Assembly: GCA_025966315.1 (NCBI GenBank)
Contig: JAOPUZ010000036.1
Location: forward strand, 1 to 49,292
Source of the DNA: Frankiales bacterium
GTDB lineage: Bacteria > Actinomycetota > Actinomycetes > Mycobacteriales > Jatrophihabitantaceae
Reading direction: 5' to 3'
Length of the DNA stretch: 49,292 bases
The translations under genes and the position numbers were made by a program. The notes under the pieces were generated by a model, which was not told the origin of the DNA, did no database searches, and saw only the letters and a program-made list of their open reading frames with translations. Position 1 is the first letter of the stretch; every line of letters starts with the position of its first letter. Below are positions 1 to 49,292 of this stretch, in pieces.

Positions 1-192
1 ATCCGAACCGCCCGCTCACGCAACTCCGGCGGGTACCTCTTCGACGACGCTGATGACATGACCCCATCCTCCTCAAAGGATCGAGTCTCCGGACTAGCCG
101 GGGCGGTTCAGAACGAGCTTGCGATGAACGCTGCAGCGTCGGAGCTCGCCACAGTAGCCAAGAACAATTCTGGACGCGGAGGAGAAGCGTAG
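1..192 (+). CDS. C-terminal fragment of an unknown protein (5' end outside window)
   Basis: Frame 1 is open from the first base to a TAG at 190-192 and gives 63 residues, ending in a polar tail rich in Ala, Ser, Asn and Gly. I do not recognise the family. The stop shares one base with the GTG start of the downstream nucleotidyltransferase, so the genes are probably translationally coupled and functionally linked. By analogy with CBASS-type operons this could be an effector or accessory gene, but the visible part shows no motif to support that. Confidence 0.55.
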   Translation: MRTARSRNSGGYLFDDADDMTPSSSKDRVSGLAGAVQNELAMNAAASELATVAKNNSGRGGEA

Positions 193-1064
193 TGGCTGGT
201 ACTACGGCTCAAGCATTCACAGACTTTATGGAAGCCATCACGATCACAGAATATCAGAAGACGAGCATTGTGGGTGGCCGTAAGGCTGGCATAGCCAGGG
301 ACCTCGGCGAAGCATTTCCGGCATCCTCCGATCTACCATTGGTGGAAGTAAGGTTGATGGGATCAGCCGCAAAGGGCACGATTATCAGACCTATCGATGA
401 TGTCGATGTCGTCGCGATTTTCTCTAACGTGAAAGACGCATGGCGGGACAAATATCAGTATGATTCGCAGGCATTCCTCTACCGAATCAAGAGAGCTTAC
501 GACGGGTATAGCGTCGCGCAGGTAGGAGCGCGTGGCCAGGCGGTTCGCGTCTTCTATGACGGCGGCGGTCACGTTGACGTGGCACCGGTCTTCATTAAGG
601 GAGACGGTGTGTATCACCTTCCGTCAGGAACCGGTGGCTGGATTCTGACTGCGCCGTTCATCGCGAATGACTGGTTCGCGGGGCGGAATCGTGACCTCGA
701 CTACCACCTTGCTCCGTTGGTCCGCATGCTTAAGAAGTGGAATCTCGCTCACTCTAAGCGGCTGCAATCATTTCACCTCGAGACCATAGCGGCGCACACG
801 TTCTCTAGTGTATCTGGGAATCGTCGTGTTGGGCTCCAGAAGTTTTTTGAGTGGGGTGGAACTCATCTGAGTGTGAAAGATCCCGGCGAGCAATCTGGTC
901 AACTCAATGATTATCTTAGCTGGCAAGACGAGCAGGAAATAAAAACGTCCTTCGTCGCAGCATCGAACCGTGCGCTTAGGGCCATCGAAGCTGAAGCTAG
1001 CGGTGATCATGACGAAGCGAAACGTCTCTGGCGCATCATCCTCGGATCGAGCTTTCCGTCATGA
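192..1064 (+). CDS. CD-NTase-like (SMODS-type) nucleotidyltransferase
   Basis: A 290-residue protein of the DNA polymerase beta-like nucleotidyltransferase superfamily. The active site is visible as Gly57-Ser58, Asp70-x-Asp72 and a third acidic residue, Asp129 (in HVDVAP), the GS...DxD...D arrangement of oligonucleotide cyclases and related enzymes. A helical segment around 171-200 (PLVRMLKKWN...SFHLE) matches the conserved C-terminal core of CD-NTases. The start is GTG, overlapping the upstream TAG. The stop overlaps the ATG of a second NTase (ATGA). Base composition is more AT-rich than in the rest of the window, which suggests transfer. A signalling or defence role is inferred; the enzyme could instead modify a protein or RNA. 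Confidence 0.75.
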   Translation: MAGTTAQAFTDFMEAITITEYQKTSIVGGRKAGIARDLGEAFPASSDLPLVEVRLMGSAAKGTIIRPIDDVDVVAIFSNVKDAWRDKYQYDSQAFLYRIKRAYDGYSVAQVGARGQAVRVFYDGGGHVDVAPVFIKGDGVYHLPSGTGGWILTAPFIANDWFAGRNRDLDYHLAPLVRMLKKWNLAHSKRLQSFHLETIAAHTFSSVSGNRRVGLQKFFEWGGTHLSVKDPGEQSGQLNDYLSWQDEQEIKTSFVAASNRALRAIEAEASGDHDEAKRLWRIILGSSFPS

Positions 1065-1932
1065 GCAAGTCTGTGGCAACGGGCTTCAGTCAATTCTTGG
1101 ACTGGCTGACGCCGAGCGTTACCGAGCGCTCGCATGCGTCCACACATCGCATAGGCATCGAAGCGAAGCGAAGCTGGAGGCTAAGTTCGGTCTGTTTGGT
1201 ATGTTTGAGAGTGGCTCGTTTCGTCATGGTACCGGCGTCAGTGGCAAGAGTGATGTCGACTACTTCGTGTCACTTAAGTCGGCGAAACCCATCTGGTCAA
1301 GCAGCATCTTGTCCGCGGTCCGAGATGCCCTGAAGGAAAGGTACCCGACAACCTACATCCACTCATCGAGCCCTGCGGTGGTCTTGGAGTTTGGGGGCGG
1401 ATACGAACGTGTGGAGATCATCCCTGCCTATTTTAAAGATTCCGTTGCGGGCGTGTCACGCTACGAGATACCTGGCGTTGTCACTCAGTGGGTCGAATCG
1501 GCTCCGGGAGCTCACCTGAAGTACGTAAATGACTGCAACGCAATCCCTACAAGTGGTGGGGCGAAGTCCCTCGCGCGGCTGGCGAAAGCATGGAAGTATT
1601 ACCGCGATGTGCCGATCTCGTCGTTTTACCTCGAGATGCGCGCCGCGAATTATATGGCGAAACAGAGTACCCTTAATTACGCGCTGGACGTCTACTACTT
1701 CCTGCGTAGTCTGGAAATCGCCGGTCTTGCTCCGATGAACGATCCGACTGGAAGCACAGGCAGGATCAATCCATGTTCAAGCGATGCCAATCTCCTGGCT
1801 GCTAAATCCCGACTAGCTACAGCTGTTGGGCGAGCGTCTCGGGCTAAGGAGGCCTACATGCGAGATGATATCGCGGCCGCCTTTGCCGAGTGGAATTTGT
1901 TGTTCAACGGCCAATTTCCTAATTACTACTAA
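1061..1932 (+). pseudogene. Second CD-NTase-like nucleotidyltransferase, frameshifted at a GAAGC repeat
   Basis: The ATG at 1061 overlaps the previous stop (ATGA) and starts a typical NTase N-terminus (SQFLDWLTPSVTERSHASTH). At 1160-1174 lie three GAAGC copies; removing one joins this frame to the rest of the gene as ...IEAKLEAKFGLFGMF, giving 288 residues, close to the 290 of its neighbour. Downstream are the active-site elements GSFRHGTGVSGKSDVDYF, an acidic third position (VEIIP) and the conserved SFYLEMRAANYM helix. As written the gene is out of frame, unless an internal start or slippage rescues it. It is paralogous to the upstream gene, so the pair may normally act as partners. It may be decayed, phase-variable or a sequencing error. 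Confidence 0.75.
1160..1174 (+). repeat. Pentanucleotide tandem repeat (GAAGC)x3 in the NTase gene
   Basis: Three perfect GAAGC copies sit exactly where the reading frame breaks. Two copies restore a single open frame over the whole gene; three copies shift it. A change of one unit (5 nt, not a multiple of 3) is the classic basis of slippage-driven on/off switching, though three copies is short for a hypermutable tract. Confidence 0.8.
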
Positions 1933-1978
1933 TCGATTCACACTGACTCTTGGGGGGAGAGAACCTAAGTGCAGCTTT

Positions 1979-2380
1979 ATGAACTACCGCCCACGTAAAA
2001 CAAAGCAAGCTCCTGGCTTCCGCACCAAGCCTCGTAACATCACGGTTCGAGCTGTCCTCACGGAGCCACCTGACCTGCATGCTCTTGCCAGAGCCATCAT
2101 CACGATGGTTGTAGACCACGAGGGTGACGCCAACCGACATCGGTACCGACACGAGGACCAATGCTCGTGCGGCCTTCGCATGACGACGCCGGCCGCTCGT
2201 AACGTCTTACGGACGGTCTCAGCATCGCAGTCGTACTGCTCGCCGAGCCGCTTCAACGACCAGCCGTCTGTGTACTGCTGGATCGCTTGCTCGATGTCGA
2301 TGTTTTTCACCCCCTGGTTGCGGAGCTTGACGCCGTGGTCCTGCAGCAGCCGCAGCACCGTGGGTTTGGCAAGACCGTAG
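1979..2380 (+). CDS. Small basic protein, probably chimeric at its 3' end
   Basis: An ATG at 1979 opens a frame whose first ~50 residues (MNYRPRKTKQAPGFRTKPRN, then VRAVLTEPPDLHALARAI) look like a genuine small basic protein. I do not recognise a named family; short basic ORFs with a PDLxxLARA-type helix often sit beside recombinase-associated genes in actinobacteria. After about residue 50 the frame merely runs antisense through the convergent helix-turn-helix gene, so the natural 3' end appears lost. A GGGGGGAGA tract at 1951-1959 is a distant candidate ribosome-binding site. Function unknown. Confidence 0.4.
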   Translation: MNYRPRKTKQAPGFRTKPRNITVRAVLTEPPDLHALARAIITMVVDHEGDANRHRYRHEDQCSCGLRMTTPAARNVLRTVSASQSYCSPSRFNDQPSVYCWIACSMSMFFTPWLRSLTPWSCSSRSTVGLARP

Positions 2381-2454
2381 GTGACCATCGGCTGGGTGCT
2401 CGGCAAGCCAGCTTCATACTCAGCGACCAGCTGAGCGACCTGCTCAGACGTCAA
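1984..2454 (-). CDS. Double helix-turn-helix protein, recombinase-associated type, with foreign tail
   Basis: Residues 1-95 contain two HTH units: LTSEQVAQLVAEYEAG...KPTVLRLLQDHGV and IEQAIQQYTDGWSL...DAETVRKTLRAAGVVMRRP. These resemble the HTH of resolvase/invertase C-termini and orphan recombinase-neighbour proteins. From about residue 97 the sequence is antisense to the convergent small ORF and looks non-native, so the real stop was probably just beyond the RRP motif. The start used is TTG at 2454; the frame is open upstream to the stop of the next HTH gene (2647), so the true start is uncertain. Likely DNA-binding; target unknown. Confidence 0.5.
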   Translation of the reverse strand: MTSEQVAQLVAEYEAGLPSTQPMVTYGLAKPTVLRLLQDHGVKLRNQGVKNIDIEQAIQQYTDGWSLKRLGEQYDCDAETVRKTLRAAGVVMRRPHEHWSSCRYRCRLASPSWSTTIVMMALARACRSGGSVRTARTVMLRGLVRKPGACFVLRGR

Positions 2455-2646
2455 TCGTCGCTCGGCCTTGTGAATCCGAGGTGGGGGAATGGCTTTCCGA
2501 GAGGGCCGGGGGTCGCCAGGATTCCCCGAACATAAGAGAGTATGTACCGTTTTGGCAGGGGTGGGATTTTCGAGTATCGTCCCAGCAGCTCCACCTGAAT
2601 ACCCTTTACTCGAACCGGCGCAGCGTCGCCTCGCTTGCCGGCGTGC

Positions 2647-3222
2647 TTAACCCGGGTCCCGCTGGGTGGGCCTGACCGGCGGCCGTAGGGCCACCGCTGC
2701 TCGGAGTAGGTAGTTGCGAACCGAACCGTAGGAGAGCCCAGCCTGCGCTGACACCTGTCGCAGCGACAGCCCGGTTCGGTATAACTGCACGATGCCCTCG
2801 ATTTGCCGTTCGTCGGCTGCTCGCCGAGGACGCAGAACTACCTCGGCTCTGCCTAGGTGATGTCGGACGGTGTGCGCGTGAACGCCGAAGTACCGGCCCA
2901 GCTGCTCCATTGAAACGCCCTCCTCATAGCCCTCGATCAGGGCGCTAATCTGGGCCGGCTGTAGCTTGGTGTTGGGCCGGTAGGTAGTCGAGGGCGCGCT
3001 GCCTTCTAACACTCGGCCGCCTATTGCGTCACGCTTTGACGGAGTCAAGCGGGACTGATTCATGGGCAGACCGGTCATTTCAACTGCGGCCAATGCCCTT
3101 TGCAAGTGTTTCGGGAAGTGTGAAAGGTGTTCTCTCAGGTGCACTTGGGTGGTCTCTTCTAAACTCCGCCGAACGTGATCCGCCGCTGGGGATCTTTTCG
3201 TTTGATGGGCTCTCTGCGTCAT
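2647..3222 (-). CDS. Double helix-turn-helix DNA-binding protein
   Basis: A 191-residue protein whose C-terminal ~110 residues hold two HTH units: LQPAQISALIEGYEEGVSME...AHTVRHHLGRA and ERQIEGIVQLYRTGLSLRQV...YGSVRNYLLRAAV. It is paralogous in layout to the HTH gene just downstream and lies in the same frame. The N-terminal ~70 residues show no recognisable fold. ATG 3222 has a modest AGGA four bases upstream; internal ATGs at 3078 and 3063 would give a shorter and perhaps more natural protein. Such proteins are usually found near serine recombinases, but no recombinase is visible here, so the region may be a mobile-element remnant. Confidence 0.5.
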   Translation of the reverse strand: MTQRAHQTKRSPAADHVRRSLEETTQVHLREHLSHFPKHLQRALAAVEMTGLPMNQSRLTPSKRDAIGGRVLEGSAPSTTYRPNTKLQPAQISALIEGYEEGVSMEQLGRYFGVHAHTVRHHLGRAEVVLRPRRAADERQIEGIVQLYRTGLSLRQVSAQAGLSYGSVRNYLLRAAVALRPPVRPTQRDPG

Positions 3223-3503
3223 GCGGTCCTGAAGCTACTGGCTGCTACTCATGGTTTCGCCTATGCAACCGTCGGCAGCTGCGCTCGCATCCGCGAGCCC
3301 CGGCAATATGACAGAAAGCTACAAAGTCACTGCGCAGAGTAATGGGTGTTAGGGTGGCGTGAGTTACCTCAATAAGTGCTGGCTGGCAGGGCCGACCTGC
3401 CATCTTCCGCAGGGACGGCTGACCCTCGCCGGCTGACGCGAGGTTATCCCTGAGCGGGCGTTAGCGGACCTCTGCTCTTAGGAACAGCCGGAGGCTGATA
3501 TCG
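3223..3503 (+). promoter_or_regulatory. Non-coding leader with predicted hairpins upstream of the repeat-protein gene
   Basis: No convincing gene lies between the HTH gene and the ATG at 3504. The last 130 bases can fold: GGCAGG/CCTGCC, CCTCGC/GCGAGG (about 3424-3443), and a longer-range CAGGGA/TCCCTG pair bracketing the second hairpin. A GGAGG at 3490-3494 is the ribosome-binding site. This may be a structured 5' leader, but I could not match it to a named riboswitch. Confidence 0.35.
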
Positions 3504-4484
3504 ATGCTCAAAACAAAACTTCCACCCTCACCCCGTCCCGCGTCCGCTCCCGCCGCCACCGCCCGCACCCGGCGGCTGCTGGCTAGCGGGCTGGCCATCC
3601 TCGGTCTGGCGATGCTCGTGGCGGCCTTCCTCACCGGCGGGACCGCCGAAGCAGCCGCCCCGCTGACTGTCAACCAATGCAACGGAACCGACAACGTCGG
3701 CGGCCAAGCGGTGGCCTGCGACGTCACCGTCACCAACAACCTCGACCTGGCCACCGGCACGACCAGCTCCACCGCGACCGTCACCGAGTGCCACGGCGCT
3801 GCGAACACCACACCGACCTGCACGAGCTCCAGCACCCCGTACACCGCGCTGACCACCTCGGTCACCCAGTGCGACGGCTCCGGCAGCGGCGGCGGCGGCA
3901 CCGTGACCTGCACCGTGCACATCATCAACAACATCACGGGCACGGCCACCGCCAGCCCAGCCACCATCGACCAGTGCAACGGATCAGGGGCCGGCGGGGG
4001 CACCCAACCGACCCTGGCCTGCACGCCCGTGGGCAATACCACCAACGCCACCATCACCCAATGCAACAACTCCGGCAACGGCGGCGGCGCCACCCTGCGC
4101 GTGCAGTGCGGCGTGCTGCCCTCCACCGAGACCGCGGCGCTGCCGGTGAGCATCGATCAGTGCAACGGTTCCGGCAACGGCGGCGGCGCTACCGTGACCT
4201 GCACCGCCTCGCTCGTCAACAACGTCATCGCCGCCACGCCGGTCACCACGACACCGCCGGCCACCACCGCGCCAGCGACCGCGACAGCCGGGACCACGAC
4301 ACCACCGGCCCCCGCAACACCCGGAAACGGGACACCCGGAACCTCGACACCGGCGTTCGTCCCACCGGCCGGATTGACCGGGGACACGAGGCCGCCCACC
4401 GGCCACAACACGCTGCTGATCGGCCTCGGCGTAGCCCTCACCGGCGCAAGCGCCCTACTGATGCTGGGCAAACGTGCACGGTGA
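3504..4484 (+). CDS. Secreted cysteine-pair repeat protein with sortase-type C-terminus
   Basis: 326 residues. An N-terminal signal segment (basic, then hydrophobic at about 25-45, AEAAA cleavage region) is followed by six repeats, each with a cysteine pair in Q/E-C-N/H/D-G-(Gly-rich)-C form: Cys59/72, 96/106, 123/136, 158/173, 187/202 and 220/233. A Thr/Pro/Ala linker (about 245-290) leads to RPPTG at 296-300, a hydrophobic stretch and a KRAR tail, the architecture of a sortase sorting signal with R in place of L in LPxTG. The repeats probably form small disulfide-stabilised surface modules. GGAGG lies nine bases before ATG. The stop overlaps the sortase GTG (GTGA), so the two are likely enzyme and substrate. 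This repeat type recurs as hypothetical proteins in actinobacteria. Confidence 0.75.
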   Translation: MLKTKLPPSPRPASAPAATARTRRLLASGLAILGLAMLVAAFLTGGTAEAAAPLTVNQCNGTDNVGGQAVACDVTVTNNLDLATGTTSSTATVTECHGAANTTPTCTSSSTPYTALTTSVTQCDGSGSGGGGTVTCTVHIINNITGTATASPATIDQCNGSGAGGGTQPTLACTPVGNTTNATITQCNNSGNGGGATLRVQCGVLPSTETAALPVSIDQCNGSGNGGGATVTCTASLVNNVIAATPVTTTPPATTAPATATAGTTTPPAPATPGNGTPGTSTPAFVPPAGLTGDTRPPTGHNTLLIGLGVALTGASALLMLGKRAR

Positions 4485-5185
4485 AACGGCCTAACCGCCT
4501 GGTCACCGCCGCGCTCGCCGCCGCCGTCCTTGGCGCCGCAGGCTGCCAGTCAGCCACCGGTCCGGGCGGTCACCCGGGCACACCGGCAACGACAACAACA
4601 ACGTCCGGCGCCGAGCGCGATGGCGTGGCGACCGGCAGCCCAGGCGGCTCGTCGTCGCCCGGACCGAAGTCGGCACCGAGCGCCTCGAAGGCGCCGGCCG
4701 CCCAGGCCGGGTTCTCCCTGCTCATTCAAACCAGACGAGGCGACATCGCGGTCCCGGTCGCGCCGTTCACCGCGACAGTCCACCCTGACGGCAGCGCCGA
4801 TCCGATCGACCCGCCGCACAGCAACCCGCGCGGGTGGGCGACCGCGGCATGGATCGCGCAATCGGCCTATCCGTCTGCACCTCCCAGCGGCACCAGCTAC
4901 ATCTACGGCCACGCCTGCCACTACCACGCGTGCTCATTCACCCGGCTCCACGACGCGACCCCGGCCGACAATGTCGTCGTTAGGACGTCCTCGAGCCAGC
5001 TGACCTACCAGATCTGTGCAACGGGGCTCTCCCCCAAATCCGGCAACCTCGTCGTCCCCGCCTGCAAAAACCACGCCCATGTCGACCTGGTCCTCGTCAC
5101 CTGCCAATTTGAACAAGGCGATACCAGCACCAACAATCTCGTCCTCGCTGCGACGCTGCTCGAGCCCACCCCCGCGCACAGCTGA
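4481..5185 (+). CDS. Class E/F-like sortase, lipoprotein form, lacking the usual catalytic Arg
   Basis: 234 residues, starting at a GTG that overlaps the preceding stop by four bases. It has a hydrophobic N-terminus with a lipobox-like GAAGC (Cys22), a low-complexity linker to about 75 and then the sortase barrel. His144 lies in YIYGHACHYHA and Cys208 in LVLVTC, the two hallmark catalytic residues of sortases. The conserved Arg normally found shortly after the Cys is absent: residues 209-234 contain no arginine, with TSTNN at the expected place. The protein is probably tethered outside the membrane to process the adjacent repeat protein, but the missing Arg leaves activity in doubt. A related L,D-transpeptidase-like role cannot be excluded. 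Confidence 0.7.
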   Translation: MKRPNRLVTAALAAAVLGAAGCQSATGPGGHPGTPATTTTTSGAERDGVATGSPGGSSSPGPKSAPSASKAPAAQAGFSLLIQTRRGDIAVPVAPFTATVHPDGSADPIDPPHSNPRGWATAAWIAQSAYPSAPPSGTSYIYGHACHYHACSFTRLHDATPADNVVVRTSSSQLTYQICATGLSPKSGNLVVPACKNHAHVDLVLVTCQFEQGDTSTNNLVLAATLLEPTPAHS

Positions 5186-5312
5186 ACCGGCGTAAAACTC
5201 TCATCAGTCGACCCCCGTGCCACATCGCCCGGGCCCCCGCCGATTGCACGGGTGGCGACGAGTAAGGGCTCACCGGTCGTCGCGGGCGGGCGAGCCATAG
5301 ATCGGTGACCGC

Positions 5313-5951
5313 TCAGGCCGACCAGGACGAGGCAAGGATGCGCTCGACCATGCTGGCCCGACGAAAATCGGGGACGAAATGCTCGAGGACGTCGGCGTTG
5401 ATGGTGCCGTAGGTCGTATCGGGCCGGTGTTTGAGTCCCTCGTGGAGGGTCTTGAGGAACTCGTTCTTGAAGTCACCGCGCGGGTGCGCGGCGATGATCT
5501 CGTCGATCACGGCCGGATCGAGCTTGTCGAGTCCCACACCGATTGCGTCGGTCAGTACACCGAGATTGGTAGCCGCGACCTCGGGGCCCATGCGTCCGGG
5601 GATGCCCGGGGTGGTGTGCAGTGCGATCGCATTCCAGACGACCTCGATGGCTGGCGACGAGAAGCCCCGGTCGAGCAGGAACGCTCGGGCATGGTCGGCC
5701 CCGTCGATCTCGAATCGCTGCTTGGCATCCGAGAACGGGGTCAGCAGCCCGGTGTCGTGGAACAGCGCGGCCACGTAGAGCAGCTCAGGGTCTGGATCGA
5801 TGCCCAAGGTGCGCGCGTGAATCGAGCCGAAGAGAAACACGCGGCGCGAGTGATGGAACAGCAGTGGGTTGGTGGTTTCCCGGACGAAACGGGTCGCCTC
5901 GGCGACGGTGGAGGTCTCGGGGATCTCGACTCCGGCGATAATCTCAGACAT
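5313..5951 (-). CDS. HD-domain hydrolase (cyanamide hydratase-like family)
   Basis: 212 residues. The metal-binding HD motif is visible: HHSRRVFLFG, then LLYVAALFHDTGLL, with further His residues (GADHARAF, AIALHTTPG) as in small HD proteins related to fungal cyanamide hydratases. The ATG at 5951 is preceded by a GAAAGTGAG purine tract. It is divergent from the GlxA-type regulator, 81 bases apart, which suggests regulation by that protein. The substrate is unknown; the family name does not prove cyanamide activity. Probably cytoplasmic. Confidence 0.7.
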   Translation of the reverse strand: MSEIIAGVEIPETSTVAEATRFVRETTNPLLFHHSRRVFLFGSIHARTLGIDPDPELLYVAALFHDTGLLTPFSDAKQRFEIDGADHARAFLLDRGFSSPAIEVVWNAIALHTTPGIPGRMGPEVAATNLGVLTDAIGVGLDKLDPAVIDEIIAAHPRGDFKNEFLKTLHEGLKHRPDTTYGTINADVLEHFVPDFRRASMVERILASSWSA

Positions 5952-6032
5952 GCCATGCTCACTTTCAGGTCTCGACTGGGTGCAGTTCCACAGTGCCCAT
6001 GGTCGACCTGTCGGCGCCGCCTCGGTCGGGCC

Positions 6033-7052
6033 ATGAACCACCCGCATCAGGACACCGCTGAGCCCGGCCGCGCGGCCCGTGTCGGCGCCCATCTGGTCGC
6101 GATCCTGGTCTACGACGGGGTCAAGCTGCTCGATGTGGCCGGCCCGGCCGACGTCTTCGCCGAGGCGAACCGGCTCGGTGCCGACTATCGCGTGGTGTTG
6201 GTTTCGCCCACCGGCGCGGACGTCACCACCTCGATCGGCATCAAGCTCGCGGTCGACGGCGGCCCTGATGTCGAGCCGGCGCCAGACACCTTTCTCATTG
6301 CTGGCGGCGACAGCTATCCGCGCACGGCCGTGCCACGAGATCTGGTCGACGCCGCCCGGGCGGTTTCGGCGGGTGCGGGACGAGTCGCCTCGATCTGCAC
6401 CGGGGCGTTCATCCTCGCCGCGACCGGGCTTCTCGACGGAAAACGGGCCACTACGCATTGGAAGGTTGCCGACACCCTCGCCTCGCGTTACCCCATGACT
6501 CGGGTCGAACCCGACGCGATCTATGTGCGGGACGGCACCATCTACACGTCGGCAGGAGTGAGCGCCGGCATCGACCTCGCGCTCGCTCTCGTCGAGGAGG
6601 ATTACGGGCCGGACCTCACCCGCGAGGTTGCCCGCATGCTCGTCGTCTACCTGCAGCGGGCGGGCGGCCAGTCGCAGTTCTCGGCTCCGCTGCAGGGTTC
6701 ACCGCCCCGCACGCCGGCATTGCGCAGCATCGTCGATCTCGTTACCGCCAACCCGTCGGCGAAGCACTCTCTTACGGAGTTGGCAGATCATCTGAATCTG
6801 AGCCCTCGTCACCTCACTCGCCTGTTCCACGACGAGCTGTCGACGACCCCGGCCCGGTATGTCGAATCGATCCGCTTCGACATAGCCAAGGCGCTTCTCG
6901 ACCAGGGCTACACCGCCACCCAGACCGCCGAGCGAGCCGGCTTTCCCAGCTACGAGAGCATGCGCCGGGTCTTTGCCCGCGAACTTGAAATGTCGCCTGC
7001 TGCCTACCAGCGCAGCTTTCGAACCGCGCGCCGCAGCGAGACGGTCTCGTGA
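6033..7052 (+). CDS. GlxA-family transcriptional regulator (DJ-1/PfpI + AraC HTH)
   Basis: 339 residues. The N-terminal half (about 18-190) is a DJ-1/PfpI amidotransferase-like domain with SICTGAFILAATGLLDGKRATTHW, the nucleophile-elbow Cys region of this family. The C-terminal ~100 residues (HSLTELADHLNLSPRHLTRL...AERAGFPSYESMRRVF) are the double HTH of AraC/XylS regulators. Such proteins sense small ligands and activate adjacent genes. The divergent HD hydrolase and the downstream oxidoreductase are the obvious candidate targets. The start is ATG 6033, the first in-frame ATG that gives a family-like N-terminus; the ribosome-binding site is weak. Confidence 0.8.
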   Translation: MNHPHQDTAEPGRAARVGAHLVAILVYDGVKLLDVAGPADVFAEANRLGADYRVVLVSPTGADVTTSIGIKLAVDGGPDVEPAPDTFLIAGGDSYPRTAVPRDLVDAARAVSAGAGRVASICTGAFILAATGLLDGKRATTHWKVADTLASRYPMTRVEPDAIYVRDGTIYTSAGVSAGIDLALALVEEDYGPDLTREVARMLVVYLQRAGGQSQFSAPLQGSPPRTPALRSIVDLVTANPSAKHSLTELADHLNLSPRHLTRLFHDELSTTPARYVESIRFDIAKALLDQGYTATQTAERAGFPSYESMRRVFARELEMSPAAYQRSFRTARRSETVS

Positions 7053-7153
7053 GCCCGCTGTCTGGATTCGGGTGGTTCCTGGCCGGATGGACGTTGCCTC
7101 GACCACGGTAGCCCGGCAGGCTTGCGTCGACCGAGGCACCTGGAGGATCGAAG

Positions 7154-8110
7154 ATGGATGTTGAGCCGGCCACCGCGATGATGGCCCTGCGCGCGCATGA
7201 GCGCGGTGGGCCCGAGCGACTCGTTTACGAGGAGGCGCCGCGGCCGATTCCCGGCCCGGATGAGGTCTGTGTTGCTGTGCGGGCAGCCGCTATCACGTTC
7301 GCCGAACTGACCTGGCCAGAGACGTGGGAAAGCGCTGGCATCGATCGGACGCCGGTAATCCCGTCGCACGAGTTCGCCGGCGTGGTCGCTGAGGTTGGCC
7401 CGGATGTAATCGATCTGACGGTAGGTGACTCGGTCTTCGGGCTCGTTCCCTTCGACCGCGATGGGGCGGCGGCTGAGTTTGTGGTCGTCCCGTCCGCCTG
7501 TGTCGCACGCAAGGAGGCCACGGTCTCCGATGTCGACGCGGCCGCCGCGGTCCTGCCCGCGCTGACCGCCTGGGAGGCGCTGCGCGATCAGACGCATTTG
7601 GTTGCTGGTCAGCGGCTCTTGATCAGGGGCGGAACCGGTGCGGTCGGGGCATTCCTCACCCAGTTCGGGCACCAGATAGGCGCCGAGGTCACCGTGACGG
7701 TGACCTCGGCGTTGGCCGAGGCCCGCGCAAGAAAGCTCGGTGCTGACCATGTGGTCGTGAGCACTCCGCACCCAGAGGCACGCGATCTGCAAGCGTTCGA
7801 CGTCGCAATCGACGCTGTTGGCGATGAGGTGCCGGAATGGATGTATGCCGCGGTCCGTCCGGGCGGTCAACTCATCGTTCTCCAAGAGCCCCCGAGCCAG
7901 GAGCTGGCCGACAAGTACGGCGTGAGCGCGGCCTTTTTCGTCGTCCACGCCCGCCGGGAAAGGCTGGACGAACTGGCCGCGTTGATCGCCGCGGGTCACG
8001 TCGAGGTGGCAATCGCTCAGACGTTTCCGCTATCTGCTGGCAAGGCGGCCTACGAGAGCGGGTCGCGGCCAAAGCCCGGGCCTGGCAAGACCGTGATCCT
8101 CGTTCCCTAG
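7154..8110 (+). CDS. NADPH:quinone-type oxidoreductase (zinc-independent MDR family)
   Basis: 318 residues. A GroES-like N-terminal domain (PGPDEVCVAVRAAAI, PSHEFAGVV) is followed by a Rossmann domain with the dinucleotide motif GGTGAVGAFLTQ and the GADHVV segment typical of medium-chain reductases. The zinc-ligand cysteines of true alcohol dehydrogenases are absent, so a quinone or enone reductase activity is more likely. GGAGG at 7142-7146 supports the ATG at 7154. It lies 101 bases after the GlxA-type regulator on the same strand and may be co-regulated. Cytoplasmic; physiological substrate unknown. Confidence 0.8.
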   Translation: MDVEPATAMMALRAHERGGPERLVYEEAPRPIPGPDEVCVAVRAAAITFAELTWPETWESAGIDRTPVIPSHEFAGVVAEVGPDVIDLTVGDSVFGLVPFDRDGAAAEFVVVPSACVARKEATVSDVDAAAAVLPALTAWEALRDQTHLVAGQRLLIRGGTGAVGAFLTQFGHQIGAEVTVTVTSALAEARARKLGADHVVVSTPHPEARDLQAFDVAIDAVGDEVPEWMYAAVRPGGQLIVLQEPPSQELADKYGVSAAFFVVHARRERLDELAALIAAGHVEVAIAQTFPLSAGKAAYESGSRPKPGPGKTVILVP

Positions 8111-8350
8111 CCGGCAAATTCGCTGAACGCCGCCTGCGATGATCGAGGACCACCTGGGCCGGCCATGATGGCGGCAGCGTGCGACCTTGGTCGCCAATTT
8201 CTGTGATTTCCACCCATGCCCGGCAGATCCGCCCTATCCTCCGCACGGAGGTCGAGTTCATTGAGCATGCGGTTCGGTAGCTGTCGGCGGGTCGGATCCG
8301 AACACACGGCAGGCGGTGCATCCGGCGGAAGGTCTCTGCACTCGGCGAGG

Positions 8351-10288
8351 ATGCGAATAGTCAGTGTTTGCTTGGTGATCCTGTGTGCGTTGCTGTGCGT
8401 GACGTTGGTGGGCGCACCAACGGCGAGCGCCGACGACATCGGGACGATTAGCGGGACGGTGACAACGGAGGGCGATCCGAGCGCAGTGGCCGACATTCTC
8501 GTCGTGCTGTCATCAAGCGCGTCGCCCGATCTGTCTGTCGCGCCGGACGGCACCGGCCAGTTCGAGTTCGACGGTCTCGCGGACGGTTCCTACATCGTGC
8601 ACTTCCAGGTGCGGGGCGCGCATGCCGGCGAATACGTCGACCAGTGGTGGGACGGCGCCTCCGGTGCTAACGCGACGATGGGAGCTCAACCGATAGTCGT
8701 GACCGGCGGCCAGCCCGTGTCCCTCGCGCTCAGCACCCTGTTGCTCGTTCGTTCGCCGACGCCGGTCATTCCGGGAGCGGCGACCGTCGGCATGACGTTG
8801 TCGAGCACGATCGGAACCTGGTACCCGGTGCCCGACAGCTTCAGCTATCAGTGGTTTGCCGGCATCCAGCCCATCCTCGGAGCGACCGCAGCGTCCTACG
8901 TCGTGGCTGGCGCCGACGTGGCCCAGCAGCTGAGCCTGCAGATCACAGCCATGCGGAGCGGGGCGGACCCGATCACCGTTCCAAGCAACCTCACCAGCCC
9001 CGTCGCGCCGGGCGTGATCTCGGTGGTCGCACTGCCGCAGATCAGCGGCCTCGAGCGGGTTGGATCGGCCCTATCCGGGAGCAACCCGTCCTGGGCGCCG
9101 GTCCCGACGAACGTGTCGTACCAGTGGTATCGGGGCTCGGCGGCGATCAACGGCGCCACCGCGACCAGCTACCTGCTGGGCGTAGCCGATCTAGGGCAGC
9201 GTGTTTCGGTACGGGAGACTGGTTTCGCCGTCGGCTACGGCACGGTCGTAGTTACCAGCTTGCCGACCGAGCCCATCGCGGCCGGGGTATTCGCCGCGGT
9301 CGTACCAGTGATCAGCGGGTCCCTGGGTGTCGGCAAAATTCTGACCGCAACGCCAGGACACTGGACGCCACCGGCGGCGTTCCGTTACCAGTGGTATCGC
9401 GGGACTGTGCCCCTCGTCGGGGCGACCGGTTCGAGCTATCGTGCTGTCCTGGCAGATGGTGGCACCCGGTTGCGAGTCGCGGTTACCGCGACCAGTGCTG
9501 CTTACACGTCGGCGACTGTCTACAGCGCCTACACCCCGATCGTGCCGCGGCCGCCCGTGACTCCAGGCGCTCCTAGAATCGTCGGCAGCTCGCGCTTCGG
9601 CGGGGTTCTCACGGCCGCGCCCGGAGCTTGGGGACCAGCTGGTGTGACTATCAGCTATCAGTGGTACGTCGGCTCGACGCGCATTCCCGGCGTGACCGGC
9701 CGTGCTCGCAGCTACCGGCCGCCGGCCTCGGCTGTCGGTCAACTGGTCCATGTCGCTGTCACCGGCAGCCGGACGCAGTATGTCTCGCTGACCCGGAACA
9801 GTCTGGCGGTGCGCGAGGTCGCGGCGCGGTTCGCGTCCATACCAGCGCCCACGATAATCGGGGTGGCCAGATCCACAGCGGTGCTGACGGTTCGGGCCGC
9901 TCAGACCGTACCCGCCGCAACGCTTCATTTCCAATGGCGGGCGAACGGTCGCGTGGTGGGTACCGGTGCGCGCTATCGGGTGCGTCCCACCGACGTGGAT
10001 CGGCGGCTGACCGTCGTGGTCATCGCCACACGTACGGGCTACGTGACCGCCAGCCGATCGTCGGCCGCGACTGCGATCGTCGGCGGCCAGGCGTACCCGA
10101 ATTGCACGGTGTTGACCGCGGCTTATCCACACGGCGTCGCGAAGATCGGCGTCACGCGCGACCACGTGGGTAATTCCTACCGCGCGCTGAAAGGACCGCC
10201 GTTCTTCTCGACCACCCTGTATAACCTCAACATTCGCGACAACCACGACCTAGACCGCGACCACGACGGAATCGCCTGCGAGCGTTGA
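8351..10288 (+). CDS. Secreted multi-repeat protein with C-terminal excalibur calcium-binding domain
   Basis: About 645 residues from the ATG at 8351, which opens directly into a signal peptide (MRIVSVCLVILCALL...ASADD). The frame stays open upstream to 8216, but that part lacks a signal-like start. After a carboxypeptidase-regulatory-like beta module (GTISGTVTTEGDPSAVADI) come about five repeats of ~88 residues, each marked by an F/YQWY/F core (YQWFAG, YQWYRG twice, YQWYVG, FQWRAN), an Ig-like extracellular module. The end (YPNCTVL...LDRDHDGIACE) is an excalibur motif with a Ca-binding DxDxDG loop and paired Cys. Likely a wall-associated or secreted adhesin-like protein; partner unknown. Confidence 0.75.
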   Translation: MRIVSVCLVILCALLCVTLVGAPTASADDIGTISGTVTTEGDPSAVADILVVLSSSASPDLSVAPDGTGQFEFDGLADGSYIVHFQVRGAHAGEYVDQWWDGASGANATMGAQPIVVTGGQPVSLALSTLLLVRSPTPVIPGAATVGMTLSSTIGTWYPVPDSFSYQWFAGIQPILGATAASYVVAGADVAQQLSLQITAMRSGADPITVPSNLTSPVAPGVISVVALPQISGLERVGSALSGSNPSWAPVPTNVSYQWYRGSAAINGATATSYLLGVADLGQRVSVRETGFAVGYGTVVVTSLPTEPIAAGVFAAVVPVISGSLGVGKILTATPGHWTPPAAFRYQWYRGTVPLVGATGSSYRAVLADGGTRLRVAVTATSAAYTSATVYSAYTPIVPRPPVTPGAPRIVGSSRFGGVLTAAPGAWGPAGVTISYQWYVGSTRIPGVTGRARSYRPPASAVGQLVHVAVTGSRTQYVSLTRNSLAVREVAARFASIPAPTIIGVARSTAVLTVRAAQTVPAATLHFQWRANGRVVGTGARYRVRPTDVDRRLTVVVIATRTGYVTASRSSAATAIVGGQAYPNCTVLTAAYPHGVAKIGVTRDHVGNSYRALKGPPFFSTTLYNLNIRDNHDLDRDHDGIACER

Positions 10289-10546
10289 CATCTCCGCCGT
10301 CCCAGCTGTGATCGGTACGCCTGGTCTGCAGCACCTCAGCCAGGTAATCGGCGATGCGGAGAATGCGCGGCCTGACGTGGCGACTGCCGAACCCATCGAC
10401 GTCCAGATGCTGCGGTCCGAAGGTTTCGAAGCTGCCCGGCCCGCGCTATCGTGACCGGCATGACGATGGTCTTGGTGTCCCGCCGCGCCATCGACCTGGG
10501 CCGCTCCTGCAGTGCCCGAGACAACTTTCAGGAGAATTGACAAGCC
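10289..10546. other. Intergenic region before metY
   Basis: No named gene or riboswitch could be supported; I looked for SAM-type riboswitch signatures expected before metY and saw none. A minus-strand frame in the left half (about 10289-10440, includes DYLAEVLQTRRTDHSWDGGD) has coding-like GC-rich third positions but no start and is closed by a stop, so it may be a gene remnant. AGGAG lies 11 bases before the metY ATG. Confidence 0.3.
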
Positions 10547-11863
10547 ATGAGCGAAGCCTGGTCCTTCGAGACCCGCCAGATTCACGCTGGGCAGACGCCC
10601 GATTCGGCTACGCACGCCCGTGCGCTGCCGATTTATCAGACCACCGCATACACCTTCGACAGCAGTGAGCACGCCGCGAACCTGTTTGCGCTCAAGGAAT
10701 TCGGCAATATCTATACCCGGATCATGAACCCGACGCAGGACGCGGTCGAGCAGCGGATCGCCTCGCTCGAAGGCGGCGTCGGTGCGCTGCTCACGGCCAG
10801 CGGCCAGGCCGCCGAGACCCTCGCGTTTCTCAACCTGGCCGAGAACGGCGACCACATCGTCAGCAGTTCCAGGTTGTACGGCGGCACCTACAACCTGCTG
10901 CATTACACGTTCGCCAAATTCGGCATCGACGTTACTTTCGTCGATGACCCGGACAACCTGGACGCGTGGCGAGCTGCCACCAGGCCGAATACCAAAGCGT
11001 TCTTTGCCGAAACCATCTCGAACCCGAAGATCGACATACTCGATATCGAGGGAGTGGCGGGCGTCGCGCACGAGGCCGGGGCGCCGCTGGTCGTCGACAA
11101 CACCGTCGCGACGCCGTACCTGATCCGCCCGATCGAGTGGGGCGCGGACATTGTGGTGCACTCGGCGACGAAATACCTCGGCGGCCACGGGACGTCCATC
11201 GCTGGTGCAATCGTCGATTCCGGGCGGTTCGACTACGGCCAGGATGCGGCGAAGTTCCCGAATTACAACACTGCCGACGAGTCCTATCACGGGCTGATCT
11301 ACGCCCGCGATCTCGGCGTCGGGTCCCCGCTGGGCGCGAATATGGCTTTCATTCTCAAGGCCCGAGTCCAGCTGTTGCGCGACATGGGCGCCGCGATCTC
11401 GCCGTTTAACGCGTTCTTGCTCGCCCAAGGCCTGGAGACTCTCAGCCTTCGCGTCGAACGGCACGTCCAGAACGCCGCCGCCGTAGCGCAATGGCTGTTC
11501 GATCGCGACGAGGTGCTCAGCGTCAACTACGCCGGCCTGCCTAGCAGCCCCTGGTACGAACGAGGCCGCAAGTACGCCCCGCTTGGCACCGGCGGCGTGC
11601 TCGCCTTCGAGATCGCCGGCGGGATCGATGCCGGCCGCCGGTTCGTCGAAGCGCTCGAACTGCACAGTCACGTGGCTAACATTGGCGACGTTCGCAGCCT
11701 GGTTATCCACCCGGCCTCGACAACGCACTCGCAATTGTCGGCCGAGGAACAGCTCGCTACCGGCGTCACCCCAGGCCTGGTTCGGCTTTCGGTCGGCCTG
11801 GAGCACATAGATGACATCCTGGCCGATCTCGAATCCGGCTTCCGCGCCTCGAAAGGTGCCTGA
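10547..11863 (+). CDS. metY: O-acetylhomoserine sulfhydrylase (aminocarboxypropyltransferase)
   Basis: 438 residues, the full length for MetY of the Cys/Met-metabolism PLP family. Lys209 in SATKYLGGHG is the PLP-binding lysine; YQTTAYTFDS, TRIMNPT and TASGQAA are family signatures. The enzyme condenses O-acetyl-L-homoserine with sulfide to give homocysteine in the cytoplasm. Its partner gene metX, which makes O-acetylhomoserine, follows with overlapping termini, so the pair is one operon for direct sulfhydrylation. An AGGAG ribosome-binding site precedes the ATG. Confidence 0.93.
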   Translation: MSEAWSFETRQIHAGQTPDSATHARALPIYQTTAYTFDSSEHAANLFALKEFGNIYTRIMNPTQDAVEQRIASLEGGVGALLTASGQAAETLAFLNLAENGDHIVSSSRLYGGTYNLLHYTFAKFGIDVTFVDDPDNLDAWRAATRPNTKAFFAETISNPKIDILDIEGVAGVAHEAGAPLVVDNTVATPYLIRPIEWGADIVVHSATKYLGGHGTSIAGAIVDSGRFDYGQDAAKFPNYNTADESYHGLIYARDLGVGSPLGANMAFILKARVQLLRDMGAAISPFNAFLLAQGLETLSLRVERHVQNAAAVAQWLFDRDEVLSVNYAGLPSSPWYERGRKYAPLGTGGVLAFEIAGGIDAGRRFVEALELHSHVANIGDVRSLVIHPASTTHSQLSAEEQLATGVTPGLVRLSVGLEHIDDILADLESGFRASKGA

Positions 11864-12974
11864 TCCCCGGCGCCTGAGCAACGTCGGCGGCTGGCGTGAG
11901 GGCGACCCGCCCGCCTGGCGGCAGTTCATCGACGTCGGTTCGGTGGCACTCGAATTCGGCGGCAGCCTGCCCAACGTGAAAGTCGCGTACGAGACGCTGG
12001 GCACGCCTCGGTACGAGCACGGCGAGATCGTCAACGCCGTGCTCGTATTGCACGCGCTGACCGGGGACGCCCACATCAGTGGCGATCCTGCGCCGGGGCA
12101 GCCTACGGCCGGTTGGTGGCGCGCCCTGATCGGACCAGGCCGAGCGGTGGACACCGACCGCTGGTTCGTGGTTTCCAGCAATGTGCTCGGCGGCTGTCAG
12201 GGAACGACCGGGCCGTCCAGCCTGGCTCCGGATGGGCACGCCTGGGGATCACGTTTCCCCGAGATCACCATCCGAGATCAGGTCGCGGTCGAGGTGCGGC
12301 TGGCCGACCGGCTCGGCGTGCGCAAGTGGGCCAGCGTGCTCGGTGGTTCGATGGGCGGGATGCGCGCCCTCGAATGGCTGGTCGGCCAACCGGACCGGGT
12401 CGCGTCCGGCTTCATTCTGGCCACCGGCGCCGCGGCCAGTGCCGACCAGATCGGCACCCAGACCACGCAAATCGCGGCCATCACGGGCGATCCCGAGTGG
12501 CACGGCGGCGACTACTACGACGCCGGCGACGGGCCGATCACCGGGCTGGGGCTGGCTCGACGCATCGCGCACCTGACCTACCGCACCGGCGAGGAACTCG
12601 AACAGCGATTCGGCCGCCAGCGGCAGGACGATCGCGCTGAAGTCTTTGCGGTGCAGTCCTACCTCGACCACCACGCCAGCAAGCTGGCCCGCAGGTTCGA
12701 CGCCGGAAGTTACGTCACTCTCACGCAGGCGATGAACACCCACGACGTGGGCCGCGGTCGCGGAGGCGTGCGGTCAGCGCTGGAGTCGATCCGCTGCCCG
12801 GTCATCGTCGCCGGCATCGAGTCGGACCGACTGTACCCGCTGGCCCAGCAGGCTGAAATCGCTGACGCGACGCCGGGCTGCGCAGCGCTTGACGTCATCA
12901 TTTCGCCTTATGGGCACGATGCATTCTTGATCGAGGCCGAAGCCGTCGGTGGGCTGCTCGGCAAGTTGCTCTGA
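11856..12974 (+). CDS. metX: Homoserine O-acetyltransferase
   Basis: 372 residues from a GTG at 11856 that overlaps the metY stop by eight bases; an in-frame ATG at 11811 inside metY would add 15 residues with no family similarity. Alpha/beta-hydrolase fold with nucleophile Ser165 in GGSMGGMRALEW, the acetyltransferase signature GGCQGTTGP, and the C-terminal Asp/His region (ESDRLYP, YGHDAF). It transfers acetyl from acetyl-CoA to homoserine, giving the MetY substrate. Translational coupling with metY is likely. Some homologues use succinyl-CoA, but actinobacterial metX next to metY usually acetylates. Confidence 0.92.
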   Translation: MPDPRRLSNVGGWREGDPPAWRQFIDVGSVALEFGGSLPNVKVAYETLGTPRYEHGEIVNAVLVLHALTGDAHISGDPAPGQPTAGWWRALIGPGRAVDTDRWFVVSSNVLGGCQGTTGPSSLAPDGHAWGSRFPEITIRDQVAVEVRLADRLGVRKWASVLGGSMGGMRALEWLVGQPDRVASGFILATGAAASADQIGTQTTQIAAITGDPEWHGGDYYDAGDGPITGLGLARRIAHLTYRTGEELEQRFGRQRQDDRAEVFAVQSYLDHHASKLARRFDAGSYVTLTQAMNTHDVGRGRGGVRSALESIRCPVIVAGIESDRLYPLAQQAEIADATPGCAALDVIISPYGHDAFLIEAEAVGGLLGKLL

Positions 12975-13072
12975 GCGGACCATCACAGGCCAGCGCTGGT
13001 ACGTCGAAGTGAAGCCCTCGATGAGTAGCCGCAATGACGCCACCCCAGCACCCAAAGCGCCGTTCGAGAGGG

Positions 13073-16000
13073 TCACGATCGAACGTCGTGATCACCGGTC
13101 GGAGTGGCCGGTCGGATGGCTGCACCTCGCTGCCGGATCACATTGTTCTGGAGAGACCGAACTCCCACGTCGCCGCGCAGCAAAGCCTCAATTCCCTGGA
13201 TGCCGGCGATAAGTCCTTGCACTGTCGTGATGCACGGGATGCTCATGGACACGGCGGCGGTACGAATCTCCGAGCCGTCCTTGTGTGGGCCGACACCGCT
13301 TGGCGTGTTAACGATCAGGGCGACCTCGCCGTCGAGAATGCGTTGTGTGATTGACGGCTCGCCATCCGGGCCGGGGCCGTCGGAATGTTTGCGCACGACC
13401 GTCGAAGCCACGCCGCCGCGACGCAGTATCTCGGCGGTGCCTGCTGTCGCAAGAATTTCGAAGCCGAGCCTGGCCGCTCGCTTCATCGGGAAGACCATTG
13501 CGGTCTTGTCGCGATCTGCCACCGACACGAACAGCTTGCCCGACGTCGGCAGCGGCGCGCCTGCACCTGCCTGCGACTTGGCAAACGCGGTGCCGAAGGT
13601 TGCCGCTATGCCCATGACCTCGCCAGTCGAACGCATCTCCGGGCCGAGCACGGTGTCGACGTGCTCACCTTCGACGGTACGGAACCGGTTGAACGGCAAC
13701 ACCGCCGCTTTGACGCAGACCGGGCCATCCGGCTGTGAGTTCGTTCCGTCGCCGGTTGCGGGCAGCATCCCCTCACGTCGTAGATCGGAGACGGTCGCGC
13801 CGAGCATCACCCGGGCGGCGGCCTTGGCCAGCGGCACGCCGGTGGCCTTGGAAACGAATGGCACGGTACGCGAAGCCCGCGGGTTCGCCTCGAGGACATA
13901 GAGGGTCTCGCCAGCAAGGGCATACTGCACATTGAGCAGGCCGCGCACGTTTACGCCTCGCGCGATGGCCTCGGTCGATTGCCGAATCCGCTCGATCTGC
14001 GCCACGCTGAGCGTGATCGAGGGCAGCACGCACGCTGAGTCACCCGAGTGAACACCTGCCTCCTCGATGTGCTCCATCACGCCGCCGAGATAGAGTTCCT
14101 CACCGTCGTACAACGCGTCGACGTCGATCTCGACCGCGTCGTCAAGAAATCGGTCGACCAGCACCGGGTGTTCGGGCGAAACATCGACAGCGCGGATCAT
14201 GTAGCGGGACAGCATCGTGTCGTCGTACACGATCTCCATGCCGCGTCCGCCGAGGACGTACGAGGGCCGCACGAGCACCGGGTAGCCAATCTTGTCGGCT
14301 ATAGCCTTTGCGCCCTCGTAGGAAACGGCTGTGCCGTGCGGGGGAGCGAGCAGGCCCGCGGCGCGAAGTACCTGCCCGAAGGCACCCCGGTCCTCCGCGC
14401 TGTGGATGGCCTCCGGCGAGGTTCCAACGATTGGCACGCCTGCGTCCTTGAGGCCCTGCGCCAACCCGAGCGGTGTCTGGCCGCCCAACTGCACGATAAT
14501 CCCGGCGACCTCGCCAGTCTGTTGCTCGGCATGCACCACCTCGAGGATGTCCTCCAGGGTCAGCGGCTCGAAATAGAGTCGGTCGGCCGTGTCGTAATCG
14601 GTCGACACGGTCTCCGGGTTGCAGTTGACCATCACGGTCTCGTAACCGGCTTCGCCAAGGGCGAAACACGCGTGTACGCATGAGTAATCGAATTCGATCC
14701 CTTGCCCGATTCGGTTCGGCCCTGAGCCGAGAATGATGACCTTCGGCTTGTCACCCGTGGCTACTTCGGTCTCATCGTCGTAGGTGGAGTAGTAATACGG
14801 CGTGAGCGCGGCGAACTCCGCGGCACAGGTGTCGACCGTCTTGTACACGGGCCGGATGCCGTGCCCGTGGCGCACCCGTCGAACGGACTCCTCTGTCACG
14901 CCACGGATTTCTCCGATTTGGCGATCGGAGAAGCCGCACCGCTTAGCCTTTCTCAGCAGCTCGAAGTCGAGTTCGCGCGCAGCGGCGATCTGCTTCGCCG
15001 TCTCGTCGATCGCCAGGATGTGGTCGAGGAACCACGGGTCGATCTGAGTAGCCGCGTGCAGTTCCGCGACCGTGACACCGGCACGGATGGCCTGCTGAAC
15101 GTCTTTGATCCGGTCCGCGTACGGAGTGCGGAGCCGCTCGACCAACTCGGCGGGGTCGCCGGGTAATCCGGCCCAGGAGAACGGTGCGTCACGCTTTTCC
15201 AGCGACCGCAGAGCTTTCTGCAGCGCCTCGGGGAAGTTGCGCCCGATCGCCATCGCCTCGCCCACGCTCTTCATGTGCGTGGTCAACGTCGCGTCGGCCT
15301 GCGGGAACTTCTCAAATGCAAAGCGCGGCACCTTGACCACGATGTAGTCGAGAGCCGGTTCGAAACAGGCAGGAGTCTCCTGGGTAATGTCGTTCGGAAT
15401 CTCGTCGAGCGTGTAGCCGATCGCCAGCTTTGCTGCGATCTTCGCGATCGGGAAGCCGGTGGCCTTCGTCGCCAGGGCGCTAGAGCGCGACACCCTCGGG
15501 TTCATCTCGATAACGATGATGCGGCCGGTCTCAGGATGTACGGCGAACTGGATGTTGCAGCCACCAGTGTCCACACCCACCGCACGGATGACACCAATCG
15601 CTACATCCCGCAGTCGCTGGTACTCACGGTCGGTGAGCGTGAGTGCAGGCGCAACAGTGATTGAGTCGCCGGTGTGCACCCCCATCGGGTCAAGATTTTC
15701 GATGGAGCAGACAATGACCACATTGTCGTTGTGGTCGCGCATCACCTCGAGTTCGTATTCTTTCCAACCCAAGAGCGACTCCTCGAGCAGCACCTCGGTG
15801 GTAGGGCTCGCTGCCAGGCCAGCACCAGCGATCCGGCGCAGGTCGGCCGCGTCGAAGGCGATGCCGGACCCGGCCCCTCCCATGGTGAACGATGGGCGTA
15901 CGACGGCTGGGTAGCCGAGCTCGGTCACGGCGAGGTAGCACTCGTCTATCGAGTGGCAGATGACGCTTCGGGCCGACCCGGCACCGAGTTCGTCTGACAG

Positions 16001-16414
16001 CGAATCGACAATCTCCTTGAATCGCTGGCGATTCTCCCCTGCCTCGATCGCGTCCACCTTTACGCCGATCAGCTCGACACCGTATTTCTTCAACACCCCC
16101 GACTGGTGTAGCGCAACCGCCGTGTTGAGCGCGGTCTGCCCGCCAAGGGTGGCGAGCAGCGCATCCGGTCGCTCCCGTTCAATAACCATGCCTACGAACT
16201 CCGGTGTGATCGGCTCAACGTAGGTGGCGTCGGCGAGGTCCGGGTCGGTCATGATCGTCGCCGGATTCGAGTTGATCAGCACCACCCGTAGCCCTTCGGC
16301 GCGGAGCACGCTGCAGGCCTGGGTACCCGAGTAGTCGAACTCGCACGCCTGGCCGATCACGATCGGCCCGGAACCGATGACGAGTATTGAGTTGAGATCT
16401 TGTCGTCGTGGCAT
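13073..16414 (-). CDS. carB: Carbamoyl-phosphate synthase large subunit
   Basis: 1113 residues, the full length of CarB. Two homologous ATP-grasp halves are visible: an N-terminal carboxyphosphate domain ([41 protein letters not shown]) and a second carbamate kinase-like half ([43 protein letters not shown]), followed by an MGS-like allosteric domain ([20 protein letters not shown]). Together with CarA it makes carbamoyl phosphate from glutamine-derived ammonia, bicarbonate and 2 ATP for pyrimidines and arginine. The start overlaps the carA stop by one base (TAATG). Confidence 0.96.
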
Positions 16415-17547
16415 TACCGGGGACTTCCATTCATCACGTCGCAGAAGCGATCAAACAGATACGACGCATCGTGCGGTCCGGCCGCGGCCTCAGGGTGGTA
16501 TTGGACTGAGAACGCGGACACATCCAGACATCGCATTCCCTCGACCACTCCATCATTGAGGCACACGTGGCTGGCCTCTACCCGTCCGTACGGGGTGTCC
16601 GCGATTCGGCCGACCTGGAGGTCTACCGCAAAGCCATGGTTGTGCGCGGTCACCTCGACCTTTCCGGTGCTGAGATCCTTTACCGGCTGGTTCATGCCCC
16701 GATGGCCGTACTTGAGCTTGTAGGTAGGGAAGCCCAGAGCCCTAGCAAGGATCTGGTGGCCGAAGCAGATGCCAAAAAACGGAGTGCCGGCATCAAGAAC
16801 CTCACGCGCAGTCGCCGCCGCGAAGTCGGCGGCACCGGGATCGCCCGGGCCGTTGGAGAAGAACACGCCGTCCGGGTCGACGCTGAGCAGATCGTCCGCG
16901 GTCGAGGTCGCAGGAAAGACGTGTACTTCGATGCCCCGCTCGGCCATCCGGTGCGGGGTCATGGCCTTGATTCCAAGGTCAAGCGCGGCGATTGTGAACC
17001 GCTTCTTGTTGATGGCGGGAACGACGTACGGCGTCGCGGTACTCACTTCGCGCGCGAGATCGGCGCCGACCATGGACGGAGTGGCCCGTACTTGGGTAAG
17101 TAAGGCGTCCGGGTCGGTCTCTGTGCTCGACACCCCGGCACGCATTGCGCCTCGTTCCCGAAGGTGGCGGGTGAGTGCTCGAGTATCGATGCCGGAGATG
17201 CCGACGATGTTGAAGGCAGCGAGCTCGTCGGCGAGCGAGCGCTTCGCGCGCCAGTTCGATGCCACCCGGGACGGGTCGCGCACGACGTAGCCGGCGGCCC
17301 AGATCCGTTCGGACTCGAGGTCTTCATCATTGACTCCGGTATTGCCGATATGCGGCGCGGTCATCACCACAACCTGGCGATGGTAGGACGGGTCAGTCAG
17401 CGTCTCCTGGTATCCCGTCATGCCTGTGGTGAATACCGCCTCGCCGAAGGTCGTACCTACCGCGCCATAGGCTTCACCACGAAAGGTACGACCGTCCTCC
17501 AGCACCAGTAGTGCGGGCGGACGGGTGTGTCCGACCAGCTCAGTCAT
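16414..17547 (-). CDS. carA: Carbamoyl-phosphate synthase small (glutaminase) subunit
   Basis: 377 residues, standard CarA length. The N-terminal CarA domain ([32 protein letters not shown]) leads to a class I glutamine amidotransferase domain with catalytic Cys in [16 protein letters not shown] and His/Glu in [13 protein letters not shown]. It hydrolyses glutamine and channels ammonia to CarB. It lies directly upstream of carB and 60 bases downstream of a small unknown ORF in the same orientation. Unusually, the other pyrimidine genes often found beside carAB in actinobacteria are absent here. Confidence 0.96.
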
Positions 17548-17607
17548 AAATGTGGCTCCGGTTGGCTTTGGTGTTCGCTCAAGTTCTGGAAAACGCTCGG
17601 CGTTGGG

Positions 17608-18009
17608 CTAGCCGGCCAGTACGGAGTCGGCCTCGATCTGGACGGTCCGACCGGTCGTGATCGACACGACTCCGCCGGTACTCGGTGCTACCGCAATCAG
17701 GTCTGGCGCATTCGTGCCGGCCGCAAATTGATAATCCTCACGTGCGGCAAAGGTGAGTTCACCTACTAGAGCGCGTGCGGCGCCGAGAGCGTGCAGCACG
17801 TCGGTACGTCCGTAACCGGCGTGAGTGGCCCCGTCTGCCTCCCAAGGAGAACCCGCCGAAAGCTGGAGGAGGTCGCACGCGCACGCGAGCGCGCTCGCGG
17901 CCGCTGAAATCAGCGGGTCGTGCGTGTCGTGCTCGCTGATGTGTTTGTTGCGCAACTCGCATGCCGCCGCGGCAAGCGTCGCCGCATCGTGGCTCCTAGA
18001 CGTACTCAT
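17608..18009 (-). CDS. Hypothetical protein upstream of carA
   Basis: 133 residues of no family I recognise, Ala-rich with many small residues and no membrane segment or signal peptide. The ATG at 18009 lies 14 bases inside the end of the upstream gene, and the stop is 60 bases from the carA start, so the gene probably belongs to the same transcript. The middle part (SAAASALACACDLLQL...YGRTDVLHALGAARALVGEL) looks helical. Codon use matches the neighbours. Function unknown. Confidence 0.55.
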   Translation of the reverse strand: MSTSRSHDAATLAAAACELRNKHISEHDTHDPLISAAASALACACDLLQLSAGSPWEADGATHAGYGRTDVLHALGAARALVGELTFAAREDYQFAAGTNAPDLIAVAPSTGGVVSITTGRTVQIEADSVLAG

Positions 18010-18613
18010 GACTCGTGCGCCCCATTTCTCCGGTGGGTAGTAGTGGTTGGGTCAGAAAGCGATGTAGCGGTTGCGCGAGCTCATCCACGTGAACGAACGG
18101 CAGGTAGGTCGCCGGACACAGGTCCTGCAGATCCTGCAGCAAGGTGGTGGTCAGCGGCGCGGCCGGATGGAGCGCGAACAGCATGGGAATCTTCCGAGTA
18201 GCTGCGTTGTAGGCCACCTCGAACGCGCCGGATTCGCTGAGTGCTGTGCGGATGACAAGCAGCGCGTCGGCCGTGGCGAGCAGACCGAGCCGGTAAGAGC
18301 GAAACGCGGTAGGTGTGAAGACTTGGCCGGTAGCACGTTCGAAGTTCGCCCGGAAGGTCCCAGCCTCGTGAGCGGTGTATCCAGTGATCACGTTGACATG
18401 GGAGAAGCGCTCGTCGATGCGAAGCAGATCGAGGACGTCTTGGGTGATCTGTTGATCACTCGCGCCTGCGCGGGTGAGCGGTTGGCGGAGGAACAGCCGA
18501 CGTCCTAGCGGGTGGTTTGCTGGCACGCCGCCGACCGTTTTTTCGGCATCCTGCTGGAGTCTCATCACGCCTCCGGTATGCGTCGTCACTCGATCTGCGG
18601 CCACGATTTGCAT
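17996..18613 (-). CDS. Possible nucleoside 2-deoxyribosyltransferase-like / Rossmann protein
   Basis: About 205 residues from ATG 18613; a later ATG at 18565 preceded by GGAGG is an equally good start. After a short N-terminal region, the middle and C-terminal part shows alternating hydrophobic strands and an acidic segment (LATADALLVIRTALSESGAFEVAYN) followed by IPMLFALHP, a pattern like the Glu-containing motif of nucleoside deoxyribosyltransferase/TIR-like folds. This is only a fold-level guess. The gene overlaps the next ORF by 14 bases and seems to head an operon ending in carAB, so a link to nucleotide metabolism is plausible. Confidence 0.45.
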   Translation of the reverse strand: MQIVAADRVTTHTGGVMRLQQDAEKTVGGVPANHPLGRRLFLRQPLTRAGASDQQITQDVLDLLRIDERFSHVNVITGYTAHEAGTFRANFERATGQVFTPTAFRSYRLGLLATADALLVIRTALSESGAFEVAYNAATRKIPMLFALHPAAPLTTTLLQDLQDLCPATYLPFVHVDELAQPLHRFLTQPLLPTGEMGRTSHEYV

Positions 18614-18931
18614 CTTTCGCAAATTCCTGATGTCCGTCGTGTTTCAGACATGTTGCAGAAGTCCAAGTTGGCGAGGTAGTGCCCATGGGCCCTACGCGAC
18701 CGAGGCGAATGCTTCTGGAATCGATCCAGCAAATTAAGGGCAATCACGGTCATGGCTCGGATATTCCGAGGCCCGCCGTGGCTGGGGCTAGCGGGCGCTC
18801 CGATGACGATCATGGCCCGGTTGGCTGAGCGCATCGTCGCGACGGTTCCAACGATGATCATGCGTCCGGCCCCGGGCCGGTACACCCAGCGGAGCCCGTC
18901 GAACATCCTGTCTGCTAGCTTGACAAGAGAC
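18614..18931. other. Intergenic region between the carAB-side operon and znuA
   Basis: Divergent promoter region of about 320 bases. A minus-strand frame (18586-18906) and the open frame leading into znuA from 18752 cross it, but neither has recognisable protein features or a supported start. TTGACA at 18920-18925 is a candidate -35 for the zinc operon. Confidence 0.3.
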
Positions 18932-18949
18932 GTAAATGATTCCCATTAC
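18932..18949 (+). promoter_or_regulatory. Probable Zur box upstream of znuA
   Basis: GTAAATGATTCCCATTAC is an imperfect inverted repeat close in form to actinobacterial Zur operators (AATGAT-N-CATT type). It begins just after TTGACA (18920-18925), overlapping the expected -10 region of the zinc-uptake operon, an ideal position for zinc-dependent repression. Recognised by eye only. Confidence 0.6.
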
Positions 18950-19006
18950 CGGTACGGTACTCAATACGTAACGGTAGCCATGTACCGACATTGGGGAGAT
19001 AGCGCT

Positions 19007-19915
19007 TTGAGAACTCACCGCCGTGCTGGATGGCTTGTGGTGGTGTGCGCGACGACGCTGTCGTTGGCGCTGACGGCATGCAGCAGCGCAGACGAGTCGG
19101 CCAACAGCAAAACCGTGACCGTGGTGGCCGCCGAGAACTTCTGGGGCGACATCGTCAGCCAGATCGGCGGCGCGCACGTCAAGGTCACCTCGATCATCAG
19201 CGATCCCAACACGGACCCGCACGAGTACGAGTCGAGTGCTCAGAACGCGGCCTCGCTGGCCACGGCCGATTTCGTGCTCGAGAACGGACTGGGCTACGAC
19301 GCTTTCATGGACAAGCTGCTGGCCGCCTCGCCCCATGACGGCCGCGACGTGCTGTCGGTGGAAAAGATTCTCAACGTCACCGGCGACAATCCCAACCCGC
19401 ACATCTGGTACGACGCGGCCGAGTTACCGAAGGTGGCCGCCGCAATTGCCGGCGAACTCGGCCACCTCGATCCAACCGATCAGGCCGCCTTCACCGCGAA
19501 TGCGCAGACCTTCGACCAGAGCTTGCAGCCGCTGCTGAGCGTGATCGCGACGATCAAGAATAAGTATCACGGGACGAAGATCGCCTTCACCGAACGCGTG
19601 CCGGGTTATCTGGTCGACGCGGCCGGCCTCGTCCTCGGCGTACCGGCCAGCTTCGCCCAGTCGGTCGAGGACGGCAGCGATCCGAGCCCGTCCGACACGG
19701 CCGCGTTCAACGCGGCGCTAACGTCCAAGACGGTCAAAGTCCTGCTGTACAACAGCCAAGTCACCGACGACGAGACGACCAAGATCAAACAGCTGGCCAC
19801 CTCCAGCGGCGTGCCGATCGTTGGCGTGACCGAGACGCTGCCGCCGACGGACCGGGACTTCCAGGCCTGGCAGCTTCGCCAGGCCCAGCAGCTGCTCACC
19901 GCGCTCGGGGGCTGA
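19007..19915 (+). CDS. znuA: Zinc ABC transporter substrate-binding lipoprotein
   Basis: 302 residues from a TTG at 19007 with GGGGAG eight bases upstream; the ATG at 18980 has no ribosome-binding site and places that purine tract inside the gene. Basic N-terminus, hydrophobic stretch and lipobox LTAC with Cys25, so lipid-anchored outside the membrane. Cluster A-I metal-binding features: His in DPNTDPHEYE, His in NPNPHIWYD, and TERVPGYL where many homologues carry the third ligand. It delivers Zn2+ (possibly Mn2+) to the ZnuB channel. It heads a three-gene operon (znuA-C-B) and is preceded by a Zur box, which argues for zinc. Confidence 0.85.
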   Translation: MRTHRRAGWLVVVCATTLSLALTACSSADESANSKTVTVVAAENFWGDIVSQIGGAHVKVTSIISDPNTDPHEYESSAQNAASLATADFVLENGLGYDAFMDKLLAASPHDGRDVLSVEKILNVTGDNPNPHIWYDAAELPKVAAAIAGELGHLDPTDQAAFTANAQTFDQSLQPLLSVIATIKNKYHGTKIAFTERVPGYLVDAAGLVLGVPASFAQSVEDGSDPSPSDTAAFNAALTSKTVKVLLYNSQVTDDETTKIKQLATSSGVPIVGVTETLPPTDRDFQAWQLRQAQQLLTALGG

Positions 19916-19923
19916 TCCCGACA

Positions 19924-20694
19924 ATGGCGCCGCACCCCGTCCTGACCCTGCACGCGGCCACTCTTGAACTGGGTGAGCGCCGGCTCTGGTCCGAGTTGGA
20001 ACTCAGCGTCGAACACGGAGAGTTCCTGGCCGTCCTCGGCCCGAACGGCGCGGGCAAGACCTCGTTCTTGAAGGTGCTGCTCGGCCTGTTGCCCTTGACG
20101 TCCGGGGCCGTACGTATCGAGGGGATCAGCCCGCGTCGGGGCAGTAGCCTCGTCGGATACGTGCCCCAGCAAAGGGGGTTCGATGCCGAGCTCGGCGCCC
20201 GCGGCCGGGATCTGGTCGCCCTCGGCGTCGACGGCCACCGGCTGGGCCGGCCCTGGCCGAGCCGCGAAACGCGTCGACGGGTGACCGCGGCGATCGATGC
20301 GGTTGGCGCCGCCGGGTATGCCGACGCGCCGATCGGCCGGTTGTCCGGTGGTGAGCAGCAGCGGTTGCGGATAGCGCAGGCGTTGATCGGTGACCCGGGC
20401 CTGCTGTTATGTGACGAGCCGCTGCTGTCGCTGGATCTCAACCATCAGCAGGCGGTGCTGGATCTGATCGACGACCGCCGGCGAGGGCATGGCACGGCCG
20501 TACTGATGGTCACGCACGAGATCAATCCGGTACTGCCGCTGGTCGATCGCATTCTCTACCTGGCGAGCGGACGCTGGGCCATCGGAACCCCGGATGAGGT
20601 GATGACCAGCGCCTGCCTCTCGGACCTGTACGGCACCGAGATCGATGTGCTGCGGGTACGGCAACGCATTGTGGTCATCGGTGCCGCGGCGTGA
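19924..20694 (+). CDS. znuC: Zinc ABC transporter ATP-binding protein
   Basis: 256 residues with a complete ABC ATPase set: Walker A GPNGAGKTS, signature LSGGEQQRLRIAQAL, Walker B LLLCDEPLLSLD and the switch His in VTHEINPV. It energises import through ZnuB. It lies eight bases after znuA and its stop overlaps the znuB GTG (GTGA). The Q-loop segment VPQQRGFD is typical of metal-family importers. Cytoplasmic, peripheral to the membrane. Confidence 0.9.
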   Translation: MAPHPVLTLHAATLELGERRLWSELELSVEHGEFLAVLGPNGAGKTSFLKVLLGLLPLTSGAVRIEGISPRRGSSLVGYVPQQRGFDAELGARGRDLVALGVDGHRLGRPWPSRETRRRVTAAIDAVGAAGYADAPIGRLSGGEQQRLRIAQALIGDPGLLLCDEPLLSLDLNHQQAVLDLIDDRRRGHGTAVLMVTHEINPVLPLVDRILYLASGRWAIGTPDEVMTSACLSDLYGTEIDVLRVRQRIVVIGAAA

Positions 20695-21569
20695 ACGTGA
20701 CTACCTATCTACAACTTCCGTTTGCCCAGCACGCGCTGATCGCGGCTACCGTCATTGCGCTGATCAGTGGTTTGATCGGGCCCTTTGTCGCCTCGCGCGA
20801 TATGGCCTTCGCCGTGCATGGTGCTGCCGAGCTGGCATTCCCCAGCGCCGCGGCCGGCTTGCTCATCGCCGGTGACGCGGTCAACGGCGCCCTCATCGGT
20901 TCCTTGGTGGTGGCCACTGCAATCGGACTGCTGGGCGAACGGCAGAGTGAACGCAACACCGCGATCGGCGTCATTCTGGCTTTCGGGTTGGGGCTGGGCG
21001 TGCTGTTGCTGTCCTACTATCACGGCTTTGCGGCCGAGGCGACGAACATCCTGTTCGGCAATATCCTCGGCGTCAGCACCCACGACATCGAAGTTCTCTG
21101 TGGCATCGCCGTACTCGTCGTGGCCGTGCTGGCCGTGCTGTACCGCCCGTTGCTGTTCGCCTCGATCGACCCGGACGTTGCCGCTGCTCGAGGCGTCCGC
21201 AACCGTCTCGTCGGACTGGTCTTCGTTTACCTGCTGGCCCTCACGGTGACTGCGGCGGCCCAGATCGTCGGCACCCTGCTGGTCCTGAGTCTGGCCATAA
21301 CACCGGCCGCGGCGGCCCGGCGGTTGTCCGCGAACCCGCTGAAGGTCACAGGGCTTTCTGTCCTGTTCGCGTTGGTGGCCGCCGACGGGGGGCTGTTGCT
21401 CAGCCTGCAGTACGACACCATCAAGGCCAGCGTGTTCATCACCTTCATCAGCTTCACGCTGTATCTCGGCGCGCGGTGTGCCGGCGTTGCCGGAGCGCGA
21501 GGGCGGCCAGCAGGCACAGCGCGGCGCCCAGCAGGATTGCCGCCGTCACCGTCCGGCTGTCCGCGCTGA
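20691..21569 (+). CDS. znuB: Zinc ABC transporter permease
   Basis: 292 residues with about eight hydrophobic segments, matching ABC-3 family metal permeases; ASRDMAFAVHGAAELAFPSA and LVLSLAITPAAAARRLSANP are conserved regions of that family. The GTG start overlaps znuC by four bases. The last ~38 residues (from about RCAGVAG) are Arg/Ala/Pro-rich, do not look like the family C-terminus and run antisense through the end of the convergent beta-lactamase-like gene, so the original stop may have been lost. Confidence 0.87.
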   Translation: MNVTTYLQLPFAQHALIAATVIALISGLIGPFVASRDMAFAVHGAAELAFPSAAAGLLIAGDAVNGALIGSLVVATAIGLLGERQSERNTAIGVILAFGLGLGVLLLSYYHGFAAEATNILFGNILGVSTHDIEVLCGIAVLVVAVLAVLYRPLLFASIDPDVAAARGVRNRLVGLVFVYLLALTVTAAAQIVGTLLVLSLAITPAAAARRLSANPLKVTGLSVLFALVAADGGLLLSLQYDTIKASVFITFISFTLYLGARCAGVAGARGRPAGTARRPAGLPPSPSGCPR

Positions 21570-22560
21570 ACCAGCTCTCGGATTGGCTTTGCCGTCCGGC
21601 CAGGTTCTGCCTCGGCTGCGTCCCGTCGGCCAACACCCGGTGCGGCGCGTGCGTGGCGGGCGTGCTCGGCGACGCCGACACGGCCGGGGCGGAACTCGCC
21701 GGAGCGGAGGTCGCCGCGCTGGCGGGAACCGTGACCACACCGCCCGGTGCGACCGCCGCGGCTAGCGCGTTGATGACCGGGAGCAATTGATCCATCGATT
21801 CGTACGGGATGTGCTGCACCAGGATCGCCACCGCGTAGCGGCCGTCCTCGAGGAAGCCGGTCGAGTTGAGCTGCTCGCTGTTGAACGCGTCGTCGTCGCC
21901 GCCCCAGCCCTGCTTGAACCCACCGTCCGAGGTCTGCGCGGCCAGCCCGAAGGCCTGATCTGTCCCGTCCGACGCGGTGTCTTCCATGTGGTCCATCGCG
22001 TTCATCAGCCAGGGCCCAACCACCGGATCCGCCTTGATCGCGGCATACAACCGGACGAGGCCGGACGCGGTGATCTTCGTGTTGCCCCACTGCCCGGACT
22101 CGATCGGCGCGGCGCCCAGATCGGTTATGCCGTAACGGGATTCTGCCCACGCTATGAGTGACGGCCCGTCCGCCACGCCCCACAGATCGTCGGCGGCGTC
22201 ATCGTCGGACTGGGTGATCATCTGGTACGCCAGCTGCTCGGTATTGCCGGTCAGCTGGCCGGTCGCCAGCAGCTTCGCCGCGATCAGCACCTTCACCACG
22301 CTCTCGGTCGGGAATTGCGTATCGGCCTGCGCGGAGCCGTAGTACGCCCCGGTCGTGGTGTCGAGCACCGCCACGGCGGCGTTCGCGTCGTCCTCGGCGG
22401 TCAATAGCGCTGCGTGCACGGCGTCCGGTACAGCGACGACGGATTCAGCCGGCGCCGAACCGGTCGCGGCCGATGCCGATGCGGCGGACGCGAACGCGAG
22501 GGTGAGGACGGTCAACGCGGCGGCCAGCGGCAGTCCGGATCGGCGCCACCACGTATGCAT
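21454..22560 (-). CDS. Membrane-anchored serine beta-lactamase-fold protein
   Basis: 368 residues. Signal peptide (to about 30), then a class A beta-lactamase-like domain with Ser87-x-x-Lys90 in TESVVKVL, an SDD tripeptide at 118-120 in the SDN position and K216-Q-G in the KTG position. These deviate from true beta-lactamases, so a peptidoglycan-related or inactive penicillin-recognising role is more likely. An Ala/Pro/Ser linker and a C-terminal hydrophobic helix with a basic tail (LRQRRHTARR) suggest anchoring on the outer face of the membrane. Its last 116 bases overlap convergent znuB. Confidence 0.7.
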   Translation of the reverse strand: MHTWWRRSGLPLAAALTVLTLAFASAASASAATGSAPAESVVAVPDAVHAALLTAEDDANAAVAVLDTTTGAYYGSAQADTQFPTESVVKVLIAAKLLATGQLTGNTEQLAYQMITQSDDDAADDLWGVADGPSLIAWAESRYGITDLGAAPIESGQWGNTKITASGLVRLYAAIKADPVVGPWLMNAMDHMEDTASDGTDQAFGLAAQTSDGGFKQGWGGDDDAFNSEQLNSTGFLEDGRYAVAILVQHIPYESMDQLLPVINALAAAVAPGGVVTVPASAATSAPASSAPAVSASPSTPATHAPHRVLADGTQPRQNLAGRQSQSESWFSADSRTVTAAILLGAALCLLAALALRQRRHTARRDTA

Positions 22561-22671
22561 TATTGGATTCCATCAACGCGGGATGTGCGCCAGCTGCGTA
22601 CCCGATGAGAGGACGCGATGCTCCCCCCGACCGGGCTCAGGTCATACCAGCAGGCGCGGCGGGGATCCGAC

Positions 22672-23301
22672 TCACGCCACGGGCCCCTCGAAGAGGTGTC
22701 TGAAGTCCAGCAGTGACGCCAGAACGACCGCCGCACCGGCATCGTGAAGGTCCTTCTCACTGTGCGAGCCAGTGAGTACCCCGATCCCGGGGACGCCGGC
22801 GGCAGCGGCGCCCGCCATGTCCAGCGGGTGGTCGCCCACGTAGCAACCCGCGGCATTCTGTCGCATCGCCGGTGCCTTCTCCGTCCCAGTCATGCCACCT
22901 ACGACGACGTCAGCAGATAGGCCACACGCGAGCAGCGCCACCTCGGCAATATGCTGACGCCGTGACGTGATGACGATCGATTTGCCGCCACGAGCGGAGA
23001 CCTCGGCCAGCGCGGCTGCCGCCCCCGGTAGCGGCTCAAGGAACTGCAGCCCGGGCCCCACAAAGGCAGATCTGAACTGATCGGCCGCCTGGTCAAGGAG
23101 CTCGTCGGCAACCCAGCGGCTGAGTTCGGCCCGGATGGGTGGTCCGAGGCGTCGCACGAACTCGTCCACGTCGATGGCAGTGCCAAGCGATGCGTTCACA
23201 GATTCGAGGGCGAAGGCGGTCGCCTCGCGCGTGTCGATCAGCGTGAGATCCAGGTCAAAGCCGATCCGGGGAGCGGGCTGGCCGGCGAACAAGGCGATCA
23301 T
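22672..23301 (-). CDS. HAD-superfamily hydrolase (phosphatase)
   Basis: 209 residues from ATG 23301; the longer open frame to 23511 adds a low-quality Arg-rich extension. All HAD motifs are visible: motif I GFDLDLTLIDT (nucleophile Asp and acid Asp), motif II ITSR, Lys in EKAPA and motif IV VGDHPLDMAGA. A helical cap lies between motifs I and II, typical of phosphoglycolate phosphatase-like enzymes. Probably dephosphorylates a small sugar or glycolate phosphate in the cytoplasm; substrate not predictable. Confidence 0.8.
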   Translation of the reverse strand: MIALFAGQPAPRIGFDLDLTLIDTREATAFALESVNASLGTAIDVDEFVRRLGPPIRAELSRWVADELLDQAADQFRSAFVGPGLQFLEPLPGAAAALAEVSARGGKSIVITSRRQHIAEVALLACGLSADVVVGGMTGTEKAPAMRQNAAGCYVGDHPLDMAGAAAAGVPGIGVLTGSHSEKDLHDAGAAVVLASLLDFRHLFEGPVA

Positions 23302-23467
23302 CGAATGATCACCGTCGCGTAGGCGGCTGCCAACCTCGCCGCGATCTGGTCGGTCCCGATCAGATCCTCCAACGACGCCGTCCAGCATCAACTGCGGCCT
23401 TCCTCCGGAAGATAGATCAAATGCGGATTCGATTGTCCGGCCAATCCGCCAGTCGTCGATCACGCGC

Positions 23468-24389
23468 TCAGGCCGTCGGCGCGGGGGATCGGAGCAGGGC
23501 CGGCGCCTCACCGATGATGTGGCGCCGTAGCTCGGCGACCGGGGTGGACAGTCTTCGGTCCGCGGACCAGGCTAGCGAGATGGTTCGGCTGGCCCCGCGA
23601 TCGGCCAGCGCGAGTTCGTGGGTGCCTTGCGCGCCGATCCCACCGGGCAACACCGCGACTCCCAGCCCCGCGGCCACCAGGCCGGCGGCCGTGGTCATCT
23701 CCTGGCTTTCGAACGCGTACCGGATTGGCAAGCGCGCGGCCCGCAACAGATTGTCAGTGATGGTGCGCAAGCCGTACCCCACGGTCATCGTGATGAACGG
23801 CTCGCCGGCAACGTCGGTCAGCCGGACCCGACGACGAGCGGCCAGCCGATGGCTGGTCGGAATTACCAACGCCAAGGGCTGGTCTGCCAGCTTGCGCGAA
23901 GCGATCCGCGGATCGTTGGACGGTATGGGGGCCGCCAATCCCAGATCGAGCCGGCCCTCGAGCACGCCCTGCACGATGCGCTCGGCCGAGTCCTGTACGA
24001 GCTGGATGGTGAGCCCCGGGGTGCGTGATGCGGAATCCGCGGATCAAACCGGGGATCAGGGTAGGGCCCATGCTGTGCAAGAAACCCAGGACAACCGTGC
24101 CGGTGTCCGGATCGGCTTCCGCCCGAACCTCGCGGAGGCCGTTGAGCAGTTCGTCCAGTGCGCGCCCGGCGTGCTCGGCAAGCAGGGCGCCGTGCCGGGT
24201 CAGCCGGACGCCGCGGCCCTCACGCTGGAGCAGCGGTACCCCGATTGCCTCGGACAGCCGCGCGATCGAGCGTGACAACGTGGGTTGCGGCACGCCGAGA
24301 TCCTGAGCGGCCCGGGTGATGTGCTCGTAACGGGCCACGGCTACTAGCTCTTCCAGGCCGGCCGCCAAGCCGAACGTCTCATACGCCAT
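23468..24389 (-). pseudogene. LysR-family regulator with a single-base frameshift
   Basis: From ATG 24389 the first frame gives a LysR winged-helix N-terminus (LEELVAVARYEHITRAAQDL, PQPTLSRSIARLSEAIGVPL) and the start of the co-inducer domain up to HPG. The expected continuation, LTIQLVQDSAERIVQGVLEG RLDLGL, lies in another frame and runs to 23468. Deleting one G from the CCCCGGGG run at 24014-24021 joins both parts into a normal ~300-residue LysR protein. It may be a decayed gene or a sequencing error in a homopolymer. It is divergent from an MFS exporter, a YnfL/YnfM-like arrangement, with a palindrome at its start codon. Confidence 0.75.
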
Positions 24390-24397
24390 CGTATGAG
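24378..24397. promoter_or_regulatory. Perfect palindrome between lysR-type gene and MFS gene
   Basis: CTCATACGccatCGTATGAG has 8-bp perfect arms and a 4-base centre that is the CAT of the minus-strand start codon. It overlaps the start of the LysR gene and lies 26 bases before the MFS ATG, so a bound regulator could control both. Confidence 0.6.
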
Positions 24398-24423
24398 AAT
24401 AGGCTCTAACTGACATTGGACGT

Positions 24424-25644
24424 ATGGGTTTGCGGGCTCGTAGTGTCGGCGGGGTGACTGGAGCGCTGACGTCTCGACCCGAGGGTCTGCGCACCGATAG
24501 CCCGGAGCTGCGCCGCGTCAAGCTGGCCATGCTGGCCGCCGGCCTGGCCGCGTTCAGCCTGCTGTATTTCACTCAGGCGTTGCTGCCGGCGATCGGCACC
24601 AGCTTCGGGGTCGGGCCGGCCGAGTCCAGCCTGACCATCTCGTGTGCGACCGGCGCCCTGGCGCTGGCCATCTTGCCGCTGTCCAGTCTGGCCGAATCGC
24701 TCGGCCGGATTCGAGTGATGCGGATCGGCTTGGCGGCGGCCTGTCTGTTGGCCCTCGCCGCCGCGGTGGCGCCAGATTTCTGGCTCCTGTTGGTGCTGCG
24801 GGCGCTGGCCGGCGTCGCCCTGGCTGCCGTGGTCGCGGTGGCCATGGGACACCTGGGCGACGAGGTGCACCCGAGCGGCATCGGGGCGGCGATCGGCCTG
24901 TACGTATCGGGCACCTCGCTGGGCGGCATCCTCGGTCGGCTGATCCCGGGCCTGGTCCAGGACACCGCGTCCTGGCGCTGGGCCGTCGTTGTCCTCACCG
25001 CCTGCTCCGGCCTGGCCGTCGCGGGTTTCTTCGTCCTGCTGCCACCGGCGCGGCGATTCGAGCCGCAGCCCCTGGACTTCGCGGTCCATCTGGGCGCGAT
25101 CCGAGACTTGCTGCGCGACGGCCGGATCAGGCGGCTGTGCGCGGTCGCGTTCCTGCTGATGGGCGGCTTCGTCGCCTGTTACAACTACCTCGGCTACCGG
25201 TTGATCGCGGCACCAATACAGCTCAGCAGCACCCTCGCCTCGCTGCTCTTTCTGGCCTACCTGGCCGGTACGGTCAGCGCTACCGTTGCGGGCCGGTTAG
25301 CCGACCGGATCGGCCGGCGAGCCGTGGCTAGCGGGGGCATCGCGGTCGCGGTGGCCGGCCTGCTACTCACCATTCCTGATCAGCTCGGGTGCATCACCGC
25401 CGGCCTGTTGATCTTTACGGCCGGGTTCTTCGCCGCGCACTCGGTGGCCAGCGCCTGGATCGGTCAGCTGGCCGAGCAACACCGAGCCCAGGGTTCGGCT
25501 CTGTACCTGATGGCCTACTACCTGGGCTCGAGTTCGCTGGGGTCCGGCATCGGGCTGGTGTACCTGCACGGCGGGTGGACAGCCACCGTGATTGTGATCG
25601 GCGTGGTCTTCCTGGGTGCGGCCGCGTGCGCCGCCGGAGCCTGA
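24424..25644 (+). CDS. MFS transporter, YnfM-like exporter
   Basis: 406 residues with about 12 hydrophobic segments. The MFS loop 2-3 signature is present in variant form (SSLAESLGRIRVMR), and its repeat appears in the second half as GRLADRIGRRAVASGG. The protein resembles 12-TM drug or metabolite exporters of the YnfM type. ATG 24424 is the first start; a GTG at 24454 could also serve. It is divergent from the LysR gene and likely controlled through the shared palindrome. The substrate is unknown. Convergent with poxB across a hairpin. Confidence 0.8.
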   Translation: MGLRARSVGGVTGALTSRPEGLRTDSPELRRVKLAMLAAGLAAFSLLYFTQALLPAIGTSFGVGPAESSLTISCATGALALAILPLSSLAESLGRIRVMRIGLAAACLLALAAAVAPDFWLLLVLRALAGVALAAVVAVAMGHLGDEVHPSGIGAAIGLYVSGTSLGGILGRLIPGLVQDTASWRWAVVVLTACSGLAVAGFFVLLPPARRFEPQPLDFAVHLGAIRDLLRDGRIRRLCAVAFLLMGGFVACYNYLGYRLIAAPIQLSSTLASLLFLAYLAGTVSATVAGRLADRIGRRAVASGGIAVAVAGLLLTIPDQLGCITAGLLIFTAGFFAAHSVASAWIGQLAEQHRAQGSALYLMAYYLGSSSLGSGIGLVYLHGGWTATVIVIGVVFLGAAACAAGA

Positions 25645-25656
25645 CCACCCGCGACT

Positions 25657-25696
25657 GTCCTAGGCAGGCGGCGCTATGACGTCGCCACGCTAGGAC
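25657..25696. terminator. Bidirectional terminator-like hairpin
   Basis: GTCCTAG at 25657-25663 pairs with CTAGGAC at 25690-25696, with an inner GGCG/CGCC pairing. It lies between the convergent MFS and poxB genes. There is no long T run, as is usual in high-GC actinobacteria. Confidence 0.55.
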
Positions 25697-25710
25697 TTTC
25701 CAACACGAGG

Positions 25711-27441
25711 TCAGCCGTCCCCCTCGCTCAGCACGGTCTCGCGCAGTTTCGACGTGGCGAACCCCCAAGCCTGACTCGGTTTCACCTTGCCCGGGACGGA
25801 GATCTCCTCGGGATTGGTCAGCACGTCGAGCAGCACCGGACCATCGTGGGCCAGTGCCTCGCGGATGGCGTCGTCGACATTTTCGGGCTCAGTGACCCGC
25901 ACGCCGTGCAAACCCATCGCAACCGCCACCGCGGCGAAGTCTGGATTCTGCAGGACGGTGCCGAACTCGGGCAGCCCGCCCTGCTCCTGTTCGAGTTTCA
26001 CCATGCCCAGCCGGTTGTTGTCGAACACCACGAGCTTGACCGGAAGGTTGTGCGACACGGCGGTGATGACATCGCCGAGCAGCATCGACAGGCCACCGTC
26101 GCCGCAGAACGCGATGACCTGGCGATCTCGGTCAAGTGCCTGGGCCCCGAGTGCTTGCGGCATCGCGTTGGCCATCGAGCCAAGGTTCATCGAGCCCAGC
26201 ATCTGCCGTCGGCCGGACATCGTCACGAATCGTGAGAACCAGACCGCGGACATACCGGTATCTATTGTGAATAATGCGTCCGGCGCCGCATGCCGATCAA
26301 TCGCGGCGGCGAGGAGTTCGGGACGAATTCGGTCTTCGGTGTTGTCGATTCGTTCCCGCAGGCGGCCCAGCAAACCCTTGTCGTGCTGCGGATCGATCAG
26401 CTTGCGCTGCCGGCCGACCCACGACTCGTACTTGTCTCGGCTCTTTCGCAGATGCCCATTGTCCGGCTTGGCCTCGAGCCGGGTCAACAGCGCTTGCAGG
26501 GTCGGGGCAGAATTCCCGATCAGTCCGAGATCGACGTTGGTGCGCCGCCCGATGTGTTCCGGCCGGGTGTCGAGCTGGATCACCTGCTTGCCCTCGGGAA
26601 ACCATTCGCGGTAAGGGAAATCCGTACCGACCATCAGCAGTACATCGCCGCCCTCGAACGCGACCGTGGCCGCGGGGTTACCGATCAAACCGCTCTGGCC
26701 GACCTGAAAAGGATTGTCCTGCTCCAGGCCCTCTTTCGCTTTCAGGGTCAGCACCATCGGTGCGTTCAGGCGCTCCGCGGTCGCCAGCACCTCGGCGCGC
26801 GCGTCGCGTGCACCCATGCCGACAAGCATGGTGACGGTGCCCGCATGGTTGATCAGGGCCGCCGCTTCATCCAGCGCACTGACGTCGGGAAGAGTGGACG
26901 GCTGGGCGACGGCGATATACGGCTCCGCCGCGCCGTCCGGAAGATCCAGGCCACCGACGTCGCCCGGCAGCGTCAGCACCGCGACGCCGGGTCCGTTCAA
27001 TGCCGCCTGGATGGCTTGCTCGACCAGCGTGATGGCCTGGGTGGGCGACGTGATCGTCTTGGTGAAACGGGCGACGTCACGGAATAGCAGGTCGTTGTCG
27101 ACCTCTTGGAAGAAGTCGGTGCCCACTTCCGCCAGCGGCACCTGACCGCAGATGGCCAGCACCGGAGCGTGCGATTTCTTCGCGTCGTAAAGCCCATTGA
27201 GCAGGTGAATCGAGCCCGGTCCGACGGTGCCCATGCACACGCCGAGCGTGCCCGTCAGCTGGGCCTGGGCGCCGGCGGCAAAAGCGCCGGCTTCCTCGTG
27301 GCGAACACCGATCCACTCGATCTCGGGCTGGCGACGGATCGCGTCGGTGACCGGATTTAGGGCATCACCGACGACGCCCCACACGGTCCGAACGCCTTGT
27401 GCGGCCAGGGTCTTCACGATCATTTCGGCTACGGTGCTCAT
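25711..27441 (-). CDS. poxB: Pyruvate oxidase / pyruvate dehydrogenase (quinone)-type ThDP enzyme
   Basis: 576 residues from ATG 27441 with GAGGAG eight bases upstream. Three domains of the ThDP-dependent acetolactate synthase-like family: the N-terminal Pyr domain with catalytic Glu in GVRHEEAGAFAAGAQAQ, a central FAD/DHS-type domain (MLVGMGARDARAEV, FPYREWFPEG) and the C-terminal PP domain with FCGDGGLSML...FDNNRLGM. Length and motifs fit PoxB, which decarboxylates pyruvate to acetate and CO2, passing electrons to quinone. The C-terminus (PGKVKPSQAWGFATSKLRE) resembles the lipid-responsive tail of PoxB. A related ThDP decarboxylase cannot be excluded. Confidence 0.85.
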   Translation of the reverse strand: MSTVAEMIVKTLAAQGVRTVWGVVGDALNPVTDAIRRQPEIEWIGVRHEEAGAFAAGAQAQLTGTLGVCMGTVGPGSIHLLNGLYDAKKSHAPVLAICGQVPLAEVGTDFFQEVDNDLLFRDVARFTKTITSPTQAITLVEQAIQAALNGPGVAVLTLPGDVGGLDLPDGAAEPYIAVAQPSTLPDVSALDEAAALINHAGTVTMLVGMGARDARAEVLATAERLNAPMVLTLKAKEGLEQDNPFQVGQSGLIGNPAATVAFEGGDVLLMVGTDFPYREWFPEGKQVIQLDTRPEHIGRRTNVDLGLIGNSAPTLQALLTRLEAKPDNGHLRKSRDKYESWVGRQRKLIDPQHDKGLLGRLRERIDNTEDRIRPELLAAAIDRHAAPDALFTIDTGMSAVWFSRFVTMSGRRQMLGSMNLGSMANAMPQALGAQALDRDRQVIAFCGDGGLSMLLGDVITAVSHNLPVKLVVFDNNRLGMVKLEQEQGGLPEFGTVLQNPDFAAVAVAMGLHGVRVTEPENVDDAIREALAHDGPVLLDVLTNPEEISVPGKVKPSQAWGFATSKLRETVLSEGDG

Positions 27442-27543
27442 CGATGAGCTCCTCTCGGGGTTCGTGCGACCCCAGGCTGCGTCAGGCAGCGGACGGCTCG
27501 TGGTTGAGTCCCAATCGACTCTAGCCACTGAGACCGGTACTAG

Positions 27544-27771
27544 CACCAGATTGAAAACCCACGCGAACGCCCACTTATCTACTTCGCGTCCGCGACCCGA
27601 CGGCAGCTCTACTTCGACGGCGCCCGCGACCGCATGTTTACCACTGATGACGCCACACTCTCCTGGCGTTTCTTGCACGAAGATCTTCCAGGGCTGCGAT
27701 CACTGCGACGCGGAGACCCGGCTCGACATGGTCGGAAGAGCCGCCATTCTGGGTACTCAGCCGAGTGCTAG
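27544..27771 (+). pseudogene. Coding-like open frame without a start; possible gene remnant
   Basis: The plus-strand frame between TAG 27541 and TAG 27769-27771 reads ...RPLIYFASATRRQLYFDGAR DRMFTTDDATLSWRFL... with almost exclusively G/C third positions in its first ~20 codons, as in real genes here. It lacks a convincing start and overlaps the toxin stop by 15 bases. I do not recognise the family. The rest of the 315-base gap before poxB holds only the poxB leader. Confidence 0.25.
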
Positions 27772-28257
27772 CGACGCCTCGATCGTGGACATTTTCTGCA
27801 CCAGGCGCAGTGTGTCTGGGATCCGCTTGAAGCCGTAGTGCTGGTAGAACGCGCACGCGTTCTCGTGCAGCGCATCGACGACAGTGAAGCGGGCGCCGAC
27901 ATTGCGTGCGGCAAGCGCAGCGCGTTCCAAAGCATCTGCGAGCAAGGCTCCGCCTAGGCCTTCGCCCTGGGAGCCGTTGTCGAGCGCGAGCCGCGCCAGC
28001 ATCACGGCGGGAATCTCGCTCGGACGGCCGCGGCCAAGCGACTTCGGAAGGGCGTCACGTTGCAGCACGTGGGCCAGCAAGGAGTAGTAGCCGATCGCGT
28101 TGGTGGTGTCGACTTCGGTCCAGACAAACGTGCGAGTGATGCCTCTGGCATCCGAGCCCAGCGCAGAGTTGATCAGCCACTCGTCAAGACTGGGCTCCCC
28201 TGAGTCGAACCCAGACAGAGTGTGACGGGTGTCGTCGAGCGGTACCGACGAGAGCAC
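27757..28257 (-). CDS. GNAT-family toxin of a DUF1778-GNAT toxin-antitoxin system
   Basis: 166 residues starting at GTG 28257, six bases after the antitoxin stop. The N-terminal core (SGFDSGEPSLDEWLINSAL) and acetyl-CoA-binding motif (LARLALDNGSQGEGLGGALL) match TacT-type GNAT toxins, with the catalytic-type Tyr in FYQHYGF. Known members acetylate the amino group of charged tRNAs and stop translation. Gene order antitoxin-toxin is standard. It is probably neutralised by the adjacent DUF1778 protein, and expression is controlled by that protein at the upstream palindrome. Confidence 0.88.
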   Translation of the reverse strand: MLSSVPLDDTRHTLSGFDSGEPSLDEWLINSALGSDARGITRTFVWTEVDTTNAIGYYSLLAHVLQRDALPKSLGRGRPSEIPAVMLARLALDNGSQGEGLGGALLADALERAALAARNVGARFTVVDALHENACAFYQHYGFKRIPDTLRLVQKMSTIEASLALG

Positions 28258-28263
28258 GCCGGA

Positions 28264-28542
28264 TCAGAACTGGGCCGCTCGCGCGGGCGAGCGGCGGGCT
28301 GCCTTCACCAGCGCCGGGTTCACCTCTGCAGGCTCGTCAAGCGAAGCGATCAGCGCGTCGAAGAACTCAGCTGGAACGCTTGTGTGGGTCTCGTGCTGAC
28401 GCATGACCTCGTCTGCCCGCTCGGTGACGGCGGCAACGACAAAGCTGCTGAGGGTGGTGTCCTGCAGTGATGCAGCGCTCTCGATGCGTGCTTTCACCTG
28501 TGGGGAAACCCTGACCTCGATCCGAGCGGTTGCGGCTGACAT
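28264..28542 (-). CDS. DUF1778 antitoxin (TacA-like, ribbon-helix-helix)
   Basis: 92 residues from ATG 28542, preceded by a GAGGAGAGG purine tract. The N-terminal RHH segment (ARIEVRVSPQVKARIESAAS LQDTTLSSFV) fits DUF1778; the C-terminal part (VPAEFFDALIASLDEP) is the region that wraps the GNAT toxin in known pairs. It binds DNA to repress its own operon and sequesters the toxin. An 18-base palindrome lies 17 bases upstream of its start. Confidence 0.88.
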   Translation of the reverse strand: MSAATARIEVRVSPQVKARIESAASLQDTTLSSFVVAAVTERADEVMRQHETHTSVPAEFFDALIASLDEPAEVNPALVKAARRSPARAAQF

Positions 28543-28559
28543 GGTGACCTCTCCTCTTG

Positions 28560-28577
28560 TCCGTACAAATGTACGGA
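28560..28577. promoter_or_regulatory. Operator palindrome of the DUF1778-GNAT operon
   Basis: TCCGTACAAATGTACGGA consists of 8-bp perfect arms (TCCGTACA/TGTACGGA) around AA. Its position just before the antitoxin ribosome-binding site, and the RHH antitoxin, make it the expected autoregulatory site. The 350 bases beyond it to 28927 hold no supportable gene. Confidence 0.75.
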
Positions 28578-28927
28578 AGTGCGCTGCGAGTAGCAAGCAC
28601 TCGCCCCCGAGGGCTAGAGCGGCGGCGCAAGCCGCGAGCCCGGCGAGCGATGCGGTCGCGCGCCTAGCCAAGTGATACGGCGTGACACCATGGGAATCCT
28701 CCTGAACGAAACTGCGAGGCTTCCTCGCGGATCGATCCTGAGGCCAGAGCGAACGGTACACATCGGAGAAGATCCTCACCGCGACAAGGGAAAACCCTAA
28801 TACCGCCTGCGCCGCCACCCGCCCCGGTCGCCGAGATTCGGGCACTTGCCTCGGCTTTATAGACGTGTCCTCAGTGACGCTTCACGCGCTAGGCCCCGAT
28901 TCGCAGCGGGCGGCGGCGAGGGCCAGG

Positions 28928-29533
28928 TCAGCTGACGCGGCGGTAGCGGATGTGCGTGGTCAGCGGTGAGTGAAGCACTTCGGAGGGCTCGAAGTCGAAG
29001 GAGTCAACCCCGTCGAAGATGCGCTCGCCCGAACCGAGCAGGACGGGCGCGATGTCGAGGATGAGCTCGTCGATCACCCCGGCGATCAGTGCCTGCCGGA
29101 CGGTCGAGGCCCCTCCGGCGATGTCCACTCCGTTGTCCCCGGCGGCCTCACACGCTGCGGAGTAGGCCGCGTCGAAGCCCTCGGTGACGAAGTGGAAGGT
29201 CGTCCCCCCGTCCATCTGGATCGGATCATGGCGGTGATGGGTCAGCACGAATACCGGCGCGTGATACGGCGGTTCCGGGCCCCACCAGCCCGACCAGCCC
29301 TCGTCCCAGTCCCCGCGGATCGGGCCGAACATATTCCGCCCCATCACATACGCACCCCGGGGGCGCATGAGCCAGTCGTTCGCGATCTTGTCAGCGTCGT
29401 TGGCCCGCGGGTCGCCGATGTGCCAGCCGTGCACCTCCCGGCCCCGCTTACCCAGGGGGTCCTCCCGGCTCTGATCCGGCCCGGCGACGAAGCCGTCCAA
29501 CGAGATCGACATATGGCAGGTGGTGTCCGACAC
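28928..29533 (-). CDS. Dihydrofolate reductase/RibD C-terminal family protein
   Basis: 201 residues from a GTG at 29533 with AGGAGG six bases upstream; the longer frame to 29596 would read through that site. Family features: MSISLDGFVAGPDQ near the N-terminus, GAYVMGRNMFG, PVFVLTHH and VDIAGGASTVRQALIAGVID ELILDIAPVLLGSGERIFDG. The fold is that of RibD reductase domains and bacterial DHFR-like proteins binding NADPH. It is not a housekeeping folate enzyme; the substrate is unknown. It sits alone on the minus strand. Confidence 0.85.
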   Translation of the reverse strand: MSDTTCHMSISLDGFVAGPDQSREDPLGKRGREVHGWHIGDPRANDADKIANDWLMRPRGAYVMGRNMFGPIRGDWDEGWSGWWGPEPPYHAPVFVLTHHRHDPIQMDGGTTFHFVTEGFDAAYSAACEAAGDNGVDIAGGASTVRQALIAGVIDELILDIAPVLLGSGERIFDGVDSFDFEPSEVLHSPLTTHIRYRRVS

Positions 29534-29673
29534 CGCGAACCTCCTGAAAATTGCGAGTTGAAGGGGGTCGCGCGGCACGCGACCGTAAGACCGCATAGTG
29601 CGTGCCGCTCTCAGCTGACACGATAGATTGCACCGGAACTACCGAGAAACCGCGACGACGCCGGCCGTGCGCG

Positions 29674-30513
29674 TCACTGCGACCCTGCGGCCACCAACGT
29701 CGCGGTGATGGGTTCGAGTTCGGCGACGAGCTCATCGAGCTCGGCGGTAGAGAGGGCGTCGTACGGGGCGGCGGCGAGCTCGTCGGTGAGGGCTTCGATG
29801 CGTTGTTTGGTCTCGTGGCCTGCGTCGGTGAACCGGCCGTCGGTGTCGACGAGCCCGCGCTTGCGCAAGCCATACATGACCTCGGCCAGCCGCTCTTTCG
29901 GCAGGTGATGGATGCGCCCGAACGACTCCGGCGGGTAGATTCCGCTCGCCAACGCGCTCAGTACATGAGCCTCCGTGCCGCCGATCCTCTCGCCAACGAG
30001 AGCGGCGACGTGCCCGTCGCCGCGGTGCTCTCGCAACATGGTCGCGGAATGCCATAGCCGGGCGACCGGATCGTTCGGCACCGCAAGGGTGCGCATCCCG
30101 GCGTACATCACCCGACCTTCTGTGGGCGCGCTCGTCGCGGCTTTGGTCATCAGGTCAGCGGCGCGCACTAGACCCTGGGAGTCGGCCAGCTGGTCGCCGA
30201 GGATCCGCCGCAGGGAGGCCGCGCTGCCCCGCTCCCGGGCGGCGACGGACGCCTCGGGCGGGATCGTCTCCCACGCGCTTGGGATGTGCCTTGCGGCCTC
30301 CCCGTCGGCGAAGCTGTAAAAGGCCGCGTGCACGACTTGCGACGGTACCCGCCCCAGCGGCGCGGCGCGGCTGGCGAAGTAGCCATCCCAGTAAGTGCGG
30401 TGGCCCAGCGCGGCCAGCTCTTCGTTGCACTCGTCGGCAAGGTAGGTGACCAGGCAGATCGGTTCGAAGAGCTCGAACAGGCGACGGGCGGTGCGAGGCA
30501 TGACCGACATCAT
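29674..30513 (-). CDS. SCO6745-family protein (MarR-like winged helix)
   Basis: 279 residues. The N-terminal half (ARRLFELFEPICLVTYLADE, FASRAAPLG, VVHAAFYSF) is characteristic of the SCO6745 family of actinobacteria, and the C-terminal part resembles a winged-helix domain (LPKERLAEVMYGLRKRGLVD TDGRFTDAG). The function of the family is unknown; a regulatory role is inferred. Starts at 30513 and 30501 (MM.. or MPRTA) are both possible. It is divergent from the VOC gene, 84 bases apart. Confidence 0.7.
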   Translation of the reverse strand: MMSVMPRTARRLFELFEPICLVTYLADECNEELAALGHRTYWDGYFASRAAPLGRVPSQVVHAAFYSFADGEAARHIPSAWETIPPEASVAARERGSAASLRRILGDQLADSQGLVRAADLMTKAATSAPTEGRVMYAGMRTLAVPNDPVARLWHSATMLREHRGDGHVAALVGERIGGTEAHVLSALASGIYPPESFGRIHHLPKERLAEVMYGLRKRGLVDTDGRFTDAGHETKQRIEALTDELAAAPYDALSTAELDELVAELEPITATLVAAGSQ

Positions 30514-30597
30514 GCCGCTTTCGAGGGCTTTCCGCTCACTGCGACCCGGTCGCTGACGGGCCGCAGCGTGGTCAGACCCCTATGGAAGATTGAAGGC

Positions 30598-31038
30598 GTG
30601 GCAAACATCAAGACTTTCGATCATGTCGGGATCACGGTGGACGATCTCAACTCGGTGACCGCGTTCTTCGTCAGGCTGGGCCTGGAGGTCGAGGGCCGCA
30701 CGTTCGTGGAGGGTGACTTCCTCGACACGGTCAGCGGGATACCGGACTCGCGTACCGAGATTGTCATGCTGCGGCCACCCGGCGGAGGCACGGGACTGGA
30801 GCTCGCCCGGTTCATCAGGCCCGACCACGTGGTCGGCTCACCCACCGCCATGGCGAACGAGCTGGGTCTACGCAACGTTTGTTTCGAAATCACCGACCTG
30901 CGCGCTACGGTAGCTGGCTTAGCTGCGGCCGGTTACGGACTGGTCGGCGGCATCGGGCAGCATGAGAACAGCTGGCTCATGGCCTACGTCCGCGGGCCCG
31001 AGGGAATCGTTGTCTCGCTAGCCGAGCGGATCGGCTGA
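30598..31038 (+). CDS. VOC (glyoxalase/bleomycin-resistance) superfamily protein
   Basis: 146 residues from GTG 30598. The two beta-alpha-beta-beta-beta modules are visible: IKTFDHVGITVDDLNSVTAF with the N-terminal His, then LRNVCFEITDLRATVAGLAA with a final Glu (GPEGIVVSLAE), a possible metal triad. Members include glyoxalases, epimerases, dioxygenases and resistance proteins; nothing here narrows the role. Followed by a strong hairpin terminator. Confidence 0.75.
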   Translation: MANIKTFDHVGITVDDLNSVTAFFVRLGLEVEGRTFVEGDFLDTVSGIPDSRTEIVMLRPPGGGTGLELARFIRPDHVVGSPTAMANELGLRNVCFEITDLRATVAGLAAAGYGLVGGIGQHENSWLMAYVRGPEGIVVSLAERIG

Positions 31039-31142
31039 ACCGCGGAGGGCGCTGACGGAGTTATGCGCCGGTATGGTGCCATGATCCGTCGTTAGGGCCT
31101 ACCTGCCGTCCAAGACCCACATCGACGCGCTTGCACGACAGA

Positions 31143-31182
31143 CCCGGAAGTCGCCGATTGTGCGGCGACTTCCGGGGTCGAT
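31143..31182. terminator. Strong stem-loop terminator
   Basis: Arms CGGAAGTCGCC and GGCGACTTCCG, extended by GACC/GGTC with one bulged C, enclose a short loop. It lies between the convergent VOC and amidohydrolase genes and ends in a weak T-rich stretch (ATTTCG), so it can serve both strands. Confidence 0.75.
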
Positions 31183-31201
31183 TTCGTTGCGCGCTGGACT
31201 G

Positions 31202-32290
31202 CTACAGGCGGTACCACTCCCGTGCTGTCTCGGACATCAGGTTGCGCTGTGCCTCCGGTGATAGCAGGCTCAGCAGCTGATTGATGTCGTCGTCATGCCG
31301 ATGCGGGTAGTCGGTGGCGAACATCAACAGCTTGTCGGTGTTGAGCCACTCAATAACGTGTTCCGAGATCGCGTTCGGTCCGAGTTCGGATGGAGCCGTC
31401 GAAAATCGGAAGTGATCGCGGATGATCTCCGAAGGGAGGCGGTCCACCCAGGGAGTTTCGCGGCGCAAGCCCTTCCACTCCTTGTTCATTCGCCAGGACC
31501 AGACCGGCAGCCAGGTAAACCCGCCTTCAAGAACTGAGACGCGGAGGTCGGGGTAGGCCTTGAACAGACCCTCAATGATCATGCTGGTGACCTGAGTTGC
31601 GAACGATTGCCACTCGCCACCGTACATTTCAGCCTGGTATGCGGCGTAGCCCGTCGACGATGGCGGACCCTCCGTCGAGCCGCCATAGTGAAGGCCGACA
31701 ACGAGGTCAAGCTTGGCAACCTCTTCGAACACCTTCGTCCAGACGCGGTAGCCCCACGGGGAGTCATTACGGACCGGGAACAAAACCTGGACAAAGCCGG
31801 GGTGTTCCCCGACGCGACGGATTTCGTTGATCATGGCTTGCGGGTCGCGGGCTGGGATCGTGATGGACGCGCGCAGACGCGAATCCTTCGAGAGGTAGTT
31901 CTCGATCACGTAGTCGTTCACCGCCGCGGCTAGTGCCGCTGCCCAGTCAGGGTGTCGCAGTCCGTCGACGCCGTAGTAGCAGTTGACAATCGCCGCATCC
32001 ACGCGCCACGGGTCCAGGATGTGCGTTTGCAGTAACTCCACTGACGAGGCGGGAACTTGGTCAGCCGGGCGCCACTCACGGCGCGCGGCGCGCTCAGAGT
32101 TCGGTGGGTAGTGGGAGGCGGCAATGCCCGGGCCGCGCCAGTTGCGCTCCTGGATCCAGTTGATCCAGAGTTCACTGAGGTGGGGAAACAGAGCCTGGAT
32201 GTTGGGCACATTGGCATGCACGTCGGCGTCGATGATTGACCCCGACCACACCGCATCGCGGGTTGTCTGTTCCAGCAGTGCGGTGGTCAT
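31202..32290 (-). CDS. Amidohydrolase 2 (PF04909-type) family protein
   Basis: 362 residues from ATG 32290 with an AAGGGA site. A TIM-barrel metal hydrolase/decarboxylase family: IIDADVHANVPN carries the first metal-ligand motif, LHYGGSTEG gives the mid-barrel His and FATDYPHRHDD the C-terminal Asp/His. Relatives include gamma-resorcylate and ACMS decarboxylases and hydrolases. It overlaps the Rieske gene by four bases and is the last gene of an operon with a second amidohydrolase upstream. The substrate is unknown; aromatic or lactone chemistry is an inference. Confidence 0.8.
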   Translation of the reverse strand: MTTALLEQTTRDAVWSGSIIDADVHANVPNIQALFPHLSELWINWIQERNWRGPGIAASHYPPNSERAARREWRPADQVPASSVELLQTHILDPWRVDAAIVNCYYGVDGLRHPDWAAALAAAVNDYVIENYLSKDSRLRASITIPARDPQAMINEIRRVGEHPGFVQVLFPVRNDSPWGYRVWTKVFEEVAKLDLVVGLHYGGSTEGPPSSTGYAAYQAEMYGGEWQSFATQVTSMIIEGLFKAYPDLRVSVLEGGFTWLPVWSWRMNKEWKGLRRETPWVDRLPSEIIRDHFRFSTAPSELGPNAISEHVIEWLNTDKLLMFATDYPHRHDDDINQLLSLLSPEAQRNLMSETAREWYRL

Positions 32291-32871
32291 TCTGTTCCCT
32301 TCGTTGACGCTGCTTCTGCGCGAGCAGGGCGCATGGGACGGCTGGACACGACGATGAATTCGCCCTCGACCGCAACATCGAAAGCCTCGGCCTGGTAGGG
32401 CCCAGGCTGACGGCCGTCGGGGGCGGACGAACCCGTCGCGGCCCATTCGGCTGGCGTGTATTCAGCGTGCTCGGTGACGGCTAGCGCGCCGCTGTCAAGC
32501 GCCACCTTGATCTGCTCGCCGTCCTCGACGCTTACCGGGTACGGGCGAACCCGAGTCCCCTTCGGGTCGAAATAGGACTGACCAGTCGCGATGTCGAATT
32601 CCCAACCGTGCCACGGGCAGGCAATGTACTTGCCATTTTCGTGGATCACGATTTCGCCAATCCTGTCGCAGGTCAGCTGCGGCTGGAAGTGACCCTTGAC
32701 CAGATCCGCGCCGCGGTGCGGGCATTGGTTAGCCAGCGCATAGAACTGACCATTCTGGCGGAAGATCACTACCTCACGACCGCCGACGTCGGCGAGGAGG
32801 CGGTCACCATCTCGCAGGTCGGACGCTCTCCCGACGACAGTGCTCGTAGGTCGTCCCGTGGTTGTTGCCAC
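32287..32871 (-). CDS. Rieske [2Fe-2S] protein
   Basis: 194 residues from GTG 32871 with an AAGGGG site. The Rieske cluster ligands are Cys50-Pro-His52 (CPHRGADL) and Cys85-Pro-Trp-His88 (CPWHGWEFD). It has no signal peptide and no catalytic oxygenase domain, so it is a ferredoxin-like electron carrier or a small oxygenase-type component. Residues 100-194 add a second beta region (VRPYPVSVEDGEQIKVALD) and a tail. It sits between two amidohydrolases in one transcript and may feed electrons to an unseen oxygenase. Confidence 0.85.
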   Translation of the reverse strand: MATTTGRPTSTVVGRASDLRDGDRLLADVGGREVVIFRQNGQFYALANQCPHRGADLVKGHFQPQLTCDRIGEIVIHENGKYIACPWHGWEFDIATGQSYFDPKGTRVRPYPVSVEDGEQIKVALDSGALAVTEHAEYTPAEWAATGSSAPDGRQPGPYQAEAFDVAVEGEFIVVSSRPMRPARAEAASTKGTE

Positions 32872-33000
32872 TCGGTAGGGCCCCTTTCAAAGTGTCGGCC
32901 GTGGTGCTGGGAAGTCGTTGATTCCGATCGGTCCGGCTCTGGGCTGGCTTTGACAGGCAACTGCGCCCGGCATTCTCAGCCGGACGCAGCGCGACCAGAA

Positions 33001-34179
33001 TTACGGCAGAATGACGCCGGAGTTCGGGAGCAGCGGAATCCCGTACAGCTTGCTGGCATTCTCGCCGAGGATCCCTCGCTTGAATTCCTCACTCAAACCC
33101 GTCGGCATTGCCTGCGGCTCATCGAAGTCCCAGTGCGGGTAATCAGACGAGAACATGATCTTGTCTGCCATCCCTGACGCCTCGAACGACCCGAACACGT
33201 CTTCGGTCCACTTGGGGTTCTCCGGCTCCTCCATCGGCTGGGTCGTGTACCAGAAGTGGTCGCGGATGTATTCCGAAGGCTTACGCTGCAAGTCCGGCAC
33301 CTCGGACTTGAACAAGTTGTAACTGTTGTCGAGTCTCCACGCCAGCGGAACAGCCCACGACCAACCGAACTCGATGAATGCGACCTTCAGGTTGGGGAAC
33401 CGGTCGAACACACCCTCAAACACCAAACTCGAAACAGTCGGGAAGTTCCACCCGGCCCAGATGATGTGCTCTTCCAAGTAATAAGACGGGTTACCCGACG
33501 GAACCTGCCGATCCCCACCAAGCACATGCACAGAGACCGGGAGGTTGTACTCCTGCGCAACCTCGTAGATCGGCCAGTACTTCTCGTTCCCCATCGGGTG
33601 CTCGAGGTCCTGGGTCATCGTGATCTGCGCCCAACGCTTCGCGTTCGGGCCCTCCATCCGGCGACGGATCTCGTCGACCGCCCGGTTTGGAACCTCGTAC
33701 GGAATGTTGATCGAGCCGTACCAACGCGGGTCGTGTTCGAACCAGACCTCTTCGCGGTAGTTGTTGATCGCCCGGCAGAAGTCGTAGGCCAATTCGCGCG
33801 GCATGTTCCGGCGTCCGCTGAACGTGTAGGAGACGATGTCGGTGAGGACAGCCGCCGTCATGTCGAAGTTGTCGAGGAGCTGCCCGCGCGCGAAGTCAAG
33901 GTTCGACATCGGCTCGCCACCCCCGGGCGGAACGGAGTCCCACCGGTGGGCGAACTCGCGGTGACGCGGACGCTCGCCGGCGCTGGGCCCCTGCGGACGG
34001 ACCAACCCGTACTCAGCCATGTAGTCGTGCCAGCGCTTCGGCACATGTTTGAGAACTTCAGGGAGCAGCAAGTTGAAGCCCGGGTGGACATCGGTATCGA
34101 TGATCCCGAATTTCGTCTTAGCCTCGGTCGCGGTAGTGGGGAGCTCAAGTGTGCTAGTCACGTCGCTCATTCCTTTCAT
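33001..34179 (-). CDS. Amidohydrolase 2 (PF04909-type) family protein
   Basis: 392 residues. Metal motif FGIIDTDVHPG at the N-terminus, VSVHVLGG in mid-barrel and FSSDYPHWDFD at the C-terminal end place it in the same family as the gene two positions downstream, though the two are clearly diverged. Likely start ATG 34179; ATG 34170 is directly preceded by GAAAGGA but too close. It is separated by 129 bases from the Rieske gene. Probably heads the three-gene operon; a -10-like TATAGT (minus strand) lies at 34254-34259. Confidence 0.8.
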   Translation of the reverse strand: MKGMSDVTSTLELPTTATEAKTKFGIIDTDVHPGFNLLLPEVLKHVPKRWHDYMAEYGLVRPQGPSAGERPRHREFAHRWDSVPPGGGEPMSNLDFARGQLLDNFDMTAAVLTDIVSYTFSGRRNMPRELAYDFCRAINNYREEVWFEHDPRWYGSINIPYEVPNRAVDEIRRRMEGPNAKRWAQITMTQDLEHPMGNEKYWPIYEVAQEYNLPVSVHVLGGDRQVPSGNPSYYLEEHIIWAGWNFPTVSSLVFEGVFDRFPNLKVAFIEFGWSWAVPLAWRLDNSYNLFKSEVPDLQRKPSEYIRDHFWYTTQPMEEPENPKWTEDVFGSFEASGMADKIMFSSDYPHWDFDEPQAMPTGLSEEFKRGILGENASKLYGIPLLPNSGVILP

Positions 34180-34569
34180 ATCGACTCGGGCGGGATAAAG
34201 AGTTTCCGACAGTTCTCGGCGGAAAGCCCACCCGAAACCGGCCGCTGTGACTGACTATACAAAAACAGGGGCCTGCGCGGTGGCCTGCGGCGCCATCGAA
34301 TCCAGGCTCAGGCTATATCCCCGCCCATCAGAGGGATACGTCCAGTTTGCCCCCTCCGTCGGCCGGCGCATCCTGAAGAGGTTTATTCTAATTGCTTGTT
34401 TTATTCTGTTTGCTTAATGAAAAGACCTCGACGGCCGTACCAGAGTCAGCCTCGGACGCCGCGACCGGCAGCATCCGAGCTAGGTCTATGGGGTCAGCTG
34501 GCTACGCGGCGCACATTGAGGGCGAGTCGCGTTGCTCGCGTGGCTGAGTAACGTCCGCCGACGTCAGCG
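34180..34569. other. Intergenic regulatory region with an 18-bp-period direct repeat
   Basis: No gene. It contains an unusually AT-rich patch at 34379-34420 with two copies of TTTATTCTnnTTGCTT, starting at 34382 and 34400, spaced 18 bases. It also has a -10-like TATAGT on the minus strand at 34254-34259. The repeats resemble tandem operator half-sites for the amidohydrolase-Rieske operon; no regulator is known. Confidence 0.5.
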
Positions 34570-35325
34570 CTAACGCTTGATGGCCGCGAGCGCGTTCTCC
34601 ATGCCTGCGGTAGCCATCGGAGCCCACGGCACGGTGAAGAATTTGAACCCCAGGTCGACGTAGTGGTTTGCGTCCAGGCCCGGAGGGATGAAGTACATGC
34701 CGGGAGCCACGCCGTGGCGCTGGGCGCCGGCGACGACCTTTTCGAGGGCGTCCTGGTATTTCTTGGACGAATAGTCCAGGGGAACGTCGAGCTCGATCGA
34801 GAAGTCGGACGGGCCGATGAGCAGGACGTCAATGCCGGGCACGCTGCAGATCTCGTCGATGTTCGCGAGGGAGACGTTGGTCTCGAGCATCACGACGATC
34901 AGCATCTCGTTGTTGGCCGTGTCCATGTAGTCGCGGTAGTTGGCGAATTCCTTGCCCCAGTCGCCAGCCTGGCCAGCGTTGCTGCGGCCACCGTCCGGGT
35001 AGTACTTCACGTCGTGGACGACACGCTCAGCCTCTTCGCCCGTGTTGACCATCGGGACGATGATGCCGCGCGCGCCGGCGTCCATAGCGTTGACGATCAG
35101 GTCCGGACGGTTGTCGCCGACGCGGACCACCGGCGAGGCTTTCTTGCCCTTCATCCCGGCGATCGCCGGGCCGAGCTCCTTCGGCATCGCCGTCGAGTGC
35201 TGGGTGTCGAAGAGCAGGAAGTCGAAGCCGCCGCCCGCGAGTAGCGTCGCGGTGCTGACGTCCGGCCCCGCGCCCGTGCCGACGACGACCTTGCCGGCCT
35301 TTAGCGCGTCCTTGACTGTGTTCAT
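34570..35325 (-). CDS. HpcH/HpaI-type aldolase/citrate lyase family protein
   Basis: 251 residues from ATG 35325 with AAGGGG nine bases upstream. HpaI-type features: FLLFDTQHST (QHS contains the catalytic-type His), a metal site with Glu in VMLETNVSL and Asp in IDVLLIGPSDFSIEL, and ARGIIVPMVNTGEEAE. Such class II aldolases cleave or form 4-hydroxy-2-oxoacids with pyruvate. It lies on the same strand as the amidohydrolase-Rieske operon, 390 bases upstream, so it may belong to the same pathway under a separate promoter. Confidence 0.8.
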   Translation of the reverse strand: MNTVKDALKAGKVVVGTGAGPDVSTATLLAGGGFDFLLFDTQHSTAMPKELGPAIAGMKGKKASPVVRVGDNRPDLIVNAMDAGARGIIVPMVNTGEEAERVVHDVKYYPDGGRSNAGQAGDWGKEFANYRDYMDTANNEMLIVVMLETNVSLANIDEICSVPGIDVLLIGPSDFSIELDVPLDYSSKKYQDALEKVVAGAQRHGVAPGMYFIPPGLDANHYVDLGFKFFTVPWAPMATAGMENALAAIKR

Positions 35326-35500
35326 TGTGTGCGAACCCCTTCAACAAATCGGATTGTGTCGGCGGCGCATTGAGGAATGCGACGGGAAGGTCCAGCTCGC
35401 AGCGATTCTGGCACACGGCTCATCAATTATGTTGATCAGGAGCATTACTCATTACTCATTGATGTTGTCAGGGCCCGGCCGCCGATGAGCGGGCCATTTA

Positions 35501-35528
35501 TTAAGCCAACCTTATAAGTTAGGCTTAA
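35501..35528. promoter_or_regulatory. Inverted repeat abutting the marR-type start
   Basis: TTAAGCC at 35501-35507 and GGCTTAA at 35522-35528, with near-matching AAC/GTT inside, enclose CTTATAAG, a -10-like core. The palindrome ends three bases before the ATG, so it is a likely MarR autorepression operator, and the message may be leaderless. Confidence 0.7.
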
Positions 35529-35531
35529 GAG

Positions 35532-35969
35532 ATGGGTCAAGACCTCGACGTCGGCCAGGTCGCCGGCGCACTGCAGGCCAGCATCAGCCTGTTCCTGAGA
35601 CGGGTGCGGCAGGCGCAAATCCAGGGCGATCTCACGCTGCCCGAAAGCACCGCCCTCGCCCGGCTGGATCGTGGCGGCCCAGCAACGTCTACCGCACTGG
35701 CCAAGCAGGAGCAGATCAGCCCCCAGTCGATGGGCGCCACGCTCAGCGCGCTCGAGACGCGCGGTCTCATCGAACGACGCCCTGACCCGGAGGACGGCAG
35801 GCATGTCGTCATGTCGGTCACCGATGCCGGTCGTCAAGTGCTGGGCAACCGGCGCAACGCCCGGACCGAACGGGTCGCCCGAGCCCTGTCCAGTGGATTC
35901 ACCCGATCCGAACTCGAACACCTGATGGCGGCCGCGCCACTGATCGAACGACTGGCTCAGCACATCTGA
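35532..35969 (+). CDS. MarR-family transcriptional regulator
   Basis: 145 residues with a winged-helix DNA-binding core: PESTALARLDRGGPATSTAL AKQEQISPQSMGATLSALET RGLIERRPDPEDGRHVVMSV matches the MarR HTH-wing. It precedes a DHA2 multidrug exporter by 87 bases on the same strand, the usual MarR-efflux operon. No ribosome-binding site precedes the ATG, and the palindrome ends three bases before it. Likely represses its own transcript and the exporter until a ligand binds. Confidence 0.85.
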   Translation: MGQDLDVGQVAGALQASISLFLRRVRQAQIQGDLTLPESTALARLDRGGPATSTALAKQEQISPQSMGATLSALETRGLIERRPDPEDGRHVVMSVTDAGRQVLGNRRNARTERVARALSSGFTRSELEHLMAAAPLIERLAQHI

Positions 35970-36056
35970 CCTTGGCGGGAATTTCCGCCACCCAATAACG
36001 ACAGGCCCAACAACGACAGGCCGAGTAGCGAGAGCCGGGCAGCGAGAGGCGACTAG
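35970..36056 (+). repeat. Spacer with short degenerate repeats before the exporter
   Basis: Contains two AACGACAGGCC-type copies and related AGCGAGAG(C/G) units in the short gap between the MarR gene and the exporter. The last unit, GCGAGAGGC, probably provides the exporter's ribosome-binding site. Confidence 0.4.
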
Positions 36057-37778
36057 ATGGTTGGCGGACTTACCGCGACAAGCGCGGGCACAGGCGGTGG
36101 ATCAGGGGACGGCTCGGCAACCGAGCGCTACAAGTGGACGGCACTGTCGAATACGACGATTGCCGTGTTCATGTCCGCGTTGGACGGTTCGATCGTCCTC
36201 ATCTCGTTGCCGGCAATTTTTCGCGGCATCCATCTCGACCCGCTTGCGCCCGGCAACGTCAGCTACCTGCTGTGGATGATCATGGGCTACCGACTGGTCC
36301 AGTCGGTACTCGTCGTGACGCTCGGCCGGCTGGGCGATATGTTCGGCCGGGTCCGGATCTACAACGCCGGCTTCGCGGTATTCACCGTGGCGTCCATGCT
36401 GCTGTCTTTCGACCCGTTCGATGCCGGCCACGGTGCACTGTGGCTGATCGGTTGGCGGGTACTGCAGGCCATCGGCGGCTCCATGCTCACCGCCAACTCC
36501 GCGGCAATCCTGACCGACGCCTTCCCGTCGGACCAGCGCGGACTGGCCTTGGGCATCAACCAGGTCGCCGGCCTGGCCGGCCAGTTCATCGGCCTCACTG
36601 CGGGCGGGATCCTCGCCGCCATCGATTGGCGGGCCGTCTTCTGGGTCAACGTGCCGGTGGGCGTCTTCGGAACCCTGTGGGCATATCGCAAGCTGCGGGA
36701 CAACGGCCAACGACACCGTGGCCGAATCGACTGGTGGGGCAACGTGACGTTCGCGGTCGGCCTCAGCGCGATGCTGATCGCCATCACGTACGGCATCCAG
36801 CCGTATCGAAACCACACCATGGGTTGGCAGAACCCGTCCGTGTTCGGCGCGCTCATCGGCGGGGCCCTGCTACTGGTGGCCTTCGCCGTCATCGAGAGCA
36901 AGGTCGCTCAACCGATGTTCCAGCTCAGCCTCTTCCGGATCAGGGCCTTCACCGCCGGCAATCTGGCCAGCCTCGCTGCCTCCATCGCCCGAGGTGGCCT
37001 TCAATTCATGCTCATCATCTGGTTGCAGGGCATCTGGCTCCCATTGCATGGCTACGACTACAGCGACACCCCGCTATGGGCGGGCATCTTCCTGCTGCCG
37101 CTGACCGCCGGCTTCCTGATCTCCGGGCCGGTCTCAGGATTCTTGTCTGACCGGTTCGGTGCCCGCGGGTTTGCCAGCGCCGGCATGGTCGTGTTCGGCG
37201 GCAGCTTCATCGGCCTCTTGCTGTTGCCGGTCAACTTCTCGTACTGGGCCTTTGCGTTGCTCATCGCGGCCAACGGGATCGGTTCCGGCATGTTCGGTTC
37301 GCCCAACTCCTCGGCGATCATGAGCAGTGTGCCGGCCTCGCAACGTGGGGTGGCCTCCGGGATGCGGTCCACCTTCCTCAATTCGGGAACGTCATTGTCC
37401 ATCGGTGTGTTCTTCTCGCTGATGATCATCGGACTCGCGGGCACGCTGCCCACGACTCTGACGAACGGCCTGCAACGGCAAGGGGTATCTCACGCGGTGG
37501 CGCAACAGATCGGTTCGCTGCCGCCGGTGTCGTCGCTGTTCGCCACCATCCTCGGCGTGAACCCCATCGAGCATCTGCTTACGCCTAGTGGCTCGTTGGC
37601 CACGCTGCCTATCGCTAACCAGCACGCCCTGACCGGACGGGAATTCTTCCCGGATCTGATCTCCGGTCCGTTCCATCACGGCCTCGTGGTGGTGTTCACC
37701 GCGGCCGCTATCCTGGCCGGGCTCGCCGCGCTCGCGTCATTGTTGCGCGGCGGCCGCTACGTCCACAACGCCGACTGA
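36057..37778 (+). CDS. DHA2-family (14-TM) multidrug MFS transporter
   Basis: 573 residues with about 14 hydrophobic segments. Motif A appears as LGRLGDMFGRVRIYN and motif C-like as VNVPVGVFG. The segment ALDGSIVLISLPAIFRG at TM1 is typical of EmrB/QacA-type drug:proton antiporters. Long extracellular loop near 480-540. It is in an operon with the MarR-type regulator. The substrate is unknown; export of a toxic compound is the usual role. Confidence 0.88.
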   Translation: MVGGLTATSAGTGGGSGDGSATERYKWTALSNTTIAVFMSALDGSIVLISLPAIFRGIHLDPLAPGNVSYLLWMIMGYRLVQSVLVVTLGRLGDMFGRVRIYNAGFAVFTVASMLLSFDPFDAGHGALWLIGWRVLQAIGGSMLTANSAAILTDAFPSDQRGLALGINQVAGLAGQFIGLTAGGILAAIDWRAVFWVNVPVGVFGTLWAYRKLRDNGQRHRGRIDWWGNVTFAVGLSAMLIAITYGIQPYRNHTMGWQNPSVFGALIGGALLLVAFAVIESKVAQPMFQLSLFRIRAFTAGNLASLAASIARGGLQFMLIIWLQGIWLPLHGYDYSDTPLWAGIFLLPLTAGFLISGPVSGFLSDRFGARGFASAGMVVFGGSFIGLLLLPVNFSYWAFALLIAANGIGSGMFGSPNSSAIMSSVPASQRGVASGMRSTFLNSGTSLSIGVFFSLMIIGLAGTLPTTLTNGLQRQGVSHAVAQQIGSLPPVSSLFATILGVNPIEHLLTPSGSLATLPIANQHALTGREFFPDLISGPFHHGLVVVFTAAAILAGLAALASLLRGGRYVHNAD

Positions 37779-37814
37779 TGGGCCGGTAACGAGCCGCATC
37801 CCAGCAGGCGCGGA

Positions 37815-38906
37815 TCAGTCCGCTTCGAGCGAACGGCCCGGCGCCCGATCCGCAGGGCGATCCGCGGGGCGGTCCGAGGGGCGGTCCGCGGATCGCCCGG
37901 GTGGGCGGCGAGGCTGGCGCGGACCGCGGCGGGACAGCAGGATCAAGCCGTACGCACCGGCCCCGATCGGTAGCGGTAGCCAGAAGTTCCACAACCGCCA
38001 GGTGAGGACGCCGAGGACGGCTACCGATGAGGACGTGCCGAAGCTGCCGAGAATTCCGACCAAGGAACCTTCGACCAGACCCAGCCCGCCCGGGCTCAAC
38101 GGCAGGCTCGCCACAACCTGCACGGCCGCGAAGGCAATCGTCAATTCCACGACGCTGCAACTGGGACCGAACGCGCGTAGCGACGCCCACAACGAGACCA
38201 GGTCGAAGACCCAGTTCCCGGCCGACCAGGCGCAGATCCAGAAAAACCGGCCATGGTCGGCCACCAGCCCGCGCAGCCGATCTTCCAGGGACAGCACGAT
38301 CTGCTGCACGCGATCGCGCGACAGCTTCGGGATGCGGCCGAAGGTGGCTGCGGCCAGGGACGCGATCCAGTACGGCCGGCCCAGCAGCATCCAACCGAAA
38401 CCGAGGGTGGCGATCATGATCACGCCACCGGCAATGCCGGTGGCGAGGTAGGTACTCGAACCGCGGTCGGACGCCGCCCCACCGACCAACGCGACCACGA
38501 GCACGGCCTGCAGCATGATGCCGGAGATGAGGGACTGCGAGACCTTCACGAATGCTGCCTCGACACCGCCCACGCCGGCCTCGGCCAGCAACCCGTAGCC
38601 CAACGCGGTGCCCGCGGCCGAACCGCCCGGTACGGCATGGGACAGCGCGATAGTGGCCAGATCGATCCGGAACAGCTTCCCGAAGGGCGGCCGGTTGGCT
38701 CGGGACAACAACGAGTAGGTGACCATCGTGAACACCACCAGCGACACCAACTCGCCGAGCACCGCGATGACCAGCCAGCCCACCGACGAACCGTTCAGCG
38801 CGTGGATCGCATCCCGCGCTTCATTCACCCGGGGCGTCAAAAAATAGGCGGCGAGCCCCAGCGTGATGAGGACGAGGATCCAGCGGATCGGATGGTGGCG
38901 ATGCAT
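37815..38906 (-). CDS. Lysylphosphatidylglycerol synthase TM-region / UPF0104-type membrane protein
   Basis: 363 residues from ATG 38906. About eight hydrophobic segments and the family motifs HAVPGGSAAGTALGYGLL and LPLSPGGLGLVEG mark the YbhN/AglD-like (PF03706) family, thought to flip or modify lipids. It ends in a low-complexity tail of repeated DRP units (PADRPADRAPGRS). The start overlaps the glycosyltransferase stop by one base (TGATG), so the two are coupled, suggesting a glycolipid pathway. Confidence 0.75.
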   Translation of the reverse strand: MHRHHPIRWILVLITLGLAAYFLTPRVNEARDAIHALNGSSVGWLVIAVLGELVSLVVFTMVTYSLLSRANRPPFGKLFRIDLATIALSHAVPGGSAAGTALGYGLLAEAGVGGVEAAFVKVSQSLISGIMLQAVLVVALVGGAASDRGSSTYLATGIAGGVIMIATLGFGWMLLGRPYWIASLAAATFGRIPKLSRDRVQQIVLSLEDRLRGLVADHGRFFWICAWSAGNWVFDLVSLWASLRAFGPSCSVVELTIAFAAVQVVASLPLSPGGLGLVEGSLVGILGSFGTSSSVAVLGVLTWRLWNFWLPLPIGAGAYGLILLSRRGPRQPRRPPGRSADRPSDRPADRPADRAPGRSLEAD

Positions 38907-40069
38907 CAGCGGGTCACCATGCTTGTGCGCACCACGGCTGGATCGGCCCGCAGAACGGCCGCGAGCCGGGCCGCTGACGCGTCCCAGGTCCAGTTCGCGG
39001 CCACCCAATCTCGGCCGGCCGCGCCCATCGCCGCCGCCCGGGCCGGATCGCTCAGCAGTGCGATCAGTGCCGACGCGAGCGGCGCGGCCGTCCGGGCATC
39101 GACCAACAGCCCGGTGACGCCGTCGATCAGCGATCGTGAACTGCCGCCCGAGTCGCCGACGACAACGGGTACACCACTGGCCGAGGCCTCCAGCGTGGAA
39201 AGCCCCAATCCCTCGGTCTGCAGACCATGACGATCATCGCGAGAGGGCGAGGCGAACACGTCCGCCGCTGCGAGATATCGGGGCAGATCCTGCTCGGACA
39301 CCGGCCCGGTGACCACCACGGATCCGTCGAACGGAGCCGCCGCGGCTGTCAGTTGAGCGCGCATCGGCCCGTCACCGACGAGCAGCAGTCGCGCCCGTGG
39401 CACCTCGGCGAGGACGGACGGCCAAGCCTCGATCAACCGGTCCTGACCTTTGCGACGCACCAGTCGAGCCACACTCAACACCACCGGATCAGCGCCCAAC
39501 CCGTGCCGGGCGCGAACGATCGAGGCATCCGCGTCCGCGAACACCGCGGCATCCACGCCACCGGCCAGTTGCGCTACGTGCCGCGCCGCGGACAGGATCG
39601 GCTTCAACGCGGTCTCGGTGGCCGTCGTCAGATAGGTGACGGTGTCGGCTCGGCGTACCGCGGCCCGCAACGCCAGCCTGGTCGGCCACGCCCGTACCCA
39701 GCCGATCTCCTGGCCGTGCGTCGACCCGACGATTCGTCCGACACCGGAATGTGAAATCAACGGCAGATACATGCCGAACGGAGCGAGCGCCGGCAGCCAC
39801 ACCACCTCGGCACCGAAATCGGCGACCAAGCCGCGCAGGCCGCGAAACAGCAAGTAGCCACCGCGGCGGACGACTCGGAACGACAACGTCGCATCGAAGG
39901 CCGCGGCCTCCGGATGGTTGGGCGCAATGACCAGCATCCGCTCGGCCGGCAGCCGGCGGAGCAGTTCCCAGGTGAAGCTCTGAACCCCGCCGGATGCCGG
40001 CGGGAAGTGTCCAGTCAGCACGATCGTCCGCGGGATCTGCGCTGCGGCGTTCGGCAGCACCGAGCTCAA
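38906..40069 (-). CDS. Glycosyltransferase family 4, PimB-like
   Basis: 387 residues from TTG 40069 (an in-frame GTG follows at 40060; ribosome-binding sites are weak). GT-B fold with N-terminal HFPPASGGVQSFTWELLRRL, a nucleotide-sugar region (LSVARLVRRKGQDRLIEAWP, LLLVGDGPMR) and the Glu motif EGLGLSTLEASASGVPVVVG. It is close in style to PimB-type mannosyltransferases acting on phosphatidylinositol glycolipids. Coupled to the flippase-like gene and 48 bases after the PAP2-acyltransferase gene, so a lipid glycosylation role is likely. Sugar and acceptor unknown. Confidence 0.82.
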   Translation of the reverse strand: MSSVLPNAAAQIPRTIVLTGHFPPASGGVQSFTWELLRRLPAERMLVIAPNHPEAAAFDATLSFRVVRRGGYLLFRGLRGLVADFGAEVVWLPALAPFGMYLPLISHSGVGRIVGSTHGQEIGWVRAWPTRLALRAAVRRADTVTYLTTATETALKPILSAARHVAQLAGGVDAAVFADADASIVRARHGLGADPVVLSVARLVRRKGQDRLIEAWPSVLAEVPRARLLLVGDGPMRAQLTAAAAPFDGSVVVTGPVSEQDLPRYLAAADVFASPSRDDRHGLQTEGLGLSTLEASASGVPVVVGDSGGSSRSLIDGVTGLLVDARTAAPLASALIALLSDPARAAAMGAAGRDWVAANWTWDASAARLAAVLRADPAVVRTSMVTR

Positions 40070-40117
40070 GGCGACACGCTGCTCACGAGGGCACGGCTTT
40101 CACGACGGCCACGGCAT

Positions 40118-42277
40118 TCACGACGGCACGGTCTCCGCGTCACCGGCGCTCAGTGCGTTCGTCGCGCCGTTGCCCTCGCCGACCTCGCTCGTTGCCGGAG
40201 CCATCGAACGCAATGCGGTCACGATCCGATCCGCAAGGGTGTCCGCTTCCGGCAGCACGTCGGTGTCGGCCACTACCGACACGCAGAGCCGGCCGGCCCA
40301 GCCGAGGGTGCCGACCCCGAGCGGAACCTGCTCGGCCAGCGGGATGATCGGGTACACGTCAACCATCTCGGCATTCGCCATCCAGAGCTGCTCAACCGGG
40401 CCCGGCATGTTCGACACGATCGCGGTGAAATACCGGCCGCGGTACATCGCTCGGGCAGCCAAGCCGTGCAGCGGCGGCGGCAGCACACCGATCAGCCGCA
40501 TCACGGCGGTGGTGGCCAGCGCCCGGCCCGAGCGACGCACGGCATCCGCCGTGCGTGCCACCGACATCGCGCGCAGCATCGGGTTCATCCGGCCGAGCGG
40601 CACGTCGATGCGCAGCGCCGCGGTCAGATTGCCCGGTTGTGCCGTCCTCGTCGTTCCCGGCGGCGCGGGCAGCCGGGTCGTGACCGGCACCGCCGCTCGT
40701 AGCTGCTTGCCGTCCACCGGCGCACCGCGTTCCTCGAGCACCGTGGACATTGCCTCACCGATCGCCGCCAGCAGCAGATCGGTCAACTTCATGCCGGCGT
40801 TGCGGGCCGCGGCCCGGACCGGTTCCAGCGGCAGCTGAGCCATCGAATACGTCCGGTGACCCGACAGGGGACGGGTGAAGGCCAGCGGTTGCGCGCGGCC
40901 GTCCCGAGCGAGTTGCGCAACGCCGGTGGCGATGCCGGCGGCTCGCACGGGCCACGGCGGCAGGGTCACCGCGCTCAGGTCGGGCGGGGGTAGCAGCGGT
41001 TCGATGATCTGCCGCAGGATGTCCACCACACCGAGGCCGTCGGCGAACGAGTGATGCATGATCGCGATCAGCGCCGCGCGGTCCTCGCCGGCGTCCGGCA
41101 CGATCCAGAGTTGCCACATCGGTCGGCTTCGGTCGAGTTCCTGCTCGGCCAACCGGCCGACGAGCTTCGCCAGGCCGTTGGGACCGGCCAGTCCAGGATC
41201 GTCGGCGAGCCGGATCTCTTTGATGTGATCGGCCAAATCCACATCGCAATGCACCCAGCGCGCATGTCGTAGCAGGCCGGCCGGCTGCAGCCGTTCGCTG
41301 AACCTCGGCATGTCGCCGATCTGGACGGCCACCAGCTCGCGCATCGCCTCGGCAGTAATCGGGCCGCGGGCCGTCGAGCGGCGCAACCAGGCCACGCCGC
41401 CGACCGGCTGCTGGACGGTCTTCGACTCGACGTGCAAGAAGAATTCGTCCGGCGCAGCAACCCGGACCCCGGGCGGTTGGCTGCGAGTGGCGATCATCGA
41501 TTGGGCTCCAGTCACGAGTGCGGCCAACCCGACCAGGGCTGCACCGGCGACGGCGTCGAGCACGTAATGGTTGGCAGTTGAGAGTACGACGAGAACGGTC
41601 AGGCCGAGGTTCAGCACGCTGACCGTCCGGGCTCGAATCGAGGCCCGACAACCGAACAGCGAGACCGCAACCCATACCGCCCAGCCGACATGCAAGCTCG
41701 GCATGGCCGCGAACTGATCAGAATGCGCCGACACCGCGCCGCTGCCCCAGGACAGCGCCGGATGATGCAACGTCACCACGTCGACGAATCCGGAGTGGGC
41801 CAGTAGCCGGGGTGGCGTGGTCGGCCACAGCGCGAAACAGCCGATGGCCAGGATCGAGATCAGCACCAGCTGGTTGCGGGCCCGTGGGTAGTAATCGGGA
41901 CGGCGCCACCACAGCCAGCCCAGAACCAGGAACGTGGTGAAGATGTAGGCGGTGGCGTACTCCCACGACGCCAGCATGCCGAGCGTGTGGTGAGCCGTGA
42001 GCCAGCGGTTCATGCTGGGCTCGACGTCGATCGACCAGGCCCGCTCCGCCCGCAGCAACGCCCAGCCGCGACCGGAGGCGTCCGCGCGGTTGATAGGCAG
42101 GGTCTTGGTGACGAACAGGTAGCAGACGTACACGGCCAGACCACCGACGAGCTGGCCGATCCCTTGCCACGCGCGAGCCCCCGGCACCGACGGCACCGTG
42201 AACTCCGGCAACGAGAATTCCGGTAGCGCTAGATCCTGAACCGGGCCTTCTTCGGGGGAACCCGTCGCCGCAGTCAC
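40118..42277 (-). CDS. Fused PAP2 phosphatase and WS/DGAT-type acyltransferase
   Basis: 719 residues. Residues ~35-260 are a multi-TM PAP2/inositolphosphotransferase-like domain with WPTTPPRLLAHSG, PSLHVGWA (~193-200) and ANHYVLDAVAG (~235-245). Residues ~275-700 are a wax ester synthase/DGAT-like domain with the catalytic HHSFADG at 408-414 and WGRLCVSV-type C-terminal core (VSNMPGPVEQLWM, GVGTLGWAGRLCVSVVAD). A single protein could dephosphorylate a lipid phosphate and acylate the product, as proposed for bifunctional PAP2/O-acyltransferases. GTG start; divergent from the SDR gene with only 23 bases between. Confidence 0.85.
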   Translation of the reverse strand: MTAATGSPEEGPVQDLALPEFSLPEFTVPSVPGARAWQGIGQLVGGLAVYVCYLFVTKTLPINRADASGRGWALLRAERAWSIDVEPSMNRWLTAHHTLGMLASWEYATAYIFTTFLVLGWLWWRRPDYYPRARNQLVLISILAIGCFALWPTTPPRLLAHSGFVDVVTLHHPALSWGSGAVSAHSDQFAAMPSLHVGWAVWVAVSLFGCRASIRARTVSVLNLGLTVLVVLSTANHYVLDAVAGAALVGLAALVTGAQSMIATRSQPPGVRVAAPDEFFLHVESKTVQQPVGGVAWLRRSTARGPITAEAMRELVAVQIGDMPRFSERLQPAGLLRHARWVHCDVDLADHIKEIRLADDPGLAGPNGLAKLVGRLAEQELDRSRPMWQLWIVPDAGEDRAALIAIMHHSFADGLGVVDILRQIIEPLLPPPDLSAVTLPPWPVRAAGIATGVAQLARDGRAQPLAFTRPLSGHRTYSMAQLPLEPVRAAARNAGMKLTDLLLAAIGEAMSTVLEERGAPVDGKQLRAAVPVTTRLPAPPGTTRTAQPGNLTAALRIDVPLGRMNPMLRAMSVARTADAVRRSGRALATTAVMRLIGVLPPPLHGLAARAMYRGRYFTAIVSNMPGPVEQLWMANAEMVDVYPIIPLAEQVPLGVGTLGWAGRLCVSVVADTDVLPEADTLADRIVTALRSMAPATSEVGEGNGATNALSAGDAETVPS

Positions 42278-42300
42278 GGCCGGCTGCCATTCTGTTCGCT

Positions 42301-43065
42301 ATGCGCATCGCGGGGTCGACGGCTTTGGTGACCGGTTCCAGCCAGGGCATCGGCGCGGCCGTAGCCAGGGCGCTGAACCGCCAGGGCGCCAGGGTGTACG
42401 CGCACGGACGGGGATCGACTGAACTGGATGACATTGCCCATGAGCTGGGCACACCTCCCATCGTTGCCGATCTGGCCACTGCGGACGGCGTCAACGTCCT
42501 GCTCGATCAGCTGAAACGCGTTTCCGAATTGGGTCATTCGGGGGTGGATCTAGTCGTCCATTCGGCGGGAATCGGTCACTTCGGCCCGATGGTCGATATG
42601 CCGGTGCACCGGATGGATGAGTTACTTCGGACGAATCTCGTGTCCTCTATCGAACTGACTGCCGGCGTGCTTCCCGCAATGCTGGAAAAGGGTCGGGGCC
42701 ACGTTTGCTTCGTTGGCTCCATCGCTGGTCTCACCGGCGTCGCGGGCGAGGCGGTCTATTCTGCCTCGAAGTTCGGGGTTAGCGGTTTCGCGGAAAGCCT
42801 CCGACTGGAATTGGCCGCCACCGGTATCGAGGTGACCATCATCCACCCGGGGGTGGTGCGCACCAACTTTTTTCTGGCGCGCGGTGCTGGCTATGACCGC
42901 AGGTTCCCGCGTCCGATCGATCCGGATCGTGTTGCCAGCACGGTCGTAGCCTCGATCCGGCGGAACCGGGCGCGCGCGGTCGTCCCGCGCTGGCTCGGTC
43001 TGGCGCCGGCGGTCAGGTCGATTGCCCCTGCTGGCTATGACCGTCTGGCCCGCCGGTTCGGCTGA
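42301..43065 (+). CDS. Short-chain dehydrogenase/reductase
   Basis: 254 residues. Classical SDR: NAD(P)-binding TGSSQGIGAAVARAL at the N-terminus, HSAGIGHFG, and catalytic Ser in VGSIAGLTG with Tyr/Lys in AVYSASKFGVSGFAESLR. The C-terminal part (RRNRARAVVPRWLGLAPAVR) matches SDRs that act near membranes. No ribosome-binding site is visible before the ATG, and only 23 bases separate it from the divergent fusion gene, so the transcript may be leaderless. Substrate unknown; lipid or ketone reduction is inferred from location. Confidence 0.82.
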   Translation: MRIAGSTALVTGSSQGIGAAVARALNRQGARVYAHGRGSTELDDIAHELGTPPIVADLATADGVNVLLDQLKRVSELGHSGVDLVVHSAGIGHFGPMVDMPVHRMDELLRTNLVSSIELTAGVLPAMLEKGRGHVCFVGSIAGLTGVAGEAVYSASKFGVSGFAESLRLELAATGIEVTIIHPGVVRTNFFLARGAGYDRRFPRPIDPDRVASTVVASIRRNRARAVVPRWLGLAPAVRSIAPAGYDRLARRFG

Positions 43066-43086
43066 CCATCCGCGGTAGCTTGCCGA

Positions 43087-44097
43087 TCATCCCTCTCTGA
43101 GTGCGCGCAACCCCTCCTTCAGTGAACCCATGGTGGCCAGCACCGCGGTGGGCTCGTAACCGCAGTGCGCCATGCAGTTGTTGCACCGCTCGTCTTTGCC
43201 GCGACCGTAGGCGTCCCAGTCTGTGGTCTCGATGAGTTCGGCGTACGTCTCGGCGTAACCGTCGGCCATCAGGTAACACGGCCGCTGCCAACCCTTGAGC
43301 GAATAGGACGGAATGCCCCAGGCCGTGCACTCGTAATCCACCTTGCCCTCGAGGAAATCGAGGAACAGCGGCGAGTGGTTGAGACGCCAGCGCTTGCGGT
43401 TCCCGCCGCCGAAAGCCTTTGCGAACAGCTCGCGCGTCTCGGTCACGCCCAGGAAGTGATCCTGGTCGGGCGCCTTCTCGTAGGCGTAGGCCGGCGAGAT
43501 CATCATGTCGTCGACCTTCATCTCGTCGTTGAGGAAGTTCAGGACGTCGACGATGGTCTGCGGAGTATCGGTGTTAAAGAACGTCGAGTTGGTGGTGACC
43601 CGGAATCCCTTTGCTTTCAGGAATCGGATCGCTTCCATGGCTTCGTCGAAGACGCCGTTCTTGTCCACTGCGTGATCGTGACGTTCGCGCAGCCCGTCCA
43701 CGTGGATGACAAAGGAGAAATAGCGCGACGGCTTGAAGTCGAACTTGTCGAATCGCTTGCGCAATAGTTCGGCGTTCGTGCACAAGTAGACGTATTTCTT
43801 CTTCTTGACCAGCTCGTTCACCATCACGTCGATCTGCGGGTGCATCAACGGCTCGCCGCCGGCAATCGACACCATCGGCGCGCCGCTCTCTTCGATCGCG
43901 CCGAGGGCCCGCTCGACCGGCATGCGCTGACGCAGCAGATCCGCGGGGTGCTGGATCTTGCCGCAGCCGGGGCAGGCCAGGTTGCACGCGAACAGCGGTT
44001 CCAGCTCGACGATCAGCGGGAACTTCTCTCGCTTGCGCACCTTCTGTGCAAACAAGTAGGCACCGATTCGCATACCTTGGCGCAGAGGAATCGCCAT
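43087..44097 (-). CDS. hpnH: Radical SAM adenosylhopane synthase HpnH
   Basis: 336 residues. The radical SAM cluster motif is Cys38-x3-Cys42-x2-Cys45 in LFACNLACPGCGK. A Cys-rich C-terminal region (GKDERCNNCMAHCGYEPTA) and SPAYAYEKAPDQDHFLG match HpnH, which attaches a 5'-deoxyadenosyl group to hopene, the first step of C35 hopanoid side-chain synthesis. It overlaps the upstream nucleosidase-IspH gene by one base and ends the hopanoid operon. It converges on the SDR gene, 21 bases away. Confidence 0.92.
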   Translation of the reverse strand: MAIPLRQGMRIGAYLFAQKVRKREKFPLIVELEPLFACNLACPGCGKIQHPADLLRQRMPVERALGAIEESGAPMVSIAGGEPLMHPQIDVMVNELVKKKKYVYLCTNAELLRKRFDKFDFKPSRYFSFVIHVDGLRERHDHAVDKNGVFDEAMEAIRFLKAKGFRVTTNSTFFNTDTPQTIVDVLNFLNDEMKVDDMMISPAYAYEKAPDQDHFLGVTETRELFAKAFGGGNRKRWRLNHSPLFLDFLEGKVDYECTAWGIPSYSLKGWQRPCYLMADGYAETYAELIETTDWDAYGRGKDERCNNCMAHCGYEPTAVLATMGSLKEGLRALREG

Positions 44098-45620
44098 TAT
44101 CCGCCCACTTCCTTCGGGAGTGTGAATGTGAGATTTTCTTCGGTCACTGAACGCTCCCTTACCTGCGCACCGCCCAGCGCGATCAGCAGATCTACCACCT
44201 CGTCGACCAATCCCGGTGGTGCGGATGCCCCTGCGGTGACGCCGATCTTGGCGCTCCGCCCGAGCATCGCAGGTTCGATGGCCGAGGCGTCCTCGACCAG
44301 GTAGGCCTCGGCGCCCGCTCGCTGGGCCACCTCGACCAGACGCAGTGAATTCGACGAGTTGGTCGAGCCGATGACGAACACGACATCGGCGTCGGCAGCC
44401 ACCGCGCGGACCGCGTTCTGCCGATTGGACGTCGCGTAGCAGATGTCTTCCGACGCCGGCGCCTCGATCTGAGGGAAGCGTTCGCGCAGCGCCGTGGCGA
44501 CGGTTTCCGCCTCGTCCACCGCCAGCGTCGTCTGGGTGACGTAGGAGACGTGCTCCGGGTCGGCCACGTCCAGCGTGCGGGCCTGGGCCGAATTCTCGAC
44601 CAGCAGGATCTGGCCCGGCGCCTCACCGAGGGTGCCTTCGGTCTCGTCATGACCGGGATGCCCGATGAGCACCACGGTGTCGCCGCGGCTGGCAAAGCGC
44701 CTGGCCTCGGTGTGCACCTTGGCCACCAGGGGACACGTCGCGTCGATCGCAGTCAGCTGGCGGCGCTCGGCCTCGAGGCGGACGGCGGGGGCGACGCCGT
44801 GCGCGGAGAAGATCACCGTGGCGCCATCGGGCACCTCGTTCAGTTCTTCTACGAAGATCGCGCCCCGGCCTTCCAGATCGGCCACCACGTGCGCGTTGTG
44901 CACGATCTGGCGCCGGACGTAGATCGGCATCGGGTACAGCTCCAACGCGCGGTTGACGATGTCGATGGCCCGATCCACCCCGGCACAGAAGCTGCGGGGG
45001 CCGGCTAGCTCGATGGTGCGTGTTCGGATCAGCCGGGACCAGGCGTCCAGCACTGGAGCGAGTTTGCGCAGCGTGCGCAAGGCGGTGAAGCCGTTGGCGA
45101 TCGTGGTGGCGCGGCGCAGCGGCTTGGCGGCGGTGTCCACTACGACCCGGACGACGGCGAGCGCCGGGGCACCGCGACCGGCATAGAGCAATGACCGCGC
45201 ATGCCTTATCAAGATGGCCGATTCGGTGTCGACGGCCAGCGCACCGGTGCCCGCCAGCTCGTCCCGGCCGGGGCCGTCGACGATGCCGGGGGCGGTGTAC
45301 ACCGCCCCGGTACGGACCACGAAGCCGGCGTCGGCGATCAGGCTGGCCAGCAGTTGGGCCGAAGGCAGTGGCACGGTGCCGTCAGCGTCGCGTACTTCGG
45401 TGGCGACCACCACGTCACCGGGCGCGACCGAGGGATCCAGCCCGCCGCCCACCCCGGCCACCAGCACCGAGCGCGGCATCGCCTCGGTGATCACGGGCAA
45501 TGCGGCTTCGGAGCGCCGCGGACCCATCCCGGTACGGAGCAGCTGCGCGTCACACAGCTGCCCGGACAGCGCGGCGTACTCCGACCGTAGAGCCGTCAGA
45601 ACCAAATGCTCGCCACTCAT
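44097..45620 (-). CDS. ispH: HpnG-like nucleosidase fused to IspH (HMBPP reductase)
   Basis: 507 residues. Residues 1-~195 are a nucleoside phosphorylase-like domain (AGVGGGLDPSVAPGDVVVATEV, and VDTES at 130-134) like HpnG, which removes adenine from adenosylhopane. Residues ~204-500 are a complete IspH: Fe-S cysteines 212 (GPRSFCAGVD), 296 (ATCPLV) and 394 (DICYATSNRQ), and H324-D325-E326 in HPGHDETEGT. The enzyme makes IPP/DMAPP. The start overlaps a 39-codon ORF (ATGA). The fusion joins precursor supply to hopanoid tailoring. Either half could also act as a separate protein if cleaved. Confidence 0.85.
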   Translation of the reverse strand: MSGEHLVLTALRSEYAALSGQLCDAQLLRTGMGPRRSEAALPVITEAMPRSVLVAGVGGGLDPSVAPGDVVVATEVRDADGTVPLPSAQLLASLIADAGFVVRTGAVYTAPGIVDGPGRDELAGTGALAVDTESAILIRHARSLLYAGRGAPALAVVRVVVDTAAKPLRRATTIANGFTALRTLRKLAPVLDAWSRLIRTRTIELAGPRSFCAGVDRAIDIVNRALELYPMPIYVRRQIVHNAHVVADLEGRGAIFVEELNEVPDGATVIFSAHGVAPAVRLEAERRQLTAIDATCPLVAKVHTEARRFASRGDTVVLIGHPGHDETEGTLGEAPGQILLVENSAQARTLDVADPEHVSYVTQTTLAVDEAETVATALRERFPQIEAPASEDICYATSNRQNAVRAVAADADVVFVIGSTNSSNSLRLVEVAQRAGAEAYLVEDASAIEPAMLGRSAKIGVTAGASAPPGLVDEVVDLLIALGGAQVRERSVTEENLTFTLPKEVGG

Positions 45621-45736
45621 GATGCGGTCTGCTCTTCGCGCGAGCGCTCATCGCTGTCATTCGCTCTCGCGCGCTGTTCGAAACCAGCTCGTGCCTCGCG
45701 GGGCAGGGCCGTCCGCGGCCCGGTGCGCTCACTCAT
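45617..45736 (-). CDS. 39-residue ORF coupling shc to the nucleosidase-IspH gene
   Basis: ATG 45736 overlaps the shc stop by four bases (ATGA), and the TGA at 45617-45619 overlaps the next start (ATGA). The predicted peptide, starting MSERTGPRTALPREARAGFE, is Arg/Glu-rich with no signal or membrane segment. Its gapless placement suggests either a real micro-protein or a leader that transfers ribosomes from shc to the next gene. No similarity is recognised; chance cannot be ruled out. Confidence 0.4.
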   Translation of the reverse strand: MSERTGPRTALPREARAGFEQRARANDSDERSREEQTAS

Positions 45737-47622
45737 GAGGCGCGCTCGAGGTAGCGCCCGAGGGCACTGATCGGGAAGACGTGGCGGTACATCTCGTAGT
45801 TGATGGAGAAATCGGCCGGAAAGCCGGTGCCGGTGAAGAGTTCCTCGTCCCAGCCGCCGTCGGGCAGTTGATTGCGCAGCAGCCAGTTGACGCCGCTCTC
45901 GATCGCGCCGGAGCTGTCCTCGCCGGCGAGCAACGCGAGCAGGGCCCACGCGGTCTGGGACGGCGTGGACTCGCCCCGGCCGCGCCATTGTTCGTTGGAA
46001 TAGGACCGGATGTCCTCGCCCCAGCCGCCGTCGTCGTTCTGGTGCTCGATGAGCCAGTGCACCGCGCGCCGGATCGGCAACGACCGCGGCGGCACGCCGG
46101 CCGCGACGAGCGCGGGCACGACGGCGCCGGTGCCGTACACGTAGTTCACGCCCCACCGGCCGAACCAGGAACCGTCGGATTCCTGGTGGTGCAGCAGCCA
46201 GTCCAGCCCGCGAGTTGCGGCGGGGGACTCGGCCAGGCCGCGGGCGGCCAGCATCTCCAGGACGTGCGCGGTGACGTCGGCAGTTGGCGGATCGATGACC
46301 GCGCCGAAATCGCAGAAGGGCAGTTTGGTCAACAAAACACGGGTGTTGTCGGCGTCGAAGGCGCCCCAGCCACCGTCCGCGCTCTGCATCCCCACCACCC
46401 AGTCGACGGCCCGTTCGAGCGCGTCCTCGGCGGCCGGCTCGTTCATCCGGGCCAACGCCAGGACGACCTCGGCGGTGTCGTCGATATCGGGGTAGCTGTC
46501 GTTGGCGAACTCGAAGGCCCAGCCGCCCGGGGCCACGTCCGGACGGCGCACCGCCCAGTCACCGCGAACCGTGACCTCTTCGTTCATCAGCCATTTCGTC
46601 GCGGCCCGTTGGGCGGGATCGTCCGGGCTGACGCCGGCATCGGCCAGCGCGATCATGGCCAGGCAGGTGTCCCACACCGGTGACTGGCAGGCTTCCAACC
46701 GCCGGATCGGGCCGTCGGGGCCGTCCTCGTTGATCAGGAATCCATCCAGGCCGGAGATGGCGGCCGAGACCGCCGGGTGATCGAGCGGGTAACCCATCAG
46801 GTGCAGGGCCAGAATCGAGTACACCCAGGGGGGCTGGATGCCGCCCCAGCCGCCGTCGGCTTCCTGGCGTGCGAGTACCCACTCGATGCTGCGGCGCAGC
46901 GAGGCCTCCCGGCCGGGCTTGATGCGCCCCTTCTCGTAACGGTGCAACGCCTTGTCCAGCAACTGGAAACCGCGGGCCGTGCTCCAGCGGGCGGCCGGGA
47001 TTCGCTCCGCAGGCGTCTGGCCGGTACGCAGCTCGTCGAGGGTGAACGGCAACGGCCGGACCGGGCGCAGGGTGGTGACCACGGTCAACGGCACCACGGT
47101 CTGGCGCGCCCAGCAGCCCCAGTCGTAGATGCTGAACGGGACCCGATTGGGCAGCCGGATCAGCTCCGGCGGCATCGCGGGCAGCTCGTCCCAGGACCAT
47201 TCGCCGAACAGGGCGAGCCAGATCCGGGTGAAGACGCGAGTTCGTTCCAGGCCGCCCAGCGCGCGAATGACCTCACCGGCGCGGCGCAGGTGGTCAGTGG
47301 TCGGGTCGTCGCCGGCCAACCGGAGCGCCACGTAGGCCTCGACGGTGGTGGACAGGTCGGCCGGGCCGCCGGCAAAAGTGGCCCAACTTCCGTCCGTGCG
47401 CTGCTGCGAGCGTATCCAGCGCGCGGCCGCAGCCAGCTCATCCGCGGCGAGGATGCCCAGGAATTGTCGGAGTAAAAGGTCTTCGGCGTCCATCGTGACG
47501 TTGGTGCGAAGTTCGCCCTTCCACCAACCGGCCGCGTCCTGTCGTCCGATCAGGTAACTGCGGGCAGCGTCCAGCGCTTCGGCAACCTCGGTGCTGAGGT
47601 TGAGCTGCGGCTGGATGGTCAT
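45733..47622 (-). CDS. shc: Squalene-hopene cyclase
   Basis: 629 residues, within the family range. The catalytic DxDD is Asp379-Ile-Asp381-Asp382 (PDIDDTAEV). Multiple QW motifs (QxxxGxW/G) are visible, for example RQDAAGWWKGE, QQRTDGSWATF, RQEADGGWGG, QSADGGWGAF and HQNDDGGWGE. It cyclises squalene to hopene at the membrane. It follows the prenyltransferase gene by 18 bases and is followed by the coupling ORF, within an operon with hpnE upstream and hpnH downstream. Confidence 0.95.
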   Translation of the reverse strand: MTIQPQLNLSTEVAEALDAARSYLIGRQDAAGWWKGELRTNVTMDAEDLLLRQFLGILAADELAAAARWIRSQQRTDGSWATFAGGPADLSTTVEAYVALRLAGDDPTTDHLRRAGEVIRALGGLERTRVFTRIWLALFGEWSWDELPAMPPELIRLPNRVPFSIYDWGCWARQTVVPLTVVTTLRPVRPLPFTLDELRTGQTPAERIPAARWSTARGFQLLDKALHRYEKGRIKPGREASLRRSIEWVLARQEADGGWGGIQPPWVYSILALHLMGYPLDHPAVSAAISGLDGFLINEDGPDGPIRRLEACQSPVWDTCLAMIALADAGVSPDDPAQRAATKWLMNEEVTVRGDWAVRRPDVAPGGWAFEFANDSYPDIDDTAEVVLALARMNEPAAEDALERAVDWVVGMQSADGGWGAFDADNTRVLLTKLPFCDFGAVIDPPTADVTAHVLEMLAARGLAESPAATRGLDWLLHHQESDGSWFGRWGVNYVYGTGAVVPALVAAGVPPRSLPIRRAVHWLIEHQNDDGGWGEDIRSYSNEQWRGRGESTPSQTAWALLALLAGEDSSGAIESGVNWLLRNQLPDGGWDEELFTGTGFPADFSINYEMYRHVFPISALGRYLERAS

Positions 47623-47640
47623 GGTGGTTAGTTTCCCTCT

Positions 47641-48666
47641 CTAACGATCTCTTCCTACCACATACACAGCAAGCTCTCGAAGCTCATTTGTTCCCACCTC
47701 CGACAAGGAGACCGAATCGAGGCTGGCCATCGCGGCGGCCAATCGCCGGTCTGCCTCGGCTGCAGCCCAATCGAGACCACCGGATTCGGCCACCAGCGCG
47801 GCCGCCCGTGTGACGTCAGACTCCGTCTCCGGTGGTCCGTCGGCGATCAAGCGAGCGAATTCCTCGGAGGCCGGACCGCCCGCGGTCAGGGCTGCCACGA
47901 TCGGCACACTGCGCTTGCCGGCGCGCAGATCCGACGATGCCGACTTGCCGGTGACCGCCGGGTCACCGGTGATGCCGAGGATGTCGTCCACGATCTGAAA
48001 GGCCATCCCGAGCTCGAAGCCGAATTGGTGCAGGGCGGCAACTGTCGCCTCGTCCGCGCCGGCGGCGATAGCGCCGACCGAGCAGGAACCGGCCAGTAGC
48101 GCCGCCGTTTTGCCGGCTTCCATGTCCAGGCACTGGGACAGCGTCACGCCATCGCCTTGTTCCAGCGCGAGATCGGCCGACTGGCCGTCGATCAACCGCT
48201 GGACGACGTCGAGCAGGGGCCCGATTACTCGCGCACCGGCCGGGCCGCCATCAGCGAGTATTTGCACCGCTACGGTAAGTAGTGCGCTGCCGGCCAGGAT
48301 CGCTTGGCCCTCACCGAAAACCGTCCACGCGGTCGGACGATGACGGCGTTCGAGGTCGCGGTCCATCACGTCGTCGTGCAATAGCGAGAAGTTGTGGACC
48401 AACTCGATAGCGGCCGCCGCCGGTGCAGCCACCAAGGGATCGACACCGATGGCCCGGGCGGCCGAGATCGTCAGCGTCGGGCGAATCGCCTTGCCGCCAG
48501 AGCCCGCGGTTGTCGTGCCCTGGCCGTCACACCAGCCGAACTGGTACGCCGAGATAAGGCGCATCGGCTCGTTCAAGCGGCCGACGGCGGCACGCAGCAC
48601 GGGTTCGAACAGGCGGCGATTTTGCGCGATCGCGATGGGCGCAACGGTCGCGGATGGGGTACTCAT
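47641..48666 (-). CDS. Polyprenyl (farnesyl/geranylgeranyl) diphosphate synthase
   Basis: 341 residues. First aspartate-rich motif at Asp98-Asp99-x-x-Asp102 (LLHDDVMDRD) and second in FQIVDDILGITGD, both of the all-trans prenyl diphosphate synthase family, with the Lys of GKRSVP. It condenses IPP with allylic diphosphates to give FPP or GGPP for squalene. The start overlaps the upstream hpnE stop by four bases. Product chain length cannot be set from sequence; the hopanoid context favours FPP. Confidence 0.9.
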   Translation of the reverse strand: MSTPSATVAPIAIAQNRRLFEPVLRAAVGRLNEPMRLISAYQFGWCDGQGTTTAGSGGKAIRPTLTISAARAIGVDPLVAAPAAAAIELVHNFSLLHDDVMDRDLERRHRPTAWTVFGEGQAILAGSALLTVAVQILADGGPAGARVIGPLLDVVQRLIDGQSADLALEQGDGVTLSQCLDMEAGKTAALLAGSCSVGAIAAGADEATVAALHQFGFELGMAFQIVDDILGITGDPAVTGKSASSDLRAGKRSVPIVAALTAGGPASEEFARLIADGPPETESDVTRAAALVAESGGLDWAAAEADRRLAAAMASLDSVSLSEVGTNELRELAVYVVGRDR

Positions 48667-49292
48667 GCCGACAGCTCCCCCTGTGAGTACGTGTCCTCAG
48701 ATAGCAGTTGCTGGGCTGCGGTTATTCCACTGCGTACGGCACTCTCCATAGTGTCGGGCCAACCAGTGGCGGTCCACGCTCCCGCGGGGACGAGTCGGTT
48801 GCGTTCTCGGATCGATGCACGCAACCTAGCGGAGCCGGGCGCTTGGCGAAACGTTGCGCGCCGTTCCCGGGTCACGAAGCCCTCGACCAGTCGGGTACCG
48901 GCCGGCGCGCGGAACAGCTGACGCAGCTCGCCGTCGAAGCGCTCAACCAGACTCTGGGTCGGCACATCGACGATCTGGTCGGCCGCGGAAACCGTCACAG
49001 CCAAATACTGCTCGTCAGAGTTTCGCTCACGTAAACCTGATGATTCCGATCGGTCGAAGATCCACTGCGACGCTGTTCCGACCGCGGCCACGAACGGGTA
49101 CCCGGTCAGCGGCCGGTCGTAGATGAGGTGCACGTTGACGATCGGGCTGGCGCCCAGCTCCACGCCGTCGATCGGCAGTACGGACGGCGCCAGCCGGGCC
49201 GCTTCGCGGTTGGGGACGGCCAGCACTGCGGCCCCGGCGCTGACGATCCTGGACCCGGTGCGCTGATCAAGGCCCGCGCTGACTGAATCCCG
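48663..49292 (-). CDS. hpnE: Hydroxysqualene dehydroxylase-type FAD oxidoreductase, C-terminal part (5' end outside window)
   Basis: The frame is open from the window edge to the stop at 48663, giving ~209 residues of an amine-oxidase-like FAD protein: AGAAVLAVPNREAARLAPSV, SPIVNVHLIYDRPLTGYPFV, and a C-terminal GAWTATGWPDTMESAVRSGI, the FAD-binding end typical of HpnE. It reduces hydroxysqualene to squalene after HpnC/HpnD. It is the first visible gene of the hopanoid operon; hpnC and hpnD are expected just beyond the window. Confidence 0.8.
   Translation of the reverse strand, partial: RDSVSAGLDQRTGSRIVSAGAAVLAVPNREAARLAPSVLPIDGVELGASPIVNVHLIYDRPLTGYPFVAAVGTASQWIFDRSESSGLRERNSDEQYLAVTVSAADQIVDVPTQSLVERFDGELRQLFRAPAGTRLVEGFVTRERRATFRQAPGSARLRASIRERNRLVPAGAWTATGWPDTMESAVRSGITAAQQLLSEDTYSQGELSA

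Follow-up and report, generated by a model that had tools for sequence, protein, structure and literature searches.

The stretch of DNA analysed here (the window; 49,292 bp) corresponds to the complete contig 42 in a draft assembly of 77 contigs (4.56 Mb, 95.81% complete). At the left end of this contig, a 63-codon gene tail (1-192), cycA (192-1064) and cycB follow one another in this order, and cycB is divided over two reading frames. The features are listed below.

1..192, + strand: upstream gene tail, the C-terminal 63 codons of a gene truncated at the contig end, with a weak match that may mark it as the end of an S-4TM effector
192..1064, + strand: cycA, an intact CBASS oligonucleotide cyclase (CD-NTase) of 290 aa, assigned by PF18144, PDLC00823 and its catalytic residues
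1061..1159, + strand: N-terminal piece of cycB, 33 codons in the first frame (PDLC00776 positions 1-36, E = 3.6e-4)
1159..1174, + strand: (CGAAG)3.2 array of 16 bp, equivalent to (GAAGC)3 at 1160-1174; the site of the frame break
1174..1932, + strand: C-terminal piece of cycB, 252 codons and a stop in the other frame, with GS...DVD...VEI motifs (PDLC00776 positions 37-287, E = 6.1e-99)

The TAG of the upstream tail overlaps the GTG start of cycA (TAGTG), and the ATG of cycB at 1061 overlaps the cycA stop codon (ATGA, 1061-1064). GC content was 0.53-0.56 across the first 2.25 kb versus 0.64-0.73 past 3.25 kb, in keeping with the left end being an acquired segment. Just 3' of the cyclases, on the reverse strand (2647-3222), the window encodes a protein with helix-turn-helix/sigma-70 region 4-like repeats (HTH_58, Sigma70_r4_2).

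Two divergent cyclases and the upstream gene tail

The cycA frame is open from its GTG start over 290 codons, and its product matched SMODS in a Pfam profile search (PF18144; E = 1.7e-14, 54.8 bits against a cut-off of 26.5) as well as the PADLOC cyclase profile PDLC00823 over its whole length (residues 1-290; E = 1.5e-91). The C-terminal piece of cycB also matched SMODS (PF18144; 44.3 bits, cut-off 26.5). The NCBIfam CBASS cyclase models gave matches below the cut-off only (108.2 and 82.4 versus 200). The GS, the DxD and the third acidic residue are present in both enzymes of the window. G57, S58, D70, D72 and D129 of cycA were invariant in 12 of 12 aligned cycA sequences, as were the GS, both Asp of the DxD and the third acidic residue in 11 of 11 aligned cycB sequences; judged by these residues, both cyclases of the intact relatives seem to be catalytically active. 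In a PDB profile search, the closest solved structures for both enzymes were CD-NTases of the CdnC/CdnD kind (6p82, 6p8u, 6p80), along with other CD-NTases. The sequence-only reading had described a tandem CD-NTase-like pair coupled by ATGA, with GS and DxD cores in both genes, as a possible signalling or defence module. Frames, motifs and profile matches agree with that pair, and the Pfam, PADLOC and PDB profile searches identify both genes as CBASS cyclases, in a two-cyclase operon that recurs elsewhere.

The two genes had also been called paralogous, a term that holds in a deep sense only and not for close copies: cycA and cycB are ~26% identical and form separate deep clades in a 38-row tree, with the window's cycA inside the cycA clade. 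The pair therefore did not arise when one gene was recently duplicated in tandem, an origin that we rejected. Note that this tree carried a long-branch warning on the core genes of family f32 (described below) and on G287; the placements used are independent of those rows.

The one candidate for an effector in the window's operon is the 63-codon tail, which matches S-4TM weakly. Residues 37-56 of the tail aligned to C-terminal positions 287-306 of the S-4TM profile at 5.4 bits, a score that ranked first against 2000 shuffles (best shuffle 5.3). BLASTP of the tail against one S-4TM found nothing, and no match was obtained with PADLOC at 0.001 or with Pfam at 1; this alignment is suggestive only of the tail being the end of an S-4TM effector. 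Protein and PF18159 searches found no S-4TM elsewhere in the assembly, and the search for an effector remnant in the window returned weak matches only (best E = 0.046). The TAGTG junction between the tail and cycA is of the same type as the S-4TM/cycA junction of one relative (L048).

Operons of the relatives

Ten of 11 cycA relatives (nine genomes and one plasmid) have the gene in a compact cycB - S-4TM - cycA operon. The three genes were on one strand, close together or overlapping, in 9 of 10 scanned loci (L042-L051), whose hosts are Antribacter soli (L042), two Microbacterium, Rhodococcus, Tessaracoccus, an unclassified actinomycetote, Propionicimonas, Cellulomonas carbonis (L049) and Nocardioides; the order is the same on the Arthrobacter plasmid pJ349-116. 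Note that these ten loci come from a named-genome scan with the cycA alignment via two short peptide patterns, which was not exhaustive, and that most genome searches scored at most six candidates per genome. The exception, L050 (Arthrobacter, cycA at 48-50%), has S-4TM - cycA without cycB, so that an effector lies beside the cyclase in the three-gene operons of 10 of the 11 relatives and, as S-4TM, in L050. In the latter locus, a partial G123-type cyclase whose C-terminal part is missing (7833-8684, - strand) is convergent with the S-4TM - cycA operon and abuts it.

S-4TM and cycA overlap by ATGA in 8 of the 10 operons (L042-L047, L051 and the plasmid), by TAGTG in L048 and by GTGA in L049. 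The S-4TM protein was PF18159 in all four examples examined and PADLOC 4TM in the one examined. Over the ten operons, pairwise identities of the three proteins were correlated (r = 0.93, 0.95 and 0.91; 0 of 5000 permutations each), which shows that the three genes are co-inherited, co-inheritance not being interaction.

The cycB piece of the window pairs with the cycB of G040 (support 100/98), apart from the cycB of the three-gene operons. Directly upstream of G040-type cycB, a SLATT 2TM gene was found in eight loci (L030, L031, L034, L040, L090, L091, L093 and L094), and cycB - S-4TM without cycA was found in three others (L039, L041 and L089). Because SLATT - cycB and cycB - S-4TM both occur without cycA, cycA, as the second cyclase, seems to have been added to cycB-type enzymes, and this in two or more arrangements. 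Since the window's cycB groups with SLATT-associated cycB, the window operon may be a different pairing, independent of that in the three-gene operons. The PDLC00823 family as a whole includes single-cyclase systems; the single cyclase of this family in G123 is 27% identical to cycA and lies beside S-4TM, with no cycB match.

Close relatives of cycA were rare in the collections searched. Among 396 genomes of the phylum, cycA was found at 1e-75 in the window's own genome only, and 394 genomes of the class searched with the cycA alignment gave only this genome and 31 of family f32, the latter with a distant core gene. The genome-contig scan with the single cycA returned 15 stretches and no relative, the viral contigs scanned with cycA alignments gave no match, and phage records gave one distant cyclase in one search and none in another. 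The distant gene of f32 encodes a CD-NTase ~35% identical to cycA and is present in 33 of 35 genomes of that family (L052-L080; e.g., L056:1495-2358). In the 12 usable aligned rows (L080 was dropped for a wrong reading frame), it has His instead of the third catalytic Asp (DVHLVPAF), and the GS and first acidic pair are kept; such a change at the metal site is unusual for a CD-NTase that is near-core. At the one f32 locus examined, an adjacent CBASS effector was not recognised by eye.

The frame break in cycB

The match to the PADLOC profile PDLC00776 passes from the 1061 frame (positions 1-36) to the 1174-1929 frame (positions 37-287) within the repeat region, indicating that the frame break sits there; the first frame itself stays open past 1159 until the stop codon at 1331-1333. 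The aligned N-terminal piece ends at 1159 and the C-terminal piece starts at 1174; the window has 14 nt between them, versus three residues (9 nt) at this site in 14 of 14 aligned relatives, and therefore a net 5 nt were gained within the (GAAGC)3 array. The stretch 1061-1929 is 869 nt long, which minus 5 gives 288 codons. Alignment, profile positions and arithmetic thus confirm the earlier statement that the break lies within three GAAGC units and that removal of one unit would restore a 288-residue protein.

The N-terminal piece of cycB is ~52% and the C-terminal piece 64% identical to the G040 cycB. In the latter comparison, third codon positions differed most (0.58 versus 0.27 and 0.22), and sequence constraint is still visible in the broken gene. 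No further lesion was seen in the remaining 252 codons, where the frame is without a stop and the catalytic motifs are kept, which points to a recent loss or an error and led us to reject old decay. Decay or error had been named as alternatives to a switch, and they fit better than it does, except that additional disabling mutations, the sign of old decay, were looked for in the 252 codons and none were seen. The break is explained by ordinary recent loss through duplication of 5 bp or else by an error close to the end of the contig.

These two explanations were weighed against a phase-variable switch, in which reversible changes in GAAGC copy number would switch cycB on in some cells of the population and off in others. 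The break lies exactly inside a perfect tandem array, the remainder of cycB is intact, and few perfect 5-bp x 3 arrays occur in the sequence surveyed: two in the window versus 0.1 per window expected from 40 first-order Markov simulations, and four in 489,227 bases of retrieved loci, three of these being the cycB array itself, retrieved again. The repeat 15-mer was found once in the assembly, as was a reversed control. However, comparison of repeat number showed tandem GAAGC at the site in none of 14 relatives, with at most one unit (L044), and the 10 intact three-gene operons among them code freely through it. Three 5-bp units are also few and short for a contingency locus. Furthermore, of 11 other genomes with a member of this cyclase family, three have it broken by unrelated lesions (G426 has two in-frame TAG, G220 has one and G202 has an insertion; the stop flagged in a G020 member is the natural gene end), in contrast to cycB of the three-gene operons, which is open in 10 of 10. 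The literature searched for CBASS with phase variation gave, in the excerpts returned, incidental co-mentions only. The number-switchable cycB of the sequence-only reading thus did not hold up, and phase variation was rejected as the main reading because the repeat is absent from 14 of 14 relatives; we regard it as very improbable rather than excluded, because a single-lesion state is also expected of a switch.

An assembly or consensus error, with cycB intact in the organism, is an unlikely but more serious candidate: the genome is a draft of the 77 contigs and 95.81% completeness given above, the break is 1.2 kb from the contig end, and cycB has no other lesion, although a 5-bp tandem gain is atypical of short-read or homopolymer errors. 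A working cycB could also be made from the two frames by programmed frameshifting or internal re-initiation, since both frames are open across the break and an in-frame ATG is present at 1201, just 5' of the GS motif. However, AAACCCA at 1285 was the sole X XXY YYZ heptamer in frame within 1061-1333, and it lies past the catalytic motif; the relatives have no frame change at the site, and re-initiation at 1201 would drop an N-terminal helix region that the aligned relatives have. With no suitable in-frame heptamer found before the break, programmed frameshifting was rejected, and we consider production of cycB from two frames the least credible of these explanations.

Proposed working and known systems

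We consider it probable (about 0.75) that what can be seen at this locus is one end of a type I-like CBASS anti-phage operon with two different oligonucleotide cyclases, of the order effector (cut off) - cycA - cycB, in which cycB was lost or misassembled. The gene 5' of cycA would be the effector gene, possibly an S-4TM, truncated by the contig end. The 5-bp tandem duplication, a common slippage lesion, would have inactivated cycB, unless an assembly error near the contig end accounts for it, and the intact cycA could suffice to run the system, provided that there is an effector. In characterised CBASS, infection activates the cyclase, and the cyclic oligonucleotide opens a membrane effector so that the cell dies or stops growing. 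By family membership, phage infection is predicted to trigger synthesis of cyclic oligonucleotides by both enzymes of the intact relatives, and these would act through a common S-4TM membrane effector that halts the infected cell when it opens; an anti-phage function of the window's locus is predicted on the same grounds.

The cyclase families (PDLC00823 and PDLC00776) and the effector families of the relatives, S-4TM (PF18159) and SLATT, are those of type I CBASS. Type I CBASS has one CD-NTase and one effector, and an excerpt of the review PMC10419184 gives one synthase and one Cap gene for most of its operons. In contrast to this single cyclase, two were found in the window and in 10 relatives, and these are of different clades, with one effector per operon in the relatives. 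No description of a two-cyclase CBASS was found in the literature searched, whose scope left out the key CBASS classification papers, and for this reason novelty in print is not established; the pairing recurs in other bacteria and appears to be little studied. The broken cycB of the window alone matters little, being one more lost defence gene. The recurrent pair, divergent and catalytically conserved, departs from the usual description of CBASS as one cyclase plus one effector, and raises the question of whether the second signal serves redundancy, a second trigger or inhibitory control.

The simplest idea would be that two triggers or two signals feed one effector. More tentatively, cycB - S-4TM - cycA could be a distinct two-signal CBASS, in which the two cyclases, both catalytically competent and each from its own clade, act on a single pore-forming effector without being redundant; we think this possible, although the odds are against it. 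The two nucleotides might, for example, both be alarm signals, each serving as a backup for the other when phage sponges and nucleases are at work; alternatively, one might keep the effector closed and the other raise the alarm, as in Panoptes. If such a two-signal reading is true, the loss of cycB in the window changes the system and does not merely weaken it. Inhibitory control by one cyclase would be a fair possibility, and redundancy, non-redundancy and inhibitory control are expected to look alike at the level of sequence. According to an excerpt of PMC12657218, Panoptes (OptS/OptE), which is often found beside CBASS, has a membrane effector that a constitutive nucleotide can keep inactive. 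The likeness lies in the idea, taken from that excerpt, that a defence effector can be acted on by a second nucleotide synthase; however, OptS is an mCpol and not a CD-NTase, and inhibitory signalling is no more than a possibility for the operons described here.

By cycA, the window resembles plasmid pJ349-116 of Arthrobacter sp. J3.49 (NC_019339.1; L038), with 62.8% identity and a cycB homologue in the operon. The plasmid differs in having the order cycB - S-4TM - cycA with an intact cycB of the S-4TM lineage, whereas the window has cycA - cycB with a broken cycB of the SLATT lineage. By cycB, the window resembles the SLATT - cycB systems (G040, G033, G446, G334, the Streptomyces plasmid L040 and the viral contig L094), with the G040 gene nearest (64%); in these, the SLATT 2TM gene lies directly 5' of cycB, whereas the window has cycA in that place. 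One SLATT - cycB pair (L094:4466-5861) is on a 44-kb IMG/VR viral contig, and this CBASS type therefore appears to be carried by phage or prophage. In G033 (L031:7307-7706), cycB is intact and the match to the adjacent SLATT effector is spread over two frames, so that here the effector, not the cyclase, looks broken. In G040 (L030:8738-9658), the SLATT - cycB pair is followed by an Abi_C (PF14355) protein.
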